From the NCBI RefSeq assembly GCF_011927725.1, contig NZ_JAATJC010000001.1, positions 2,301,001 through 2,365,000 of the forward strand: a stretch of DNA of 64,000 bases. Reading direction: 5' to 3'. The number at the start of each line of letters is the position of its first letter. The first letter of the stretch is position 1. Below are positions 1-64,000 of the stretch, in pieces. Both the position numbers and the translations under genes were made by a program. The notes under the pieces were generated by a model. The model saw only the letters and a program-made list of their open reading frames with translations, was not told the origin of the DNA and searched no databases. Source of the stretch: Sphingomonas kaistensis. Lineage in GTDB: Bacteria; Pseudomonadota; Alphaproteobacteria; Sphingomonadales; Sphingomonadaceae.

Positions 1-85
1 TGATGACCCGGCTTACCGTCTGGAGCGATACGCCGGCATCGGCGGCGACATGCTTGATCGTGACGGCCTGGCGCCTTCTCGGCAT
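1..85 (-). CDS. LacI-family transcriptional regulator (5' fragment)
   Basis: Only the first 28 codons are in the window; the gene continues past the left edge. The translation MPRRRQAVTIKHVAADAGVS followed by LQTVSRVI is a clear LacI/GalR helix-turn-helix (pattern T-I-x-x-V-A-x-x-A-G-V-S-x-x-T-V-S-R). The ATG lies 4 bases past the stop of the GH16 gene, so it is the last visible gene of the operon TonB receptor - GH16 - regulator. The expected role is a sugar-responsive repressor of this operon and of the divergent flavoprotein gene. The palindromes at 4556-4587 are its likely operators. The effector-binding domain is not visible, so the ligand is unknown. Confidence 0.88.
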   Translation of the reverse strand, partial: MPRRRQAVTIKHVAADAGVSLQTVSRVI

Positions 86-89
86 CGGT

Positions 90-1136
90 TCAGCGCTCTC
101 CCTGGCAGGAGCGTGCGCTAGCCCCCTCGGGCCGGCATTGCCAGACCCGCACCCAATCGACCTGCATCGTCCTGGGCCAGATTTTCTCGTCGACGCCCTT
201 CAGCCCGCGTTCCTCGGACAGGCCGCCGCCCACCGCGAGGTTGAGGATGAGGTGAAACTTGCGGTCGAATGGGGCATCGGGATCGCTCGAAGCCGAGGTC
301 CACCAATCGCCGCGGCGCTTGGTTGCGAAGACTCGTCCGTCGTAGGTCCAGTCGATGCGGCCGGGTGCCCAGACGATTCCGAACGTATGGAAACCGTCGA
401 GAATGCCGGGCGCGTTGGTTTCGGTGCTGTTGAGCGCGTTCTTCGGCCAGTTGCCGCCGAAGTGAAGCGTCCCGAGGATGGTATTCTCGCGCCCACCCGG
501 GCAGCCGGCGCAGGCGACGCCGAGATTGACGGCTTCGAGGATGTCGATCTCGCCCGACGCCGCCCACGGCCCAAGACTCTTGTCTTCGGGCAGCATCCAG
601 ATTGCCGGCCACGTCCCCTGCCCCGCCGGCAGCTTGGCGCGCACCTCGATCCGGCCATAGGTCCACGCCGCCTTGCCGCGGGTGACCATCCGCGCCGACG
701 TATAGTCCTTGGTGACGGTGGGCACCTTGCCGGAAGCAGGGCGCATGTGCGCCGCCACCGAGGGTCCGGTGAAGCGTTCCTTGCGCGCCGTGATGGTGAG
801 GAGGCCGCCGCCTACGGCCGCATTGGCGCGGCGGTCGGTGTAGCATTGCCGCTCGCTATTGCCGCCGCCCCAGCAGTCGCGGTCGAAATCCCACTTCGAG
901 CGGTCGACCGACGAACCGTTGAACTCGTCCGACCAGACCAGTTGCCAGCCGCGCTCGCGCGCCGGCTCGCGGGTGGTCCCCGGCGCCGGCATCGCCACCG
1001 TCGCGATGGTCTTGGGTGGACTGTTCGGGCCAAGCGCCCCCGGCGCGGGTTGCGTGCACGCCCCATTTGCCCCGGCGGCGGAAACCGCCAGGCCAGCCAC
1101 GGCGACGAACGCGAGCATCGGTGCGCGCAAGGTCAT
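90..1136 (-). CDS. Secreted glycoside hydrolase family 16 (beta-glucanase/laminarinase-like)
   Basis: 348 aa with an N-terminal Sec signal peptide (MTLRAPMLAFVAVAGLAVSA, predicted cut in the AAGANGA region) and then a GH16 jelly-roll domain from about residue 60 (WQLVWSDEF) to the end. The catalytic motif GEIDILEAV gives E196 (nucleophile), D198 and E201 (acid/base); the extra residue before the last Glu is the beta-bulge form found in laminarinases. The family cleaves beta-1,3 or mixed beta-1,3/1,4 glucans; the exact substrate is inferred. I chose the ATG at 1136 because AAGGA lies 9 bases upstream; the ATG at 1145 has no usable spacing. The gene sits between the TonB receptor and the LacI regulator, so the enzyme probably trims a glucan in the periplasm or outside the cell before or after uptake. 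Confidence 0.9.
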   Translation of the reverse strand: MTLRAPMLAFVAVAGLAVSAAGANGACTQPAPGALGPNSPPKTIATVAMPAPGTTREPARERGWQLVWSDEFNGSSVDRSKWDFDRDCWGGGNSERQCYTDRRANAAVGGGLLTITARKERFTGPSVAAHMRPASGKVPTVTKDYTSARMVTRGKAAWTYGRIEVRAKLPAGQGTWPAIWMLPEDKSLGPWAASGEIDILEAVNLGVACAGCPGGRENTILGTLHFGGNWPKNALNSTETNAPGILDGFHTFGIVWAPGRIDWTYDGRVFATKRRGDWWTSASSDPDAPFDRKFHLILNLAVGGGLSEERGLKGVDEKIWPRTMQVDWVRVWQCRPEGASARSCQGER

Positions 1137-1155
1137 TCTCCGCATTCCTTCAATC

Positions 1156-1194
1156 ATCCTGGATGGCGCGGGCCGAAAGCCGGCCATCCAGGAT
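1156..1194 (-). promoter_or_regulatory. Intercistronic hairpin between TonB receptor and GH16
   Basis: ATCCTGGATGGC (1156-1167) and GCCATCCAGGAT (1183-1194) form a perfect 12-bp stem with a 15-base loop that can itself pair (GGC/GCC). It falls in the 68-base gap after the receptor stop and just before the GH16 Shine-Dalgarno. No U-tract follows on the minus strand, so it looks more like an mRNA-stabilising or attenuating element than a full terminator. Confidence 0.6.
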
Positions 1195-1204
1195 CGTCAT
1201 GCGG

Positions 1205-4200
1205 TCAGAAGCTGAACCGCGCCAGGAAGGTGTAGCGGCGGTCGTTGCGGAACGCCGAACGCGTCACCCGATTGCCGTCGAAGTCGATCACCTGCGTGGT
1301 CTGCGTCACCCCGTCGAGTAGGTTCACGCCCTGCACGCCAAAGGTCAGCCCCTTTTTCGGCGTGAAGAACAGCGAGGCGTCAAGCTGGCCGCCCGCCTCC
1401 TGCCAGATCGGCGAGAAGGGGAAGATATCGTCGCGCGGCGTGATCAGGAAATCGGACCGCCAGTTGTAGGCGGTACGCGCGGCAAACTTGCCCTTTTCGT
1501 AGAACAGCACGGCATTGACGGTGTGCTTGGAAATACCCGCCAGCGGCTGGTTTGCGGCGAACGAACTGCGCGTCCCGCCCCCGACCTGGGTATTCTTGAA
1601 TTCGCCGCCGTCGACGTAGGTATAGGTGAATTGCGTGCCGAGGCCGTTCAGCAGGCCGGGCAGGAAGTCGTAGACCTGCTGGTGCGCGATCTCGATACCC
1701 TTCAGCGTTCCGCCAGCACTGTTGAGCGGACCGTTGAATTCGACCGGGACGACGGTCCCGTTGGGGCTGGTGTACGAGCGAAGCTCGACGCCATTGCTGG
1801 CGATCCCCTGAATGTCCTTCAGGAAGAAGGCTGCCGTAAGCGAGCCGACCCGGGCGAAATACCACTCAAGCGAAAGGTCGTAGTTCCACGAACTGACCGG
1901 CCGCACGTCGCGGTTGCCGCTGAAGATCTGGAACAGCGGCCCGTTCGCGAGCGTCCCCTGCGAGCGCAAGTCGTTGGTATTGTCGCTGATCGCGCCACCC
2001 GACGCGAACAGCGCGAGGTCCGGGCGGGAAATGCCCTTCGACACCGCGAAGCGCGCAAGCTTGCCCCGGCCGAAGTCGACCTTGACGTTGAAGCTCGGCA
2101 GCCAGTGATCGAACAGGATGGCGCGATTGTCGGTCAGCGTCTCGCCCGTATAGGCCGCGACGAATTCCTGAAGCCGCGCGGGGGTCAGGCTGCAATAACC
2201 GGGCAGGCTCTGCCCCGGCGGCACGAGGTTGCAGGCCGAGGAAACCTCGGCGACCTGAAGCCGGCCGTCACTGTTGCCGCCCGGCCCCGTGTCGAAGAAC
2301 AGCGGGTTGGGGAAGCCGATCACGCCAACGGTCGGAATGCGCGTCTGGACGTAGCGAACACCGACGTTGCCATCGACCTTGATCCCGCCGCCGAACTCGG
2401 TGCCGAAATCGGCGCGCGCATAGGCCGCCTTGGTGACCTCGCGCACGCTCGACACTTCGGACGGGCAGAACGGGGTGCACTCGGGCCCGCGGCCGTCGAT
2501 CCCGAAGAACGGATTGGGCGTCTGCGAGAAGGTGTTGATCTCCTGCGCCTGGCGCTTGGACACACCGGCGAGATACTCGCCGAGGAAATCGTCGCCGCCG
2601 AAGAAGAAGGACGATCCGCCCGGGATCGGCAACGGCGCATTACCGCGCTGGAAATTGTCGCCGAACGGGCTGCGCACCGACGAATAGTTCGGGAAATCGC
2701 TGACGAACGCGCCGCCCGCGATGGCGAATTCCTGGCCTGGAAGACCGGTGTAGAAGCGGCCCGGGACGAACGGGCAATTCGGCCCGGCATTCCACGGCGC
2801 GCAGCCAGCACGGCCCGCCCACGGCGCGGACAGATTGCCCCAGGTGCTGAAATTGGTGTTGCGCGTGGTGCGATCGCGATCCGCCCAGCGCGCGCCGAAG
2901 CGCAGGTTGCGTAGGAAGCCCGCCTCGCTCACCTCGTAATCGGCGTCGACGCGCAGCGTATCCATCTTGGCGTCGTTCTTCTCGGCGCTGTCGAGAAGGA
3001 ACCAGTAGTAGTTGTAGAAGCCGCTCGAGAAATAATCGGCGGGCGAGCCCTGCGGCGCGAGGAAGGTGACGCTCGGCGTCTTGCCGGTGGCGTCGATCGC
3101 AACGTCCGCCCAGGTGCTCATCGCACCGATCACCGAATCGCGATTCAGGTCCGACTTGACCCGCTGCGCCTCGAAATTGAGGCGCAGACGTTCGCTCACG
3201 TTCCACTTGATGTCGAACGAGAAATCCTCGGTCACGCCGGTGGCTTCACGCTGGAAGCGGAGGCTTTCCAGCGGAATGCCGCCGCGGCCGAACGGATTGG
3301 CGTAGGCGTCACCGGGACGTTGGGTCAGGATGCCGCTCTGGAAGACACCGTTCTGATCGAACTGCCAGGTGCTGCCCGCGCGCGGGACCGGGAACAGTGC
3401 GTCGTCGTTGACCAGCGCCACCAGCGCATATTCATCGGTGAAGAAGCTGGTCTTGGAGCGCAGCCATTCACCGGTGGCGACCACTGCGCCGCTCGGCGAT
3501 TCCCATTGCACGGTGGCGTTGTAGGCCCGGCGCTTGCGCTCGAGTTCGGTGGTGCGGACGCCGGCGCCCTTGGGAGCAACCACGGTGCCCGGCGGCGGGA
3601 AATTGGCTTCGGTGAAGTTCGGCGTATCGCCGAGGCCCGCCGACGTCGCCGACTGGACGCGAAGGCACGGGCCGTCGAGCGCGGCTGCGCGATAGCAGGG
3701 GTCGGTCAGCTGCGACGCGTCGGTGCGCGAGATGAGCTTCGAATCCGCAACGCCGAACTGCAGGCCGATCGTGCCGATCCCGGTCCTGAAGGTGTTGGAA
3801 GCGAGGAGCGAGAAACCTGGGGTCCATTTCTTCGCCATGTCGCCGTAATTGGCTTCAAGCGTGCCAGCGATGTGGAAGCCGCCACGGTCGAGCGGCTTGC
3901 GGGTGACGAGGTTGACGGTGCCCGAGATGCCGCCGTCGATCATGTCGGCGGTGACGTTCTTGAACACCTCGACGCGGCCGAGGAGTTCGGACGAGACGTC
4001 GTTGAAGCTGAGTTCGCGCCCGCCGGTCGCGGAGAAGATATCGCGGCCGTTAAGTTCGGAACGGACGAACGGCAGGCCGCGCAGGATGACGCCGGTTCCC
4101 TCGACCGAGAAACGATCGGGATCGCTGGTCTTCTCGAAGCGGCCGATATTGATGCCGGGCACGCGCTGCAGGGCTTCAGCGACCGAACGGTCGGGAAGCG

Positions 4201-4480
4201 CGCCGATGTCCTCGGCGGTGATGACGTCGACCACCGTGTCCGCCTGGCGCTTGCGCGACTGCGCGCTGCCGAGTGCGGCACGGAAGCCGGTGACGACGAT
4301 CTCGTCTCCGGCCTCTTCCGGAGTGGTCGCGGTGGTTGCGACCTCTTCTTCCTCGTCGGGATCCTTGGCCGGAGCGCTTTGCGCATAAGCGGGCTGAGCC
4401 GCAATCAGAGCCAGCGCCGATGCACTGGTGAAGATGCAAAAGCGGCTTGCATCAAGACCGAGCCGGTGACGACGAACCAA
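1205..4480 (-). CDS. TonB-dependent outer-membrane receptor
   Basis: 1091 aa. The order is a basic N-terminus and signal peptide ending near AQPAYAQ (about residue 34), an acidic linker with the TonB-box-like sequence DEIVVTGFRAA, a plug domain (TVVDVITAEDIGALPDRSVAEALQRVPGINI), then a long beta-barrel that ends in aromatic Phe (ARFSF), the usual outer-membrane C-terminus. I placed the start at a TTG (4480) because GGGGGAGG lies just upstream and the signal peptide begins there; the reading frame stays open further upstream but that part is not protein-like. The size fits the large glycan-type receptors of Caulobacter, Xanthomonas and Sphingomonas. It should import the oligosaccharide released by the GH16 enzyme. 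It is first in the operon and divergent from the flavoprotein gene. Confidence 0.93.
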   Translation of the reverse strand: MVRRHRLGLDASRFCIFTSASALALIAAQPAYAQSAPAKDPDEEEEVATTATTPEEAGDEIVVTGFRAALGSAQSRKRQADTVVDVITAEDIGALPDRSVAEALQRVPGINIGRFEKTSDPDRFSVEGTGVILRGLPFVRSELNGRDIFSATGGRELSFNDVSSELLGRVEVFKNVTADMIDGGISGTVNLVTRKPLDRGGFHIAGTLEANYGDMAKKWTPGFSLLASNTFRTGIGTIGLQFGVADSKLISRTDASQLTDPCYRAAALDGPCLRVQSATSAGLGDTPNFTEANFPPPGTVVAPKGAGVRTTELERKRRAYNATVQWESPSGAVVATGEWLRSKTSFFTDEYALVALVNDDALFPVPRAGSTWQFDQNGVFQSGILTQRPGDAYANPFGRGGIPLESLRFQREATGVTEDFSFDIKWNVSERLRLNFEAQRVKSDLNRDSVIGAMSTWADVAIDATGKTPSVTFLAPQGSPADYFSSGFYNYYWFLLDSAEKNDAKMDTLRVDADYEVSEAGFLRNLRFGARWADRDRTTRNTNFSTWGNLSAPWAGRAGCAPWNAGPNCPFVPGRFYTGLPGQEFAIAGGAFVSDFPNYSSVRSPFGDNFQRGNAPLPIPGGSSFFFGGDDFLGEYLAGVSKRQAQEINTFSQTPNPFFGIDGRGPECTPFCPSEVSSVREVTKAAYARADFGTEFGGGIKVDGNVGVRYVQTRIPTVGVIGFPNPLFFDTGPGGNSDGRLQVAEVSSACNLVPPGQSLPGYCSLTPARLQEFVAAYTGETLTDNRAILFDHWLPSFNVKVDFGRGKLARFAVSKGISRPDLALFASGGAISDNTNDLRSQGTLANGPLFQIFSGNRDVRPVSSWNYDLSLEWYFARVGSLTAAFFLKDIQGIASNGVELRSYTSPNGTVVPVEFNGPLNSAGGTLKGIEIAHQQVYDFLPGLLNGLGTQFTYTYVDGGEFKNTQVGGGTRSSFAANQPLAGISKHTVNAVLFYEKGKFAARTAYNWRSDFLITPRDDIFPFSPIWQEAGGQLDASLFFTPKKGLTFGVQGVNLLDGVTQTTQVIDFDGNRVTRSAFRNDRRYTFLARFSF

Positions 4481-4555
4481 GTGATCCTCCCCCTGCCAAA
4501 TGGCAACGCACAGGGAGCACACACCCCTGTAGCAGGCCAATGGATAACTCGGCTC

Positions 4556-4587
4556 GTGAACGTTCACAACAAAATAATGAACGTTCA
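4556..4587. promoter_or_regulatory. Tandem palindromic operators (LacI-type) in divergent promoter
   Basis: GTGAACGTTCAC (4556-4567) is a perfect 12-bp palindrome, and its 10-bp core TGAACGTTCA recurs at 4578-4587. The centres are 21 bp apart, two helical turns, so dimers would bind the same face. A half-copy, GTGAACG, follows at 4599-4605. The central CG with flanking A/T is typical of LacI/GalR operators, and the adjacent operon encodes such a regulator. The whole gap 4481-4646 separates the TTG of the receptor from the GTG of the flavoprotein, so one set of sites could control both. Confidence 0.8.
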
Positions 4588-4646
4588 CATCTTGCGTCGT
4601 GAACGGCGCTGCGCGAAGCCTTGATGCTCTCGGGAGGGTCAGGTCT

Positions 4647-6155
4647 GTGAAGCCAATTCGACACATCGTCATCGTCGGCGGGGGCACCGCCGGATGGATG
4701 GCAGCAGCGGCGCTGTCGCGGCTGCGCGAAGGCAACGACCTTTCCATCACGCTCATCGAGTCGGAGGAGATCGGCACGGTCGGCGTGGGCGAAGCGACCA
4801 TCCCGCCCTTCGTCGAGTTCAACCAATTGCTCGGGGTCGACGAGCGCGAGATGATGGCTTCCTGCCAGGCGACCTTCAAGCTCGGCATCCAGTTCGTGAA
4901 CTGGGGTAAGCAGGGCGACAGCTACATCCATCCGTTCGGTGCCTACGGCTATCCGATCGACGGCGTCGGTTTCCAGCAGCATTGGCATCGTGCGCGTGCG
5001 CTGGGCGATGCGCGGCCGATCCAGGTCTTCAACCTCGAAACCATGGCCGCCTATTTCGGCAAGTTCGCGCGGACCGATGACTATCGCCGAGACGACCTGC
5101 CACCGGTTAACTACGCCTACCACATCGACGCATCGCGCTACGCTCGCTTCCTGCGCGGCCTTGCCGAAACGCGCGGCGTGGTGCGCAAGGAAGGCCGGGT
5201 CGCGGATACCGCGCTAGAGGGCGAAAGCGGCTTCGTCCAGTCGGTGACGATGCAGGACGGCACGGTCGTCGAAGGCGACCTGTTCGTCGACTGCTCGGGC
5301 TTTCGCGGACTGCTGATCGAGCAAGCCCTCGGCACCGGCTACGAGGACTGGCGCCATTATCTGCCGTGCGACCGCGCGGTGGCCCTGCCCTGCCTGCGCG
5401 AGGACGGCTCGCCCCCCGCCCCGTTCACCCGTGCCACCGCCCATTCGGCCGGCTGGCAATGGTGCGTCCCGCTGCAGCAGCGCAACGGAAACGGGCACGT
5501 CTATTGCAGCGAGTATATGGCCGACGACGAGGCGCTCGGGATCCTCAACGGCAACCTCGCCGGCAAGCCGCAGGCCGACCCCAATTTCCTCCGCTTCACC
5601 ACCGGCCGCCGGAAGAAGTTCTGGAACGGCAACGTCGTCGCGCTGGGCCTTGCCGCGGGATTCATGGAGCCGCTCGAATCGACCTCGATCCATCTCATCA
5701 ACACCGGGGTGAACAAGCTCATCTCCCTGCTCTCGCTCGACGGCATCACGCCGGTGCAGGAAGAGGCCTTCAATCGCCTGACGACCAAGGAATATCTGCG
5801 CATCCGCGATTTCCTGATCCTTCATTACAACGCCACGGAGCGCACCGATTCGGACTTCTGGAACCATGTCCGCACCATGGCCGTCCCCGACACGCTGACC
5901 GAGAAGATCGAACTGTTCCGCTTGAACGGACAGATTTTCCGGGAAGAGGACGAGCTGTTCACCGAAACCAGCTGGGCCGCGGTGATGATGGGGCAAGGCA
6001 TCGCCATGGAAGGCCATAACCCGATGGCGGCGCGCATTCCCGCGGACGCACTGCGCGATCAGTTCAACGAGATCGAGAAATCGGTGCGCTACGTGGTCGA
6101 GCGGATGCCTGCGCATCACGACTATCTCGCCCGCTACTGCCCGGCGGCGGCTTAG
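4647..6155 (+). CDS. Tryptophan-halogenase-like flavoprotein
   Basis: 502 aa. The N-terminal FAD-binding motif VGGGTAGWMAAAAL, the conserved Lys in ATFKLGIQFVNW (equivalent to the halogenase catalytic lysine), and GWQWCVPLQ near residue 270 identify the flavin-dependent halogenase family; the usual WxWxIP reads WxWxVP here. The GTG at 4647 follows GGAGG and begins directly at the flavin fold. Members beside TonB receptors and LacI regulators are common in Caulobacter, Xanthomonas and sphingomonads, but their substrate is not established and halogenation should not be assumed. A flavin reductase partner is not visible here. The gene is divergent from the receptor across shared operators and convergent with the esterase downstream. 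Confidence 0.9.
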   Translation: MKPIRHIVIVGGGTAGWMAAAALSRLREGNDLSITLIESEEIGTVGVGEATIPPFVEFNQLLGVDEREMMASCQATFKLGIQFVNWGKQGDSYIHPFGAYGYPIDGVGFQQHWHRARALGDARPIQVFNLETMAAYFGKFARTDDYRRDDLPPVNYAYHIDASRYARFLRGLAETRGVVRKEGRVADTALEGESGFVQSVTMQDGTVVEGDLFVDCSGFRGLLIEQALGTGYEDWRHYLPCDRAVALPCLREDGSPPAPFTRATAHSAGWQWCVPLQQRNGNGHVYCSEYMADDEALGILNGNLAGKPQADPNFLRFTTGRRKKFWNGNVVALGLAAGFMEPLESTSIHLINTGVNKLISLLSLDGITPVQEEAFNRLTTKEYLRIRDFLILHYNATERTDSDFWNHVRTMAVPDTLTEKIELFRLNGQIFREEDELFTETSWAAVMMGQGIAMEGHNPMAARIPADALRDQFNEIEKSVRYVVERMPAHHDYLARYCPAAA

Positions 6156-6167
6156 CCGAGATTTCGG

Positions 6168-7358
6168 TCAGCGCATCAGGCCAGCACTTCTGAGGGCTTT
6201 CTCGATGACGTCCTGAACCTTGTTCACCGGGGGAGCGGCTGGACCACGTCGTGGGGGGCTTACCGCTGGCAAGGCGGCCGTCACCCGCGGCGAGGCGGCG
6301 GCGGCGGCGGTGGTGGCGGCGGTCTTGCGTCCGCCATCCAGTTTCCAGAACGCCACGATCCGGCGGGTCGAGGAGATGCCGGCGTCCAGCATGTAAGGAC
6401 CGGCCGCCTCGCCCTGATTGGCCGCGACGGGATGCACCGGGGTGCCATGGCCCATGCTGGTAATCACATATTCCTCGATGACGTCACGGCCCTCGCCGTC
6501 GCGCCAGACCCGGCGAAGATGGCCAGCGACCTTTTCCGTGGCGCTGGGAGCGGCAGGAAGGCCCTGCAGCCCGCGCCATTGATCCACCAACGCCGCCGCA
6601 TTGCCGGCATCAACCGTTCGATCGGCATTGCCGTGCCATACCGAAAGGGTCGGCCACGGACCGGCATGGCTCGATGCCGAGCGCACCAATGCCGCTAACT
6701 GGTCCGCGCCGAATGGCGACTTGGTCCGCATCCGCTCAAACGCTTCGGGAACCGTCGAGGCGGTGCCGAAGGGAAGACCGGCGATCACCGCGCCGCCGGC
6801 AAACACCTCGGGATAGGCGGCAAGCAGTGCGGCAGTCATCGCCCCGCCCGCCGACAGACCGGTGACAAAGACCCGCCGCGGGTCGAGCGCGTGCTTCCGG
6901 CAGAGCGCCTCTATCATCTGGATGACCGACAATACCTCGCCGCCGCCCCTGCCTGTATCGGCGGGCGCGAACCAGTTGAAGCAGAGGTTTGGGTTGTTCG
7001 CCCGCTGCTGCTCCGGAAACAGGACAGCAAAGCCATTCTCGTCCGCGGCACTGGTCCAGCCGGCACCCCGGTTATAGCCCCCGGCCGACTGCGTGCAGCC
7101 ATGCAGGACGACCACCAGCGGCGCACCCGCAGGCAGGTCGCGCGGCAGATAGGTATGAGCCAGCAAGTCGCCGGGATTGGTCCCGAAGTCCGTCAGCGGC
7201 GCCAGCCGCTCGTCCGCTTGGTCGCTGGCCCGGCCGGGCAGTCGATTTCGCAGGGCGTTCAGGCGGGAATCGTGTCGTGAAGTCCGGGAATGCTGATTCT
7301 CCTGTCCGGTTCGGCAATGCATCAACACTTCACGAGCAATTTTGCTGCAGCGCAACAT
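6168..7358 (-). CDS. PHB depolymerase family esterase
   Basis: 396 aa alpha/beta hydrolase of the PHB-depolymerase/LpqC type. LVVVLHGCTQ (about 81-90) is the oxyanion-hole strand, GLSAGGAM (about 167-174) carries the nucleophile Ser169, HGNADRTVD (242-250) supplies the acid, and SMGHGTPVHP (301-310) the catalytic His304. An Ala/Pro-rich linker (about 345-375) leads to a short C-terminal helix (VQDVIEKALRSAGLMR). No signal peptide is evident, so despite the family name (extracellular type) it may act inside the cell on a polyhydroxyalkanoate or another ester. The start could be the ATG at 7358 or 7322; neither has a strong ribosome site. It lies downstream of argR on the same strand and convergent with the flavoprotein. 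Confidence 0.85.
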   Translation of the reverse strand: MLRCSKIAREVLMHCRTGQENQHSRTSRHDSRLNALRNRLPGRASDQADERLAPLTDFGTNPGDLLAHTYLPRDLPAGAPLVVVLHGCTQSAGGYNRGAGWTSAADENGFAVLFPEQQRANNPNLCFNWFAPADTGRGGGEVLSVIQMIEALCRKHALDPRRVFVTGLSAGGAMTAALLAAYPEVFAGGAVIAGLPFGTASTVPEAFERMRTKSPFGADQLAALVRSASSHAGPWPTLSVWHGNADRTVDAGNAAALVDQWRGLQGLPAAPSATEKVAGHLRRVWRDGEGRDVIEEYVITSMGHGTPVHPVAANQGEAAGPYMLDAGISSTRRIVAFWKLDGGRKTAATTAAAAASPRVTAALPAVSPPRRGPAAPPVNKVQDVIEKALRSAGLMR

Positions 7359-7392
7359 AAAATGGTGCGCTGCGATATAAGTTTTGGCTCCT

Positions 7393-7857
7393 TTAGCCTC
7401 GCAGCCAGCCCTGCCATTCCTCGGCGAGCGCCGCCGCCTCGGCCGGGGATCGGCAGGCGATGAACAAAGTGTCGTCGCCGCTAATGGTGCCTACCACGGC
7501 CGCCGGCGGAGCGGTGTCGAGGGCGACGCCGACCAGATGGGCGGACCCTGGCGGCGTCTTGAGGACAACGAGATTTGCGGCCGGCTCCGCGACACGGACC
7601 CATTCGGCGAACAGAGAACGGAGTCGCCCGTCGTCGGAACGCGCGGCCCCGAGCTGGTCCGGCAGCGTGTAACGGGTCTCTCCGCCGCGGCGGATCTTGA
7701 TGGCGCCGAGCTGGTCGAGGTCCCGGCTGACGGTCGCCTGGGTAACTTCATAGCCCGCCTCGCGCAGGGCCGTGACGAGTTCGTCCTGGCGGGTCAGGCT
7801 ATGTCGTCGAAGCAAGGCGGTCAGGGCCGCCAGGCGCTTGTTGCGGGCACCGGTCAT
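7393..7857 (-). CDS. argR: Arginine repressor ArgR
   Basis: 154 aa. The N-terminal winged helix (RLAALTALLRRHSLTRQDELVTAL, then VTQATVSRDLDQLGAIKI) is followed by the C-terminal hexamerisation and arginine-binding domain with GTISGDDTLFIA. It represses arginine biosynthesis when arginine is abundant. The ATG at 7857 fits the family N-terminus and has AAGAA upstream; an in-frame ATG at 7872 would add 5 residues. The gene is divergent from argC, and the start region overlaps the ARG-box-like palindromes, which implies autoregulation. Confidence 0.95.
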   Translation of the reverse strand: MTGARNKRLAALTALLRRHSLTRQDELVTALREAGYEVTQATVSRDLDQLGAIKIRRGGETRYTLPDQLGAARSDDGRLRSLFAEWVRVAEPAANLVVLKTPPGSAHLVGVALDTAPPAAVVGTISGDDTLFIACRSPAEAAALAEEWQGWLRG

Positions 7858-7891
7858 GCAGTTCTTATGCATGAACTTGCATAGTCATGCA
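7856..7891. promoter_or_regulatory. Pair of ARG-box-like palindromes
   Basis: ATGCA-N7-TGCAT spans 7856-7872 and TGCATAGTCATGCA spans 7878-7891. The second matches the enteric ARG box TGAATAATTATTCA at 10 of 14 positions. Two adjacent palindromes between divergent argR and argC fit binding of an ArgR hexamer controlling both genes. The left one overlaps the argR start codon. Confidence 0.72.
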
Positions 7892-7914
7892 AACAGGACC
7901 ATAGCCGCCCTCCC

Positions 7915-8931
7915 ATGATTCGATCCGCCATTCTCGGCGCCTCCGGCTATGTCGGCGGCGAACTGCTCCGGCTCCTTTCCCGCCACCCGGGGATCGCCGC
8001 CACGCGCCTGTTCGGTGACAGCAAGGCCGGGCAGAAGCTGGGCGCGGTCCATCCCCACATCGGAGGTGCGGCCGCAGCGCTGGAAGTCGAGCGCTTCACG
8101 CCCGACGCACTCGATGGCATCGATCTGGTGTTCGCCGCCCTTCCCCATGGCGAGAGCCAGAAGTGGGCCGATACGATCCTCGCAAGCGGGGCAAGGCTGG
8201 TCGACCTCGGCGCCGATTTTCGCCTGCGCGATCCAGATGTTTATGCAACCTGGTATGGCGAAGCCCATCAGGCGCCGCATCTGCTCGACCAGTTCGTCTA
8301 CGGCATCCCCGAACTACACTGCGAAGCGATCCGCTCGGCCCGGGCGGTGGCGGCGGCAGGCTGCTATCCGACCGCGACCATCCTCGCCTGCAAGCCACTG
8401 GTCGATGCCGGGCTGATCGATCCGAAGAGCCTGATCGTCGATGCGGCGAGCGGCGTCAGCGGCGCCGGCCGGGGGGTCAAGGAAGGCACCGCCTTCAACA
8501 CCGTCGACGGAAGCTTCGCGGCCTACGGCTTGCTCAACCACCGGCACACCGCGGAGATGGAGCAGGCGCTGGGTGCGACGGTGCTGTTCACCCCTCACCT
8601 CGCCCCGATGACCCGCGGTATCCTTGCCACATGCTATGCCACTGCCGTCCGGGAAATGGCGGCTGACGAGCCCCTTAAGGTCCTGCGGGCCGCCTACGCC
8701 AATGAGCCGTTCGTGCGGGTAAGCGACGATCCCCCCGCGACCAAGTGGGTGTCGGGGAGTAACGGGGCCGTCGTCACCGCGCGCTACGATCCGCGAACCG
8801 GGCGCGTGCTGGCGCTGGGGGCGATCGACAATCTCGGCAAGGGCGCGGCCGGGCAGATGGTTCAGTGCGCCAATTTGATGTTCGGGTTGGACGAGGCCGC
8901 CGGCCTGTCGGCCGAAGGAGTGTTTCCATGA
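7915..8931 (+). CDS. argC: N-acetyl-gamma-glutamyl-phosphate reductase
   Basis: 338 aa. It catalyses the NADPH-dependent reduction of N-acetylglutamyl phosphate to the semialdehyde, the third step to ornithine. It has an N-terminal Rossmann motif (ILGASGYVGGELLRLL) and the active-site Cys150 in AAGCYPTATIL. Length matches the long class of ArgC. It is the first gene of argCJBFG, and its stop overlaps the argJ start (ATGA), so the two are translationally coupled. Expression is expected to be controlled by ArgR at the upstream palindromes. Confidence 0.96.
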   Translation: MIRSAILGASGYVGGELLRLLSRHPGIAATRLFGDSKAGQKLGAVHPHIGGAAAALEVERFTPDALDGIDLVFAALPHGESQKWADTILASGARLVDLGADFRLRDPDVYATWYGEAHQAPHLLDQFVYGIPELHCEAIRSARAVAAAGCYPTATILACKPLVDAGLIDPKSLIVDAASGVSGAGRGVKEGTAFNTVDGSFAAYGLLNHRHTAEMEQALGATVLFTPHLAPMTRGILATCYATAVREMAADEPLKVLRAAYANEPFVRVSDDPPATKWVSGSNGAVVTARYDPRTGRVLALGAIDNLGKGAAGQMVQCANLMFGLDEAAGLSAEGVFP

Positions 8932-10091
8932 GCGTTACCGCCCCCGAAGGCTTTATCGCCGCCGGACTTCATGCCGGGATCAAGAAGTCGCGCCACGACA
9001 TGGCACTGCTCGCGACCGAGGATCGGCAGCCGGTAACCTGCGCCGCCGTCTTCACCCAGAACAAGTTCTGCGCGCCGCCCGTGACCCTCGACCGCGACCT
9101 CCTGCAGGCCAATGGCGGCAAGGCGGCGGCGGTGGTCGTCAACAGCGGCAACGCCAATGCGGGGACCGGCGAGGCCGGGCTCCATGACGCGCGGGCGATG
9201 GGCGTGGCGACGGCGCAGGCGCTGGGCATCGACGCGGCGGGGGTGCTGGTCTGTTCGACCGGGATCATCGGCACGCCGCTTCCGATGGACGTGATCCTGC
9301 CGGCCATTCCGAAGCTCGGGGGTCAATTGTCGGTCGAAGGAGGCGCCGAAGCGGCCAAGGGCATCCTCACCACCGACCATGTCGCCAAGGAGGTCGTTGT
9401 CCAGGGCGACGGCTGGATCATCGGCGGCATGGCCAAGGGCTGCGGCATGATCGCGCCCAACATGGCGACGATGCTGGCCTTTCTCACCACCGACGCCGAC
9501 GTTCCGCGCGACCTGCTGCAGGCGATGCTGACGTCGGCGAGCGACGCGACCTTCAACACGCTCAACGTCGATGGCGCGACCTCGACCAACGATACCGCAA
9601 TGCTGTTCGCCAGCGGCCGCAGAGGCACCCCTAGCGACCTCGACGGCTTCGGCCGCGCGCTCGAGGAAGCCTGCCGCCTGCTGACGCTCAAGATGGCGCA
9701 TGACGCCGAGGGCATGACCCGCCTCGCCCATCTCCACGTCACCGGCGCGGCGAGCGACGCCGAAGCCCGGATCGCGGCCAAGAACATCGCCGAGAACAAT
9801 CTCGTCAAATGCAGCTGGTATGGCGCCGATCCCTATTGGGGCCGACTGCTGGCGGCGGCGGGATCGGCCGGGGTCGCGCTCGACGTCGACAAGAGCTTTG
9901 TCAGTTATGGCGGGATCAAGGTCGCCGAGGGCGGCACCAATTGCGCGCATGACGCGCAGGCGCTGACCGAGCACATGCTGGGCCAGCAATTCCGGATCGA
10001 GGTCAACCTCGGTGCCGGCAATGGCGAAGCGCGGGTGATCGGGGTGGATCTCGGCCCGGGCTACATCAAAGAGAATAGCGTGACCTCATGA
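8928..10091 (+). CDS. argJ: Bifunctional ornithine acetyltransferase / N-acetylglutamate synthase
   Basis: 387 aa. It recycles the acetyl group from N-acetylornithine to glutamate and, in bifunctional members, also uses acetyl-CoA. The autocleavage motif KGCGMIAPNMATML is intact, with Thr181 the nucleophile that becomes the new N-terminus of the beta chain. The ATG at 8928 follows GAAGGAG and overlaps the argC stop; the open frame upstream is argC sequence. Its presence means the cyclic acetyl pathway is used. Whether it is mono- or bifunctional cannot be told from the sequence. Confidence 0.95.
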   Translation: MSVTAPEGFIAAGLHAGIKKSRHDMALLATEDRQPVTCAAVFTQNKFCAPPVTLDRDLLQANGGKAAAVVVNSGNANAGTGEAGLHDARAMGVATAQALGIDAAGVLVCSTGIIGTPLPMDVILPAIPKLGGQLSVEGGAEAAKGILTTDHVAKEVVVQGDGWIIGGMAKGCGMIAPNMATMLAFLTTDADVPRDLLQAMLTSASDATFNTLNVDGATSTNDTAMLFASGRRGTPSDLDGFGRALEEACRLLTLKMAHDAEGMTRLAHLHVTGAASDAEARIAAKNIAENNLVKCSWYGADPYWGRLLAAAGSAGVALDVDKSFVSYGGIKVAEGGTNCAHDAQALTEHMLGQQFRIEVNLGAGNGEARVIGVDLGPGYIKENSVTS

Positions 10092-10996
10092 CCGCCAATG
10101 CCACCCCCGCCGCGCTCGCCAAGAGCCAGCTGACCCCCACCAGCACCGCCGAGATCCTGGTCGAGGCGCTGCCTTACATCCAGGAATTCGCCGGCAAGTC
10201 GGTGGTGGTGAAGCTCGGCGGCGCCGCGATCGACCCCGAGAGCGACCGCGCGCTGGCGCAGGACGTGCTGCTGCTCCGCTCGGTCGGCGTGCGCTGCGTG
10301 CTGGTGCATGGCGGCGGGCCGCAGGTCGACGCGATGCTGCGCCGGGTCGGCAAGCAGCCGGAGTTCCGCGACGGCCTCCGCGTAACAGATGCCGAGACGC
10401 TCGAAATCGTCCGCATGGTGCTGGTCGGCAAGATCAACCGCGACCTGGTCGCCACCATCAACGGCGAGGCTGGCGCGGAGCCGGTGGCGCTCGGCGTTTC
10501 CGGCGAGGATGCGGGACTGCTGCGGGTCACGCAGCGCGACGCGTCGCTCGGCTTCGTCGGCGACGTGACCGAAGTCCGCGCCCAGCATCTGTTGAAGCTG
10601 CTCGACGGCGGCATGGTCCCGGTCGTCTCGACCATCGGCGCGGACGAAAACGGGCAGCCGTTCAACGTCAACGCCGACGAAGCCGCCAAGGCCATCGCCA
10701 TCGCGATGGGCGCGGAGAAGATCGTCTACCTCACCGCCGCGCCGGGCCTGCTCGAGGACGCCAAGGACGAGACCAGCCTGGTCCCGCGCCTGACCGCGCC
10801 CGAACTTCGCGAGCGGATCGCGCATGACAGCGTCGGCGGTGGCATGATCCCCAAGCTCACCGCCTGCCTCGAAGCGGTCGAGGGCGGCGTGCCCTACGCC
10901 CACATCATCGACGGGCGCGTTCCCCATGCCTTGCTGATCGAACTGCTCACGCGGCACGGCATTGGCACGATGATCCGGCAGGAGGCCAATTGGTGA
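10088..10996 (+). CDS. argB: Acetylglutamate kinase
   Basis: 302 aa amino-acid-kinase fold. VVVKLGGAAI (about 39-48) and VLVHGGGPQVDAML (about 72-85) are the phosphate-binding glycine loops. The central KINRDLVATIN and VNADEAAKAIAIAMGAEKIVYLT segments are standard. It phosphorylates N-acetylglutamate, usually the arginine-feedback-regulated step. The long N-terminal extension before the kinase core (about 35 residues) resembles the arginine-sensitive hexameric class. The ATGA overlap with argJ and the overlap with argF indicate one transcript. Confidence 0.96.
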   Translation: MTANATPAALAKSQLTPTSTAEILVEALPYIQEFAGKSVVVKLGGAAIDPESDRALAQDVLLLRSVGVRCVLVHGGGPQVDAMLRRVGKQPEFRDGLRVTDAETLEIVRMVLVGKINRDLVATINGEAGAEPVALGVSGEDAGLLRVTQRDASLGFVGDVTEVRAQHLLKLLDGGMVPVVSTIGADENGQPFNVNADEAAKAIAIAMGAEKIVYLTAAPGLLEDAKDETSLVPRLTAPELRERIAHDSVGGGMIPKLTACLEAVEGGVPYAHIIDGRVPHALLIELLTRHGIGTMIRQEANW

Positions 10997-11853
10997 AGCA
11001 TCTTCTGACCCTGGCCGACCTGTCCGGCGCCGATATCGAAGCGATGCTGGCGCTGGCCGAGGCGCCGCCTGCCCCGTTGCTCACCGGCAAGGGCGCCGCG
11101 CTTTACTTCGAGAAGCCGAGCGCGCGGACCCGCAACTCGATGGAGCTTGCCGTCCACCAGCTTGGCGGACATCCGATCTATCTTACCGCTGGCGAGCTCG
11201 GCATCGGCACGCGCGAGAGCGTCGAGGACGTCGCCCGCACCCTCGCCTGCTATCACGGCGTGATCTGCGCCCGAGTGTTCGACCACGGCCTGCTGCAGGC
11301 GCTGGCGGCGGCGAGCCCGGTGCCGGTGGTGAACATGCTGTCGGGCACCGACCACCCCCTCCAGGGGCTCGCCGACCTCCTCACCATCAAGCAGCTTTGC
11401 GGACGGATCGAGGGCGTGAAGGTCGCCTACGTCGGCGACGGCGACAATAATGTCGCGCGCAGCCTGGCGCAGGGGTGCGCCGCGCTCGGCGCCGAACTGA
11501 CCATCGTCGCGCCCGAAGGTTATCAGCTGTCGGACGCGCCCGCCGGTGTCGTCCAGACCGCCGACCAGGCGGCCGTCGCCGGCGCCGACGTCGTCTACAG
11601 CGACGTCTTCGTGTCGATGGGCCAGGACAGCGAAACCGAAAAGCGGATGGCCGACCTCGCCGCCTATCAGGTCAACGAGGCGCTGATCGCCCGCGCGCCT
11701 GACGCCTGGTTCCTCCACTGTCTCCCCGCCCGGCGCGGCGAGGAAGTGACGGCGGGGGTTATCGACGGGCCCAGGAGCGCCATCTGGCGCCAGGCCGAAA
11801 ACCGGATGCACACGGCGCGCGGCGCGCTGATGTGGCTTTTGCAGCAGGACTGA
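10993..11853 (+). CDS. argF: Ornithine carbamoyltransferase
   Basis: 286 aa. The carbamoyl-phosphate loop reads EKPSARTRNSME (the family STRT motif with Ala in place of the first Thr), with HPLQGLADLLTI, SMGQ and HCLPARRGEEV as the substrate and ornithine loops. It makes citrulline from ornithine and carbamoyl phosphate. The GTG at 10993 overlaps the argB stop as GTGA; a TTG one codon upstream is also possible. It is slightly shorter than the enteric enzyme. This is the anabolic enzyme, as the arg operon context shows. Confidence 0.95.
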   Translation: MKHLLTLADLSGADIEAMLALAEAPPAPLLTGKGAALYFEKPSARTRNSMELAVHQLGGHPIYLTAGELGIGTRESVEDVARTLACYHGVICARVFDHGLLQALAAASPVPVVNMLSGTDHPLQGLADLLTIKQLCGRIEGVKVAYVGDGDNNVARSLAQGCAALGAELTIVAPEGYQLSDAPAGVVQTADQAAVAGADVVYSDVFVSMGQDSETEKRMADLAAYQVNEALIARAPDAWFLHCLPARRGEEVTAGVIDGPRSAIWRQAENRMHTARGALMWLLQQD

Positions 11854-11859
11854 ACAATC

Positions 11860-13071
<1,212 letters not shown>

Positions 13072-13086
<15 letters not shown>

Positions 13087-14460
13087 CGCCTTCCACCGCG
13101 CGACCTGCTCGCGAACCCGGACCGGCGCGGTGCCGCCGTGGCTGGTCCGGCTGTTGACCGAGGCTTCGACACTGAGGACGTCGTAGACGTTGCTGTCGAG
13201 GCGGGCGTCGATGGCTTGCAGCGTCTCGAGCGGCAGGTCAGCAAGGTCGCATCCCGCATCCTCCGCAGCCTTTACCGCGCGGCCGGTGATGTGGTGTGCC
13301 TCGCGGAACGGGACACCGGCCTCGCGCACCAGCCAGTCGGCGAGGTCGGTGGCGGTGGCAAAGCCCTGCGCTGCGACCTCCCGCATCCGGGCGGGCTTGA
13401 AGGCCGCGCTCTCGACGCTGCCCGCAAGCGCGGCGAGGCTGAGCGCCAGCAGGTCGTGCGCTTCGAAGGTCGGCGCCTTGTCGTCCTGCATGTCCTTGGA
13501 ATAGGCGAGCGGCAGGCCCTTCATGGTGATCATCAGGCCGGTGAACAGCCCGACGATCCGTCCCGAATGGCCGCGCACCAGCTCGGCGGCATCGGGATTG
13601 CGCTTCTGCGGCATGATCGAGCTTCCGGTCGACCATTGGTCCGACAGCTGGACGAAGCCGAATGGCGGGCTGGCCCAGTTGATCAGCTCTTCGGCCAGCC
13701 GCGAAAGGTGCAGGCTGCACTGCGCCGCGGCGGCAAGATAATCGAGCGCGAAGTCGCGGTCCGACACGCTGTCGAGGCTGTTGCCGGTCGGCCGCTCGAA
13801 GCCCAGTGCGGCGGCGGTCGCCTCGCGGTCGATCGGAAAGCCCGTACCGGCCAACGCGGCAGCGCCCAATGGACACTCCCCCGCCCGTTCGTCGGCGGCG
13901 AAGAAGCGCGACACGTCGCGCTGCAGCATCTCGACATAAGCAAGGAGGTGGTGGCCAAGGGTCACCGGCTGCGCGACCTGCAGGTGCGTGAAGCCGGGCA
14001 TGATGGTCTCAGCATGCTCTTCGGCGCGTGCGACCAGCACCGATTGCAGCCGGACGATCGCCTCGGCGGCCTCGCGGCACGCGCCCCGCACCCACAGGCG
14101 GAAGTCGGTCGCGACCTGGTCGTTTCGCGAGCGGGCGGTGTGCAAGCGGCCGGCGGCGGGGCCGATCAGTTCGGCAAGGCGGCTTTCGACCGCCATGTGG
14201 ATGTCCTCGAGAGCAAGGTCGCTCGGCGGCCCGTCGCGCTCGAACTCCTCCTCGATGGTGTCCAGCCCGGCAAGGATGGCGGCGGCGTCCTCGGCTCCGA
14301 CGATGCCCTGGTCGAGCAGCATGGCGGCATGGGCGCGCGATCCCGCCAGATCCTCGCGCCACATCCGCCGGTCGACCGGCAGCGACGCATTGATGGTCTG
14401 CATGATCTCGGACGGTCCGGCGGCGAAGCGGCCACCCCACATCTTGTTGCTCTGGCTCAT
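13072..14460 (-). CDS. argH: Argininosuccinate lyase
   Basis: 462 aa of the fumarase/aspartase superfamily. The signature [12 protein letters not shown] carries the catalytic Ser loop, and the N-terminal KMWGGRF is typical of ArgH. It cleaves argininosuccinate to arginine and fumarate. The ATG at 14460 agrees with the family start but lacks a clear Shine-Dalgarno; an in-frame TTG at 14490 overlapping the upstream kinase stop has GAGAAGG 7 bases before it, so a 10-residue longer form is possible. It lies downstream of the kinase on the same strand. Confidence 0.95.
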
Positions 14461-14486
14461 GGGCTGCGGCTCATAAGGCCTGCGCC

Positions 14487-17400
14487 TCAAGCCGTCACCT
14501 TCTCCAGCGCCGCCGCCAACTCCGACTGGCGGAACGGCTTGCTGAGGTGAGGAAAGGCCGGGGACAGACTTTCGAGGTCGGCATAGCCCGACACCACCAG
14601 CACAGGCAGGTTCGCGACACGCTCGCGCAGGCGCACCGCAAGGTCGGTCCCGCTCAATCCCGGCATCAATTGATCGGTTACCAGCAGGTTCGGCACCAAT
14701 CCGTCCGCGACCAGCGCAAGCGCCGCTTCCCCGCTGTCGGCTTCGATCACGCGATAACCAAGGTCGGCAAGCATCCCCGCGGTGGAGGCCCGCACCAGTT
14801 CCTCGTCATCGACCAGCAGCACCGTGCCCGCGCCGTGAGCGTCCGGCTCACCGACGGCCTGGATTCCGTGAGTGGCCTCCCCCTCCGCCAGCGGCAGCCA
14901 CAATTCGATGGTGGTGCCCATGCCCGGCGCCGAGCGGATGTCGAGCGCGCCGCCGAGTTGCGCGGCCAGGCCGTGGACCATCGACAGGCCGAGCCCGGTG
15001 CCCTTGCCGACGCCCTTGGTCGAGAAGAAGGGTTCGATTGCGCGGCGGCGGGTGTCCTCGTCCATGCCGAGCCCGGTGTCGCTGACCGACAGCACGACGT
15101 GCGGACGCTGCGGAAGACCGAGGCGCCGACCAGATCCCTCCGGCTCCTCGCGCGCTCCGATGCTCAGCGTGCCGCCTTCGGGCATTGCGTCCCGCGCGTT
15201 CACGCTGAGATTGAGCAGCGCCATCTCCAGTTGGTTGCCGTCGGCAAGCGCGGCCGGCAGTTCGGGCGGCAACTGCGTCACCACCCGAATTCGCGGGCCC
15301 GAGGTCGAGTCTACCAGCTCGCTCATTTCCGACACGACCAGTTTCAGGTCGATCGCCTGCGGCTTCAGCGGCTGGCGGCGGGCAAAGGCGAGCAGTCGCT
15401 GGACCAGCACCCGCGCCTTCTCCGCGGACGCCAGGGCGCCCTCGACCAGCCGGCCGGTGCGATCGTCGAGGACCTGCTTGCGCTGCAGCAGGTCAAGGCT
15501 GCCGATGATCGGGGTCAGTAGATTGTTGAAATCATGCGCCACGCCGCCGGTCAGCTGACCCATCGCCTCGAGCTTCTGGCTCTGACGCAGTGCATCCTGC
15601 GCCGCCTCGCGCTCGGCGACCACTTTCTCGACCTCGCGCTCGAGCCCCTCGGTCAACCTTTTCTCATGGTCGATATCGATGGAGGCCACGACACCTCCAG
15701 TGATCGGGCCATCTGCTTCGTCGCGGATCGGGGCTGCGACATAGCGCAGCCACCGCAAGCTGCCGTCGCCCCGGCGTACCTGGCATTCGAGCTCGGGTCG
15801 CTCCTCCCCGGCCAAGGCCCGGGCAAGGGGATATTCCTCACTTTCCACCTGTCGGCCGTTCGCGTGAAAGGCGACATAATCGTCGCGATACGAACTGACG
15901 CTGGCACTTTCGACCAGCTCCTGATCGATCAGTTCGGTTACCTGATGATTGCTTCCGGTCAGCCTGCCGTTCGAATCGGAGAAGATCAGCCCCACCGGCA
16001 CCGCTTCGAGGATGGCGCGCAAGCGCGCCTCGCCGGCACGCAGGGCACGGTCGGCCTCGATCCGGTCGTCGATGTCGGTGCAGGTGCCCATCCAGCGCAC
16101 GATGTCGCCGGCTTCGTTGCGGATCGGTAAGGCGCGACCGAGCACCCAGCGGTAGGCCCCGGTATGATGCCGCAGGCGATATTCGATCTCGTACGGCTTG
16201 CCGGTTTCGAGCGATTCCTTCCAGGTCTGCCAGGCAAGCGCCTGATCCTCCGGGTGGAACATGCCGTTCCATCCCGCGCCATCGGTCGATCCGAACGGCG
16301 TTCCGGTGAATTCGTACCAGCGGTCGTTGTAGAAGTCGTGATAGCCGTCCGGCAGGGTCGACCAGACCATCTGCGGGATCGCGTTCAGGCGTACCCGGAG
16401 CTCCTGCTCGCTGCGGCGGAGCGCTTCCTCCTGCTCAACCCGCTCGGTGACATCGGTGAACAGGATCGCGACCGTATTGTCCGCCCGTGCGCCGATCGGA
16501 AAGGCATAGACCTCGAACCACCGGCCGAGCGGCTCGGCATGGTCGATGAAGCGCACGTGCTGACCGGTCAGGGCGACGTTGCCATAGCGTTCGAACCAGC
16601 TTTGCTCGAGCCCGGGGACGGCTTCGCGGACCGACCCATTGAGCACTTCCGGCCCGAGACCGGTGTGGCGGCTGAATGCCGGATTGAGTTCGGTGAAACG
16701 GTAGTCGACGGGCGTTTGATGCTCGTCGAAGGTCACCTGGATGGTGCAGAACCCCTGCTCCATCGATTCAAACAGCGCGCGATACCGCTCTTCCTTGGCG
16801 CGCAGGGCTTCCTCAGCCGCCTTGCGGGCACTGATGTCCTCGGCGATCGGAATGAAGCACAGAAGCTTGCCGTCGTCGTCATACTGGGCGCCAAGCGTCA
16901 GGTTCACCCAGATGTCGCTGCCGTCGGGCGCCACGTAGCGCTTTTCGCTGTCGAAGCCCTTGCTTTCGCCGCGAAGCATCGCCCGCACCTGCGCCACGTC
17001 GCGGTCGATGTCGTCTGGGTGGGTTATCGACTGCCAGCCGCTACCAAGCACTTCTTCGCGGCTGCGACGGAGGATCTGACAATAGCGGTCGTTGATCTCG
17101 AGAAACGGTCCGTCCGGTGAAACGCGGGCAACGCCAACGCCGGCCTGCTCGAAGATCGCGCGGTAGCGGGCCTCGGCTTCTTGAATCTCCTGCTCGACCA
17201 GCTTCCGGTCGTGAATGTCGACGGCTGTTCCAACCCACCTTTTCTCGGCGCCATCCTCGCCCATCGGCACCGGGAGAGCGCTGACAGTGTGCCAGCGGAA
17301 TTCGCCGTCATGCCTGCGGATCCGATATTCGGTTTCGTAGCGTGAGCCAGATCGGACTGCCTCGTTCCAGCAGGCCCATCCGCGCTCGACGTCATCGGGG

Positions 17401-18353
17401 TGCAGGGTGCCGGCCCATCCGGTGCCGAGCAGTTCTTCCTTGGGCCGACCCGTGTAGCGCGCGAAGGTGTCGTTGACGTAGCTGTTGCCGCCGTCGGGGG
17501 CAGTGATGAAAAGCATTCCGGGCAGCGCTTCGGCGAGCGTGCGGAATTGCGCTTCCGAGCGGGCCAGTGCGACCTCCGCTGCCTTGGCCGCGGTGATCTC
17601 CTCGGCGGAGATGGCGACCCCGGTGATGTCCCCCGCGGCGGAGCGGACCGGCAGCCAATTCTCGCGCCAGGTGCGGACCACGCCCGGAAAAGCCGGCGTT
17701 TCACCGTTGAGCTCCAGACCGATGATTTCCTCGCCCGCGAACACCCGGCGAAGGGCGGATTCTCCCTGGTCGGCAAGATCGGGAAGAAGCTCGCGGACAG
17801 TCTTGCCGAGGTGTTCGGCGGCCGGAATGCCGTTGATCTCGGCCATCCGCTCGTTGATCCGGACGAACCGCATCTCCTTGTCGAGAATGGCGAGACCGAT
17901 CGGCGTCGTGGCGTAGATTGCCTCGATTTCCTCGGCAGCCATGCGCGCGGTTTCCTGCGCAAAGCGCTGATCGGTGACGTCGGTGCTGGTCCCGAACCAA
18001 TAGTCGACCTTGCCGTCGGAGCCCCGATGGGGTTCGGCGCGGGCCAGGAACTCGCGATAGCTGCCGTCATGCTGGCGCAGGGGGTAATGGCATTCGTAGC
18101 TGGTCTGCGTCTGCACCGCCCGGTGCCATGTGTCAGCAACCCGCTGCACGGCATCGGGGTGGATCGCACGCCCCCATCCATCGCCGAGCAGTTCCTCGAG
18201 GCTCAGCCCGAGGAAGTCGACAGCGCGCTTGTTGAACCACACCGCCCGGCCCTGGCTGTCGGTGATCCACGCAAGCTGCGGAAATTCGTCGGCTACTTCA
18301 CGCCACAGCAGCGGTGGGAGCTGATCTGGCCCGGGGCTGGTCGACACATCCAT
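14487..18353 (-). CDS. Soluble hybrid sensor histidine kinase with seven PAS domains
   Basis: 1288 aa with no transmembrane segment or signal peptide, so a cytoplasmic sensor. I count seven PAS/PAC repeats of about 120-130 residues from 15 to about 910, each ending in a PAC-like strand (for example [33 protein letters not shown]). A short coiled coil leads to the HisKA motif [14 protein letters not shown] (phospho-acceptor His), an ATPase domain ([46 protein letters not shown]), and a C-terminal receiver (VDDEELVR; phospho-acceptor Asp in VTDQLMPG). The signal and output partner are unknown. No response regulator gene with a DNA-binding domain is adjacent. It is divergent from the nitronate monooxygenase. 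Confidence 0.93.
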
Positions 18354-18492
18354 GCAACGCCTGCTTCTTCGGGCCTGTTGACGTCATAGCCGAGCAGCGA
18401 AGCGTAACGCAAACTGGCCTCTGGGCCGGGGGTTGCACCGGTGCGGGGAGCGACCTAGCGCTTGATCACATTCTGTCTGCTCCGGGGGATCC
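18354..18492. promoter_or_regulatory. Divergent promoter region, kinase / nitronate monooxygenase
   Basis: 139 bases between the starts of two divergent genes. A GGGGG ribosome-binding stretch precedes the ATG at 18493. I see no convincing operator or paired -35/-10 by eye. Confidence 0.4.
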
Positions 18493-19446
18493 ATGTCACT
18501 GCCGCCCGTCTTCGCGCCTCTTCGCCTGCCGGTCATCGGCGCGCCCTTGTTCATCGTGTCCAGTCCTTCTCTGGTCATCGCGCAATGCAAGGCGGGGGTG
18601 GTCGGAAGCTTCCCGGCGCTGAACGCGCGGCCGCAAAGCCAGCTCGACGAGTGGCTGCACGAAATCACCGAAGCGCTGGCCGAACATGACCGCGCCAATC
18701 CCGACGCACCGGCCGCCCCGTTCGCGGTCAACCAGATCGTGCACCGTTCGAACACCCGCTTCGAAGAGGATATGGCGACCTGCGCCAAGTGGAAGGTGCC
18801 GATCGTGATCACCTCGCTCGGTGCGCGCGAGGAGCTCAACCAGGCGGTCCACGGCTGGGGCGGGATCACCCTCCACGACGTGATCGACGACCGGTTCGCA
18901 CGCAAGGCGATCGAAAAGGGCGCCGACGGGCTGATCGCGGTCGCCGCCGGCGCCGGTGGCCATGCCGGGCGTTGGTCGCCGTTTGCACTGGTCCAGGAGA
19001 TCAGGAGCTGGTTCGACGGGCCGCTGGCGCTGTCGGGTTCGATCGCCAACGGCGGCGCGATCCTCGCCGCGCAGGCCATGGGCGCCGACGTCGCGTACAT
19101 CGGCTCCCCCTTCATCGCCACCGACGAAGCGCGGGCCAGCGATGGCTACAAGCAGGGTATCGTCGAAGGCTCGGCGAAGGACATCGTCTATTCCAGCCTG
19201 TTCACCGGGGTCCACGGCAACTACCTCCGCGCGTCGATCGAGCAGGCCGGGCTCGATCCCGACAATTTGCCCGAAAGCTCCCCCGAGGCGATGAGCTTCG
19301 GCGGCGCGGCCGGTGCCAAGGCGTGGAAGGACATCTGGGGGTCGGGCCAGGGGATCGGCGCGATCGACCGCGTGCAGCCCGCAGGCGAACTGGTGGCCCG
19401 GTGGAGCGAGGAATATCGCGCGGCCAAGGCGCGCGTCTGCGGCTAG
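18493..19446 (+). CDS. Nitronate monooxygenase (2-nitropropane dioxygenase family)
   Basis: 317 aa FMN-dependent TIM barrel. Visible features are the N-terminal LRLPVIGAPLFIVSSP, the central GADGLIAVAAGAGGHAGRWSPFALV with the conserved HAG loop, and the phosphate-binding ALSGSIANGGAILAAQAMGADVAYIGSPF. The family oxidises alkyl nitronates such as propionate 3-nitronate and protects respiration. It may also include enoyl-reductase-like members, so the substrate is inferred. It is convergent with the thioesterase 4 bases away. Confidence 0.9.
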   Translation: MSLPPVFAPLRLPVIGAPLFIVSSPSLVIAQCKAGVVGSFPALNARPQSQLDEWLHEITEALAEHDRANPDAPAAPFAVNQIVHRSNTRFEEDMATCAKWKVPIVITSLGAREELNQAVHGWGGITLHDVIDDRFARKAIEKGADGLIAVAAGAGGHAGRWSPFALVQEIRSWFDGPLALSGSIANGGAILAAQAMGADVAYIGSPFIATDEARASDGYKQGIVEGSAKDIVYSSLFTGVHGNYLRASIEQAGLDPDNLPESSPEAMSFGGAAGAKAWKDIWGSGQGIGAIDRVQPAGELVARWSEEYRAAKARVCG

Positions 19447-19450
19447 GCGC

Positions 19451-19879
19451 TCAGACCCGCTCCAGCACCGAGCGCCACTGATCGGGCCAGGGCACCGGAC
19501 GGCGCCCGGCCCGGCTCACCGCGACATGGACGAACGTGCCGGCCGCCGCCGCTTCCTCTGCGCCCTTTGCGAACACCCCGAGGCGGTAGCGGACGCTCGA
19601 GCGGCCGAGCTCTTCCACCGCCAGTCCGACCTCGACCTCGCCCGGGAAACTGAGCGGCGCGAAATAGTCGCAGGCGGTGCCGACCACCAGGCAGATCGGG
19701 TCGCCGGCAACGATGTCGAGCAATCCCTCCCCGACCAGCAAGGCGTTCACCGCGCTGTCGAACCACTGGTAATAGACCGTGTTGTTGACGTGCCCGTAGG
19801 CGTCATTATCCGCCCAGCGCAGGGTGATCTCGTGCCAGCGGCGGAAGGCTTCGCGGCGCGGCGCCACCGGACGGCTCAC
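19451..19879 (-). CDS. Acyl-CoA thioesterase, 4-hydroxybenzoyl-CoA thioesterase type
   Basis: 142 aa single hotdog domain. The motif RWADNDAYGHVNNTVYYQWFDSAVN carries the catalytic Asp of the 4HBT/YbgC group. It hydrolyses an acyl-CoA of unknown chain. Its start overlaps the stop of the upstream alcohol dehydrogenase (ATGA), so the two are co-transcribed. The pairing suggests alcohol/aldehyde and acyl-CoA metabolism, but no pathway can be named. Confidence 0.87.
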   Translation of the reverse strand: MSRPVAPRREAFRRWHEITLRWADNDAYGHVNNTVYYQWFDSAVNALLVGEGLLDIVAGDPICLVVGTACDYFAPLSFPGEVEVGLAVEELGRSSVRYRLGVFAKGAEEAAAAGTFVHVAVSRAGRRPVPWPDQWRSVLERV

Positions 19880-21021
19880 CAGGCGGCCTCGTACAGGCGC
19901 TGCGCGTCGGCTTCGCTAATCGCCACGGGATTGTTCACCAGCAGGCGGGTCTGCTTCATCGCTTCGCGGGCGAGCATCGGCGCCTCGTCGCGGCCGATGC
20001 CGTGGTCCCGCAGCCGCGGCTTCAGCCCGGTGGCGAGGATCATCTCTTCCAGCCGCTCGACCAGCCGGGCCGCAGCCGCCTGCGATCCGAGCGAGGCGGC
20101 CGAGGGATCGAGGATGGCGGCAAGCTCGGCATAAGGCTCCCGCGCGGCCTCGGCGTTGAACGAAAGCACCGGGCGCAGCATCAGCGCGTTGCTGAGGCCG
20201 TGGGCGAGGTGGTGGATCCCGCCCAACGGATAGGCCAGCGCGTGCACCCCCGCGACCGGCGCATTGGCGAACGCCAGCCCGGCGAGGTGCGCCCCGACCA
20301 GCATTGCCTCGCGCGCCGCGACATTGCCCGGCTCGTCGCAGGCGAGCAGCAGGTTCGCCGACAACAGCCGCAACGCCTCTCGGGCCTGCATGTCGGACAC
20401 CGGGTTCTTCGCCCTCGCCGAGGTATAGGCCTCGATCGCATGGACCATCGCGTCCACCCCGGTCGCTGCGGTCAGGGCCCGCGGTTTTCGGAGGGTCAGC
20501 GAAGCGTCGAGAACGGCGACGTCGGGGATCAGCGCCGCGGCATTGACCCCGCGCTTCTCCGCCCCCTCGACCGTGATGATGGCGACCGGAGTCGCTTCGG
20601 ACCCGGTCCCGGCGGTGGTCGGCACCAGCGCAAGAGGAAGGCGCCGCCCACGAGCCAGGCCAACGCCCCAGATCGCATCGAGATCGTCCCCGGACCCCAG
20701 GAGGTAGGCGGCGAGCTTGGCGACATCCATCGGGCTCCCGCCGCCAAAGCCGATCACCGAGGTCGCCCCGGCGGTTCGGCCGGCCGCACCCGCGGCAAGC
20801 AGGGTCGCCCGGCTGGGATCCGCTTCGACCGCGTCGAACAGGACGATCTCCCGGTCCCGTTGAAGCTCTTCGAGGAGCGGGTCGAGAAGGCCCATCGACC
20901 GGACCGCGCCATCGCTGACCAGCAGCACCGGTCCCGGCGGCAGGACGGCGGCGAGTTCAGGCGCCCTCCCCTGTCCGATCAGGAGCCGCGGGCCGGGGTT
21001 GAGGATCTGGTTCGGGGTCAC
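19876..21021 (-). CDS. Iron-containing alcohol dehydrogenase
   Basis: 381 aa type III (Fe-ADH) dehydrogenase. It has an N-terminal NAD-binding part with GFGGGSPMDVAKLAAYL (about 95-111), and the C-terminal helical domain carries the metal ligands in VDAMVHAIEAYTS and GVHALAYPLGGIHHLAHGLSNALML. Substrates in the family include maleylacetate, butanol, glycerol and lactaldehyde, so the exact reaction is open. It uses a GTG start at 21021. It is translationally coupled to the thioesterase downstream. Confidence 0.9.
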   Translation of the reverse strand: MTPNQILNPGPRLLIGQGRAPELAAVLPPGPVLLVSDGAVRSMGLLDPLLEELQRDREIVLFDAVEADPSRATLLAAGAAGRTAGATSVIGFGGGSPMDVAKLAAYLLGSGDDLDAIWGVGLARGRRLPLALVPTTAGTGSEATPVAIITVEGAEKRGVNAAALIPDVAVLDASLTLRKPRALTAATGVDAMVHAIEAYTSARAKNPVSDMQAREALRLLSANLLLACDEPGNVAAREAMLVGAHLAGLAFANAPVAGVHALAYPLGGIHHLAHGLSNALMLRPVLSFNAEAAREPYAELAAILDPSAASLGSQAAAARLVERLEEMILATGLKPRLRDHGIGRDEAPMLAREAMKQTRLLVNNPVAISEADAQRLYEAAW

Positions 21022-21038
21022 CGCCCCGGCCTAGCGGC

Positions 21039-21533
21039 TCAGCGGTTGCTGTTCCAGATGAGGTCGCGTTCGAGCCGGCCCATCAGCGCCCGGGCCGGGC
21101 TTGGCACCGGCTGGTCGTTGAGTTGCTCCTCGTCGAGACGCCGAACCCGCTCGTACAGGTCGATGCTCGACGAGATCAGTGCACGGGCGGCGGGCGGCAA
21201 CTGCTCGACCACCACCGGATCGCTGGCGCCGGCATGGCCCAGTCGCCGTTCGGGACGACGGCCCGAAGCAGCGCTCAGCTCGCCCGTCTCGACCGCGCGC
21301 TGGGTCAGCAGCCAGGCGATGATGTGCATCAGCCGGGTCGTGACCTTGAGCGACTCGCACGCGAAACCGACCCGGACGAACGGTTCGAGCAGGTCTCGGT
21401 CGGCGCGGCTCCCGACGTCGAAATAGGTCCGCGCCTCGTCGGCCAGCAGCATCGCCTCGGTGTAAAGGCTTTCCACCAGCCGCGGCGTGATCCGGCTTCC
21501 CCCACCCGGTTCGAGGTTCGAAATATCCTTCAT
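21039..21533 (-). CDS. DUF1465 family protein
   Basis: 164 aa. The sequence ITPRLVESLYTEAMLLADEARTYFD and the following helical segments match the alphaproteobacterial DUF1465 family, a conserved soluble helical protein sometimes called a regulator. There is no enzyme motif or membrane segment. It lies 17 bases upstream of the alcohol dehydrogenase start on the same strand and could share its transcript. Function is unknown; the family assignment is from recognition of the N-terminal signature. Confidence 0.75.
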   Translation of the reverse strand: MKDISNLEPGGGSRITPRLVESLYTEAMLLADEARTYFDVGSRADRDLLEPFVRVGFACESLKVTTRLMHIIAWLLTQRAVETGELSAASGRRPERRLGHAGASDPVVVEQLPPAARALISSSIDLYERVRRLDEEQLNDQPVPSPARALMGRLERDLIWNSNR

Positions 21534-21632
21534 GTCCTGTCTACCATAATGCTTTCGCTTCGAGGGGGAACAGCGACGCGGCTGGCTTGGCTCCCTCTCG
21601 TCCCGTTCCGAGACGCGTTTCCGGACGGTCGG

Positions 21633-21830
21633 TCAGGCAATGATATCCGGAACGGCGGCATCGTGAAGCATCTGGAGCTCGTCCTTGAGCCGCAGCTTGC
21701 GCTTCTTCAACCGGGCCAGCGTCATCAGGTCCACGTCGCCGCTCGCCACGCGCGCGCTGATCTCGGCGTCGAGTCGGCGATGCTCGACGCGGAGGGCTTC
21801 GATATGGGAGGTCGGCTGATCGTCGTTCAT
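21633..21830 (-). CDS. DUF465 / YdcH-like small helical protein
   Basis: 65 aa beginning MNDDQPTSHIEALRVEHRRL. The helical hairpin ends in ARLKKRKLRLKDELQMLHD, the DUF465 signature (KKxKLxLKDE). It is small, charged and cytoplasmic; function is unknown in the family. The ATG at 21830 starts the conserved part; the longer open frame upstream is not protein-like. It is divergent from a second DUF465 gene at 21975. Confidence 0.82.
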   Translation of the reverse strand: MNDDQPTSHIEALRVEHRRLDAEISARVASGDVDLMTLARLKKRKLRLKDELQMLHDAAVPDIIA

Positions 21831-21974
21831 GGGCAGGATATGGATTCGGCTGGCTCGTGGTTCACGGCGGATTGCGGGCCCAGCGGGGCCAGTGGCGCAA
21901 ATTGGGCGGGACAAACCGGGCGTTTCATGGTTTTCTCATGTGGCTGTCACACCAACGAAAGGGAATGACGCACG

Positions 21975-22139
21975 ATGGAAAAGGCTCACGTCGAGGCACT
22001 CGAGAACAAGCATGCTGCCGTCCAGTCACAGATTGACGCGGAAGAGCGGCGACCCAACCCTGACGACATCCTTCTCCACCGGCTCAAGAAAGAAAAACTC
22101 CGCCTCAAGGACGAAATGCTCGGCCTGACGGTGCATTGA
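21975..22139 (+). CDS. Second DUF465 / YdcH-like protein (54 aa)
   Basis: A 54-residue ORF starting MEKAHVEALENKHAAVQSQI and ending RLKKEKLRLKDEMLGLTVH. The KKEKLRLKDE block is the same DUF465 signature as in the neighbour at 21633-21830, so the two are divergent paralogues or a split duplication. The start ATG at 21975 is preceded by AAGGGAATG, a usable ribosome site. A GC-rich hairpin follows the stop at 22151-22173. Confidence 0.82.
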   Translation: MEKAHVEALENKHAAVQSQIDAEERRPNPDDILLHRLKKEKLRLKDEMLGLTVH

Positions 22140-22150
22140 GCTGACCTGCC

Positions 22151-22173
22151 GCTCCCCTCGCTTCGGGGGGAGC
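22151..22173 (+). terminator. GC-rich hairpin after the DUF465 gene
   Basis: GCTCCCC (22151-22157) pairs with GGGGAGC (22167-22173) across a 9-base loop, 11 bases after the DUF465 stop. Only a weak T-rich stretch follows, so termination is likely but not certain. It lies 80 bases from the convergent dksA end and could serve both. Confidence 0.5.
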
Positions 22174-22252
22174 AGCTTGTCCAGCCCTAGACCGGCCGAC
22201 TCAAACCCGGGAACGATCAACCGGAACCTGCACCATCGCGCAGGCTTCGGGC

Positions 22253-22714
22253 TCAATCGTCGCGGCTGACCTTCTCGATCCGCTCGTGACGCTCCTGGGA
22301 TTCGAGCGTCATGGTTGCGATCGGGCGGGCTTCCAGGCGACCGAGGCCGATGGGTTCGCCGGTTACTTCGCAATAGCCATATTCGCCCGCATAAAGGCGG
22401 CGGATGGCGGCGTCGATCTTGGCGATCAGCTTGCGCTGGCGGTCACGGGTGCGAAGTTCGATACCCCAGTCGGTCTCGCTCGAAGCGCGGTCGGCCAGGT
22501 CGGGTTCGCGAAGGGTGTCGACCTGAAGCTGGGCCATGGTGGCGCGGCTTTCCTCGACGATGGCTTCCTTCCATGCCCGGAGCTTTCCGAGGAAGTAGGC
22601 CCGCTGCATCGACCCCATGAATTCTTCCTGGTCGCAAGGGCGATAGCCCTCGGGCAGGATGATGCGGTCGAACGATTCCGGTGTGTCGTAGACGTCGCTA
22701 AGCGCGGTAGCCAT
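22253..22714 (-). CDS. dksA: DksA-type RNA polymerase-binding transcription factor
   Basis: 153 aa. The coiled-coil part (FLGKLRAWKEAIVEESRATMAQLQ through SSETDWGIELRTRDRQRKLIAKIDAAIRRL) carries the acidic tip of the DksA family, followed by YAGEYGYCEVTGEPIGLGRLEARPIA. Only one of the four zinc-finger cysteines remains (YCEVTG, then ATMTLESQERHE), so the globular domain cannot bind zinc in the E. coli way. This zinc-free form is known among alphaproteobacterial DksA proteins. It binds the RNA polymerase secondary channel and acts with ppGpp in the stringent response. The ATG at 22714 follows GGGGAGGAAGAG. Confidence 0.93.
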   Translation of the reverse strand: MATALSDVYDTPESFDRIILPEGYRPCDQEEFMGSMQRAYFLGKLRAWKEAIVEESRATMAQLQVDTLREPDLADRASSETDWGIELRTRDRQRKLIAKIDAAIRRLYAGEYGYCEVTGEPIGLGRLEARPIATMTLESQERHERIEKVSRDD

Positions 22715-23018
22715 CTCTTCCTCCCCAAGTGGGTCGGAATGCCGGCGGCATGTCACCATGGCGCGCCGGTACCAACCCAAAGCACACCCGCCGCCCGGCC
22801 CTGCCCCAAACGCAGCACAACAAGCGGCGATCACTAGACTTTTCGGGAACTTACGCCCCGCGAAGTCGATCTCATTCCCCTGCGGCGCCTGTACTTAACG
22901 CCGCAGGGCTGAACAAGCGGTGAAACGCCTTTCCCGCACCATGTTGCCAAAATAACGCAACCTCACGCCGCACCCCGAAGGTTGCACCCCGGGGAGCGCT
23001 TCGCGCATAGCGCTGGCG
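22715..23018. other. 304-bp divergent intergenic region dksA / surE with a 10-bp hairpin
   Basis: No protein-like ORF is seen. CCCTGCGGCG (22878-22887) and CGCCGCAGGG (22899-22908) form a perfect stem with an 11-base loop. There is no U-tract on either side, so it may be a regulatory or REP-like element rather than a terminator. The short sequence GCACCCCG occurs twice near 22971-22992. Promoters for dksA and surE must lie here, but no box is convincing by eye. Confidence 0.45.
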
Positions 23019-23789
23019 ATGCGCATCCTCCTCACCAACGACGACGGCGTGAATGCCTCGGGCCTCAAGCTGCTGGAGGAGGTCGCGAGCGCCTTCACCG
23101 ACGACCTGTGGGTGGTCGCCCCGGCCGAGGAGCAGTCGGGCACCGGCCATTCGCTGACCCTGACCCGCCCGGTCCGCCTGCGCCGACTCGGCGAACGCCG
23201 CTTCGCGGTGGCCGGAACGCCGACCGACGCGGTGCTGATGGCGCTGTTCCACCTGATGCCCGACGAGCGGCCCGACGTGATCATCTCGGGCATCAATCGC
23301 GGTGCGAACCTGGCCGAGGACGTTACCTACAGCGGAACAGTATCGGCCGCGATGGAAGGCGCGCTGGCGGGCGTTCGCTCGATCGCGCTGAGCCAGGTCT
23401 ATGCCCGCGAAGGCATGGGCGACACCGTTCCGTTCGCCGCCGCCGCCCACTGGGCACCGCGCGTGCTCGAGCAATTGCTGCAGACCCCCCACGAGCCGGG
23501 GACGCTGATCAACGTCAACTTCCCGGCCCTCGCGCCTGAAGAGGTAAAGGGGATCAAGGTGGTTCGGCAGGGCATCCGGGACTATGGTCGGACCCGCATC
23601 GTTCAGCGCACCGACCCGCGCGGCTATCCCTATTACTGGTTCGGGCTCGGTCCCTCGATCGAGACCCCGGGCCACCAGACCGATCTCGAGGCGATCGCCG
23701 ACGGCCATGTCTCGGTGACGCCGCTCCACCTCGACCTGACGCATGACCAGTCGCTGCAGGCGCTCGCCGATCGCTTCACCAATCGATGA
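23019..23789 (+). CDS. surE: 5'/3'-nucleotidase SurE
   Basis: 256 aa. MRILLTNDDGVNASGLKLLEE carries the metal-binding Asp pair, and the family residues continue in PAEEQSGTGHSLT and the ISGINRGANLAEDVTYSGTVSAAMEG loop. The family dephosphorylates nucleoside 5'- and 3'-monophosphates and short polyphosphate and is linked to stationary-phase survival. It overlaps the next gene by ATGA. The usual partner pcm is not adjacent here. Confidence 0.95.
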   Translation: MRILLTNDDGVNASGLKLLEEVASAFTDDLWVVAPAEEQSGTGHSLTLTRPVRLRRLGERRFAVAGTPTDAVLMALFHLMPDERPDVIISGINRGANLAEDVTYSGTVSAAMEGALAGVRSIALSQVYAREGMGDTVPFAAAAHWAPRVLEQLLQTPHEPGTLINVNFPALAPEEVKGIKVVRQGIRDYGRTRIVQRTDPRGYPYYWFGLGPSIETPGHQTDLEAIADGHVSVTPLHLDLTHDQSLQALADRFTNR

Positions 23790-24124
23790 GCTTCGATCCG
23801 GCGTTATGGTACGAGGTCAAGGAGCTGGTCCGGCACTCTACCGGCTGGCCGATGGACACGCTCCACGTGATGGGCGGAGTGCTCCTCCAGTTGGTCCTCG
23901 CCGCGCTGCTGCGGACCTCGCTCGCCAGCAAGTGGCCGTGGCTGATCGTCCTGCTGCTGGAGCTTGCCAACGAAGCCTACGACCTATGGTTGGAGCGCTG
24001 GCCTTCGCTCCCGATGCAGGTCGGTGAAGGGCTTCGTGACCTGATCGGGACCATGCTCCTTCCGACGATCCTGCTGTGGGTGGCCAGGAACCGCCCCAGG
24101 CTGCTGAGCGGCCGGGGCAGATGA
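23786..24124 (+). CDS. Small membrane protein of unknown function
   Basis: 112 aa. Two or three hydrophobic segments are visible: TLHVMGGVLLQLVLAALLRTSL with WLIVLLLELANEAYDLWLE, and a third near GEGLRDLIGTMLLPTILLWVA. The central ELANEAYDLW and the Gly-rich turn before the last helix loosely recall VanZ-like proteins, but I would not assign it. Start and stop codons overlap both neighbours (surE before, ABC exporter after), so it belongs to that three-gene unit. Confidence 0.72.
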   Translation: MSFDPALWYEVKELVRHSTGWPMDTLHVMGGVLLQLVLAALLRTSLASKWPWLIVLLLELANEAYDLWLERWPSLPMQVGEGLRDLIGTMLLPTILLWVARNRPRLLSGRGR

Positions 24125-25770
24125 GCCCGCTCAGATCCCTGCGCCTGATCGTCGCTGCGCTGCCCGACGGCGGAAGGCGGCGGCTTGGCGTGCTCGCGCT
24201 TGCGACCATCGCCGGCGGCCTGTTCGAGTTCGCGCTGCTGGCGGCCCTCGTCATGCTGATCAGGCGCTGGCTCGACGGCGGCGGCGCGGAGGGTGCGGCC
24301 CTGTTGTTCGTCGCCGCGGCGCTGGCGGCAGGCGCCATCCGCTTCGCTTTGCTGGTCCTGACCCAGCGCCTTGCGTTCGACACCGGACACCGGCTGATCG
24401 TCGCGGTGCAGCGGCGCGTTCTGGCGCGCGACTGGCCGACCCATGTCGCAGCCCGCACGAGCGGCCCGCTGGCGGCGATCGACTTTGCCGAACAATGGCT
24501 CTTTTCGGCGCTGCTGCCGCTGCTTCAGGCTGCCGGAGCGTTGGTCCTGGCTGTCGGCATCCTGGCCGGGCTGCTATGGCTCGACGCGCCCGCCGCCCTT
24601 GCCGCGGCGGGGGTGCTTTCCCTGCTGTTCGTCGCTTCCAACCTGCTGGTCCGCGGTCGCCTGAGACGCGCCGGAGACGAGCTTGGCGATGGCTTCGAGA
24701 ATCGCATCGCCGCGGTGCAGGAGCATGTCGGCGCGATGCGCGAGTTGATCTTGGGCGGCGCGCGCGGCCAGGCGGCGGAGCGGTTCCGCCGCATCGACGC
24801 CCGCCTCGCCGATGCCCGCACCGCCTTGCTGACCGCGCAGGGCGTGCCCCGGATCCTGGTCGAAAGCCTCGGCCTCGTCGTACTTGCGCTGGTCGCCTGG
24901 TGGCTCGCGGGCCGCGAGGGAGGCCTTGCCGCCGCGCTGCCGACACTGGCCGCTTTGGGCCTCGGGGCCCAACGCCTGCTGCCGCTGCTGCAGCAGGTGA
25001 ACCAGAGCTACAACGCGCTGGCTTCGACCGGCGCCATCCAGGAGCGGATGGCCGCCCTGCTGGCAGAGCCCGACCTCGACCTCTCGCCTCCGCCCCCTGC
25101 CCTTCCTTTCGCCACCGAGATCAGGCTGGAAGACGTCACCTTCCGCTACCCTGGCCGCGACGAGCCGGCGCTTGCCGGGATCGACCTCCTGATCCGGCGC
25201 GGCGAGCGGATCGCGCTGGCCGGGCCCAACGGCAGCGGAAAGAGCACGCTGGCCGATCTCGTGATGGGATTGCTCCAGCCCTCTCACGGGCAGGTGCTGA
25301 TCGACGGAACGCCGCTATCGCGCGACCTTACGCCCGCCTGGCAGCGCAATGTCGCACATGTTCCTCAATCCCCCTTCGTCGCCGACACCACCCTCCTCGC
25401 GAACATCGCCTTCATGGATCCGTCGCCCGACACCCGCCGGGTGCTGGACGCGGTGCGGCTGGCGGGGCTCGACGAGCTGGTCGCGATGCTGCCGGACGGG
25501 CTTGCGACGCGGGTCGGCGACCGTGGCCAGTTGCTGTCGGGCGGCCAGCGGCAGCGATTGGCGCTGGCCCGGGCGCTCTATCGGCCGGCGCCGTTGCTGG
25601 TGCTCGACGAGGCGACCAGCGCGCTCGATCCCGGCAGCGAGGCCCACGTCCTCAGCGCGCTCGACGGGCTGCAGGAACGCGGCACCACCATCCTCCTCAT
25701 CGCCCATCGCGATACCATGATGGCGGGCTGTGACCGGGTCGTGCGTCTGAAGTCGGGACGCCTCGCCTAG
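24121..25770 (+). CDS. ABC exporter, fused permease and ATPase
   Basis: 549 aa type I exporter half-transporter. About six transmembrane helices (residues 1-300) are followed by an ATPase domain with Walker A GPNGSGKST (about 378), Q-loop VPQSPFVADTT, signature LLSGGQRQRLALA, Walker B LLVLDEATSALD and switch His in LIAHRD. The architecture is that of MsbA/PglK-type lipid or lipid-linked-sugar flippases; with the polysaccharide locus next door this is a plausible but unproven cargo. Starts at ATG 24121, overlapping the previous stop. Its TAG stop overlaps the convergent asnB stop within a CCTAGG palindrome. Confidence 0.9.
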   Translation: MSPLRSLRLIVAALPDGGRRRLGVLALATIAGGLFEFALLAALVMLIRRWLDGGGAEGAALLFVAAALAAGAIRFALLVLTQRLAFDTGHRLIVAVQRRVLARDWPTHVAARTSGPLAAIDFAEQWLFSALLPLLQAAGALVLAVGILAGLLWLDAPAALAAAGVLSLLFVASNLLVRGRLRRAGDELGDGFENRIAAVQEHVGAMRELILGGARGQAAERFRRIDARLADARTALLTAQGVPRILVESLGLVVLALVAWWLAGREGGLAAALPTLAALGLGAQRLLPLLQQVNQSYNALASTGAIQERMAALLAEPDLDLSPPPPALPFATEIRLEDVTFRYPGRDEPALAGIDLLIRRGERIALAGPNGSGKSTLADLVMGLLQPSHGQVLIDGTPLSRDLTPAWQRNVAHVPQSPFVADTTLLANIAFMDPSPDTRRVLDAVRLAGLDELVAMLPDGLATRVGDRGQLLSGGQRQRLALARALYRPAPLLVLDEATSALDPGSEAHVLSALDGLQERGTTILLIAHRDTMMAGCDRVVRLKSGRLA

Positions 25771-27737
25771 GCCGCGCGCGAAAGGGAGCCGCTGTCCTGC
25801 GCGTCGAGCCAGGCTTCGAACATCAGCACCGACCACAAAGCGACCGTGCTGTCGCGATGCCCCGCCTGGTGCGCCTGGTAGCGGCGGCGGATCGCCGCGA
25901 CGTCGAACAGACCCCCGCGGCGCAGGCGCTCCTCGGACAGCAGATCGTCGGCCCAGCCCTTGAGCGGCCCGCGCAGCCATTCGCCGACCGGTATGCCGAA
26001 ACCGGCCTTGGGCCGATCGGTCAGTTCGCGTGGGACGTAGCGGTCGAGCATCTTGCGGATGACCTGCTTCCCCCGCCCGTCGGAGATCTTCATCCCGATC
26101 GGTATCCGCGCCGCAGTCGCCGCCAGCCGGTGATCGAGGAAGGGCACCCGCGTTTCCAGGCTGACCGCCATCGACGCGCGGTCGACCTTGCACAGGATAT
26201 CGTCGGGCAGATAGCCGAGCGCGTCGCCCAGCATCATCCGCTCGGCCGGGCTCGCGCCGTCCAGCGCAAAGCCGACGTCGGGCACCGGTGCCGCGCCCAG
26301 CACCGGGCTGCGCTCGAACGCCCATTCGTCGATGAACGCGCGGTAGACGTCGTCCGGCGAGCGCGCGCTGGTGGCGACCTGCAGGCCCTTGGCGATGCGC
26401 GCGGCGCCATTGCCGCGCGGGCCGCTCCGCACCAGCAATTCGAACCAGCGCTGCGGCAAGCTGCCGAGCGGGCGGCCAAGCGCGCGCACTCCGGCCGGAA
26501 TCGGGGCCAGCCGCTTCCACATCGCCGGGCCGATGACGTGACGATTGTAGCCGCCGAACAACTCGTCGCCGCCATCCCCGGTCAGCGCCACCGTCACATC
26601 CTGCTTGGCGAAGCGGCTGACCAGATAGGTCGGGATCTGCGAGCTGTCCGCGAACGGCTCGTCATACATGGCCGGGAGGAGCGGCAGCACCTCCATCGCC
26701 TGCTGCGGCGAGACGTATAACTCGTGATGCTCGGTGCCGAGATGAGCCGCTACCGCGCGGGCATGCGGCGCCTCGTCGAAGCCCTTTTCGGTGAACCCGA
26801 TCGAATAGGTCCGCACCGGGCTGCTCGACACCTGTTGGTAGAGCGCCACAACGGTGGAGCTGTCGAACCCGCCCGACAGGAAGGCACCGACCGGAACGTC
26901 GGCCACGGCCTGGTCGGCAATCGCGCGGCGCAGCGCCGCTTCTGCCGCTTCAAGGGCTTCGGCCTCGGTCGCGATCGGGTCGGCCAAGCCGGCTGCGACC
27001 ACAGCGGGATAATCGTAATAACGGGTCAGGCGCAGCCCCTGCCCTGCCTCGCCCACCGCCGGAGCGACATTGCGCGGTGCGGCGCCGGGGGTCACTTCGA
27101 GGATGCAGCCCGGAAGCAGTTTGAAGATGCCGCGATACACCGACAGCGGTGCCGGGATGTAAGACCGGGCACACAAGCCTGCGACCGCTTCGCGGTCGAT
27201 CTCGCCGGCGAAACCCGGCAGCGCGCGGAGCGATTTCAGCTCGGACGCGAAGGCAAGATCATTGCCGATCCACCCGTAATATAAGGGCTTCTCACCGAAA
27301 CGGTCGCGCACCAGGCTCAGCGTTCGGCTGGCCTTGTCCCACAGCGCCAGCGCGAACATGCCGGTCGCCCGTTCCAGCGTCGCGGCGAGGCCCCAGCGGG
27401 CGATTCCCTCGGCCAGCGTTTCGGTGTCGCTATGCCCGCGCCACCCGCCCGGCGGCGCCGCGCCCGCGGCCTCGAGCTCGGCGCGCAATTCGCGGTGATT
27501 GTAGACCTCACCGTTGTAGCTGAGCATGAATCGCCCGTCGGACGACGCCATCGGCTGGGCACCGTGGGGGCTGAGGTCGACGATCGACAGGCGGCGATGG
27601 GCGAGTCCGATCCCCGCCTCCCGGTCGGACCAGACGCCTCCGGCATCCGGGCCGCGATGCCGGATCGGACCGGCCATGGCTTCCAGAAGCCGTTCGTCGC
27701 CCGCCGAGGGACCGAGCATACCCGCAATACCGCACAT
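25767..27737 (-). CDS. asnB: Asparagine synthase-type amidotransferase (glutamine-hydrolysing)
   Basis: 656 aa. The N-terminal class II glutaminase begins MCGIAGM, so Cys2 becomes the nucleophile. RHRGPDAGG and SYNGEVYNHRELRAELE are standard glutaminase segments. The synthetase domain has the PP-loop FLSGGFDSSTVVAL (about 265) and GDGGDELFGGYNRH. The family amidates aspartate, but copies inside polysaccharide loci commonly amidate uronic acids or other sugar carboxylates. Here the gene is divergent from a UDP-glucose dehydrogenase and near a uronate epimerase, so uronamide formation is a reasonable inference. The ATG at 27737 gives the mandatory Met-Cys start. Confidence 0.92.
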   Translation of the reverse strand: MCGIAGMLGPSAGDERLLEAMAGPIRHRGPDAGGVWSDREAGIGLAHRRLSIVDLSPHGAQPMASSDGRFMLSYNGEVYNHRELRAELEAAGAAPPGGWRGHSDTETLAEGIARWGLAATLERATGMFALALWDKASRTLSLVRDRFGEKPLYYGWIGNDLAFASELKSLRALPGFAGEIDREAVAGLCARSYIPAPLSVYRGIFKLLPGCILEVTPGAAPRNVAPAVGEAGQGLRLTRYYDYPAVVAAGLADPIATEAEALEAAEAALRRAIADQAVADVPVGAFLSGGFDSSTVVALYQQVSSSPVRTYSIGFTEKGFDEAPHARAVAAHLGTEHHELYVSPQQAMEVLPLLPAMYDEPFADSSQIPTYLVSRFAKQDVTVALTGDGGDELFGGYNRHVIGPAMWKRLAPIPAGVRALGRPLGSLPQRWFELLVRSGPRGNGAARIAKGLQVATSARSPDDVYRAFIDEWAFERSPVLGAAPVPDVGFALDGASPAERMMLGDALGYLPDDILCKVDRASMAVSLETRVPFLDHRLAATAARIPIGMKISDGRGKQVIRKMLDRYVPRELTDRPKAGFGIPVGEWLRGPLKGWADDLLSEERLRRGGLFDVAAIRRRYQAHQAGHRDSTVALWSVLMFEAWLDAQDSGSLSRAA

Positions 27738-27858
27738 GGCCCGAGCCCTTACCGTGGACCGCCGCAGCAGGGAAGCTGGAGCGTCGGGGCGCGGCCTAGC
27801 CATTGGCCGGCGGCCCGGCTAGGGCCCGGCGGCAAGCTCAAGGACAAGTGAACAGCAT

Positions 27859-29175
27859 ATGCGCATCTGCATGATCGGCACGGGTTACGTCGGCCTGGTT
27901 TCGGGGGCCTGCTTCGCGGATTTCGGCCATGACGTAACCTGCGTCGACAAGATGCCCGAGAAGATCGAAGGCCTCCTCGCCGGTCGAATGCCGATTTGGG
28001 AGCCGGGGCTCGAAGCGCTGGTCAAGCATAATGCCGAACATGGCCGGCTGAAGTTCACCACCGACCTGATCGAGGGCATCCGCGACGCCGATGCGGTATT
28101 CATCGCGGTGGGTACCCCTGCCCGGCGCGGCGACGGCCATGCCGACCTCAGCTTCGTCTACGCCGCCGCCAAGGAGATCGCGGGGGCGCTGACCAAGAAG
28201 GCGGTGGTCGTGACCAAGTCCACCGTCCCGGTCGGCACCGGCGACGAAATCACCCGCATCCTCCGCGAGAATGGCGCGCCCGAGGGCACCAGCGTCGCTT
28301 CCAATCCCGAATTCTTGCGCGAAGGCGCAGCGATCCGCGACTTTAAGATTCCCGACCGCATCGTGGTCGGCGCCGAGGACGAGTTCGCCCGCGAAGTGTT
28401 GCGCGAGGTCTATCGCCCCTTGTTCCTCAACAAGGCGCCGATCCTGTTCACCGGTCGCCGCACGGCCGAGCTGATCAAATACGCCGCCAACGCCTTTCTC
28501 GCGACCAAGATCAGCTTCATCAACGAGATCGCCGACCTGTGCGAAGCGGTCGGCGCCGACGTCCAGGAAGTCAGCCGCGGGATCGGCCTCGACAACCGGA
28601 TCGGCCCGAAGTTCCTCCATGCTGGCCCCGGCTATGGCGGAAGCTGCTTCCCCAAGGACACGCTTGCCCTGCTGCAGACCGCCGAGAAGGAAGGCGTCGG
28701 CATGCGGATCGTCGGCTCGGTGGTCGAGGTCAATGACGCGCGCAAGGCGGCAATGGCCGACCGCGTTCGCGAGGTGCTGGGCGGCGAGCTTCAGGGCAAG
28801 AAGGTCGGCGTGCTTGGCCTCACCTTCAAGCCGAACACCGACGACATGCGCGACGCGCCCAGCCTGGCGCTGATCAGGCGCCTGCAGGAAGGCGGCGCCG
28901 AGGTGGTGGCGTTCGACCCCGTCGGGCGCGAGCAGGCCGAGCCGATGCTGCCGGGCGTCACCTTTGCCGAGGATGCCTACACGGTGGCCGCGGGCGCCGA
29001 CGCGCTGGTGCTGGTGACCGAATGGGACGAGTTCCGCGCGCTGGACCTCAAGCGTATCGCTGGCGCGATGCGCGGCAACCACCTGGTCGACCTGCGCAAC
29101 GTCTACGAGCCGGCCGACGTGCTCCGCGCCGGACTGACCTATCGCGGGATCGGGCGCGGCGAGCTTCAGGGCTGA
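27859..29175 (+). CDS. ugd: UDP-glucose 6-dehydrogenase
   Basis: 438 aa. The N-terminal NAD fold MRICMIGTGYVGLVSGACFA is followed by the middle helical domain (ELIKYAANAFLATKISFINEIADLCE), catalytic Cys263 in GPGYGGSCFPKDT, and a C-terminal UDP-binding domain (LGLTFKPNTDDMRDAPS). It oxidises UDP-glucose to UDP-glucuronate, feeding the epimerase downstream and the UDP-xylose synthase at 34516. GDP-mannose dehydrogenase is the main alternative. A 10-base gap to the epimerase indicates an operon. Confidence 0.95.
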   Translation: MRICMIGTGYVGLVSGACFADFGHDVTCVDKMPEKIEGLLAGRMPIWEPGLEALVKHNAEHGRLKFTTDLIEGIRDADAVFIAVGTPARRGDGHADLSFVYAAAKEIAGALTKKAVVVTKSTVPVGTGDEITRILRENGAPEGTSVASNPEFLREGAAIRDFKIPDRIVVGAEDEFAREVLREVYRPLFLNKAPILFTGRRTAELIKYAANAFLATKISFINEIADLCEAVGADVQEVSRGIGLDNRIGPKFLHAGPGYGGSCFPKDTLALLQTAEKEGVGMRIVGSVVEVNDARKAAMADRVREVLGGELQGKKVGVLGLTFKPNTDDMRDAPSLALIRRLQEGGAEVVAFDPVGREQAEPMLPGVTFAEDAYTVAAGADALVLVTEWDEFRALDLKRIAGAMRGNHLVDLRNVYEPADVLRAGLTYRGIGRGELQG

Positions 29176-29185
29176 GGCGGCGGCG

Positions 29186-30181
29186 GTGCCGATCCTCGTC
29201 ACCGGTTGCGCTGGTTTCATCGGAATGCATGTCGCCCGTGCGCTGCTTGCCCGCGGCGAGCGCGTGGTCGGTATCGACAACCTCAACGATTATTACGACC
29301 CCGCGCTCAAGCTGGCGCGGCTGGCCGAGCTCGAGCGATCGGGCGGCGACTTAACCTTTCACCGCCTCGACTTCGCCGACGCCACCGCGCTGGACGGGGC
29401 GCTGGCAGAGGTCGAGATCGACCGCATCGTCCACCTTGGGGCGCAGGCCGGGGTCCGCTACAGCCTCGAATCGCCGGCTACCTACATTCGCTCCAACCTC
29501 GTCGGTCACGCCAACATCCTCGAACTGGCACGGCATCGGCGGGTCACCCACCTCGTCTATGCCAGCTCCTCCTCGGTCTATGGCGGCGGAACGACCCTGC
29601 CGATGTCGGTCGAGCAGCGCGCCGATCGGCCGCTATCGCTCTATGCCGCGACCAAGCGCTCGGACGAATTGCTGAGCGAAAGCTACGCCCACCTGTTCGC
29701 CATTCCGCAGACGGGGCTTCGCTTCTTCACCGTCTACGGACCGTGGGGGCGGCCCGACATGGCGATGTGGCTGTTCACCGATGCCGTGCTGGCGGGGCGG
29801 CCGATCCGCCTGTTCAACCATGGCCGGATGCGGCGCGACTTCACCTTCATCGACGACATCGTCGACGGCATCCTGCGGGTCCTCGACCGCCCGCCGCTCG
29901 CCGACGGCCAGGAGAAGCCCGGAGGCAGTTTCTCGCCCCACGCGGTCTACAACCTCGGCAACAGCCGATCCGAGGAGCTTGGCCGGCTGGTGGCGCTGAT
30001 CGAGCAGGCGACCGGTCGCGCCGCGCTGGTCGAGCAGGCCGAGATGCAGCCGGGCGACATGGTCGACACCTATGCCGACACCGCGATTACCACCCGCGAC
30101 ACGGGCTTCGCCGCGCGGACCAGTATTGACGAGGGCGTACCGCAGTTCGTGCGCTGGTTCCGGGATCATTTCGACCGCTAG
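29186..30181 (+). CDS. NAD-dependent sugar epimerase, probably UDP-glucuronate 4-epimerase
   Basis: 331 aa extended SDR. Features are the glycine motif TGCAGFIGMHVARALL, the Ser region YASSSSVYGGGTTLP, the catalytic Y-x-x-x-K in LYAATKRSDEL, and TVYGPWGRPDMAMWLF. The last segment and IDNLNDYYDPALKLARL are typical of UDP-glucuronate 4-epimerases, which make UDP-galacturonate; the neighbour makes the substrate. The GTG start at 29186 is right at the Rossmann fold. Substrate specificity is inferred. Confidence 0.9.
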   Translation: MPILVTGCAGFIGMHVARALLARGERVVGIDNLNDYYDPALKLARLAELERSGGDLTFHRLDFADATALDGALAEVEIDRIVHLGAQAGVRYSLESPATYIRSNLVGHANILELARHRRVTHLVYASSSSVYGGGTTLPMSVEQRADRPLSLYAATKRSDELLSESYAHLFAIPQTGLRFFTVYGPWGRPDMAMWLFTDAVLAGRPIRLFNHGRMRRDFTFIDDIVDGILRVLDRPPLADGQEKPGGSFSPHAVYNLGNSRSEELGRLVALIEQATGRAALVEQAEMQPGDMVDTYADTAITTRDTGFAARTSIDEGVPQFVRWFRDHFDR

Positions 30182-30229
30182 AGCGGGCCACCGCATCCAT
30201 CGCTGGTTTGAACCTGCGTCCACCGGATC

Positions 30230-30976
30230 TCAGCGGGCAAACGTCAGATTTCGCTGGGAGCCATAGGCTTCCTTTTCCCGCACCAGGCGAAGACCAAGGC
30301 CGATCACCTTGTCGACGACGATGTCGCGGAGCGGATTGCCGACCTCGACATAGATCGCCGGCCGGCAGCGGCGCAGCAGATCCTCGAGGCCGTCGAGCAC
30401 GTCGACTTCGCTGCCCTCGACGTCGATCTTGACCAGATCGAAGTCGCGGTCGCGGAAGAGATCGTCGCCGCGCCGCACGATGACGTTTCCGTCGGCGGCC
30501 TCTGCCACCCTCGTCATGCCGAGGTTGAACTGGCTGGACTCGACGATTTCGCCCCGACTGTCCCGTGCTCCCAGCGCGACCGCATGCAGGTCGATCTGCG
30601 CCGCTTCCGCAGCGTTCAGAGCGAGATTCGCGAGGAGGTGCGAGCGGGCGCGGGCGAAGGGCTCGATCAGGGTGAGCGATCGGGCTTCCATGTGCTGGAG
30701 GAAGAAGATCGAATGGTTGCCGATATTGGCTCCGACATCGAGAACCCTGGGCCGCGATCCGACATCTTCCGCCAACTGGAGAAGTTCGGAAGCCTCGTAA
30801 AAGCCTTCTGCCAGCTGCCTGAGCTGCACTTCGTCATTGCGGTTGGTGATCAGCCATCGAACGTCCCTGCCGCGGCACTGACGCTGTTCGACCCTTCCCC
30901 TCGCGATCGCCGTGGGAACATCGAGGATGCCGTTCTTGCGGATCGGCTCAAGCACTCGTCTAGCTAGGTTTCGCAT
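30230..30976 (-). CDS. FkbM family methyltransferase
   Basis: 248 aa. The SAM motif RVLDVGANIGNHSIFFL (about 77-93), LTLIEPFARARSHLLANLALN, and FDLVKIDVEGSEVDVLDGL are the FkbM signature. These enzymes O-methylate sugars or other hydroxyl groups in surface polysaccharides and antibiotics. The start overlaps the upstream flippase by 17 bases, so it is the last gene of the minus-strand run UXS - GT4 - GT2 - flippase - FkbM. It could decorate the repeat unit; the acceptor sugar is unknown. Confidence 0.9.
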   Translation of the reverse strand: MRNLARRVLEPIRKNGILDVPTAIARGRVEQRQCRGRDVRWLITNRNDEVQLRQLAEGFYEASELLQLAEDVGSRPRVLDVGANIGNHSIFFLQHMEARSLTLIEPFARARSHLLANLALNAAEAAQIDLHAVALGARDSRGEIVESSQFNLGMTRVAEAADGNVIVRRGDDLFRDRDFDLVKIDVEGSEVDVLDGLEDLLRRCRPAIYVEVGNPLRDIVVDKVIGLGLRLVREKEAYGSQRNLTFAR

Positions 30977-32279
30977 GGGGTAAGCTCGTTCTTGTCAGGA
31001 AGTGTCGGATCGCGCCGACCAGGGAAAGCGGAGCGGCTCTAATCGCTTCGCGCTCTACGACGAACACGTAGAAATGCCAGACCGCGGCCATGGCGACGGT
31101 GCCACTGGCCGCTCCGGCCCCGCCGAAATCGCGGACCAGCAGCAACGACGTGAGGATGCCGGCAGGAACCGCGACGGCGAACGCCTTCAGCACGACACGT
31201 TCGCGCCCGCTCATGGCCAGGTAAACGCCCGTCACGCCGAAGGCGGTCACGACGATCTGCGACACCCCGAGGATCAACAAGGGTTCGATCGCCGGCCTGT
31301 ATTCGTTGCCGAACACCCATCCGATCAAGGTCTCTCCGGCGACCAGCAGGACCACCATCCCCACCAATGTCGCTGCAAAGCCGGCAAGCGTTGCGAAAGA
31401 CAGGAGGTCGTCGAGGTGCGATCGGGCGTTGGCCGCCAGGGCCCGCGAGATCGCGGGGGCGGCGGCGATGCTGGCGATCGCCGTCGGAAGACCGACGATG
31501 GCAAAGCTCGACAGTGCGACCCGCAGGATCCCGAGCCCCTCGGCCGAGACAAAGAAGCTCGCCACGAGGATGGGATAATTGCCGTTGATCGCGGCAAACA
31601 GCTGGTTTCCGGACAAGGCGGCGGCGACCGGGATCCACGACGAAGGGCGGTAGCGCTCATGTCCGGAAGATTCGCGAGGTAGAAAGCGGAAAAAGGCTAT
31701 CCCTGCCCACGCCAGGCACAGGCATGTCACGGCGAGCTGGACGACCAGGGCACCTTCGATCGAGAGCTTGCTGGCGGCCAGGAAAGTTGCTGCCAGAGCG
31801 GCGGCAGTGAGGGCGGGCTTGACCGTCAATTCGATCATCTGGCCCGTCACATTGCGTCCTAGGCCGCGCAGCAGGCCGATGCTTACAGGAAGCAGGGTCA
31901 GCGAAACACCGAGAACTGCCGCGATGGCTATCGTGCCGAAGGGAATCTTCCCGCTCCCGTCGAGCAACCCTGAGAAAGCCGCAGCAATGCCGAAGACGAG
32001 TGAACCCGCAAGCAAGGGCCGCAGCATGTGCCAGCGCCAGACGGACCCGAGGTCGATTACCGGATTGGTGAGGGCAACGGGCACTTCGCGCAGCGCCAGA
32101 AGCGGCATGCCCAATTGAGCCGGAACGAGCAGCAGCGACACCGCGCCCATCACGACCCCGTATACCCCGTAGCTCGCAGGGCCGAGATAACGGGCCAGCT
32201 GAACCCCCAGCGCCAGCGTGAATGCCATTCCAAGGATCTGGATCAGGGCGCTGCCCGCAAACAGTCGGACTATTCGCAC
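30960..32279 (-). CDS. Polysaccharide flippase (Wzx/MATE-like)
   Basis: 439 aa with about 12-14 hydrophobic segments, starting RIVRLFAGSALIQILGMAFTLALGVQLARYLGP, a typical first helix and loop of Wzx/RfbX proteins. It flips undecaprenyl-diphosphate-linked repeat units to the periplasm. I placed the start at GTG 32279, directly before the first helix; an ATG at 32327 would add 16 residues, and neither has a strong ribosome site. It follows the GT2 gene and overlaps the FkbM gene. Together with the EpsG-like protein at 41662 it points to Wzx/Wzy-type assembly. Confidence 0.88.
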   Translation of the reverse strand: MRIVRLFAGSALIQILGMAFTLALGVQLARYLGPASYGVYGVVMGAVSLLLVPAQLGMPLLALREVPVALTNPVIDLGSVWRWHMLRPLLAGSLVFGIAAAFSGLLDGSGKIPFGTIAIAAVLGVSLTLLPVSIGLLRGLGRNVTGQMIELTVKPALTAAALAATFLAASKLSIEGALVVQLAVTCLCLAWAGIAFFRFLPRESSGHERYRPSSWIPVAAALSGNQLFAAINGNYPILVASFFVSAEGLGILRVALSSFAIVGLPTAIASIAAAPAISRALAANARSHLDDLLSFATLAGFAATLVGMVVLLVAGETLIGWVFGNEYRPAIEPLLILGVSQIVVTAFGVTGVYLAMSGRERVVLKAFAVAVPAGILTSLLLVRDFGGAGAASGTVAMAAVWHFYVFVVEREAIRAAPLSLVGAIRHFLTRTSLPHAKPS

Positions 32280-32412
32280 GACGCGCGATCCATTGCAGGT
32301 TCGAAGATTGGCATGCCGACCGGGCATCGGGCATCGGGCTCCGGCGTGGACGCCGGCCTCCCGTCGAATTTCAAGGGGGACTGCAAGGTGAAAGAGCGTC
32401 GGTGCACCACGC

Positions 32413-33357
32413 CTAGACCAGCCGCAAACGTTTGACGGCATCGACGCAGCGTTCTGCGCGGAACGGTCCGAGCATTCGCGAAGCCAGGCGAAGCGGCCAC
32501 GGACTGATCCGCTCGACTCCCGGATCGAACTCGCGTGCAATGTCGAACATGGCGTCGGCGGCTTCGCGATCCTTGGCCCGCGCGGCGTCACGACCGGCGA
32601 CCCAGATCACCCGCGCCAGCGCCTCCCTCGCGCGGCGGTCGAAATCCGGGAAGTCCCTTACCAGCCCGGCGATCCTCCGCCACACCTGGAGCAATTGCCG
32701 GGCAAAGGCGTGATCACCTTCCCCCGACAAACGAGGCTCGCCGTGCACGCGGACGCGGATCACCGGGACATCGGTCGCGACAAAGCGCAAACCCGCATGG
32801 TGCAGTCTGATGGCAAGTTCGTGATCCTCGCCGAGGCGAAGTTCAGGGTCGAGGCCGCCGGCAGCAAGGAATTGTTCGCGTTGCAGCAAGGGCAGGCACA
32901 AGGGCATGACGCCAGTCAACAGGTCGGCCAGCGACAGCTGATGGCCGGGCTGAAGATGGGGATAGCCATAGGCCACGCCGGTCGAGGACATTCCCGCCTC
33001 ATCCATGATGCTGGCCCGGCCGATTGGCGCCTGCCCGCTCTCCATTGCCTGTGCAGCGGCAAGCAGCCGGTGGACCGCGCCAGGCTCGATCAGGTCGTCG
33101 GAATCGAGAAAGAACAGATAGTCGCCGCGGGCCTGTTCTGCGCCACGGTTCCTTGCCGCGCTTGGTCCCGCATTGGACTGGCGCACAACGCGGATCCGGT
33201 CGCCGTAGCTGGCTAGCAGCGCCGGCGTGTCGTCGGTCGAGCCATCGTCCACCACGATCACCTCGATGCCGTCGCCTTGGGCGAGCGCGCTGTCGATCGC
33301 GGCTCCCAGGAACTGCGCTCGATTGAAGGTCGGGATGATAATGCTGATGTCGATCAC
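32413..33357 (-). CDS. Glycosyltransferase family 2
   Basis: 314 aa GT-A fold. DISIIIPTFNRAQFLGAAIDSAL, VIVVDDGSTDDTPALL, RNRGAEQARGDYLFFLDSDDLIEPGAV (the DxD metal site) and LRLGEDHELAIRLHHAGL (ED motif, likely catalytic base) appear in order. It should transfer one sugar to the lipid-linked repeat. The GTG start at 33357 begins the conserved part. Donor and acceptor cannot be deduced. Confidence 0.92.
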   Translation of the reverse strand: MIDISIIIPTFNRAQFLGAAIDSALAQGDGIEVIVVDDGSTDDTPALLASYGDRIRVVRQSNAGPSAARNRGAEQARGDYLFFLDSDDLIEPGAVHRLLAAAQAMESGQAPIGRASIMDEAGMSSTGVAYGYPHLQPGHQLSLADLLTGVMPLCLPLLQREQFLAAGGLDPELRLGEDHELAIRLHHAGLRFVATDVPVIRVRVHGEPRLSGEGDHAFARQLLQVWRRIAGLVRDFPDFDRRAREALARVIWVAGRDAARAKDREAADAMFDIAREFDPGVERISPWPLRLASRMLGPFRAERCVDAVKRLRLV

Positions 33358-33407
33358 GCCTGCCGCTTAGCCGGTAGATCAAGCGGCAGGAAGCGGGTCC
33401 GCGCGCT

Positions 33408-34499
33408 TCAGCCGGCGAGAAGCTGCTCGTAACGCTCGAGATTGCGGCGGCCGGTGATCTCGCTTGCCCTGACGCGCTGGCGGCCGGGATCGCTCGCGGT
33501 TTCCAGCTCCTCGATCATCGCGCGGGCGAGTGCCGCGCCGTCGCCGACTGGCGACAGCCGGCCATAGTTGCCGCCCTGCAGCAATTCGGCAGGTCCGGCT
33601 TCGCAATCGGTGCTGACCACCTTCAGGCCGGCGTGCAGCGCTTCGACCAGTACCAGGGACATGCCCTCATAGTCGGACGACAGGACGAACAGGTCCGCGC
33701 CGGCGAGATAGGGCCAGGGATCGAGCTGGAAGCCCGGCAGCCGTACCTTGTCGCCAAGGCCGAGATCGTCGCGAAGGGCTTCGAGATGAGCGCGCAACGC
33801 GCCCTCGCCCAAGATGACGAGGCGCGCATCGGGAAAGCGTTGCACCACCCTTGCAAAGGCGCGGATCAGGAGATCGTGATTCTTCTCGGCTTTGAACGCG
33901 CCGACGCTGATGATCCTGGGCGACGCCCCCTGCCACTGCTGGCGAGCGGCGGCATTTTCCGCCACGACCTCGGGAAGGTCGACCGGATTGTAGATGACCT
34001 CGACCTCGCTGTCGGAAAGACCTGCCAGCTTCGCGACGTCGGCGGCCGCGCCCTTGGACACCGCGACCCGGTGCTCGGCCCGGGGATAGAGCGCCTTCAT
34101 GCTCAGCCGCAGAATCCGCCGGGTGCGCGGCGATGCATAATGATCCGACAGGAAGGTGTGATCGCTCAGCAGCAGCTTGGCGTTCGACCGCGCCACCATC
34201 TTCGCGGCCACGGCAAGGACCGTGCACGGCCACATGATCGCGTGCAGCGACCATGGCTTCTTGGCTTTCAGATAGCGGACTAGGCCCACGAGCGAGCTGC
34301 CGAGCCGGCCGGCGCGAAGCTCGATGATCCGGACTTCGGGCGGCACCAGGGGCAGCAGGACGCCGCCCCCGAAGGCGAGGATCAGGTCGACCTGATGGCC
34401 GGCGGCGACCAGGTGGCGCATGATCGCCAGCTGCACCCGCTCGGCGCCGCCCCCCGCCATGTCCGGCAGGAAGAAGGCGATCTTCCTTTTCTCAAACAT
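33408..34499 (-). CDS. Glycosyltransferase family 4
   Basis: 363 aa GT-B fold. The N-terminal KIAFFLPDMAGGGAERVQLAIMRHL and the C-terminal ISVGAFKAEKNHDLLIRAFARV, LVILGEGALRAHLEAL, and SSDYEGMSLVLVEALHAGLKVVSTDCEAGPAELL (E-x7-E region) are GT4 landmarks. It is a retaining glycosyltransferase for the surface polysaccharide. The ATG at 34499 begins the Rossmann domain. It lies 16 bases after the UDP-xylose synthase and 50 before the GT2. Confidence 0.93.
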   Translation of the reverse strand: MFEKRKIAFFLPDMAGGGAERVQLAIMRHLVAAGHQVDLILAFGGGVLLPLVPPEVRIIELRAGRLGSSLVGLVRYLKAKKPWSLHAIMWPCTVLAVAAKMVARSNAKLLLSDHTFLSDHYASPRTRRILRLSMKALYPRAEHRVAVSKGAAADVAKLAGLSDSEVEVIYNPVDLPEVVAENAAARQQWQGASPRIISVGAFKAEKNHDLLIRAFARVVQRFPDARLVILGEGALRAHLEALRDDLGLGDKVRLPGFQLDPWPYLAGADLFVLSSDYEGMSLVLVEALHAGLKVVSTDCEAGPAELLQGGNYGRLSPVGDGAALARAMIEELETASDPGRQRVRASEITGRRNLERYEQLLAG

Positions 34500-34515
34500 G
34501 CCTGGCGGGGCAGGC

Positions 34516-35469
34516 TCAGACGAAGCGGCGGAAATAGTCGATGGTGCGGGCAAGGCCCTGCTCGAGCGGGATGGTCGGCTCCCACCCAAGCTTCTCGCGC
34601 GCGACCGAGATGTCGGGCTGGCGCTGCTTGGGGTCGTCGGCCGGCAGCGGCAGGCGCACGATCTCGGAGGTGCTGCCGGTCTGGCGGATCGCCATTTCGG
34701 CGAGCTGCAGCATGGTGAACTCGGATGGATTGCCGATATTGACCGGCCCGGTGACCTCGGGCGGGGAATCCATCAGCTTAATGAAGCCGGCGATGAGATC
34801 GTCGACGTAGCAGAAGCTGCGTGTCTGGCTGCCGTCGCCATAGATGGTGATGGGCTCGTTCCGAAGCGCCTGCATGATGAAGTTCGACACCACCCGCCCG
34901 TCTGCCGGGTGCATCCGCGGGCCGTAGGTGTTGAAGATTCGGACGACCTTGATCTCCATCCCGTGCTGGCGGTGATAGTCGAAGAACAGGGTTTCGGCGC
35001 AACGCTTGCCTTCGTCGTAGCAGCTGCGCGGGCCGATCGGATTGACGTTGCCCCAATAGCCTTCGGGCTGGGGATGGACGTGGGGATCGCCATAGACTTC
35101 GCTGGTCGACGCCTGGAAGATCCGCGCGCCGCAGCGCTTGGCAAGGCCGAGCATGTTGATCGCGCCCAGCACGCTGGTCTTGGTCGTCTGGACGGGATCG
35201 TGCTGGTAATGGATCGGCGAGGCCGGGCAGGCCAGGTTGTAGATCTGGTCGACCTCGACATACAGCGGCCAGGTGATGTCGTGCCGCATGAATTCGAAGT
35301 GCGGATGGTCGCGATAGTCGATGAGGTTGTCGCGGGTGCCAGTGAACAGATTATCGACGCACAGCACCTCGTCCCCGCGTTCCAGCAGCTTGCCGATGAG
35401 GTGGGAGCCAAGGAACCCGGCGCCTCCGGTGACGAGAACCCGGCGGCGGGCGGAATAACTGCGCTTCAT
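34516..35469 (-). CDS. UDP-glucuronate decarboxylase (UDP-xylose synthase)
   Basis: 317 aa [82 protein letters not shown] (catalytic YDEGK) and [21 protein letters not shown] identify UXS. It decarboxylates UDP-glucuronate through a 4-keto intermediate to UDP-xylose, using the product of ugd at 27859. The ATG at 35469 starts the fold. It heads the minus-strand glycosyltransferase operon and is divergent from the GT4 at 35542. Confidence 0.94.
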
Positions 35470-35541
35470 CTGGTGTCGGTTCCTTGCGGGATCTGGCTCA
35501 GACCTTTGCCTTGCGCCGAGGAGAACGTCTAGAGGGGCGCG
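35470..35541. promoter_or_regulatory. Divergent promoter, UDP-xylose synthase / glycosyltransferase
   Basis: A 72-base gap between two divergent polysaccharide operons. AGAGGGG precedes the plus-strand ATG and AAGGA the minus-strand one. No clear operator is seen. Confidence 0.4.
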
Positions 35542-36792
35542 ATGTCGACTGTTCGCGGCCGCGCCGTTCTTTACCTTACCTATGATGGCCTTACCGACCC
35601 CCTCGGGCAGTCGCAGGTCTTGCCTTACCTGATCGGCTGCGCCGAAGCGGGACACAGGATCACGATCGTCAGCTTCGAAAAGCCCGATCGCTTCGCCGCG
35701 GGGGCCGGGCAGGTGCGGGCGCTCTGCGCCGCGCACGGCATGGACTGGCACCCACAGCCCTTCCGGTCGTCGCCGCCGGTCCTGTCAAAGCTGATCGACC
35801 AGCGCGCGATGGCACGCGCCGCGATGCGCCTCGCCCCGGGCAACGAGATGATCCATGCGCGGAGCTACGTGGCGGCGGTCGCCGGGCTTCGCGCCGCGCA
35901 GAAGCACCGCCTGCCCCTGCTATTCGACATGCGCGGATTCTGGCCGGACCAGCGCCGGGAAGGCGGCCGCTGGCGCGACGACAGCCTGCTCGGCCGGCAG
36001 CTGTTCCAGTCTTGGAAGCGGAAGGAACGCAAGCTGGTCGAGGGATCCGCGCACCTTGTCGTCCTGACCAAGGCTGCCAAGCAGGAGGTCGCCCGCTGGG
36101 ATTCCTACCGCGACGTCCCGATCTCGGTCGTCCCCTGCTGTGCCGACTTCTCGCTGTTCACCGTCAGCACCGCGGAACAGAAACAGGCGGTACGGGCGAG
36201 GCTGGGCATCCCGGCCGAGGCACCGGTCCTGTGCCACCTAGGCTCGCTCGGTACGGTCTATCTCGAAGACGACCTGCTGCGCCTGTTCGACACCCTTGCG
36301 AAGAAGCGGTCCGACGCTCGCCTGCTGCTGATCGGACGACACGATCGCGCTGCCCTGCTCGCAAAGGCCGCCGCGTTAGGTTTGGACATTGCTGACGAGC
36401 AACTGGTCATCGCCGCCGCCAATCGCCCCGACGTCCCGGCACTGGTCGGGGCCGCCGACGTCGGCGCGTGCCTGATCACGCCGACTTATTCCAGCCTCGG
36501 CGTGTCGGCCACCAAGCATGCCGAATATCTCGCCTGCGGGCTCCCGGTCATCGCCAATCGCGGCATCGGCGACGCGGAAGCGATCATTGCGCGAACCAGC
36601 GGCCACGTGCTCGTGGACACCACGCAGGCCAGCCTTGATGAAGCCGTCGCCCGGTTCGACGCGCTTGCCGCCGAGCAGCGCGGCGAGGTGCGCGAGCGGG
36701 CAAGGCCGCTGCTCGACCTTCCCGCCGCCATCCGCGCCTACGATGCCATCTATGCGCGGCCCGACAGGGCTGTAGAGGTTGCCCCATGGTGA
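35542..36792 (+). CDS. Glycosyltransferase family 4
   Basis: 416 aa GT-B protein. It starts [43 protein letters not shown], a form seen in exopolysaccharide glycosyltransferases. The donor domain has [34 protein letters not shown], and [33 protein letters not shown]. The C-terminus overlaps the HAD phosphatase gene by 7 bases, so they are coupled. The specific linkage is unknown. Confidence 0.9.
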
Positions 36793-37424
36793 TCGCCCTC
36801 TTCGACCTTTGCGACACCCTGTATGCCGAGAATACGACGGTCGGATTCCTGAGGTTCGCCTCCAGGGAAGAACCCGCCATCGCAAGCGCGTTGCAGCGTT
36901 GGCTCGAGAACCCCTTGTTCTTCCTCCTGGGCGCAGTCGCCCAGCGCCTCGGTCGCGACCTCGCCCGCGAGCGGCTGGTGGCTTCGCTAGCCGGACTGCC
37001 GCGCGACAGGATCGAACACCTCGCGTCCGCCTATGCGGAACGTCTTGAGGATACCCGCTCCAACACCCCCCTCCTCGTCCGGCTCGACGAGCACCGCAAG
37101 CGCGGTGACCGGGTAGTGATCGTGTCGAGCAGCCTCGCTCCGGTGGTCGAGGCAGTGGCCTCCCGGCTGGGTGTCGAAGGGCATGGCTCCACGCTTGGTT
37201 TCACCAACGACGGACGGTGCACGGGAAAGATCACCAAGGACCTCACCGGCGCCAAGCCGGCGATCGCTGCAGGGCTGCGCGGGGAAGGTGAGTGGATGAT
37301 CGTCTACAGCGACAACCGTACCGACGAGGAACTGCTGCGTTCGGCCGACGAGGGGTTCGTGGTCCTTCCGGCAGGCAAGAAGACACGATGGGCGGGCAAC
37401 GATGTCAATTACATCCAGCTCTGA
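36786..37424 (+). CDS. HAD-superfamily phosphatase (subfamily IB-like)
   Basis: 212 aa. Motif I reads [16 protein letters not shown], the D-x-x-D-T variant seen in HAD proteins of polysaccharide loci. Motif II is VIVSSSLAP, motif III the Lys in KITKDLTGAKPAIA, and motif IV IVYSDNRTDEELL. It should hydrolyse a phosphate ester, perhaps a sugar or prenyl-linked phosphate. It overlaps the GT4 before it by 7 bases and the UbiA-like membrane gene after it by 23 bases. That coupling suggests phosphatase and membrane enzyme act in sequence. Confidence 0.85.
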   Translation: MVIALFDLCDTLYAENTTVGFLRFASREEPAIASALQRWLENPLFFLLGAVAQRLGRDLARERLVASLAGLPRDRIEHLASAYAERLEDTRSNTPLLVRLDEHRKRGDRVVIVSSSLAPVVEAVASRLGVEGHGSTLGFTNDGRCTGKITKDLTGAKPAIAAGLRGEGEWMIVYSDNRTDEELLRSADEGFVVLPAGKKTRWAGNDVNYIQL

Positions 37425-38196
37425 CTCGCGCTCGCTCCTCGCCTTGCTGCCGGGCGCATACTTCCTGCAAAGCCGGGTCAAGGGCGCTCAGGACCTCCTT
37501 TACCTGGTCGCGACCAGCTTCGTTCCGGCTTGGTGGATGCTGGTCCGGCTCGGGGGACAGGGGTTGGTGGAAGCGGCCGCCAATTTCACCCTCGGCTATC
37601 TCGCCTTCATTGCCGTCTACGAGCTTGGCTATCTCGCCAACGACCTGTTCGACGCCCGTCGCCCGGGTGGCCGGAAGCGCTGGAGCGGGAGCAGCGGCGC
37701 TGCCTTCGTCGCGCCCTTCATCCTCATTCGGCTCATCGTCTGGGGACTGGTCGGCTGGGCCACCGGATGGATCGCCAACCCGGTCTGGCTTGGCGGCACG
37801 GCCTGCCTCGTGCTGGTGTTCGCACTGCACAACCTGATCCAGGCGGCGGCGCCGCGCAGCGCGACCTTCGTGCAACTGGGCCTGCTGCGCTTCATCATGC
37901 CGGTGATCGGCGCGCTGGAGCCGGCCCGACTGCCGCTCGCGCTGCTGATTGCGCTGCTGCTTTATGTCTACCTGCGCTGGCTCGCCTACCTCGACAGCAA
38001 GGACCTGCTGCGGATCGCGGAGCGCCGCCATCCGCGATTCGCGCTGGTGCAGATGCTCCTGCTCGGCCCGATCGTCGGCCTGACCAGCCTGATCGGGGCG
38101 ACTAGCCTGCCGCTGGAGATTTGGGGCTTCCTGATGCTGCTCTACGCGTCGCGGCAGGCGCTGGAGCGGCGACGCTCCGCGATCCCCCAGGCCTAG
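37402..38196 (+). CDS. UbiA-prenyltransferase-like membrane protein
   Basis: 264 aa with about seven or eight hydrophobic helices. The segment YELGYLANDLFDARRPGG (about 73-90) resembles the first UbiA motif NDxxDxxxD, but the third Asp is missing. A second short acidic stretch, YLDSKDLLR, occurs near residue 200. In several bacteria UbiA proteins paired with a phosphatase make polyprenyl-phospho-pentose; whether this one does is conjecture. It overlaps the HAD gene by 23 bases, and its stop overlaps the convergent rfbD stop. Confidence 0.6.
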   Translation: MSITSSSDSRSLLALLPGAYFLQSRVKGAQDLLYLVATSFVPAWWMLVRLGGQGLVEAAANFTLGYLAFIAVYELGYLANDLFDARRPGGRKRWSGSSGAAFVAPFILIRLIVWGLVGWATGWIANPVWLGGTACLVLVFALHNLIQAAAPRSATFVQLGLLRFIMPVIGALEPARLPLALLIALLLYVYLRWLAYLDSKDLLRIAERRHPRFALVQMLLLGPIVGLTSLIGATSLPLEIWGFLMLLYASRQALERRRSAIPQA

Positions 38197-39074
38197 TCCG
38201 TTTCGGCGCTGACGAGCCGCTCGACCACCGCCGGCAGCGAAGCGCGCCAGTCCGGCAGGGAAAGCCCGAAGCTATCGCGTAGCTTGCCGCCGTCGAGAAC
38301 CGACCAGGCCGGTCGCTGGGCAGGCGTCGGAAAGTCGCTGGTGGGGATCGGCCGGATGCGGGTGGCGGAACCGCCCAGGCGCATGATCTCGGCGGCGAAG
38401 TCGGCCCAGCTTGCCCGGCCGCTACCGGCGGCATGAAAAGTCTGGCCCCAGCCCGTCCGGTCGCCGGCATGGCGCCGCTCGGCCAGCGCGAGGATCACAT
38501 CGGCAAGGTCGAGCGCGTTGGTGGGTGAACCGACCTGGTCGGCGACCACGGCAATCTCCTCGCGGTCGCGCGACAGGCGAAGCATGGTCTTCACGAAATT
38601 GGCGCCGAACGGGGAATAGACCCAGGCGGTGCGCAGGATCAGGTGATCGCCCTGCCCCTCCCTCACGCGTCGCTCGCCCTCGGCCTTGGTTCGGCCATAG
38701 ACGCCGAGCGGGGCGATCGGCTCGTCCTCGCGCATCGGTGCTGCCCCCGTGCCGCCGAACACGTAATCGGTCGAGACATGGATGAGCGGTGCGCCCACCG
38801 CGGCAGCGGCTTCGGCGAGTTCACTGGCGGCCTCGGCGTTGATGCGGTGCGCAAGCTCGGGCTCCTGCTCGGCCTTGTCGACCGCGGTGTAGGCGGCTGC
38901 GCTGATCACCAGGTCCGGCCGTGTGTCTCGGACGGCCGCCGCGACCGACCCCTTCGTGGCGAGGTCGCAGCCCGGCCTGGCAGCAAAGACGAGATCGAGA
39001 TCGGTCAGTCCAGCGGAACGCTCGGCAAGGCTTCGGGCAAGCTGGCCGTCGCGCCCGGTGACCAGCACCTTCAT
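38193..39074 (-). CDS. rfbD: dTDP-4-dehydrorhamnose reductase
   Basis: 293 aa [21 protein letters not shown] is the NADPH fold, ISAAAYTAVDKAEQEPELA is a family signature, HVSTDYVFGG the Ser/Thr site and YGRTKAEGE the catalytic Tyr-Lys. It gives dTDP-L-rhamnose, the last step. The ATG at 39074 overlaps the rfbB stop. It is last in rfbA-C-B-D, all overlapping, so one operon. Confidence 0.95.
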   Translation of the reverse strand: MKVLVTGRDGQLARSLAERSAGLTDLDLVFAARPGCDLATKGSVAAAVRDTRPDLVISAAAYTAVDKAEQEPELAHRINAEAASELAEAAAAVGAPLIHVSTDYVFGGTGAAPMREDEPIAPLGVYGRTKAEGERRVREGQGDHLILRTAWVYSPFGANFVKTMLRLSRDREEIAVVADQVGSPTNALDLADVILALAERRHAGDRTGWGQTFHAAGSGRASWADFAAEIMRLGGSATRIRPIPTSDFPTPAQRPAWSVLDGGKLRDSFGLSLPDWRASLPAVVERLVSAETD

Positions 39075-40126
39075 CAGGCTTTGCCGAGCCGCTCGCCAGC
39101 ATAGGCCTCGCGCAGCGGCCCCCACCACCACGCATTGTCGAGATACCAGTCGACCGTTCGGGCGAGCCCCTGCTCGAAGTCGACCGAAGGATGCCAGCCG
39201 AGCTCGCGTTCGATCCGCGAGCAGTCGATGGCGTAGCGGCGGTCATGGCCGGGGCGATCGGTCACGAAGGTGATGAGGTCACGCCGCTTGCGGCCGTCCT
39301 CCAGCGGACGGCGGGCGTCCAGCGCGTCGCAAATGGCCTCAACCACCTGCAGGTTGGTCCGCTCAGCCTTGCCCCCGACATTGTAGCTTTCGCCCACGGC
39401 GCCCTTGCGGATGATCGTCTCCAGCGCTGCGGCATGATCGTCGACGAACAGCCAGTCGCGCACGTTCTCGCCCTTGCCGTAGACCGGCAGCGGCTTGCCC
39501 TCGAGCGCGTTCAGGATGACCAACGGAATCAGCTTCTCGGGGAAGTGGTAGGGCCCGTAATTGTTGGAGCAGTTCGAAAGCACCACCGGCAGGCCGTAAG
39601 TGTGGTGCCAGGCCCGGACCAAGTGGTCGGACGCGGCCTTGCTTGCGCTATAGGGCGAGGACGGCGCGTAGGGCGTTTCCTCGGTGAAGAAGCCGCTGTC
39701 GAACGGCAGGTCGCCGAACACCTCGTCGGTCGAGATGTGGTGGAAGCGGAAGCCGTCCCTCCGGTCGCCTTCCAGGCTCCGCCAATAGTCGAGCGCCGCC
39801 TGGAGCAGGCGGTAGGTGCCGACGACATTGGTTTCGATGAACACGCCCGGCCCGTCGATCGAGCGGTCGACATGGCTCTCGGCAGCCAGGTGCATGATGC
39901 CGCTGACCTGCTCCTCGCGCAGCAGGGCGCCGACCAGCGCCTGGTCGCCGATATCGCCTTCAACGAAGCGATGGTTCGCCGCTTCCTCGACTTCCCTGAG
40001 GCTGGTCAGCGAACCCGAATAGGTCAGTTTGTCGAGGGTCACCACGCGCTGGCCCGAGGCGACCAGCCGGCGCACCACCGCACTGCCGATGAAGCCGGCA
40101 CCGCCGGTAACGAGAATGGCACTCAT
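39074..40126 (-). CDS. rfbB: dTDP-glucose 4,6-dehydratase
   Basis: 350 aa. [18 protein letters not shown] is the NAD motif, [15 protein letters not shown] a signature, [11 protein letters not shown] carries the Thr-Asp-Glu active site, and [15 protein letters not shown] the Tyr-Lys. [31 protein letters not shown] is highly conserved. It makes dTDP-4-keto-6-deoxyglucose from dTDP-glucose. The ATG at 40126 is chosen by homology; it overlaps the rfbC stop. Confidence 0.96.
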
Positions 40127-40674
40127 TCGAAGAGATCCGCCTGTGCAAGGTGGGGAGCGTTCTGGTCCTTGGCCGACAGCAGCCACTGGTCGCGGGGCAG
40201 CGGCCACTCGATCCCGATCGCCGGGTCGGCGGGATTGATCCCGCGGTCATGCTCCGGGCTGTAGGGCGCCGACACCTTGTACTGGACCTCGCTGCCTTCC
40301 TCGAGCGCGAGGAAGCCGTGGGCGAAGCCGACCGGAACCAGCAGCTGGTTCCACGTGTCGGCCGACAGGACCACTCCGGTCCACTGGCCGAAGGTGGGAC
40401 TGGAGCGGCGGATATCGACCGCAACGTCGAACACGCTGCCACGGCTGACCCGGACCAGCTTGGCCTGGGCGACCGGCTCCAGCTGATAATGAAGGCCGCG
40501 CAGCACCCCGCGGGCGGAACGGCTGTGGTTGTCCTGCACGAACGTCAGGTCGATCCCGGCGTCGCGAAAGCGTGACTCGCTCCATACTTCCGAAAAGAAG
40601 CCGCGGTCGTCGCCGATGCGACGCGGCAGGATTTCGAGGACGCCCGGCAGCCCGGTCTCCTTGACCTCAAGCAT
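40123..40674 (-). CDS. rfbC: dTDP-4-dehydrorhamnose 3,5-epimerase
   Basis: 183 aa cupin-like enzyme. [35 protein letters not shown] (catalytic His in LRGLHYQ) and [34 protein letters not shown] are diagnostic. It epimerises the 4-keto sugar at C3 and C5. The ATG at 40674 has GGAG 7 bases upstream and overlaps the rfbA stop. Confidence 0.96.
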
Positions 40675-41545
40675 TGCCAAGCTCCTGGACGCGGCGGCGG
40701 AGGTAGCCGGCGTAGGGCGTCTTGCCGAGCTGTGCGGCCCGCTTCAGCACGGTCGCACCGTCGAGCCAGCCCTGCTCGAGCGCGATTTCCTCGGGGCACA
40801 TGACCTTGACGCCTTGGCGGTGCTCGATGGTCCGGACGAAGCTGCTCGCGTCGAGCAGGCTTTCGTGCGTGCCCGTGTCCAGCCACGCATAGCCACGACC
40901 GAGCCGGGTCACGTACAGATCGCCGGCCGCCAGATAGGCCCGATTCACGTCCGTGATCTCAAGCTCGCCGCGCGGGCTGGGCGCCAGGTTGGCGGCAATC
41001 TCCACCACGCGGTTGTCGTAGAAATACAAGCCGGTCACCGCGAAATGCGACTTGGGATTGGCAGGTTTCTCCTCGATGTCGGTGACCTTGCCGTCTGCAT
41101 CGAAGGTGGCGACGCCATAGCGTTCGGGATCGTCGACCGAATAAGCGAATACCGTCGCTCCGCTGTCGCGGGCAGCCGCCTGACGCGCGAGATCGCCAAG
41201 CCCGGCGCCGTAGAAGATGTTGTCGCCGAGCACGAGCGCGACCTTGTCGTCGCCGATGAACTCGCGGCCGATGATGAAGGCTTCGGCAAGGCCGTTCGGC
41301 TCGGCCTGCTCGGCATAGCTCATGCGGATGCCGAAGTCCGTCCCGTCGCCGAGCAGGCGCTGGAACAGGGGAAGGTCGTGAGGCGTCGAAATCAGGAGGA
41401 TGTCGCGGATGCCCGCCAGCATCAGCATGCCGAGCGGATAATAGACCATCGGCTTGTCGTAGACCGGAAGCATCTGCTTCGACACGGCCAAGGTCGCCGG
41501 GTAGAGACGAGTGCCGCTCCCGCCGGCAAGAATAATCCCCTTCAC
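40667..41545 (-). CDS. rfbA: Glucose-1-phosphate thymidylyltransferase
   Basis: 292 aa. [37 protein letters not shown] is the nucleotide-binding signature, and FVGDN-like [17 protein letters not shown] carries the metal Asp. It converts glucose 1-phosphate and dTTP to dTDP-glucose, the first step to dTDP-rhamnose. The GTG start at 41545 has GGGGAGAA upstream; the longer open frame is not protein-like. It heads the rfbACBD operon. Confidence 0.96.
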
Positions 41546-41661
41546 TGCTTCTCCCCGCTTCGCTAGGCCGCGCCCCATGAGCCCAGGACTGTTCGATAGC
41601 AGAGACTTGTTCGCAAGCGAGCGCAAAGTCGGGCCAGTGTTTCCGGTCGGCAGGTGCTGAC

Positions 41662-42738
41662 GTGATCCCCTACTGGCTCCTGTGGTCCTTCTTCTTCCTC
41701 GGTGTGATCCTGTCGCAACGGCAGGCGCAGCCGCAGGTGGCCGGGCAGGCACCGGACATCAGCGCACCGCGCCTCTCGATCGGAATGTCTGTCGGACTGA
41801 TCCTGCTGACCGTGATGATCGGCTTCCGCTACCAGGTCGGCGGCGACTGGCTGAATTACGAAGAAATCTTCAAGCGAAGTGCCTTTAGGACGTTCGATCA
41901 GACCCTCCTGCAGAGCGACCCCGGCTACGCCCTGCTGAACTGGGCGAGCCAGCAGCTCGGTTACGACGTCTGGCTGGTCAACCTGGTGTGCGGCTTGCTG
42001 ACCGTTTGGGGGATCTTCGCACTGGCCCGACGGGAGCCGCAGCCATGGTTGTCGCTGCTGATCGCGGTCCCCTACCTGATCGTCGTGGTCGGCATGGGTT
42101 ACACCCGGCAGGCAGCGGCGCTTGGCCTGGTGATGGTTGGCCTGGCGAGCCTGCTCAACAACGGAAGCGTCGCCCGAATGGTGCTCTGGACCGCAGTCGG
42201 CGCACTGTTCCACAAGTCTGCCGTCATCTGCCTGCCGTTGGTGGCGTTCACGGGAGACCGGCGCAAGATCATCGACCTCGCCCTGCTCGCCTCATCGGCA
42301 CTGGGGCTGTACACCCTCTTTTTGCAGGACAGCGTCGACCGCCTGTTCCGGAACTACATCGAGGCGCGCTACAGTTCGAGCGGGGCGGCCATCCGCATTT
42401 CCATGTCGCTGCTGCCGGCAGTCGTGTTCCTGGCCTTCCAGCGCAGGCTCGGCCTCAACGAGAATGAAGCCAAGCTTTGGCGGAATTTCTCGCTGGTGGC
42501 GATCGTGGCGACGGTGGCGCTGTTTCTGTCGCCCTCGTCGACCGCAGTCGACCGGATCGCTCTCTACCTGCTACCGCTCCAGTTCATCATCCTGGCCCGC
42601 ATCCCCGGGACGCTTCTCACTCGCAACTTCGGCAACCTGCTGATCGCGGCCTACACGGCGGCCGTGCTCTACATCTGGCTTAATTTCGCAGCCAATGCCC
42701 ACGGCTGGCTGCCCTATCGCATCTGGTTCAACGCCTAG
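41662..42738 (+). CDS. EpsG-family membrane protein, candidate polysaccharide polymerase (Wzy)
   Basis: 358 aa with about ten hydrophobic segments. [17 protein letters not shown] after the first two helices and [21 protein letters not shown] in the middle are the EpsG motifs. Such proteins are regarded as polymerases of Wzx/Wzy-type exopolysaccharides. It uses a GTG start at 41662 and is divergent from rfbA. It is the only polymerase candidate in the locus, which together with the flippase at 30960 makes the pathway nearly complete. Confidence 0.82.
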
Positions 42739-42744
42739 AAGGCG

Positions 42745-44568
42745 TCACTCCACCGTCACGCTCTTCGCCAAGTTGCGGGGCTGATCGACGTCGGTGCCCT
42801 TGAGCACGGCGACGTGATAGGCGAGCAACTGGACCGGGACGGCATAGACCAAAGGCGCGATCAATTCGTGCACGGCCGGCATCTCGATCGTCGCCACGCA
42901 GCCGTCGCCCGCCGCCGCAATGCCCTCGGCGTCGCTGATCAGGATGATCCGCCCGCCGCGCGCACGGACTTCCTGCATGTTGCTGACGGTCTTGTCGAAC
43001 AACGGTCCTGACGGCGCGAGGACGATCACCGGGACGGCATCGTCGATCAGCGCGATCGGACCATGCTTCATCTCGCCCGCGGCATAGCCCTCGGCATGGA
43101 TGTAGCTGATCTCCTTGAGCTTCAGCGCGCCTTCCAGCGCCATCGGGTAATCGGGACCACGGCCAAGATACAGCACGTCGCGAGCCGGGGCGACGAGGTG
43201 CGCCATCGCTTTGATGTCCTCGTCATGGTCGATCGCGCGGGCCATGGCCTCGGGCGCCTCGGCGAGGTGCGCGACGATCTCCCGTTCCTCTTCCGCCGTG
43301 ATCCGTCCACGCGCCCGGGCGAGGTTGACCGCAAGCGCGGCAAGCACCGCCAACTGACAGGTGAACGCCTTGGTCGAGGCAACGCCGATCTCCGGTCCCG
43401 CTCGCGTCGGCAGCAGGAGGTCGGCCTCGCGCGCCATCGAGCTGGTCGGGACGTTCACCACCACCGCGATCCTTTGTCCCTCCGACCGGGCGTGGCGCAG
43501 GGCCGCAAGCGTGTCGGCGGTTTCGCCCGACTGGCTGATGAACAGCGCCAGGCCGCCCTTCTCGAGGACGGGATCGCGGTAGCGGAACTCGCTTGCGACA
43601 TCGATGTCGACCGGCACGCGGGCAAACCGCTCGATCCAATATTTGCCGACCATGCCGGCGTAGAAGCTGGTGCCGCAGGCCACCATGGTGACCCGGTCGA
43701 CCTGGCTCAGGTCGAAGTCGACGGCGGGAATGGCGACTTCGCCTTCGAACGCCCTGACGTAGCTTTGCAGGGTCTGCGCGACGACCAGCGGCTGCTCGAA
43801 GATCTCCTTGCGCATGAAGTGCGCGTGGTTGCCCTTTGAGATGGTCTCGGTGCTGGCTTCGCTTTCGACGACCTGCCGCTCGACCGGCGCGTTGTCGCGA
43901 TCGAAGATCTGCACGGAATCGTTGCGGACGACGACCCAGTCGCCCTCGTCGAGATAGGCGATGCGGCGGGTCCAGGGGGCCAGCGCGATCGCATCGGATC
44001 CGAGGTAATTCTCGCCCTCGCCATAGCCGACGGTCAGCGGCGCGCCCATGCGCGCACCGATCACCAGCCCGTCATGGTCGCGGAACAGGAAGGCCATGGC
44101 GAACGCCCCGTGCAGCCGAGGCAGGACCGCTGCGACCGCCTGCTCGGGACTGCGCCCGGCCTCGACCTCGCGGGCAACGAGGTGGGCGACCACTTCGCTG
44201 TCGGTCTCGCTCAGGAGCGTGCGGCCGTCGGCAAGCAGTTCGGCGCGAAGCGGCTTGAAGTTCTCGATGATGCCGTTGTGCACGAGCGCGACCGGACCCG
44301 CGATGTGCGGATGGGCATTGGCCTCGGTCGGCGCGCCGTGGGTCGCCCAGCGGGTGTGGGCAATGCCGGTGATCCCCGGAAGCGCGCTTTCGGCAAGCCG
44401 CGCGCCAAGGTTATCGAGCTTGCCTTCGGCCCGCCGCCGCTCGAACCCGCCGTGGACCAGCGTGCAGATCCCGGCGCTGTCATAGCCCCGATATTCGAGC
44501 CGCCGGAGCCCTTCGAACAAGCGCTGCGCAACGGCTTCACGGCCGACGATCGCGACGATTCCGCACAT
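42745..44568 (-). CDS. glmS: Glucosamine-6-phosphate synthase
   Basis: 607 aa. MCGIVAIVG gives the nucleophile Cys2 of the glutaminase domain (1-about 225), followed by the two SIS isomerase domains (CGTSFYAGMVGKYWIERFA; SQSGETADTLAALR; YAAGEMKHGPIALIDD). It makes glucosamine 6-phosphate from fructose 6-phosphate and glutamine, the start of UDP-GlcNAc synthesis. It is 5 bases after glmU on the same strand, so there is no room for a glmS ribozyme. Confidence 0.97.
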   Translation of the reverse strand: MCGIVAIVGREAVAQRLFEGLRRLEYRGYDSAGICTLVHGGFERRRAEGKLDNLGARLAESALPGITGIAHTRWATHGAPTEANAHPHIAGPVALVHNGIIENFKPLRAELLADGRTLLSETDSEVVAHLVAREVEAGRSPEQAVAAVLPRLHGAFAMAFLFRDHDGLVIGARMGAPLTVGYGEGENYLGSDAIALAPWTRRIAYLDEGDWVVVRNDSVQIFDRDNAPVERQVVESEASTETISKGNHAHFMRKEIFEQPLVVAQTLQSYVRAFEGEVAIPAVDFDLSQVDRVTMVACGTSFYAGMVGKYWIERFARVPVDIDVASEFRYRDPVLEKGGLALFISQSGETADTLAALRHARSEGQRIAVVVNVPTSSMAREADLLLPTRAGPEIGVASTKAFTCQLAVLAALAVNLARARGRITAEEEREIVAHLAEAPEAMARAIDHDEDIKAMAHLVAPARDVLYLGRGPDYPMALEGALKLKEISYIHAEGYAAGEMKHGPIALIDDAVPVIVLAPSGPLFDKTVSNMQEVRARGGRIILISDAEGIAAAGDGCVATIEMPAVHELIAPLVYAVPVQLLAYHVAVLKGTDVDQPRNLAKSVTVE

Positions 44569-44573
44569 GACGC

Positions 44574-45920
44574 TTACTTGCCTTTCTTGGCCGACTGGCG
44601 CTCGCGGAAATGCGCGGCCCAGCCGGAGAGTTGTTTCTGCTCGGCGCGCGTCACGCCCAGCGCGTCACCCTCGACATCGCGGGTGACTACCGAGCCTGCT
44701 CCGACGATCGCGCCGGCGCCGACGTTGACCGGCGCGACCAGCGAACTGTTCGAACCGATGAAGGCCCCCTCGCCAATACGGGTCTGATACTTGAAGAAGC
44801 CGTCGTAATTGCAGGTGATGGTTCCGGCCCCGATGTTGGCTCCGGCCCCGACGTCCGCGTCGCCGATGTAGCTGAGGTGATTGGCCTTGGCCCTGGCCCC
44901 CAGCTTCGCCTTCTTGATCTCGACGAAGTTTCCGACCTTGGATCGCTCGCCAAGCTCGGCACCTGGACGCAGGCGGGCGTAGGGACCGACCTCGGCCCCT
45001 GCCCCGACGCTGGCCCCTTCGAGATGCGAAAAGGCACGGATCACCGCGCCGTCGGCGACGCTCACCCCGGGGCCGAAGAAGACGCTCGGTTCGACCAGCA
45101 CGTCGCGGCCAAGCCTGGTGTCGGCACTGAACCAGACGGTGTCCGGATCGAACAACGTCGCTCCCTCGGCCATCGCCTGGGCCCGGCGGCGGCCCTGCCA
45201 GTCCCGCTCGACCAGCGCGAGTTCGGAGCGGCTGTTGATGCCTGCGGTCTGCCAGGGATCGCATTCGACGGCGACGCTGTGGCGGCCCTCGGCAGCGGCC
45301 ACCATGACGATGTCGGGCAGGTAATATTCGCCCGCCGCATTGTCGTTGCCTACCTTGGCCAGCCAGCGGAACAGGTCGGACGCGGCAACCGCCATCATGC
45401 CGCTGTTGCACAACCTGACCGCCCGCTCCTCGGGCGAGGCGTCCTTATATTCGACCATGCGCGCGATGGTGTCGCCCTGCCCCAGGACGACCCGCCCGTA
45501 AGAGGCTGGATCGTCGGGCGAGGACGCCAGCACCACGACGCCAGGGCGGTCCTCCGCCTCGAGCCGGCCCTGCATCGCTTGCAGCGTCGCGGTCTCGATG
45601 CAAGGCGTGTCGCCGTAGAGAACCAGCACCGTGCCATCGAACCCGGCCAGGGCCTCGGCCGCCTGGGCCACGGCATGGCCGGTGCCCTTCTGCTCCGCCT
45701 GCAGCGCAAGCGTCAGCTGATGGCCGGCAAGCGCGCCCTCCAGCTGCTCGCGTCCCGTGCCGACGACAACCACCCGCCGCTCCGCCTCAAGCGTGTCGAC
45801 GGTATCGAGCAGGTGCATGAGCATCGGTTTGCCGGCGAGCGGATGGAGGACCTTGTGCAGGTCCGAACGCATCCGGGTCCCTTGACCGGCAGCGAGAATG
45901 ACAACGGCGAGCGGCTTCAT
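44574..45920 (-). CDS. glmU: Bifunctional GlmU (uridylyltransferase / acetyltransferase)
   Basis: 448 aa. The N-terminal pyrophosphorylase has LAAGQGTRMRSDLHKVLHPLAGKPM, GTGHAVAQA and VLYGDTPCI. The C-terminal left-handed beta-helix has the acetyltransferase features (VGNFVEIKKAKLGARAKANHLSYIGDADVGAGANIGAGTITCNYDG). It completes UDP-GlcNAc for cell wall and surface polymers. It precedes glmS in one operon. Confidence 0.97.
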   Translation of the reverse strand: MKPLAVVILAAGQGTRMRSDLHKVLHPLAGKPMLMHLLDTVDTLEAERRVVVVGTGREQLEGALAGHQLTLALQAEQKGTGHAVAQAAEALAGFDGTVLVLYGDTPCIETATLQAMQGRLEAEDRPGVVVLASSPDDPASYGRVVLGQGDTIARMVEYKDASPEERAVRLCNSGMMAVAASDLFRWLAKVGNDNAAGEYYLPDIVMVAAAEGRHSVAVECDPWQTAGINSRSELALVERDWQGRRRAQAMAEGATLFDPDTVWFSADTRLGRDVLVEPSVFFGPGVSVADGAVIRAFSHLEGASVGAGAEVGPYARLRPGAELGERSKVGNFVEIKKAKLGARAKANHLSYIGDADVGAGANIGAGTITCNYDGFFKYQTRIGEGAFIGSNSSLVAPVNVGAGAIVGAGSVVTRDVEGDALGVTRAEQKQLSGWAAHFRERQSAKKGK

Positions 45921-45953
45921 GGATGCGGCTGTGGCAGAGGCTTCGATAAAGAG

Positions 45954-45989
45954 AAAGGGCCTCCGTCCCTGAGGGGAAAGAGGCCCTTT
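45954..45989 (-). terminator. Rho-independent terminator
   Basis: AAAGGGCCTC (45954-45963) and GAGGCCCTTT (45980-45989) make a perfect 10-bp stem. Read on the minus strand it follows the stop at 46011 and is followed by a T-rich run (CTCTTTATC), as a terminator requires. It insulates the histone-like gene from glmU. Confidence 0.85.
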
Positions 45990-46010
45990 CGAATTTACAG
46001 GGAACGGACG

Positions 46011-46751
46011 TCAGGCGTTGCTGCCGCCGTCGCTTCCGCCGGTCGGGCCGCTGCCGGTTGGCTTGCGGGTCGATCCGCGCCGGGTCGCACCGGTGCTGCG
46101 GGTCGATGTCGCGCGCGAACGGGTCGCGGTGCCGCTGCGGCTGGGGGCGGCGCGCTTGGGCGCGGTGGCCGCGCTCTTCGCCGCGCCTGCTGCGCCCTCG
46201 GCCTTCTTTCGCGTGCTGGTCGATCCGCTGCTGCGCGCGGTGGCGCCGCTGGCTTTGGCCTTGGTGCTCGACGCGCGCTGGCTGGCGCTGCGCTTGGCGG
46301 TGCTGGCCGTCGATTTCGCGCCCGACCCGCGGCTGCCGCTCGACGAGGAGGACGACGACGAGCTGCTGCCGCCGAGGACCTTCTGGGCGGCATCGGCAAC
46401 CGCTTCAGCGATCAGCGAGCCGAGCTTGCCGACGCTGCTTGCCATCGACGTGGCGGCGCTGGTCGCGCTGTCGGCGGCATCGAGCCCGGCGTCGCGGATC
46501 TTGCGGCGGACCGACGGGCTGGCGCTGATCGCGGCGGCCGCTGCGGCGAGGCCGGCGGCGAGCATTTCCTTGCTCATCGCCGCCTTGGCGAGCTTGTCGA
46601 GCGTGTCGTTGAGGTTGGTCGAGCCATCCTCATCGCCATCGCTGGCCGAACTGCCTGCGCCGGCCTTGTCGTTGCCGAGCTTGTCCTGCTGGCTGGTGAA
46701 GCTGCTGGAGCCGCCCTGATTGTTCGATTTCGAGGTCTTGGACCTGGCCAC
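46011..46751 (-). CDS. Histone-H1-like low-complexity protein
   Basis: 246 aa. An N-terminal polar stretch is followed by a helical segment (about 45-128: LNDTLDKLAKAAMSKEMLAAGL, then SVRRKIRDAGLDAADSATSA). A run of ten serines leads to a basic, Ser/Thr/Ala/Arg/Lys-rich tail (about 140-246) reminiscent of eukaryotic histone H1 or chlamydial Hc1. That tail would bind nucleic acid; a nucleoid role is inference. GTG start at 46751 with GGGGAG 8 bases upstream. The opposite strand is also open here, but it lacks a ribosome site and looks like a GC shadow. It has its own terminator. Confidence 0.78.
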   Translation of the reverse strand: MARSKTSKSNNQGGSSSFTSQQDKLGNDKAGAGSSASDGDEDGSTNLNDTLDKLAKAAMSKEMLAAGLAAAAAAISASPSVRRKIRDAGLDAADSATSAATSMASSVGKLGSLIAEAVADAAQKVLGGSSSSSSSSSSGSRGSGAKSTASTAKRSASQRASSTKAKASGATARSSGSTSTRKKAEGAAGAAKSAATAPKRAAPSRSGTATRSRATSTRSTGATRRGSTRKPTGSGPTGGSDGGSNA

Positions 46752-46840
46752 GAGATGATCTCCCCGTTGGATGCGTTACCGGCAAGACGATGCAGCGCCG
46801 GAACGGTTCCCTCGGCGGCTGCTAAGCCCCGGATGTGTTA

Positions 46841-46874
46841 AAGGGACCGTCGCTCCGAAAAGCGACGATCCCTT
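46841..46874 (-). terminator. Hairpin downstream of the 18-codon ORF
   Basis: AAGGGACCGTCGCT (46841-46854) pairs with AGCGACGATCCCTT (46861-46874) with a single mismatch and a 6-base loop. On the minus strand it lies 55 bases after the stop of the 18-codon ORF, and the short T-run TTTAACA follows, so it probably ends that small transcript. Confidence 0.65.
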
Positions 46875-46929
46875 CGACATGGTCAGCGGCCGGAGAGCTC
46901 CAGCCCGGGAGACCTTGAGTGCCGGCTGG

Positions 46930-46986
46930 TTAGGCCCGCGTCTCCCGAACGAACTTCACCGAGCCTCTTGCTGAACCATGAGACAT
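46930..46986 (-). CDS. 18-codon ORF with perfect extended Shine-Dalgarno
   Basis: The ORF encodes MSHGSARGSVKFVRETRA. It is preceded by GAAAGGAGGTGATCCG directly before the ATG; 15 of those bases are complementary to the 3' end of 16S rRNA, and the spacing from GGAGG to ATG is 7, which is optimal. A hairpin lies downstream at 46841-46874. No known family is recognised, though GSVKFV faintly recalls the cold-shock start. It is either a real micropeptide, a leader ORF or a dual-function small RNA. The flanking 46752-46840 and 46987-47066 hold nothing else I can support. Confidence 0.62.
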   Translation of the reverse strand: MSHGSARGSVKFVRETRA

Positions 46987-47066
46987 CGGATCACCTCCTT
47001 TCGCTGTGTTGTTGGCACGACGGAGAATGCGTGATTCCGGCGCTCGTTCAAGCCTTGAAATGATCG

Positions 47067-47501
47067 TCAGCTTCGGCAATCCTCGACCGCTCGTGCCGGC
47101 TCGGCCGCCGACCGCAGGATCAGCGGCATCGCCCCCCTCGCATCCACCCATAACCGCCCGCGACTGAAGGCGATTGCGTCCAGCAGCGGGTCGGTCGCGA
47201 GCACCATGTTGCCTGGTCCGAGCTGGCGTTCGCTGCTGGTCGTGGCGACGCGAATCGGGGCGGCCGGAACCACGCCGGTGCGTGAAAAGCTCACCCGCCG
47301 AGTCGACCGGGTGCAGCGGATGACGAGCTGGATCCCGCGCGAATCGGAAAACAGCGCCTCGCTGGAATCGGGCGCGTTGCGCCAGGTCCAGGAGCCGGCG
47401 GTGATCGGGCGGGTGCGCCAGTCGGCGGGAGCGGGCTGGCTCGCGGATTGCGGAACGGGGGTTGCGGCCGCCTGCAGCGCGGCAAGGATCGGGATCAGCA
47501 T
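47067..47501 (-). CDS. Hypothetical secreted protein
   Basis: 144 aa. A hydrophobic N-terminus (MLIPILAALQAAATPVPQSA) looks like a signal peptide, followed by a small beta-rich domain with two Cys (IRCTRS and EDCRS) that could form a disulfide. No family is recognised. It starts 10 bases after the phaR stop on the same strand and is likely co-transcribed with it. Homologues appear typical of sphingomonads by style only; function is unknown. Confidence 0.7.
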   Translation of the reverse strand: MLIPILAALQAAATPVPQSASQPAPADWRTRPITAGSWTWRNAPDSSEALFSDSRGIQLVIRCTRSTRRVSFSRTGVVPAAPIRVATTSSERQLGPGNMVLATDPLLDAIAFSRGRLWVDARGAMPLILRSAAEPARAVEDCRS

Positions 47502-47511
47502 GGGATCTGGC

Positions 47512-48054
47512 TCAGCGTACCAGCTTGTCGACCTTGGTGCGAAGCGCGTCGAGTTCGGCCTTGAGTGCGGCCACCTCGTCCTTGTCCTCGTCCGCTGCCG
47601 GAGCGGTCGACGCGGCGCGCGGGGCGGAGGCCCCGGTCAGGACCTTGGCGCTCTGCTCGAACAGCGCCATCTGCCGCTTGGCCATGTCCGCGAACAGGTT
47701 GCTTCCGAACGCATCCTTGAACGCCGCCTGGTTCTTGGAAAAGCTCTGCATCGCGGCGTCGAGATAGCCCGGCACCATGGTCTGCATCGAGTTGCCGTAG
47801 AGCGCGATCACCTGCCGGAGGAAGCCTGCAGGAAGCATGGTGGCGCCGCCCCGCGCTTCTTCCTCGACGATGATCTGGGTCAGCGCCTGATGGGTGATGT
47901 CCTCGCCCGACTTGGCATCGACCACCACGAAGTCGCGCCCCTCGCGGATCATTTGCGCCAGGCGGTCGAGCGTGACGTAGGTCGAGCTTTCCGTGTCGTA
48001 GAGCCGCCGGTTGGCGTATTTCTTGATCGTGATCTTGTGGGGAGGGGCATTCAT
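47512..48054 (-). CDS. phaR: Polyhydroxyalkanoate synthesis regulator PhaR
   Basis: 180 aa. The N-terminal PHB/PHA accumulation DNA-binding domain ITIKKYANRRLYDTESSTYVTLDRLAQMIREGRDFVVVDAKSGEDIT (about 8-54) is diagnostic. The rest is a helical region (FLRQVIALYGNSMQTMVPGYLDAAMQSF) and a C-terminal coiled coil. It represses phasin and PHA genes and is sequestered by PHA granules. The ATG at 48054 shares bases with the divergent ATG at 48053, so the two genes have no separate promoter gap. Confidence 0.93.
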   Translation of the reverse strand: MNAPPHKITIKKYANRRLYDTESSTYVTLDRLAQMIREGRDFVVVDAKSGEDITHQALTQIIVEEEARGGATMLPAGFLRQVIALYGNSMQTMVPGYLDAAMQSFSKNQAAFKDAFGSNLFADMAKRQMALFEQSAKVLTGASAPRAASTAPAADEDKDEVAALKAELDALRTKVDKLVR

Positions 48055-49102
48055 GGGCAGTCCTCTACGCGACGTGGCCCATGACCTAGCACCGCCGTCT
48101 ATTGCACCGCAACATTCGCGCGGTCCGCGTCCCCTGCCGCTGTTCGTCGAACTCCTCCGGCAAGTCACGGCGCGTGATCCCGAACTGGGGCAGAAGGCGC
48201 TGGAGGGACTGCGCCGCTACCAGACGGCGCCCGCTGTTCCGTGTCGCCAGGAACGGCCGGTGGTGCACCGCTCGAACGGCACGAGCCTGCGCGATTGCGG
48301 CGGAAGCGGACCGGCGCTGGTGCTGGTGCCCTCGCTGATCAACCCGCCCACCATCCTCGACCTAGATCCCGCCTGCTCCCTCGCCGATGCGCTTGCGGTG
48401 CGGCATCGCGTGTTCCTGCTCGACTGGGGACCGGCGGCGGAGCGCCAGGACCTCAGCCTCGACGGACATGTCGCGGAGCGGCTGGTGCCGCTGCTCCACG
48501 CGGTGGGACCGGCGAGCTTGATCGGTTACTGCCTCGGCGGCACTCTGGCGCTGGCCGCCGCGTCGACCTGCGCCACGGTCCAGGCAGTCGTGACCCTCGC
48601 CTCCCCCTACCGCTTCGACGCCTACGAGGACGCGGCACGGGCGCAGCTTCTCCGCTTGTGGAAAGCAAGCAGGGCGGCGGCCGAACAGCTCGGCTTTCTG
48701 CCGATGGAGGTGCTGCAGGCGGCCTTTTGGCAGATCGACCCCGCCCGGCTGGTGGCCAAGTTCGCCCGTTTCGCCGACTCCGACCCCGCATCTCCCGAGG
48801 CGCTCCGGTTCGTCGCCATGGAGGAATGGGCTAATAGCGGCGAGCCACTGCCTCTCCCCGCCGCCCGCCAGATGGTCGAGCAACTGTTCGGCGCCGATGT
48901 TCCGCTGGCCCCCCTTCCCTCCTGCCCGATGCTCCACGTCACCGCGGCGGGCGACCGGATCGTCCCCGCCGCCACCGCTGCGGCCGGCGAGCAGCTGTCC
49001 TCGCCTTCGGGCCATGTCGGCATGATCGTCGGCCGCGATGCGCAGCGAACGCTGCACGGACCGCTGCTGTCATGGCTTGAAGGCGCCGCATCGGCCCGCT
49101 AG
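48053..49102 (+). CDS. PHA-synthase-like alpha/beta hydrolase
   Basis: 349 aa. [33 protein letters not shown] and [16 protein letters not shown] (the lipase-like GxCxG box with Cys nucleophile) resemble class I/III PHA synthases, and HVGMIVG near the end supplies the His. It is much shorter than the class I enzyme, so it may be a class III-like synthase or a related hydrolase. Divergent from phaR, with overlapping start codons; later GTG starts (such as 48075) are possible. The setting supports a role in polyhydroxyalkanoate metabolism, shared with the depolymerase-like gene at 6168. Confidence 0.78.
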
Positions 49103-49114
49103 GGGCTGCCTCAG

Positions 49115-49191
<77 letters not shown>

Positions 49192-49417
49192 TGATTTTAA
49201 ACGATTTTCCGATGTCTCATTTTCGGGCGTGTCCGCGTTACCGTCAGTGCTACGTCGATTTTGCCGGGTCGGACCGGGCCACGCTGTCAGCTTCCCACGC
49301 TGGCGAAAAGCCCGGAAAACCGCCACTAATTCCGTAAAAAGACGCCTAAAGTGGCCTGTCCGCGTGAATAGGCTCGCGCGGGACCGTAAAAATCCGGCAA
49401 CCCTCTACCGCCTTAAG
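49192..49417. other. Intergenic region between tRNA-Arg and hicAB
   Basis: 226 bases with no convincing ORF, more A/T-rich than the core genes. This would be the expected place for an attachment-site boundary, but I see no integrase gene here and no second copy of the tRNA 3' end in the window. Confidence 0.5.
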
Positions 49418-49434
49418 TGTGTATGCCATACGCA
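49418..49434. promoter_or_regulatory. hicAB operator, distal copy
   Basis: TGTGTATGCCATACGCA, an inverted repeat TGTGTAT-N3-ATACGCA with one imperfect position. It matches the proximal copy at 49461 and is centred 43 bp upstream of it (about four helical turns). It is a probable binding site for the HicB ribbon-helix-helix domain. Confidence 0.65.
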
Positions 49435-49460
49435 TCGCCTGTTGACCGGGCAGCCTCACG

Positions 49461-49477
49461 TGTGTATAGGATACACA
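49461..49477. promoter_or_regulatory. hicAB operator, proximal copy overlapping the hicA ribosome site
   Basis: TGTGTATAGGATACACA, a perfect 7-bp inverted repeat with spacer AGG. Its last base is the A of the hicA ATG and its centre contains AGGA, the hicA Shine-Dalgarno. The RNA would fold into a hairpin with that site in the loop. A looser, reversed relative lies at 49701-49725 before hicB. Confidence 0.7.
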
Positions 49478-49665
49478 TGAAGAGCAGAGACGTCATCAAG
49501 CTGATTGAAGCCGCCGACTGGGTTCAGGTTCGCGTTCGCGGAAGCCATCACCAGTTCAAGCATCCGACGAACCCCGGCGTGGTCACTGTGCCCCATCCGG
49601 AACGTGATCTCGCCATCGGTACCCTGCTTTCGATCGAGCGGGTCAGCGGGGTGAAGTTGCGCTGA
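49477..49665 (+). CDS. hicA: HicA-type mRNA interferase toxin
   Basis: 62 aa double-stranded-RNA-binding-like fold. MKSRDVIKLIEAADWVQVRVRGSHHQFKHPTNPGVVTVPHP carries the conserved Gly-Ser-His-His-Gln-Phe, whose His is the catalytic residue of HicA ribonucleases. It cleaves mRNA when free of HicB. The ATG at 49477 overlaps the operator, and AGGA lies 5 bases before it. Gene order is hicA-hicB, the common one. Confidence 0.92.
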   Translation: MKSRDVIKLIEAADWVQVRVRGSHHQFKHPTNPGVVTVPHPERDLAIGTLLSIERVSGVKLR

Positions 49666-49745
49666 GATGGCGAATCTCGCTGCCGTAACTTGACGTTAAG
49701 ATGCGAATACGTATCTATACACACACCCTACCACGGAGAGTCCCC

Positions 49746-50135
49746 ATGGCCACGGCCATCTATACTGGCATTGTTGAGCGTGCTGGCGAAGGCTACAGCG
49801 TCTTCTTTCCTGACGTTCCCGGCTGCGTGTCTGCCGGCGGCAGCCAAGCCGAAGCGTTCGCCAACGGCGAAGCTGCGCTCGAAGCGCACCTCGAGCTCTT
49901 GGTCGAGGACGGCAATGATCTTCCGCGCCCCTCGGCGGAGGTCGAAGTCGATCCAGAGGTCCAGGAAGTCTGCCGCTTCCTTGCCCGCGTCGAACTCCCC
50001 GGACGCGCGGTCCGCCTTAACATCACCATGCCGGAGGGCTTGGTGTCGCGCATCGATCGTGTCACGAGCAATCGCTCTGGCTTCCTCGCCGAAGCTGCGC
50101 GCGACAGGCTGGCGAAAGAGCTGGCTGACGCTTGA
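49746..50135 (+). CDS. hicB: HicB-type antitoxin
   Basis: 129 aa. The N-terminal HicB domain (ATAIYTGIVERAGEGYSVFFPDVPGCVSAGGSQAEAFANGEAALEAHL) neutralises HicA, and the C-terminal ribbon-helix-helix segment (RLNITMPEGLVSRIDRVTSNRSGFLAEAARDRLA) binds DNA for autoregulation. The ATG at 49746 follows GGAGA. The 80-base gap from hicA is longer than usual and includes an operator-like repeat, so hicB may have its own promoter. Confidence 0.93.
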   Translation: MATAIYTGIVERAGEGYSVFFPDVPGCVSAGGSQAEAFANGEAALEAHLELLVEDGNDLPRPSAEVEVDPEVQEVCRFLARVELPGRAVRLNITMPEGLVSRIDRVTSNRSGFLAEAARDRLAKELADA

Positions 50136-50182
50136 GCCTCCGAGATGATTGCTCGGCGCCTCGAACCGAGTAGCTTCTCCCT

Positions 50183-51109
50183 ATGGCCGGGAGGAAGATT
50201 CGCTTTGTTGTAGGAATAGACGGCGGCGAGCGTGAACTCTTCAGCGTTGAAGAAGGCGGCCGTGGCGGCCTAACCCTTAATCTGCCAGTCGACCCGCCGC
50301 CATCGCTTTTGCATATATCAAAAGTCGCGCACCGCTTCTCATTCCATGAATCTGAAAATTCGGCCGACGGCGGTTTCTTGATCAAAGAAACCAAGAAGCA
50401 CTCGGACGGGTCGATCAAAGAAAATTATGCATACGTCAAACCACTCGATGGGCACGCGTTACTGCCTGCCTTCTCCCGCATCCCCGCCACGTTGAGACAT
50501 TCCCCCGACAGTACGCGCAAGCCTCGCAAGGCAACGATCAAGGTCTTCGACAAGCACACTGGGGGCCCGATCTTCTTCGTCGTGACTGTCTCGCGTGCTC
50601 CAATCGAACGCAAGCATTTTCCACGCGGGACGAAGACCGTTGAGAAGGCGTTTAAGAGATATCATCTCTATGTGACCGCTGGCGTTTTCTACAATTGCGG
50701 CGCGTTGAATCGGTCGATTACTGCGACTACAATTTCATCCGGTCCGCGCGAGAATGGAATCCGCTACAAGATCGTTCCCAACTTCAAAATGCCGGAAGCG
50801 GTTAGTCCCTCCCCTGACCAATTGGCGTTCTTCATCGAGTCCCGCATCGCTTCGGTTTCATACTTCTACCGCAAATTCCTATCGGGTTCGCCTCTAGACA
50901 CTTTAGATGCGACGATTCCTGATCGCGTAGCGCGCCTCAAACGGGCTCAACTATATTTGCCGGGACCAGACGAATTCGATTGCATCACATCCATCGATGA
51001 CCGGATGAGATTTTGGCGGAGAAATCCGCCAGCGGGACTTGAGCTGCATCCGCAACACGGCGAATTCGTTTATCACCCGATTGACGAAGACGAACTTGGT
51101 TCCAAATGA
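50183..51109 (+). CDS. Hypothetical protein, accessory cargo
   Basis: 308 aa soluble protein, no membrane segment or recognisable motif. The sequence mixes beta-rich parts (IRFVVGIDGGERELFSVEEGG; IKVFDKHTGGPIFFVVTVS) with polar stretches (HYHLYVTAG-like region near 155). Base composition is visibly more A/T-rich than the core genes, with codons such as TTA, ATA and AAA that are rare around it, which points to recent transfer. No Shine-Dalgarno precedes the ATG. Its stop overlaps the next start (ATGA), coupling it to the nuclease-like gene. Confidence 0.65.
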   Translation: MAGRKIRFVVGIDGGERELFSVEEGGRGGLTLNLPVDPPPSLLHISKVAHRFSFHESENSADGGFLIKETKKHSDGSIKENYAYVKPLDGHALLPAFSRIPATLRHSPDSTRKPRKATIKVFDKHTGGPIFFVVTVSRAPIERKHFPRGTKTVEKAFKRYHLYVTAGVFYNCGALNRSITATTISSGPRENGIRYKIVPNFKMPEAVSPSPDQLAFFIESRIASVSYFYRKFLSGSPLDTLDATIPDRVARLKRAQLYLPGPDEFDCITSIDDRMRFWRRNPPAGLELHPQHGEFVYHPIDEDELGSK

Positions 51110-51480
51110 GCCACCTCATGCTTTGCCTCGCCGCCACCGTGATCGACGGCGATGGCTTTCGCTGCCGAAATCTCGGCGAGGTCCGCCTGCTCGGCATCGA
51201 CGCGCCGGACTATCAGCGCTCGCGGCCATGTCGCCAAGGCTTCGGCGACCACGTCTGCAGCGATCACCAGGCACGCGCGGCCAAGGAGGCCATGCAATCG
51301 GCGCTGCGCCTCGGCCCTGTGCGGGTCGAGACCGTGGGCCGGGATCGCTATGGCCGGCGTCTCGGCATGGCCTACGCCGGTGGCGTAAATCTCAACTGCC
51401 GGATGCTTCGCGTGTCAGGCGTTCGCTACATCGCTCGCTACGACAATGGCAGGAGGGTCAGGCGAGCCTGTGGCCTCTGA
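51106..51480 (+). CDS. Staphylococcal-nuclease-like (thermonuclease family) protein
   Basis: 124 aa SNase-fold protein. ATVIDGDGFRCRNLGEVRLLGIDAPDYQRSR has the family metal Asp residues, AKEAMQSAL the helix, and VGRDRYGRRLGMAYAGG the conserved Arg-rich loop. In catalytic members the active site is Arg-Glu-Arg; the Glu is not obvious here, so activity is uncertain. It lacks a clear signal peptide, unlike secreted nucleases, though the first residues are hydrophobic. It is coupled to both neighbours. Confidence 0.8.
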   Translation: MSHLMLCLAATVIDGDGFRCRNLGEVRLLGIDAPDYQRSRPCRQGFGDHVCSDHQARAAKEAMQSALRLGPVRVETVGRDRYGRRLGMAYAGGVNLNCRMLRVSGVRYIARYDNGRRVRRACGL

Positions 51481-51661
51481 TCCCCTCGCCATTTCCTGCC
51501 CGCGCTGCAATGCAACCTCTGGCGAACCCTGTCCGCGCGAAGGGCGCTATGCTGGCCTCCCCCACTTCCAGCGTGTCGAGGCAGCGGGCGGTGACACGGC
51601 CGCGTCGTCGCTTGAGGAGAACCGGCGATTTCGGGAAAGCAGGGGCGTGAGGCGGCGCTAG
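51470..51661 (+). CDS. Small zinc-ribbon protein
   Basis: 63 aa. ISCPRCNATSGEPCPREGRYAGLPHFQRVEAA has a C-x2-C-x6-C-x8-H spacing found in small phage and plasmid zinc-ribbon proteins. I placed the start at GTG 51470, which overlaps the nuclease stop by 11 bases; an ATG at 51446 would add 8 residues. AGGAGG lies 13 bases upstream. Function is unknown; a nucleic-acid-binding partner of the nuclease-like protein is a guess from position. Confidence 0.62.
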   Translation: MASDPLAISCPRCNATSGEPCPREGRYAGLPHFQRVEAAGGDTAASSLEENRRFRESRGVRRR

Positions 51662-51706
51662 GGAGCGCTGGGTTCGAAGGTCGACCTGCGCGAGGGGCTG
51701 AGATAG

Positions 51707-51895
51707 GTGAGCATGATGGAATACATGCCTTACCTTCTCGTGCTCTGCTTGATAGTCGCAGGCTTCTCTATTCGCGCTTTCCTCAAGGACGGGGGAAAAG
51801 ACACTTTTAGTAGCGGAGCAGCGCACTTGCCCACCGGGTGTTTACTCGCACCGCTTTTTGCAGTCGGCATTTTGCTATTTATGTCAATTGTCTAA
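51707..51895 (+). CDS. Small membrane protein
   Basis: 62 aa with two hydrophobic helices (YMPYLLVLCLIVAGFSIRAF and LLAPLFAVGILLFMSIV) separated by a short polar loop. GTG start at 51707 (an ATG follows two codons later). No family is recognised. A/T-rich and close to the acyltransferase that follows. Confidence 0.55.
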   Translation: MSMMEYMPYLLVLCLIVAGFSIRAFLKDGGKDTFSSGAAHLPTGCLLAPLFAVGILLFMSIV

Positions 51896-51937
51896 TCCCA
51901 GACTTGATTTGAATCGGCTGTTAAAAGGATATTCGTC

Positions 51938-52501
51938 TTGCTTCGACGCGTCGTTCGTAATCTGCCGCAGGTCTTCGAGCGATTTTCATCTGCCCTTCGC
52001 CTTTCCGTATTCCGGATAGGCTATCCGTCTTTCCAATGTGGCAAGGGTGTGATCTTGAAGAGAGGGGCTCGACTTCGCATGGTGCCTGGCGCCAAGCTCG
52101 CGATTGGCGACCGCGTCGTCATCGATCGCTTTGCCACAGTGGACAGCGAGGGAGAACTGTCGATTGGGGCAGACAGCTATATCGGACAAGGAACCATTAT
52201 CGTTGCCGCTGAGCGCATCACGATCGGCCAAGACGCTCTGATTGCCGCCTACTCGACCATTCGCGACCAAGATCACGGCATCTCCAGCGCGAAACTCTAT
52301 CGCGACCAGCAGAAAACAACGAAGCCGATATTCATTGGGGACAACGTATGGTTCGGCACCAACGTAGTCGTATTGAAGGGGGTGACGGTCGGCGCGGGGG
52401 CCGTGGTGGGGGCAGGCGCGGTGGTGCGAGCCGACGTTCCGGCTCGCTTCCTTGCCGTCGGTGTCCCGGCGAAGGCCAGGCCTCTGGCCGACAGCGAGTG
52501 A
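51938..52501 (+). CDS. Hexapeptide-repeat acyltransferase
   Basis: 187 aa left-handed beta-helix. Hexapeptide turns include ELSIGADSYIGQGTIIVAAERITIGQDALIAAYSTIRDQDHGI and PIFIGDNVWFGTNVVVLKGVTVGAGAVVGAGAVV, with His113 (RDQDHGI) as the likely catalytic residue. These are the marks of sugar O-acetyltransferases (CatB/WbbJ/LacA-like). TTG start at 51938 has AAGGA 8 bases upstream. It is coupled to the flippase after it (GTGA overlap), so it probably acetylates a sugar that the flippase carries. Confidence 0.9.
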   Translation: MLRRVVRNLPQVFERFSSALRLSVFRIGYPSFQCGKGVILKRGARLRMVPGAKLAIGDRVVIDRFATVDSEGELSIGADSYIGQGTIIVAAERITIGQDALIAAYSTIRDQDHGISSAKLYRDQQKTTKPIFIGDNVWFGTNVVVLKGVTVGAGAVVGAGAVVRADVPARFLAVGVPAKARPLADSE

Positions 52502-53790
52502 GCGAGGTTCGAACCCTCGTCAATCGCAGCAGCGTCTCTCTCGTCGTCAGGGTTCTCGGGCTCGCCCTCAGTTTTCCTGCCACGATCTTGCTGTCACGAT
52601 CGCTCGGGATTGACGAGTTCGGCGCCTACTCGATCGCCTTCAGCTACGCCTCGATCGCCGCGATTGCGGTGCGGCTAGGCTTCGACAACACGGCAACCAA
52701 ATTCGTCGCTATCTATAGGCAGAACAGCGCCGGCCGACCCTTGCGAGCCTTTTTCCGTTATTCGGTTCGCACCATGCTGGCGGGGTGGGCGTCGCTCTGC
52801 CTGGCGGCGATGGCGTGGCTGGCAGTCTCACCGACCATGCCTCTACTGCTCGCCAGCGGGGCCGCATTCGTCGCCATCTCTCTCGCGCTTATCGGCGTCC
52901 TGTCCGCCGTCCTGCGCTCCTTCGATCACATCTTCGAGAGCCAGTTTTACGAGCAGCTGCTGAGGCCGCTGCTAATCATTGCTCTCCTGGGCGGCGCCTG
53001 CCTCGTCGGCGCCAAGGTTGACGCAGCAGCCGGGATGCTTTTCACCGCCGCCAGCCTCGCTGCCGCAACGCTCTTGGCGTTCTGGCGGTCAACCCGTCTG
53101 ATCAGCAGCGTGCCGGCCAATGGCGAACTGGAAGGTCAGCGCGCGCTGTGGTTTCGAATGGGCTGGGTCGTCGCGATCATGAGCGTGGTGCTTGAAACGC
53201 TCAATCAGATAGAGGTCATCCTGCTAGGTGCGCTTGCCTCGCCCGCGGCGTCCGCGCTCTTCGCGGCCCCGCAGCGGCTTTCGAGCTTGGCTGCGCTAGG
53301 CATGACTGCGATCGTAACGGTGACCGGTCCCCGCATCGCTGCGGCCTTCCACAGCGGCGACAAGGAAGGGTTGGCCAAGATTGCGCAGGTCAGCGCAAGG
53401 CTGTGCTTCGGATCAACCTTAGCCCTCGCGGCAGGGCTTCTTCTCGTCGGGCCCTGGCTTCTGCAGCTATGGGGGAAGGAATTCACAGCCTCGGCGCCCG
53501 TGCTAAATGTGCTGCTGATCGGCGCGCTTGCCAATGCAGCGACGGGCTCCGCAGGCTACCTTACTATCCTCACCGGCCATGAACGGGCCGCGCTTGGCAT
53601 CTTGCTCGTCACGCTCGTCCTCACCGTTGCGCTCGAGCTGGTCCTCATCCCTCAATTTGGCGCTGTGGGAGCCGCGTCTGGGGCGGCCTTCGGCCTTACT
53701 TTGTGGAATGTGGTGATGGCACTCTACGTTCGCCGGAAGCTTGGGATCGATTGCACAGTAATTGGACGACCGGTGGCCTCGCCCGTCTAG
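52498..53790 (+). CDS. Oligosaccharide flippase (second Wzx-like protein)
   Basis: 430 aa with about 12 hydrophobic helices, beginning VRTLVNRSSVSLVVRVLGLALSFPATILLSRSLGIDEFGAYSIAFSY, which is typical of RfbX/Wzx proteins. A GTG at 52498 overlaps the acyltransferase stop by 4 bases; the longer open frame upstream is acyltransferase sequence. The sequence differs from the flippase at 30960, so it is a distinct member. Its location between hicAB and prophage lysis genes suggests transferred cargo that alters surface polysaccharide. Confidence 0.9.
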   Translation: MSEVRTLVNRSSVSLVVRVLGLALSFPATILLSRSLGIDEFGAYSIAFSYASIAAIAVRLGFDNTATKFVAIYRQNSAGRPLRAFFRYSVRTMLAGWASLCLAAMAWLAVSPTMPLLLASGAAFVAISLALIGVLSAVLRSFDHIFESQFYEQLLRPLLIIALLGGACLVGAKVDAAAGMLFTAASLAAATLLAFWRSTRLISSVPANGELEGQRALWFRMGWVVAIMSVVLETLNQIEVILLGALASPAASALFAAPQRLSSLAALGMTAIVTVTGPRIAAAFHSGDKEGLAKIAQVSARLCFGSTLALAAGLLLVGPWLLQLWGKEFTASAPVLNVLLIGALANAATGSAGYLTILTGHERAALGILLVTLVLTVALELVLIPQFGAVGAASGAAFGLTLWNVVMALYVRRKLGIDCTVIGRPVASPV

Positions 53791-53907
53791 CCTATTGGCG
53801 TGTAGGATTTCGCCGCGTACCCAGCGAATCGTCCTGCTCGGGGGATAGGGGCTGGGTCGAGCGCTATGTGCCAGATGCGCTCCCCAGCACCCGCTTCACA
53901 CACCAGT
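53791..53907. other. Junction between cargo and prophage lysis genes
   Basis: 117 bases between the convergent flippase and spanin stops. No ORF, no clear repeat and no hairpin with a T-run were seen. If cargo and prophage were separate insertions, their boundary would be here. Confidence 0.4.
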
Positions 53908-54225
53908 CTACAGCCTGATCCCGAACAGACGCGGCCGCGTGGCGCTTCTCACCGCGGCGCGGTCGCGCTCTTCACAGCGGGCCACCACCTCGATCGCATC
54001 GCGGGTCCGCCCGTTGGCCTGATCGAGCCGCCCGGTCTGCTGATCGCCGAAGACAATCCAGTCGGCGACGGTCTGGCCAGTTGGCAGCGGCGCCGGGGCA
54101 ATCCCCTGCCGCCAGTCAGCGGGGAGCAGCGAAGAGCAGCTTGCAGGCTGGTTGGTCACGGTAGGCGTCACGCAGGCAGAGAGCCCGGCGGCCAGCATCA
54201 GCAGCGCGAGGATCGACCTCGGCAT
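53908..54225 (-). CDS. Outer-membrane spanin (Rz1-like lipoprotein)
   Basis: 105 aa. The signal MPRSILALLMLAAGLSACVTPT has the lipobox L-S-A-C, so the mature protein is a lipoprotein starting at Cys18. The remainder resembles phage proteins with LLPADWRQGIAPAPLPTGQTVADWIVFGDQQTGRLDQANGRT. The start (ATG 54225, or 54240) lies inside the Rz gene in a different frame, the classical embedded Rz/Rz1 arrangement. It spans the periplasm with Rz to disrupt the outer membrane at lysis. Confidence 0.82.
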   Translation of the reverse strand: MPRSILALLMLAAGLSACVTPTVTNQPASCSSLLPADWRQGIAPAPLPTGQTVADWIVFGDQQTGRLDQANGRTRDAIEVVARCEERDRAAVRSATRPRLFGIRL

Positions 54226-54475
54226 CGGCACCTGGAGCATTGCGAATGGACCTTTCGTTGATGCGGTCGAGCTCGGCCGAAGCCCGCTCCCGCTGGTTGG
54301 CATTCGATTGAGTGGCGATGGCATCAGCGGCGCTGTTGGTCGCGGCGCCGGCCTGGGCGTCCTCCACCCTCTCCTGCCCTGCTCGGCTGCGCATGGTCTG
54401 GCACTGGCTGAGCAGGAGGATGATGGCGATGATCGCAACCGTGACGGCGATCGCGAGAGCCGTGGCGCGGTTCAC
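54116..54475 (-). CDS. Inner-membrane spanin (Rz-like)
   Basis: 119 aa. An N-terminal transmembrane helix (ALAIAVTVAIIAIILLLSQ) is followed by a charged alpha-helical periplasmic domain rich in Ala/Glu/Arg (RAGQERVEDAQAGAATNSAADAIATQ), with a few Cys near the end. GTG start at 54475 overlaps the upstream stop (GTGA). Overlap with the lipoprotein gene in another frame supports the spanin pair. Role: fusion of the membranes after the endolysin has degraded the wall. Confidence 0.82.
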   Translation of the reverse strand: MNRATALAIAVTVAIIAIILLLSQCQTMRSRAGQERVEDAQAGAATNSAADAIATQSNANQRERASAELDRINERSIRNAPGADAEVDPRAADAGRRALCLRDAYRDQPACKLLFAAPR

Positions 54476-54639
54476 TTCCGCGCCTGCGAGATGACCGACA
54501 TGCAGAGGCGCAGCACGTCCTCGGGAGGAAGCTGCCCCTCGGCCGCCCGACCGCGCTGCGCGATCGAGAGGATGGCATCACTGGTCTGCCGCTTGTTGCC
54601 CGTGAAGGCGTCGGCGATGTGGTTGAGAAATTTACCCAT
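54472..54639 (-). CDS. Short phage protein of unknown function (55 aa)
   Basis: The ORF encodes a 55-residue helical protein beginning MGKFLNHIADAFTGNKRQTS and ending LCMSVISQARK. It starts 2 bases after the stop of the winged-helix gene and overlaps the Rz start, so it fills the lysis operon with no gap. No family is recognised. Position suggests a lysis-related or regulatory role. Confidence 0.7.
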   Translation of the reverse strand: MGKFLNHIADAFTGNKRQTSDAILSIAQRGRAAEGQLPPEDVLRLCMSVISQARK

Positions 54640-54641
54640 GA

Positions 54642-55316
54642 TCAGGCTCCCAGCTTGCCAGGCTTCAGCAGCTCGTTCTGACTGGCGAGCAGGCCGGCGG
54701 TGACGTTGACGCGGATGATCTTGTCGGCATGGGCCGGGCTGGTCTTCTTCGGGTTCTGGACCGCCAGCGCCGTGCCGACGACATGCGCCGCAACCGCCAG
54801 CATTGCCGCGCTGTCGTTCTTGCCGTGTTTCTTCATCAGGTCGGTGACCTCGGCGCGAAAGGCATTGGTGCGCGGCGCCATACGAACGGGTTTCAGCGCC
54901 TCGGTGTCTAGCGCGGGCTGCGACCGAATGGAGACCTGCGTGATTTCGGGGATCGGGAGTTCTTCGGGCATCACTTTGTCTCCTGTCAGATGGAAGTAGT
55001 ATCCGAAGCCGTAGGCGGCCTTGATCTCGAAGGGCGGGTGGTATGGCTTCAGCCGAGAGCGCAGGAGCGAGACTTGCACGGTGAGTTGGTTCTTCACGTC
55101 GAACAGACCGTCATGCTCGAGCTCGAGGGCTAGGAAGTCTTGGCTTGCTTCCCCGCGAAGGATCAGCGGCCGCATGATCTTGACCTGCGCCGGTGTGAGG
55201 CTGACCGCTTCGCTTCCCCAACTCAGCACGTTGCCGACCAACGTCACCGGCCCGCGGCGATAGACCTTGGCGCTCTCGTCAAACGGCCGTTCGCAGTGCG
55301 GGCAATAGTCAGCCAC
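54642..55316 (-). CDS. Phage-borne OmpR/PhoB-type winged-helix protein
   Basis: 224 aa. After a short N-terminal C-x2-C (YCPHCERPF) comes a winged helix with SLTPAQVKIMRPLILRGEASQDFLALELEH, then NQLTVQVSLLRSRLKPYHPPFEIKAAYGFGYYF, the recognition-helix and wing pattern of OmpR/PhoB effectors. There is no receiver domain. The C-terminal part (about 130-224) is helical and unassigned. Only one Cys pair is present, so a full zinc ribbon is not formed. It lies inside the lysis block and could time late gene expression; that is inference. Confidence 0.78.
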   Translation of the reverse strand: MADYCPHCERPFDESAKVYRRGPVTLVGNVLSWGSEAVSLTPAQVKIMRPLILRGEASQDFLALELEHDGLFDVKNQLTVQVSLLRSRLKPYHPPFEIKAAYGFGYYFHLTGDKVMPEELPIPEITQVSIRSQPALDTEALKPVRMAPRTNAFRAEVTDLMKKHGKNDSAAMLAVAAHVVGTALAVQNPKKTSPAHADKIIRVNVTAGLLASQNELLKPGKLGA

Positions 55317-55337
55317 CGCCGACCGCCCGGTGCGTGG

Positions 55338-55664
55338 TCACCGCTCGCCCTTGATCGCTGCCGCTTCGTCCTGGGCAGCGTTTGCCACCTGCTCTGCGGC
55401 CTGCGCTGCGCCAGCCGGTGGTTGGCTGGCGGCGGCTTCGATTGCCCGGAACGCGGCGCTAGTGTTGTCGACCCGCTTCTCGTCGTTCTTGTTGGCGGCG
55501 AAGTGAAAGGCGGCGGCCATGTTGAGCAGGCCGGTGATCACCACCGCCTGCAGCATCACCTCGAACAGCTTCACGTCCCACAGCGCGGGGTTGAGCCAGG
55601 CCATGAACAGCATCGCGGCGGTGAGGCCGAACAGCCCGACAGTGAACCATTGGCGCTCGTTCAC
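55338..55664 (-). CDS. Phage membrane protein, holin candidate
   Basis: 108 aa. Two hydrophobic segments (QWFTVGLFGLTAAMLFMAWL and LFEVMLQAVVITGLLNMAAAFHF) are followed by a polar, Ala/Glu-rich C-terminus. Small size, two helices and location directly after the endolysin gene suggest a class II holin or antiholin. GTG start at 55664 overlaps the endolysin stop. No sequence family is recognised. Confidence 0.68.
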   Translation of the reverse strand: MNERQWFTVGLFGLTAAMLFMAWLNPALWDVKLFEVMLQAVVITGLLNMAAAFHFAANKNDEKRVDNTSAAFRAIEAAASQPPAGAAQAAEQVANAAQDEAAAIKGER

Positions 55665-56245
55665 AGCAGGAATCCCTTCATCTCGGTCAGCGCGGCGGCG
55701 CGGTCGGCGAGGCCGTTGAGGCCGCCGTTGATCTTGCGGGTGATGGCGTGGAGGTTGTCGGCGTCGGCCAAGGCGTTGAGCTTGTGGCTCGACCAATATT
55801 CGCAGGCGACCATCAGCCCGATCGACGGCAGCGCGACAACTTCGGGATGCCGCTCGAAATCGATGCCCAGCCGGGCGCCGTAGACCTGGTAATTGCGGCG
55901 CCCGGTCAACTGGATCGGACCGCGGCCTTTGAACAGCTTGCCATCGCCCGCCCGGACATTGCCGAGATCCTTACGCCCTTCGTAGGCCTGACCGCTGGCA
56001 ATCTCCTCCATGTATCGGAAGCCGCCGCTCTCATGGATCAGCTGCGCCATCGCGTGGGCAAGGCGGAGCGGGTTGGCCAGGATGCCGGCGGTGCGGAAGT
56101 GCACGTTCGCCGACAGGCCAAGCTCCCGGGCCCGCTCCGGCGCGGCGCCGCACTTATAGAACAGCTGGGTCAGGGTGTCCGGCCCGATGATCCCGTCGGG
56201 TTTCAGGCCGAGGCGGGCCTGCAGCCGGCTTGCCTCGATGGTCAT
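55661..56245 (-). CDS. Endolysin, GH19 chitinase/lysozyme family
   Basis: 194 aa. The catalytic region AHAMAQLIHESGGFRYMEE carries the GH19 acid Glu, and RKDLGNVRAGDGKLFKGRGPIQLTGRRNYQVYGARLGID is the family signature. It cleaves peptidoglycan glycan strands. N-terminal repeat-like residues (RLQARLGLKPDGIIGPDTLTQLF) resemble a peptidoglycan-binding motif. There is no signal peptide, so release depends on a holin. Confidence 0.92.
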   Translation of the reverse strand: MTIEASRLQARLGLKPDGIIGPDTLTQLFYKCGAAPERARELGLSANVHFRTAGILANPLRLAHAMAQLIHESGGFRYMEEIASGQAYEGRKDLGNVRAGDGKLFKGRGPIQLTGRRNYQVYGARLGIDFERHPEVVALPSIGLMVACEYWSSHKLNALADADNLHAITRKINGGLNGLADRAAALTEMKGFLL

Positions 56246-56700
56246 GGCGCCGATACCTGCTTGGCCAGCGCGGCAGACCGCAGCTCTGCCAGCCGCACGC
56301 GCTCACGTTCGGCCCGGTCCTTGGCCCGGCGCCACTCGTCGGCGACCACGGAGGCAATCGCGGCGGCGTCGTTGGGCTTGGCGCGCACCCTGTCGAGGAA
56401 GTTGCCGAACAGTTGATCGGTGGACGCCAAATCATGCCGCACCGACCGGGTTTCCTCTTCGGCGATCGCAAGGCGGGTCATTGCGGCGGCCAGCTTTTCC
56501 TCCAGCCGTTCCATTCTTTCACGCATACTGGCCATTTCTTCGGCACGCTCCTCGAGAAGGTCGCGCTCCCGCTTGTTGGCGAGCTCGACCAGCACAGGCT
56601 TCAGCTTGAAATATCCGCCCACCAGCAGCGCCAGCAGGCCCCAACCCCACGGCGCCCGCTCGAACGAGCTGCCCACCGCGACCAAGATGCTATCGAACAT
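56242..56700 (-). CDS. Membrane-anchored coiled-coil phage protein
   Basis: 152 aa. One transmembrane helix near the N-terminus (APWGWGLLALLVGGYFKL) is followed by a long charged coiled coil (about 40-100: RERDLLEERAEEMASMRERMERLEEKLAAAMTRL). Such proteins occur beside lysis genes in phages of alphaproteobacteria, but the function is unknown. It overlaps the endolysin (ATGA) and the next upstream gene, so it belongs to the same operon. Confidence 0.75.
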   Translation of the reverse strand: MFDSILVAVGSSFERAPWGWGLLALLVGGYFKLKPVLVELANKRERDLLEERAEEMASMRERMERLEEKLAAAMTRLAIAEEETRSVRHDLASTDQLFGNFLDRVRAKPNDAAAIASVVADEWRRAKDRAERERVRLAELRSAALAKQVSAP

Positions 56701-56971
56701 GGCCGCCCCTCCCGTAGGTCCGCATCAGGATCAGCACGAAGACGCCGGTGCAGCAGACCAGCACGAAGACGGCGGCGAGCAGCGAAAGGTCATCCGGGGC
56801 GAGCAGCCAGCGCAAGGCGCCGGAAAGAACCATGATCGCGATACACGCCACCCCGGCCCGCATCGGGTCGCCTCTGCGGGGCGATCTGCCGAACGCCGAC
56901 AGCGCGCCGGGCAGGGCGTAAGCCAACACGCAGGCCCAGATGATGCCGGCGAGGACGAACAGCGCTGTCAT
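56690..56971 (-). CDS. Small phage membrane protein
   Basis: 93 aa with about three hydrophobic helices (MTALFVLAGIIWACVLAYALPGAL; AGVACIAIMVLSGALRWLL; LSLLAAVFVLVCCTGVFVLIL). The ATG at 56971 overlaps the stop of the upstream gene. No family is recognised. It could be part of the lysis or superinfection-exclusion set. Confidence 0.7.
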   Translation of the reverse strand: MTALFVLAGIIWACVLAYALPGALSAFGRSPRRGDPMRAGVACIAIMVLSGALRWLLAPDDLSLLAAVFVLVCCTGVFVLILMRTYGRGGHVR

Positions 56972-57303
56972 GCTGCTCGACCCCCGCCCGACTGGCCCTT
57001 GCGGCGGCGCCAGGCCCGGAAGTTGCCAATCACAATGTCGAGGTAATATCCCGCCACCAGGGTGGCCGTGATCGCCAGCACGGCTCGGCTGATGGTGTCC
57101 TCGGCAAGCCAAGCCGCCACGATCAGCACCGCCGACACCAGCGGCTTGAGGACTGCGGCGAGCCAGAACGGACGCTTGTTGAAGGTCGGGCCGAAGATTG
57201 GGTTGGCCTCGGTGATGCCGACCGAACGGAACAGGTGCGTCGACCACAGGTCGAGCAGTTGCAGCACGGCGAGGACGATCGCCGCGACGAGCGCGATGTT
57301 CAT
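56968..57303 (-). CDS. Phage membrane protein, DUF5658-like
   Basis: 111 aa. Hydrophobic helices flank the conserved-looking LLDLWSTHLFRSVGITEANPIFGPTFNKRPFW, a pattern (D-x-x-S-T-x-x-x4-G-x-x-E-x-N-P) seen in DUF5658-type membrane proteins. C-terminus basic (FRAWRRRKGQ). Function unknown. It starts after a short gap downstream of the tail-spike gene and overlaps the next gene, so it heads the membrane/lysis block. Confidence 0.65.
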   Translation of the reverse strand: MNIALVAAIVLAVLQLLDLWSTHLFRSVGITEANPIFGPTFNKRPFWLAAVLKPLVSAVLIVAAWLAEDTISRAVLAITATLVAGYYLDIVIGNFRAWRRRKGQSGGGRAA

Positions 57304-57354
57304 GGAGTGCTTCCTTGATATTGGGCGAAGGCGTTCGCTAGGCAGGCGGAGCGT

Positions 57355-59529
57355 CTAGACCTTCGTCACGGTGACGCCGTTGATCAGTGCTTCAAGCGTC
57401 GCCGACCCGAAGCCCGGGTAGAAGTCGAGCCTCATGTCATTGCCCGCATGAGTGGCGCTGATCGTGACGGTGTAGGTGTTGACGCCAGCCACCAGCTGCC
57501 GGTTGTTCACCGCGCCCGGACCCCAGCTTGGGCCGATCTGCACGACCGGACCCGTGTCGCCCAGCGCGAAGACGTCGACGACGATCTGGTATTGCTCGCC
57601 TTCAAGGAATGGCCCGGTCAACGCTTGAGACGTCGTCGCGAATTGCGTGGTTCCCAAGTGCAACTGGCCGCCGCTGATCGAAGCGCCCGCGCCAAGAGTG
57701 ACGCCCGTCGCATTGTCGAACGTGGTGTTGGGCGCGCGCTGGGCCGGGGTGGATCCGCCGCCGCCGCCGCCACCTGCTACCGCCGCGAGTTTGCTGTTGT
57801 CGCCAGGGGTCACCAGGGAGGCCACAGCCGCATAGTTTCCGCCGACTTGCGTGCGGATCAGTCCGGAGCCGCTCGCTGCGACGTAGCCATATAGCGGAGT
57901 TCCCGGAGGGCCTTCGTTGCCCACCACCGACCCACGGCTTGCGGCGTCTGCGAGGTCGAGCTCGAAATAGCATTCAGAGGCCGCATCCGGAAAGTCGAAG
58001 CGACAGCCGCGAACATGCGCCTCCTTCAAGGGGATGCTGTAGCTGTAGGTCACCGTCCTGACGCAGGCGGCCGATCCGTCCGGCGTCTTGGCGCCCCACT
58101 TAAGTCGCTCGCCGTCCATTTCGAGACGCTCGATGTGACCCACCATGCCGTTGAAGCCGTCATTCACGCCCCGGTAACGGTTGTTGCGCAGTACCAGTTC
58201 GTCGAACGCCCATGGAAAGCCTGCCGGGGGTGCCGTCGGCTCGCACAGCGCCGGAAAGCTGGTCGTGAGGGTGTTGGTGTCGGGATTGGTGAGGGTGTTG
58301 CTTTCCAGCAGTAGCTGGCCGCGCGGCCCCTCGGCGAACTGCCACATGATCCGTGCATCGCGGACATCGTTGTGGTCGACCTGGCCGCCGTACAATCCCT
58401 TTCCGCGCAGCGGGCCCAGCGCCATGCCGCAAAAGTAGATGAACGAGCTGCGACCGTCGGATCCGGCCACCGCATTGAGGCCCAGGCCCTTCACCCGGTT
58501 GTGGTGGATGCGATAGCCCGACGATCCCGCCAGCACGCGCATGACGCAGGCGAAGCCGTAAGCCTGCCCACTTCCGTTGACCCGATGCGGGGCCATTTCG
58601 ATCTCATTGGCGGAGACGTCACCGCCGGTGATGCCGAAGAGGGAAAGACCCTGATAGTCGAGGTTGCGGAAGCGACACCCCTGGACCACCGGGTTTTCGA
58701 TCATGCGGATGATCCCGCCGTTGTCGTCGGCGATGAATATCAGACCCTCCGACCCGTCGATGAAGTCGCAGTCGATCACCCGCGGGTTGACCAAGGGCCC
58801 GGCCAGCGCAGCAACCGACCCATTGCCGCCCTTGCTGCGATAGTAGGAACCGAACGCCAGGCCGAACTCGCCGCCGGCCTCCAGTGTGTGGCGGGCAGGC
58901 GCGAACGTCATTCCTTCGGCGGTGCAATTGCTGTTGGTGAAGCAGAAGAGGTTGTTGGCCGTGGCGGCGATGTTGGCGCCCGCCGCCTCGCGCAGCACGC
59001 TCAGGCCGCGGGTTCCCTTCAGCGTGACGTTGGCCTGGTGGGCATAGAGGGCAAGCTCGGTGCTGATTTCCCGGGCCGGCATCAGGATGCTCGCCCCTGC
59101 CGGAACCTGCGCCAGCATCCGCCGCAGCGGCACCCCGACGCTGGCCGAGGCGCCATTCAACCACCATTCTGCCTTATACTCGCGGTCGACGACCCGAATG
59201 TGAGCACCGCTCGCGCCGGTCGAGGCCGCAGTCGGCGCCACCACCAGGGCCTTGTCGACATCGGCGGTGACCTTGGCCGACTGGTTGCCTGCCGTGAATT
59301 TGAAGGTGCCCTCGATGCCCGTCTCCGCCACGAACGTCGCGGAGTCGGCCGTGGCCGTGCTGCTGGCGAGCTGAGTCCGGGAAGAGACCGAGCCCGCCCC
59401 GCCCCCGCCGCCGCCCAGCAGTCCCGCGTCGACCCGCTTGGTGGCGCCGTCCTGCACGCCGTACAGCTGCAATCCGGTGGCAGTGGTCGCCGCCGGCACC
59501 GAGCCGTCGGTGAGCTTCTTGTTGGCCAT
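57355..59529 (-). CDS. Tail spike with right-handed beta-helix
   Basis: 724 aa. The N-terminus (LTDGSVPAATTATGLQLYGVQDG) and the Gly-rich linker precede a long stretch of irregular beta-strand repeats (about 120-560) with FCFTNSNCTAEGMTF, NPRVIDCDFIDGSEGLIFIADDN and NPVVQGCRFRNLDYQGLSLFG, as in pectate-lyase-like beta-helix tail spikes. The C-terminal domain (about 600-724) is beta-rich, like a carbohydrate-binding module. It probably recognises or cleaves a host surface polysaccharide. It follows the small protein at 59530 with adjacent stop and start. Confidence 0.85.
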   Translation of the reverse strand: MANKKLTDGSVPAATTATGLQLYGVQDGATKRVDAGLLGGGGGGAGSVSSRTQLASSTATADSATFVAETGIEGTFKFTAGNQSAKVTADVDKALVVAPTAASTGASGAHIRVVDREYKAEWWLNGASASVGVPLRRMLAQVPAGASILMPAREISTELALYAHQANVTLKGTRGLSVLREAAGANIAATANNLFCFTNSNCTAEGMTFAPARHTLEAGGEFGLAFGSYYRSKGGNGSVAALAGPLVNPRVIDCDFIDGSEGLIFIADDNGGIIRMIENPVVQGCRFRNLDYQGLSLFGITGGDVSANEIEMAPHRVNGSGQAYGFACVMRVLAGSSGYRIHHNRVKGLGLNAVAGSDGRSSFIYFCGMALGPLRGKGLYGGQVDHNDVRDARIMWQFAEGPRGQLLLESNTLTNPDTNTLTTSFPALCEPTAPPAGFPWAFDELVLRNNRYRGVNDGFNGMVGHIERLEMDGERLKWGAKTPDGSAACVRTVTYSYSIPLKEAHVRGCRFDFPDAASECYFELDLADAASRGSVVGNEGPPGTPLYGYVAASGSGLIRTQVGGNYAAVASLVTPGDNSKLAAVAGGGGGGGSTPAQRAPNTTFDNATGVTLGAGASISGGQLHLGTTQFATTSQALTGPFLEGEQYQIVVDVFALGDTGPVVQIGPSWGPGAVNNRQLVAGVNTYTVTISATHAGNDMRLDFYPGFGSATLEALINGVTVTKV

Positions 59530-59784
59530 CTACTTGGGCTCCATCAGGCGAGCGATCTGGTCTTCCAGGCTCGCGACACGTTCTTCGAGTGACAGGGCCT
59601 TGCGGGCGGCCTTGTCCTTGCGGGCGGGGTTGGCTTTCAGGCGGGTATTCTTGAGGTCGAACTCATCGAACTCGGTCGGCGCGCGGGACAGCCTGTGGCA
59701 CTCCCACTCGGCACCAAGCGCGTGCGGGTTTTGCGTCCACATCACCTCTTGGGTTTCCCGGTGGACGGCGGCGAAATGGGCCAT
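59530..59784 (-). CDS. Small phage protein with C-terminal coiled coil
   Basis: 84 aa, MAHFAAVHRETQEVMWTQNP at the start and a short coiled coil at the end (LEERVASLEDQIARLMEPK). It lies directly between the tail-tip and tail-spike genes, so it may link or trimerise a tail component. No family is recognised. Confidence 0.7.
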   Translation of the reverse strand: MAHFAAVHRETQEVMWTQNPHALGAEWECHRLSRAPTEFDEFDLKNTRLKANPARKDKAARKALSLEERVASLEDQIARLMEPK

Positions 59785-59786
59785 TC

Positions 59787-62642
59787 CTAAGCTCCCTGCG
59801 CGCCTGCGCTGCCGGTGAAGGACAAGGCCCGGGCAGTGCTGCTGTCCCGCAGCCGCAGCCGCGTCTCGTAGGAGGTGTTGGGTGAGAGGGTGACTTCCCG
59901 CGAGAAGGTCAGGACGCCGGGCTGCTGCTCGTAGGTAGAAGTTTCGAGGTCGCGATACGAAGTAACCTCAGTGCCCATCTCCTCGGCGCCAGCGTCGGTC
60001 CACGTCCCGCCCACCGTGCGATATTGGAACAAACCGTAGGGCGTCGCCGAGGCGGTGGTGGCGATACCGGTCAGAGCCGCGGTGATGTTGGCGGTCATGG
60101 CCAGCGTGCCGGCTGATCCGGTGGTGACGACCGGCAACGGATTGTCGGAAGTGCCGTAGGTGTTCGAGGCGGCGGTGGTCGGCACGAAGCCGCTGATCGA
60201 GGAAGCGCTGCCCGCGCCGCTTGCGCCGCCGCCCCCGCTTGGCAGGGCGTCCGACACGATCGGGATGTCGACAGGCGCCGTGCGGGTCGTCTGCAGGTAG
60301 ACCGCTCGCAGTTCGATCTTCGCGCCGCTCGCGCCGACCGTCGTCATGTCGAGCGCCAGGTCGCCGCCGCCAGTCACCGCGATCCAACCCGCCGCCGACG
60401 TGTTGCCGTTGAAGTTGCCGGAGACGACGCGGTAGTGCCAGGTCACCCCGTTGGTGACTGCGGCGCCGTTGCGGATAAGGCTGGCGCTGATCGTGCGGGG
60501 AAGCTGCCCCGCCTTGACGGCGCCGGTTGCCGAAGTCTGGACCGGGTACGACGTCGACGCCGGCACGACATCGCTGCCCACCTGCGCGCCGATTTCGGAC
60601 AGCAACTCCCACGCCGTGCCGTTCCAGCTCTTGACGGTTCGTGCCGCCCCGCCCTGCTTGATCCACAGGTCGCCGATGCCGTTCGCGGTCGGCTCGCTGT
60701 CGGAATAGAAGATGGTGGCCTTGCCGTCGGCCAAGGCCTGGACGCCCGCCGCCGCGATCAGCGCCGCGCCGACCGCGCCAAACCCGGGCTTGATGACCCA
60801 GGCGCCGCCTTCCAGCTGCCGCCATTCCGAGAGGTCGGGATTGTACCAGATGTCGCCTTCGACCGCGTTCCCGGTTCCAGCCGCCGCTTCGAACTGGAGG
60901 AGGTCGGTCCCATTCTCCAGCGCGAGGACGTCGACCCCGTTCTCGAACAGCAAATTGGTGATCGTGACGCCGCCGCTGCCGATTCCCGGCTCCGAGGGGG
61001 AATAGAAGAACTGCACCGTGCCATCGACGAGGCCCTGCAGCGCGGCGATCTGCGCCAACTGCTCGTCACTCAGGCCGCCGCTAGGCTGGAAGTCGCTGGC
61101 GGTCTGGTCCACCTCTTCGGGCGAGCGGATGACCGGCGTCGGCGGCGCGGTCCCGATCTGTCCCAGCGCGAAGGCATATTCCGCCTCGCTCGGCTCGCTC
61201 TCCATCGTGAAGGTGACGACACCGGTTGCCGGGTCGACCTGCCGCCCGGTGATCACCATCTTCTGGTTGATGAGACCGGCCTCGGGGATGTTGACGGTCC
61301 CTGCTTCACCCGGGCGATAGCGCATCAGGCGCGGCTTGCAGGCAAGCGTGAGGGGTCCGAACTGGCGATCGACGATCAGCCGTGCCGCGGCAAGCTCGGC
61401 CGCCTGGTCCTTGTCCTGCACGAGGTCGTAGCTGACCTCTTCGCTGCGCAGCTCGCCGTCTTCGGCGAGGTAGGTCGAGACCGTGACCGGCTCGCCCTGG
61501 ACATGCTCCCACCGGTGCGCCTCGCTGCGATAGCGATAGATCACCGAGTTGCGCCGCTCCTGGAACGGCTTCATCGCCCGCAGTTCGAGCTCGCCCACCA
61601 CATCGGTGATGGTCAGCGTGAACAGGCTGGGGCGGGGCGCGAACAGCTTGAGGCGCAGGCGCCCGCCCGAAATCACCGGCTGCGCGGCGAACGTCTCACA
61701 GAAGCGCTTGAGGTTGTCCCAGCGGCTGATCCCGGGCCCATCGTAGACGATGCCGCCGCAGGTCCACCCGTTGGTTTCGGCCAGGTTCGCCGCCTCGACG
61801 AAGTCCGCCAGCTCGATCGCTTCCTTGACGAAGCCGCAGCCAAGGATCTTGACCGGCGGCACCTTGGCTGATCCGTCGGCGTTTTTCTCGATGAAGCGGC
61901 CGCGGGCATAGGCCAGCGCGTGCAGGGCGCCGTTCTCTGACCACTCCCACGTGCCTTCGTCGTCGAAGCGGTGCGCGCCGGATCCGCCGGGATAAGTGCT
62001 GTCCTTTCGTGGATCGTAGACCTTGACCCATTTCCCGACCATGCCGAACTGCGGGACGCCGCCGGAATAGCGCTCGCCATCCTTGTCGAACCACATCGCC
62101 ACCCGGTAGCTGGCGTTTCCGCTCAGCTTGTAGGCGGACCCCCAGTTGGGCATTGGCGTGACATTGTAGTCGTGCGCCGTCTCGGGCCGAGCACCGTAGC
62201 GGACCTGGTTGTCGAGGACGTTCTGGTAGTAGCCGGTCGCGCCGCCGTAGACGCCCGCGCTGAAGCTGATCGGCACGAAGTCGGCCAGGAAGCTCTCGAA
62301 GCTGTCGACAGGGCCTGCCGCAGTGATGATGCGAACCTGCTGCTTGACGGCGTTGACCACTCCGCCCGCATTCGTGCCGCCGCTGTCTTCGTAGACCTGC
62401 GCGCCCGCGACGAAGGTTCGCCCGACCGCGTACGGAATGGGCATGTTTGCGCCGATGATCACGGTGTTGACCCCGCCGACGGCGCCCGGCCTCTTCTGCT
62501 TGGCGGTCGCCACCGCGATTCCGCCGGCGGTGGCCGAGACGGCCGCGGCCACCGCGCCGACGATCTGGCCGCCGGGGATCAGCGGCGCGACCACCGCCAC
62601 CACGGAGGCAACGACGCTGATGGCGCGAGCGAATTTGCTCAT
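59787..62642 (-). CDS. Phage tail tip / host-specificity protein (gpJ-like)
   Basis: 951 aa. Hydrophobic N-terminus (SVVASVVAVVAPLIPGGQIVGAVAAAVSATAGGI), then GVNTVIIGANMPIPYAVGRTFVAGAQVYED and a tail-tip core with ETNGWTCGGIVYDGP, then fibronectin-like and beta-rich regions to the C-terminus. This matches the central tail proteins of siphophages that contact the receptor. The ATG at 62642 overlaps the upstream gene. It sits in the usual order before the fibre/spike gene. Confidence 0.88.
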   Translation of the reverse strand: MSKFARAISVVASVVAVVAPLIPGGQIVGAVAAAVSATAGGIAVATAKQKRPGAVGGVNTVIIGANMPIPYAVGRTFVAGAQVYEDSGGTNAGGVVNAVKQQVRIITAAGPVDSFESFLADFVPISFSAGVYGGATGYYQNVLDNQVRYGARPETAHDYNVTPMPNWGSAYKLSGNASYRVAMWFDKDGERYSGGVPQFGMVGKWVKVYDPRKDSTYPGGSGAHRFDDEGTWEWSENGALHALAYARGRFIEKNADGSAKVPPVKILGCGFVKEAIELADFVEAANLAETNGWTCGGIVYDGPGISRWDNLKRFCETFAAQPVISGGRLRLKLFAPRPSLFTLTITDVVGELELRAMKPFQERRNSVIYRYRSEAHRWEHVQGEPVTVSTYLAEDGELRSEEVSYDLVQDKDQAAELAAARLIVDRQFGPLTLACKPRLMRYRPGEAGTVNIPEAGLINQKMVITGRQVDPATGVVTFTMESEPSEAEYAFALGQIGTAPPTPVIRSPEEVDQTASDFQPSGGLSDEQLAQIAALQGLVDGTVQFFYSPSEPGIGSGGVTITNLLFENGVDVLALENGTDLLQFEAAAGTGNAVEGDIWYNPDLSEWRQLEGGAWVIKPGFGAVGAALIAAAGVQALADGKATIFYSDSEPTANGIGDLWIKQGGAARTVKSWNGTAWELLSEIGAQVGSDVVPASTSYPVQTSATGAVKAGQLPRTISASLIRNGAAVTNGVTWHYRVVSGNFNGNTSAAGWIAVTGGGDLALDMTTVGASGAKIELRAVYLQTTRTAPVDIPIVSDALPSGGGGASGAGSASSISGFVPTTAASNTYGTSDNPLPVVTTGSAGTLAMTANITAALTGIATTASATPYGLFQYRTVGGTWTDAGAEEMGTEVTSYRDLETSTYEQQPGVLTFSREVTLSPNTSYETRLRLRDSSTARALSFTGSAGAQGA

Positions 62643-63088
62643 GCGCGCCAGGCTCGCTGGATGGCCTGCCGTCCGACTTCCAGAACTTCGATGGCGGCCG
62701 CGTCGGGGTGCCAGCCCCAAACCTTCTGCCCGAGGCTGAGGCCCAACGTCTCCCCGAAACCGTCGTCACCGTCACCCGCTTCCGCCGCGCCCATGCAGAC
62801 GTCGCCGGGAAGCATCTCAGCAGGAGCGATCGGCTCAAGATAGCGGTCGAGCAGTTCGGACAAGGTCGCCACCCCCTGTGCCTTCAATGCCTTGCGCGCG
62901 CCCAGGGCGGTTGAATAACTGGGCGGAACGGGGAGGCCGCGGTGCCCCATGTGGACCAGATGATAGCGCACCAGCTTGAGGCAGTCGGTCTTGCCGAACA
63001 CGAACGGCTTGCCCTCGAAGCGAGCCCTCGTCTTCTCCAGCGCCCGGTTGCGCTTGATGAGCGGGTGCACGATCTTCCGCTTGCTCAT
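62639..63088 (-). CDS. Phage tail-assembly protein, NlpC/P60-like (DUF6950-like)
   Basis: 149 aa. FVFGKTDCLKLVRYHLVHMGH resembles the Cys-containing core of cell-wall peptidase-like tail proteins, and the position right before the tail-tip gene matches lambda K. A catalytic His/Asp set is not clearly seen. It is a tail component that may help penetrate peptidoglycan. Confidence 0.75.
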   Translation of the reverse strand: MSKRKIVHPLIKRNRALEKTRARFEGKPFVFGKTDCLKLVRYHLVHMGHRGLPVPPSYSTALGARKALKAQGVATLSELLDRYLEPIAPAEMLPGDVCMGAAEAGDGDDGFGETLGLSLGQKVWGWHPDAAAIEVLEVGRQAIQRAWRA

Positions 63089-63705
63089 CGCTGCTGCACG
63101 TACGGGGAGAAGATAGACCCGCCCCCACCACCGCCGCTGTAATAGGTGCTGCCCCGCGCCGGGCCATTGATCCCCCACGGCACGGCAAGCGGAACGTTGG
63201 TGGCATAGGCCAGCCCGAGTTCGCCGGGCCAGGCGCGCTGGTGCGAGGCCTGGCTCAGCACGGTGCCCTCGTTGATCATGAACAGCTTCTCGGCCTCGCT
63301 GACATATTCGATGGTCACCTCGGCGGCGCTGCGGCCAAGGCTGATCGAGACCGTGTCGATCATCCCGACGAACAGCAGTTCGGGCGCGCCGATCAGGGCG
63401 CCGGTGTCCGGGTTGGCTTCGGCCATCCACATGCGGATCGGCGAACCCTGCGCATCGGCGCGCGCGAGGCTGACCGCAGTGGCCGGGCTGGGCGGGAGCA
63501 GCGAGAACCTGCCCCCGGGAGCCTCGTCGCCGACCGACTCCCCCGCAGGATCGACCGAGCCGAGCACGCCGTAAGCGGGATCGCGGCTGACGAAGGTGCC
63601 GCGGGACGGCCAGTTGAGGAAGCCCCCGTCGCAAAGCCGGATGGTCGCAACGGGATGCTCGATTTCCAAGAGCGCGATAAGCCCGACACGGCTGGCCTCG
63701 AACAT
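63085..63705 (-). CDS. Phage tail protein (gpL-like position)
   Basis: 206 aa. Beta-rich sequence with FEASRVGLIALLEIEHPVATIRLCDGGFLNWPSRG and ELLFVGMIDTVSISLGRSAAEVTIEYVSEAEKLF. It resembles phage minor tail proteins of the DUF2163 type in size, order and style, but I cannot confirm the family. It overlaps both neighbours and stands just upstream of the NlpC/P60-like gene, the position of gpL in lambda. Confidence 0.68.
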   Translation of the reverse strand: MFEASRVGLIALLEIEHPVATIRLCDGGFLNWPSRGTFVSRDPAYGVLGSVDPAGESVGDEAPGGRFSLLPPSPATAVSLARADAQGSPIRMWMAEANPDTGALIGAPELLFVGMIDTVSISLGRSAAEVTIEYVSEAEKLFMINEGTVLSQASHQRAWPGELGLAYATNVPLAVPWGINGPARGSTYYSGGGGGGSIFSPYVQQR

Positions 63706-64000
63706 CAGGCGGCTTCCCGAATGGTGAAGCTGAGCGAGGTGAAGTCGCCGAGGGCCATCTCCCAAGCCAGCTGATCGGCGGCGACGTAGCCCTCGATCAT
63801 GGGCTGGACGACGTGAAGGACGTCGCCGTCGAGGTGCTGCGCCCGGAGCATCGGCCAGATCGAAAGCGTTGCCGTGCCCCCGCCGCTGACCGTCGCGTCG
63901 GTGCCGACCTGATAGAGGTGGTGGCGACCCGCGCGGACCAGGCTGAAGAACTGCCCTTCCTTGAACACGTAGCCCGCAGTGGCGCTTTTGATGTTGAGGG
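63705..64000 (-). CDS. Phage tail-related protein (3' end only)
   Basis: The reading frame runs off the right edge and ends at 63705, so only the last 97 or so codons are visible (for example GEGQFFSLVRAGRHHLYQVGT-like and WEMALGDFTSLSFTIREAA near the end). Its stop codon overlaps the start of the next gene by one base. No family can be assigned from the fragment. Confidence 0.7.
   Translation of the reverse strand, partial: LNIKSATAGYVFKEGQFFSLVRAGRHHLYQVGTDATVSGGGTATLSIWPMLRAQHLDGDVLHVVQPMIEGYVAADQLAWEMALGDFTSLSFTIREAA

Follow-up and report, generated by a model that had tools for sequence, protein, structure and literature searches.

The closest described relative of the element analysed here is the RNA family CC2171 (RF01867), which Rfam files as a Caulobacter sRNA and for which Landt 2008 is said to be the source. 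In the open literature we found only two papers that concern this RNA. CC2171 stands in the table of families with improved structure in the available text of the Rfam 15 paper (PMC11701678), and the family appears as MH_s33 in an sRNA list of Mesorhizobium huakuii, a study whose Northern-tested sRNAs, by its available text, were drawn from the novel ones (PMC5596092). Titles and abstracts yielded none on the leader described below, and the accessible portions of PMC12559287, PMC10117765, PMC5988900 and PMC5107571 hold nothing bearing on a CC2171-like RNA. The accessible part of Schrader 2014 reports that the majority of Caulobacter ncRNAs go untranslated and that only two of those predicted earlier are translated, these being named in its supplement (PMC4117421). 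As to long Shine-Dalgarno (SD) sequences, the portions available report that an extended SD is read by bS21-less ribosomes in Flavobacterium johnsoniae (PMC9976891) and that SDs of six bases work more efficiently in E. coli than longer ones do (PMC2176067).

In the window, by which we mean the whole 64,000-nucleotide stretch of DNA that was analysed, the element lies on the minus strand. Its leader GAAAGGAGGTGATCC (46988-47002) is complementary to the 16S rRNA 3′ tail; the 15-base anti-Shine-Dalgarno complement that the initial annotation had placed at 47002-46988 is exact in the sequence. The leader ends one base (G, 46987) before the ATG (46986-46984), the spacing from GGAGG (46998-46994) to ATG is 7, and the ORF of 18 codons MSHGSARGSVKFVRETRA (46930-46986), with its stop TAA at 46932-46930, was also found where it had been described. 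A terminator-like hairpin follows (46841-46874, arms 46874-46861 and 46854-46841); the 14-bp length given for it holds, and the one mismatch attributed to it is a U-G wobble, so that the RNA has pairs at all 14 positions. Behind the hairpin the T run is short (...CCCTTTAAC). Promoter-like boxes are predicted upstream (47024-47051), with TTGAAC at 47051-47046, a 16-nt spacer and CATTCT at 47029-47024, and boxes of the form CTTG-N15..20-CAT occur in 29 of 30 same-genus loci, themselves related, whereas shuffled stretches have them in 1.2% of cases. The fold of the region 46835-47030 beats dinucleotide shuffles (z -4.65, with none of 200 shuffles as good). From this layout the small mRNA-like RNA at the locus would be about 165-180 nt in size. 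The 14-mer AAAGGAGGTGATCC has a single occurrence in the 2.85 Mb of the own genome, where up to 2 mismatches give 22 places against 14 for the reversed control.

The RNA had been described as having no known family, and this does not hold: it is a divergent sister of CC2171. The sole match of the Rfam scan of the window at the gathering threshold is a tRNA; with an E-value threshold, RF01867 matches at 46844-47010 (minus strand) over the whole model (positions 1-159 of 159, 41.7 bits, E 7.9e-8), and the long-range pairing of RF01867, between a segment after the start and one before the terminator, is found in the window element as well. Since 41.7 bits lies below the gathering score of 75, the element is by Rfam's rule not a member of RF01867, and we class it with the sister subtypes, under the name type A. 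The own genome holds a second copy (locus L031) about 70 kb off, outside the window, which scores 51.7 bits with RF01867, reads AAAGGAGGTGGTCAGATGTCTCATTGTC... with the ORF MSHCPKSVSPASSLEVVA, and has GACAATG ahead of its terminator; we call this form type B. The second-copy element of another same-genus genome (L034) reaches 77.2 bits, above the cut-off. In the own family type B is seldom found (6 of 99, counting the own genome).

The leader, the ORF, the 3′ block and the hairpin are found together as a unit in other genomes, and the absence from other sphingomonads that the initial annotation had named as grounds for giving up its reading is not seen. A blastn search with 232 bases in 100 genomes found a match in 51 of 61 same-genus genomes, the own one included, and in none of 39 others. 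The pattern AGGAGGTGNNCNNATGTCTCAT, with up to one mismatch, is present in 275 of 396 genomes of the order and the reversed control pattern in none, so the leader with its start is not there by chance; by a manual split these matches fall into 274 of about 313 own-family genomes and 1 of about 83 elsewhere, the latter (L056) being without AGGAGG. In the class, the RF01867 model at E up to 0.001 matched 85 of 385 genomes (64 of 277 genera, 13 above the cut-off) in a search whose tool filters lose weak matches, with Caulobacter the sole match among 14 control genomes, and a leader-plus-start pattern matched 70 of the 385. An apparent absence from one family (f181) proved to be a pattern artefact, as at least 7 of its 13 genomes carry a TCG second-codon variant. 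Spread beyond the class was rejected, because AAAGGAGGTGRTCNNNTGTCY occurs in 38 of 299 phylum genomes, which by a manual split are 38 of 86 in the class and 0 of 213 others. Exact matches in a named collection came to at least 119 stretches, mostly of sphingomonads and erythrobacters and also of Azospirillum, Devosia and Candidatus Phycosocius. A record named as a planctomycete MAG (L122) was dropped as an exception, since all 3145 bases of locus L218, which comes from a class genome, stand in it unchanged. Phage origin was set aside, with no exact pattern match in viral_contigs and no blastn match in phages, as was plasmid origin, for which one plasmid record was found, an 882,608-base Azospirillum replicon.

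From these searches 261 distinct elements were assembled, and they represent one design that recurs across Alphaproteobacteria. Most loci were fetched by patterns including the start, the collecting pattern being AAGGAGGTG[AG][TC]C followed by TG at a fixed place; in the loci then examined there were no leader matches without that TG. The covariance model fetched 70 loci, of which 65 gave elements. Of the other five, L218 and L230 are copies that were counted under another locus, the leader of L273 lies too near the contig end, L269 has a shorter leader and L270 shows none. The start codons are ATG in 207, GTG in 50, TTG in 4 and CTG in 0 of the 261 elements (30 ATG, 31 GTG and 4 TTG in the model-fetched loci), the stops are TAA in 123, TGA in 91 and TAG in 47, and a scan finds a terminator-like hairpin in 258.

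As no match to a 16S gene was found in the 2.85 Mb searched of the own genome, we checked the tail ...CTGGATCACCTCCTTTCT in a genome of the same genus, the sole one with a match among 41 searched, and, as antisense, in locus L344. The predicted leader:tail duplex reaches -29.9 kcal/mol, against -15.0 for the best of 299 long-ORF ATGs in the window. Exceptionally strong SD pairing is a trait of the rpsU-type sensors of F. johnsoniae, for which the available text names values below -13 by that paper's own method (PMC9976891), and by our own duplex calculation the trait is present here. With G-U pairs allowed, 260 of the 261 elements pair contiguously with the tail over 14-18 bases and one over 12. 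Also, the variable places of the leader mostly stay paired: all 30 changes at place 13, which the collecting pattern restricts to A or G, and all 4 at place 3 are A to G, and 13 of 21 at place 16 are C to U.

The start codon and the reading frame behind this leader are selected. In 254 of the 261 elements the reading frame meets its first stop at 14-35 codons, which happens in 100 and 118 for frames 1 and 2; with each class represented by one element, the counts are 68 of 71 for the true frame and 21 and 15 for the other two, and shuffled bodies give 33%. The codon-level conservation check proposed in the initial annotation was run, and it showed that the frame is kept and the type-A amino acids are not. 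For codons 7-18 of type A (62 nearest-neighbour pairs) pN/pS is 1.76, against 1.12 and 0.46 in the wrong frames, and the changes at codon positions 1, 2 and 3 number 66, 102 and 43, being commonest at position 2. As a wrong frame gives 0.46, below the ratio of the true frame in this main group, it is the nucleotides and not the codons that appear constrained. Codons 2-5 are TCT CAT GGT TCA in all 30 same-genus loci fetched by blastn, and among 152 type-A elements GGT is the sole glycine codon and TCA stands at codon 5 in 146; here TCT CAT was part of the search patterns and Gly part of the type-A definition. In five window ORFs TCT and TCA each account for 5 of 106 codons for serine, and among 163 for glycine GGT is used in 14, which again points to a constraint on nucleotides. 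Peptide function as the main constraint was rejected for type A by the ratio of 1.76. The other subtypes have too few pairs, and because most groups there hold 1-3 pairs each, the finding of a non-conserved peptide rests on type A.

The subtypes also share a long-range helix. A segment after the second codon pairs with a segment just before the terminator, in type A CATGGTTCAGC with GCTGACCATG. In the window element the 5′ strand (46970-46980, codons 3-6) and the 3′ strand (46878-46887), both on the minus strand, pair in the minimum-energy fold. The 3′ strand is exact in 142 of 152 type-A elements, and in 151 with one extra base allowed. Elsewhere the partners are CATTGTC/GACAATG (type B), CATGAAT/ATTCATG (L235), CACCAAA/TTTGGTG (L307) and others. 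In a swap test over 71 classes the own partner gives a mean of -12.5 kcal/mol against -7.6 for swapped ones, and in 20000 permutations the own mean was never reached, though this count is not a strict probability as the classes are related; in 26 of the 71 the own partner lies outside the best tenth. On unconstrained folding the mean helix probability is 0.77 in type B, where the helix is dominant, and 0.30 in type A and 0.32 in the rest, where it is not.

The explanation that we consider best, and to which we give somewhat less than an even chance, is that the RNA is selected for contact with the ribosome, capturing or gauging 30S subunits as they initiate; the short ORF would then belong to this device, with no selection on its peptide. 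Comparison of the sequences establishes that the design exists and is conserved, that the frame is selected, that the helix covaries and that the type-A peptide is not conserved; from these we infer transcription, translation, trapping of 30S subunits and effects on other genes. The element would be a stand-alone small mRNA-like RNA, one subtype of an alphaproteobacterial family that includes Rfam CC2171. Its leader would pair with nearly the whole single-stranded 16S 3′ tail, far beyond what an ordinary SD needs, and would place the start codon at the right distance. Because the helix joins codons 3-8 with the stretch preceding the terminator, it would have to be opened before a leader-bound 30S subunit could proceed, and the short ORF may be kept to let a loaded ribosome start, run and leave, or be held. 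The effect of the RNA may be sensing, titration or holding of 30S subunits; that the leader may titrate free 30S subunits was also raised in the initial annotation. Counting for ribosome contact are the pairing with the 16S tail, the selected start and frame, the helix, the unconserved type-A peptide and the lack of a class-wide neighbour, with the extended SD of F. johnsoniae and the finding on SD length in E. coli as precedents. Against it count the statement of Schrader 2014 on untranslated Caulobacter ncRNAs (PMC4117421); the collection of the elements partly by leader patterns; the 10 of 61 same-genus genomes with no blastn match, which make the element dispensable; the type-A helix, which is not dominant, together with the 26 of 71 classes outside the best tenth; the window element, in which masking of the leader is unsupported; and a small group of 19-codon ORFs in which pN/pS is 0.36 (5 pairs).

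A wider version of ribosome contact takes in the type-B-like elements. Twelve of these (L205-L227 and L239, picked by peptide pattern) have inside the ORF a partial mimic of the 16S tail, ACC TGG ATC nTC GCC TCY, with GCC in 10 of 12 and TCT or TCC in 8 of 12, and this mimic could mask the leader. Masking of the leader inside the RNA gives a weak signal over 157 elements, with a mean z of -0.51 (standard error 0.09), and in the window element it is unsupported (z +1.82); internal SD masking was thus rejected as a trait of all subtypes. The wider version would make the RNA a class-wide gauge or trap in which the leader holds the 30S subunit, the helix gates its passage and a contentless ORF of 14-35 codons clears it, while the mimic-bearing type-B-like members would act as a switch that responds to how many free, intact 16S tails are available. 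We regard this as doubtful.

Among the rival explanations, an ordinary and very strongly translated small-protein mRNA, whose product is the peptide and whose long leader does no more than make it abundant, would account for the selected start, frame and stop, and also for the ratio of 0.36 in the one small group of 19-codon ORFs. Moreover, 7 of the 261 elements have ORFs of 55-59 codons, those inspected beginning by eye like signal peptides, and one of this kind is annotated in Azospirillum thermophilum as a hypothetical protein (WP_168220487.1). However, the type-A amino acids after codon 6 are unconserved, the peptides differ between subtypes and codons 2-5 are fixed at the nucleotide level, and we find this explanation unlikely. 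As a separate observation, the same leader and start stand before ORFs of 55-59 codons at L348 (1519-1695) and at L106, L126, L131, L159, L161, L237 and L279, Azospirillum being among them.

A usual trans-acting base-pairing sRNA, with the ORF secondary or protective, would agree with the filing of the relative as an sRNA in Rfam, and by eye a possible loop ahead of the 3′ strand of the helix contains ACTTCC in many type-A elements outside the genus. Yet the frame and the start are kept over the class, and we think this reading improbable.

The neighbourhood bears on whether the RNA acts in cis. The statement that it lies between two unrelated genes stands only in part: a gene of 144 aa (47067-47501, minus strand), whose protein has no Pfam match, is the conserved upstream neighbour of the type-A element. 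In Sphingomonadaceae, 128 of the 140 type-A elements whose upstream sequence covers at least 700 nt have this gene ahead of them in the same orientation (133 of all 152), at a distance of 67-840 nt. For the class no shared neighbour was found, as clustering of the neighbours of type B and other elements gave no family common to more than 7 elements. In one clade of 6 loci the element is followed by an RF-1-domain gene, and this hint at ribosome rescue was dropped, the gene not being a shared neighbour elsewhere; at L250, L261, L262, L324, L325 and L327 the element has a gene for a Vut_1-family transporter on one side and one with an RF-1 domain on the other, each identified from a single example. 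Downstream of the RNA in the window, 46011-46751 (minus) encodes a Ser/Ala/Thr-rich low-complexity protein without Pfam match, found at 35 loci, nearly all of the own genus, of which L036 is a repeat of the own genome. Further off, 47512-48168 (minus) encodes a PHB/PHA accumulation regulator (PF07879, PF05233) and adjoins an opposite-strand alpha/beta hydrolase, and 49417-49665 and 49701-50135 (plus) are adjacent HicA-like toxin and HicB-like antitoxin genes. Cis-regulation of a neighbour, whether as a leader peptide or an attenuator for the gene that follows or as the 3′ end of the mRNA of the 144-aa gene, has the linkage to that gene in its favour and is nonetheless very improbable given the want of a class-wide neighbour on either side, the promoter-like boxes and terminator-like hairpin of the RNA itself and the varying distance from the upstream gene.

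A family filed as a Caulobacter sRNA thus has relatives throughout the class with a selected frame, a conserved pairing with the 16S end and a conserved closing helix. Should the RNA indeed gauge or hold 30S subunits, we would have here a free-standing RNA that reads how the translation machinery is doing; in either case, the annotation of RF01867 and of small ORFs in Alphaproteobacteria needs revising. On comparing the element with the known systems, the extended SD motifs of Staphylococcus aureus resemble it in long SD pairing near the start codon and in small ORFs, but as the available text presents them they are a general feature of initiation sites in that species (PMC13009471), whereas here one conserved RNA gene is concerned. 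The rpsU leader of Flavobacteriales likewise has an exceptionally strong pairing with the 16S tail, which is read there by a distinct ribosome population; in the portion available, that leader precedes and autoregulates a ribosomal-protein gene (PMC9976891), whereas here the leader belongs to a stand-alone RNA and is followed by an 18-codon ORF and no such gene. RF01867 itself shares with the window element the leader, UGUCUCAU after the start, the places of the helix and the terminator in a full-length alignment (1-159), and it is nearer to the second copy of the own genome (51.7 bits) and to that of the congener (77.2) than to the window element, which differs from it in having ATG where the model consensus is GUG, in the sequence of the helix and in its score of 41.7 bits, below 75. 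Finally, RF01867 is an sRNA in Rfam, whereas the frame evidence presented here speaks for a small mRNA.
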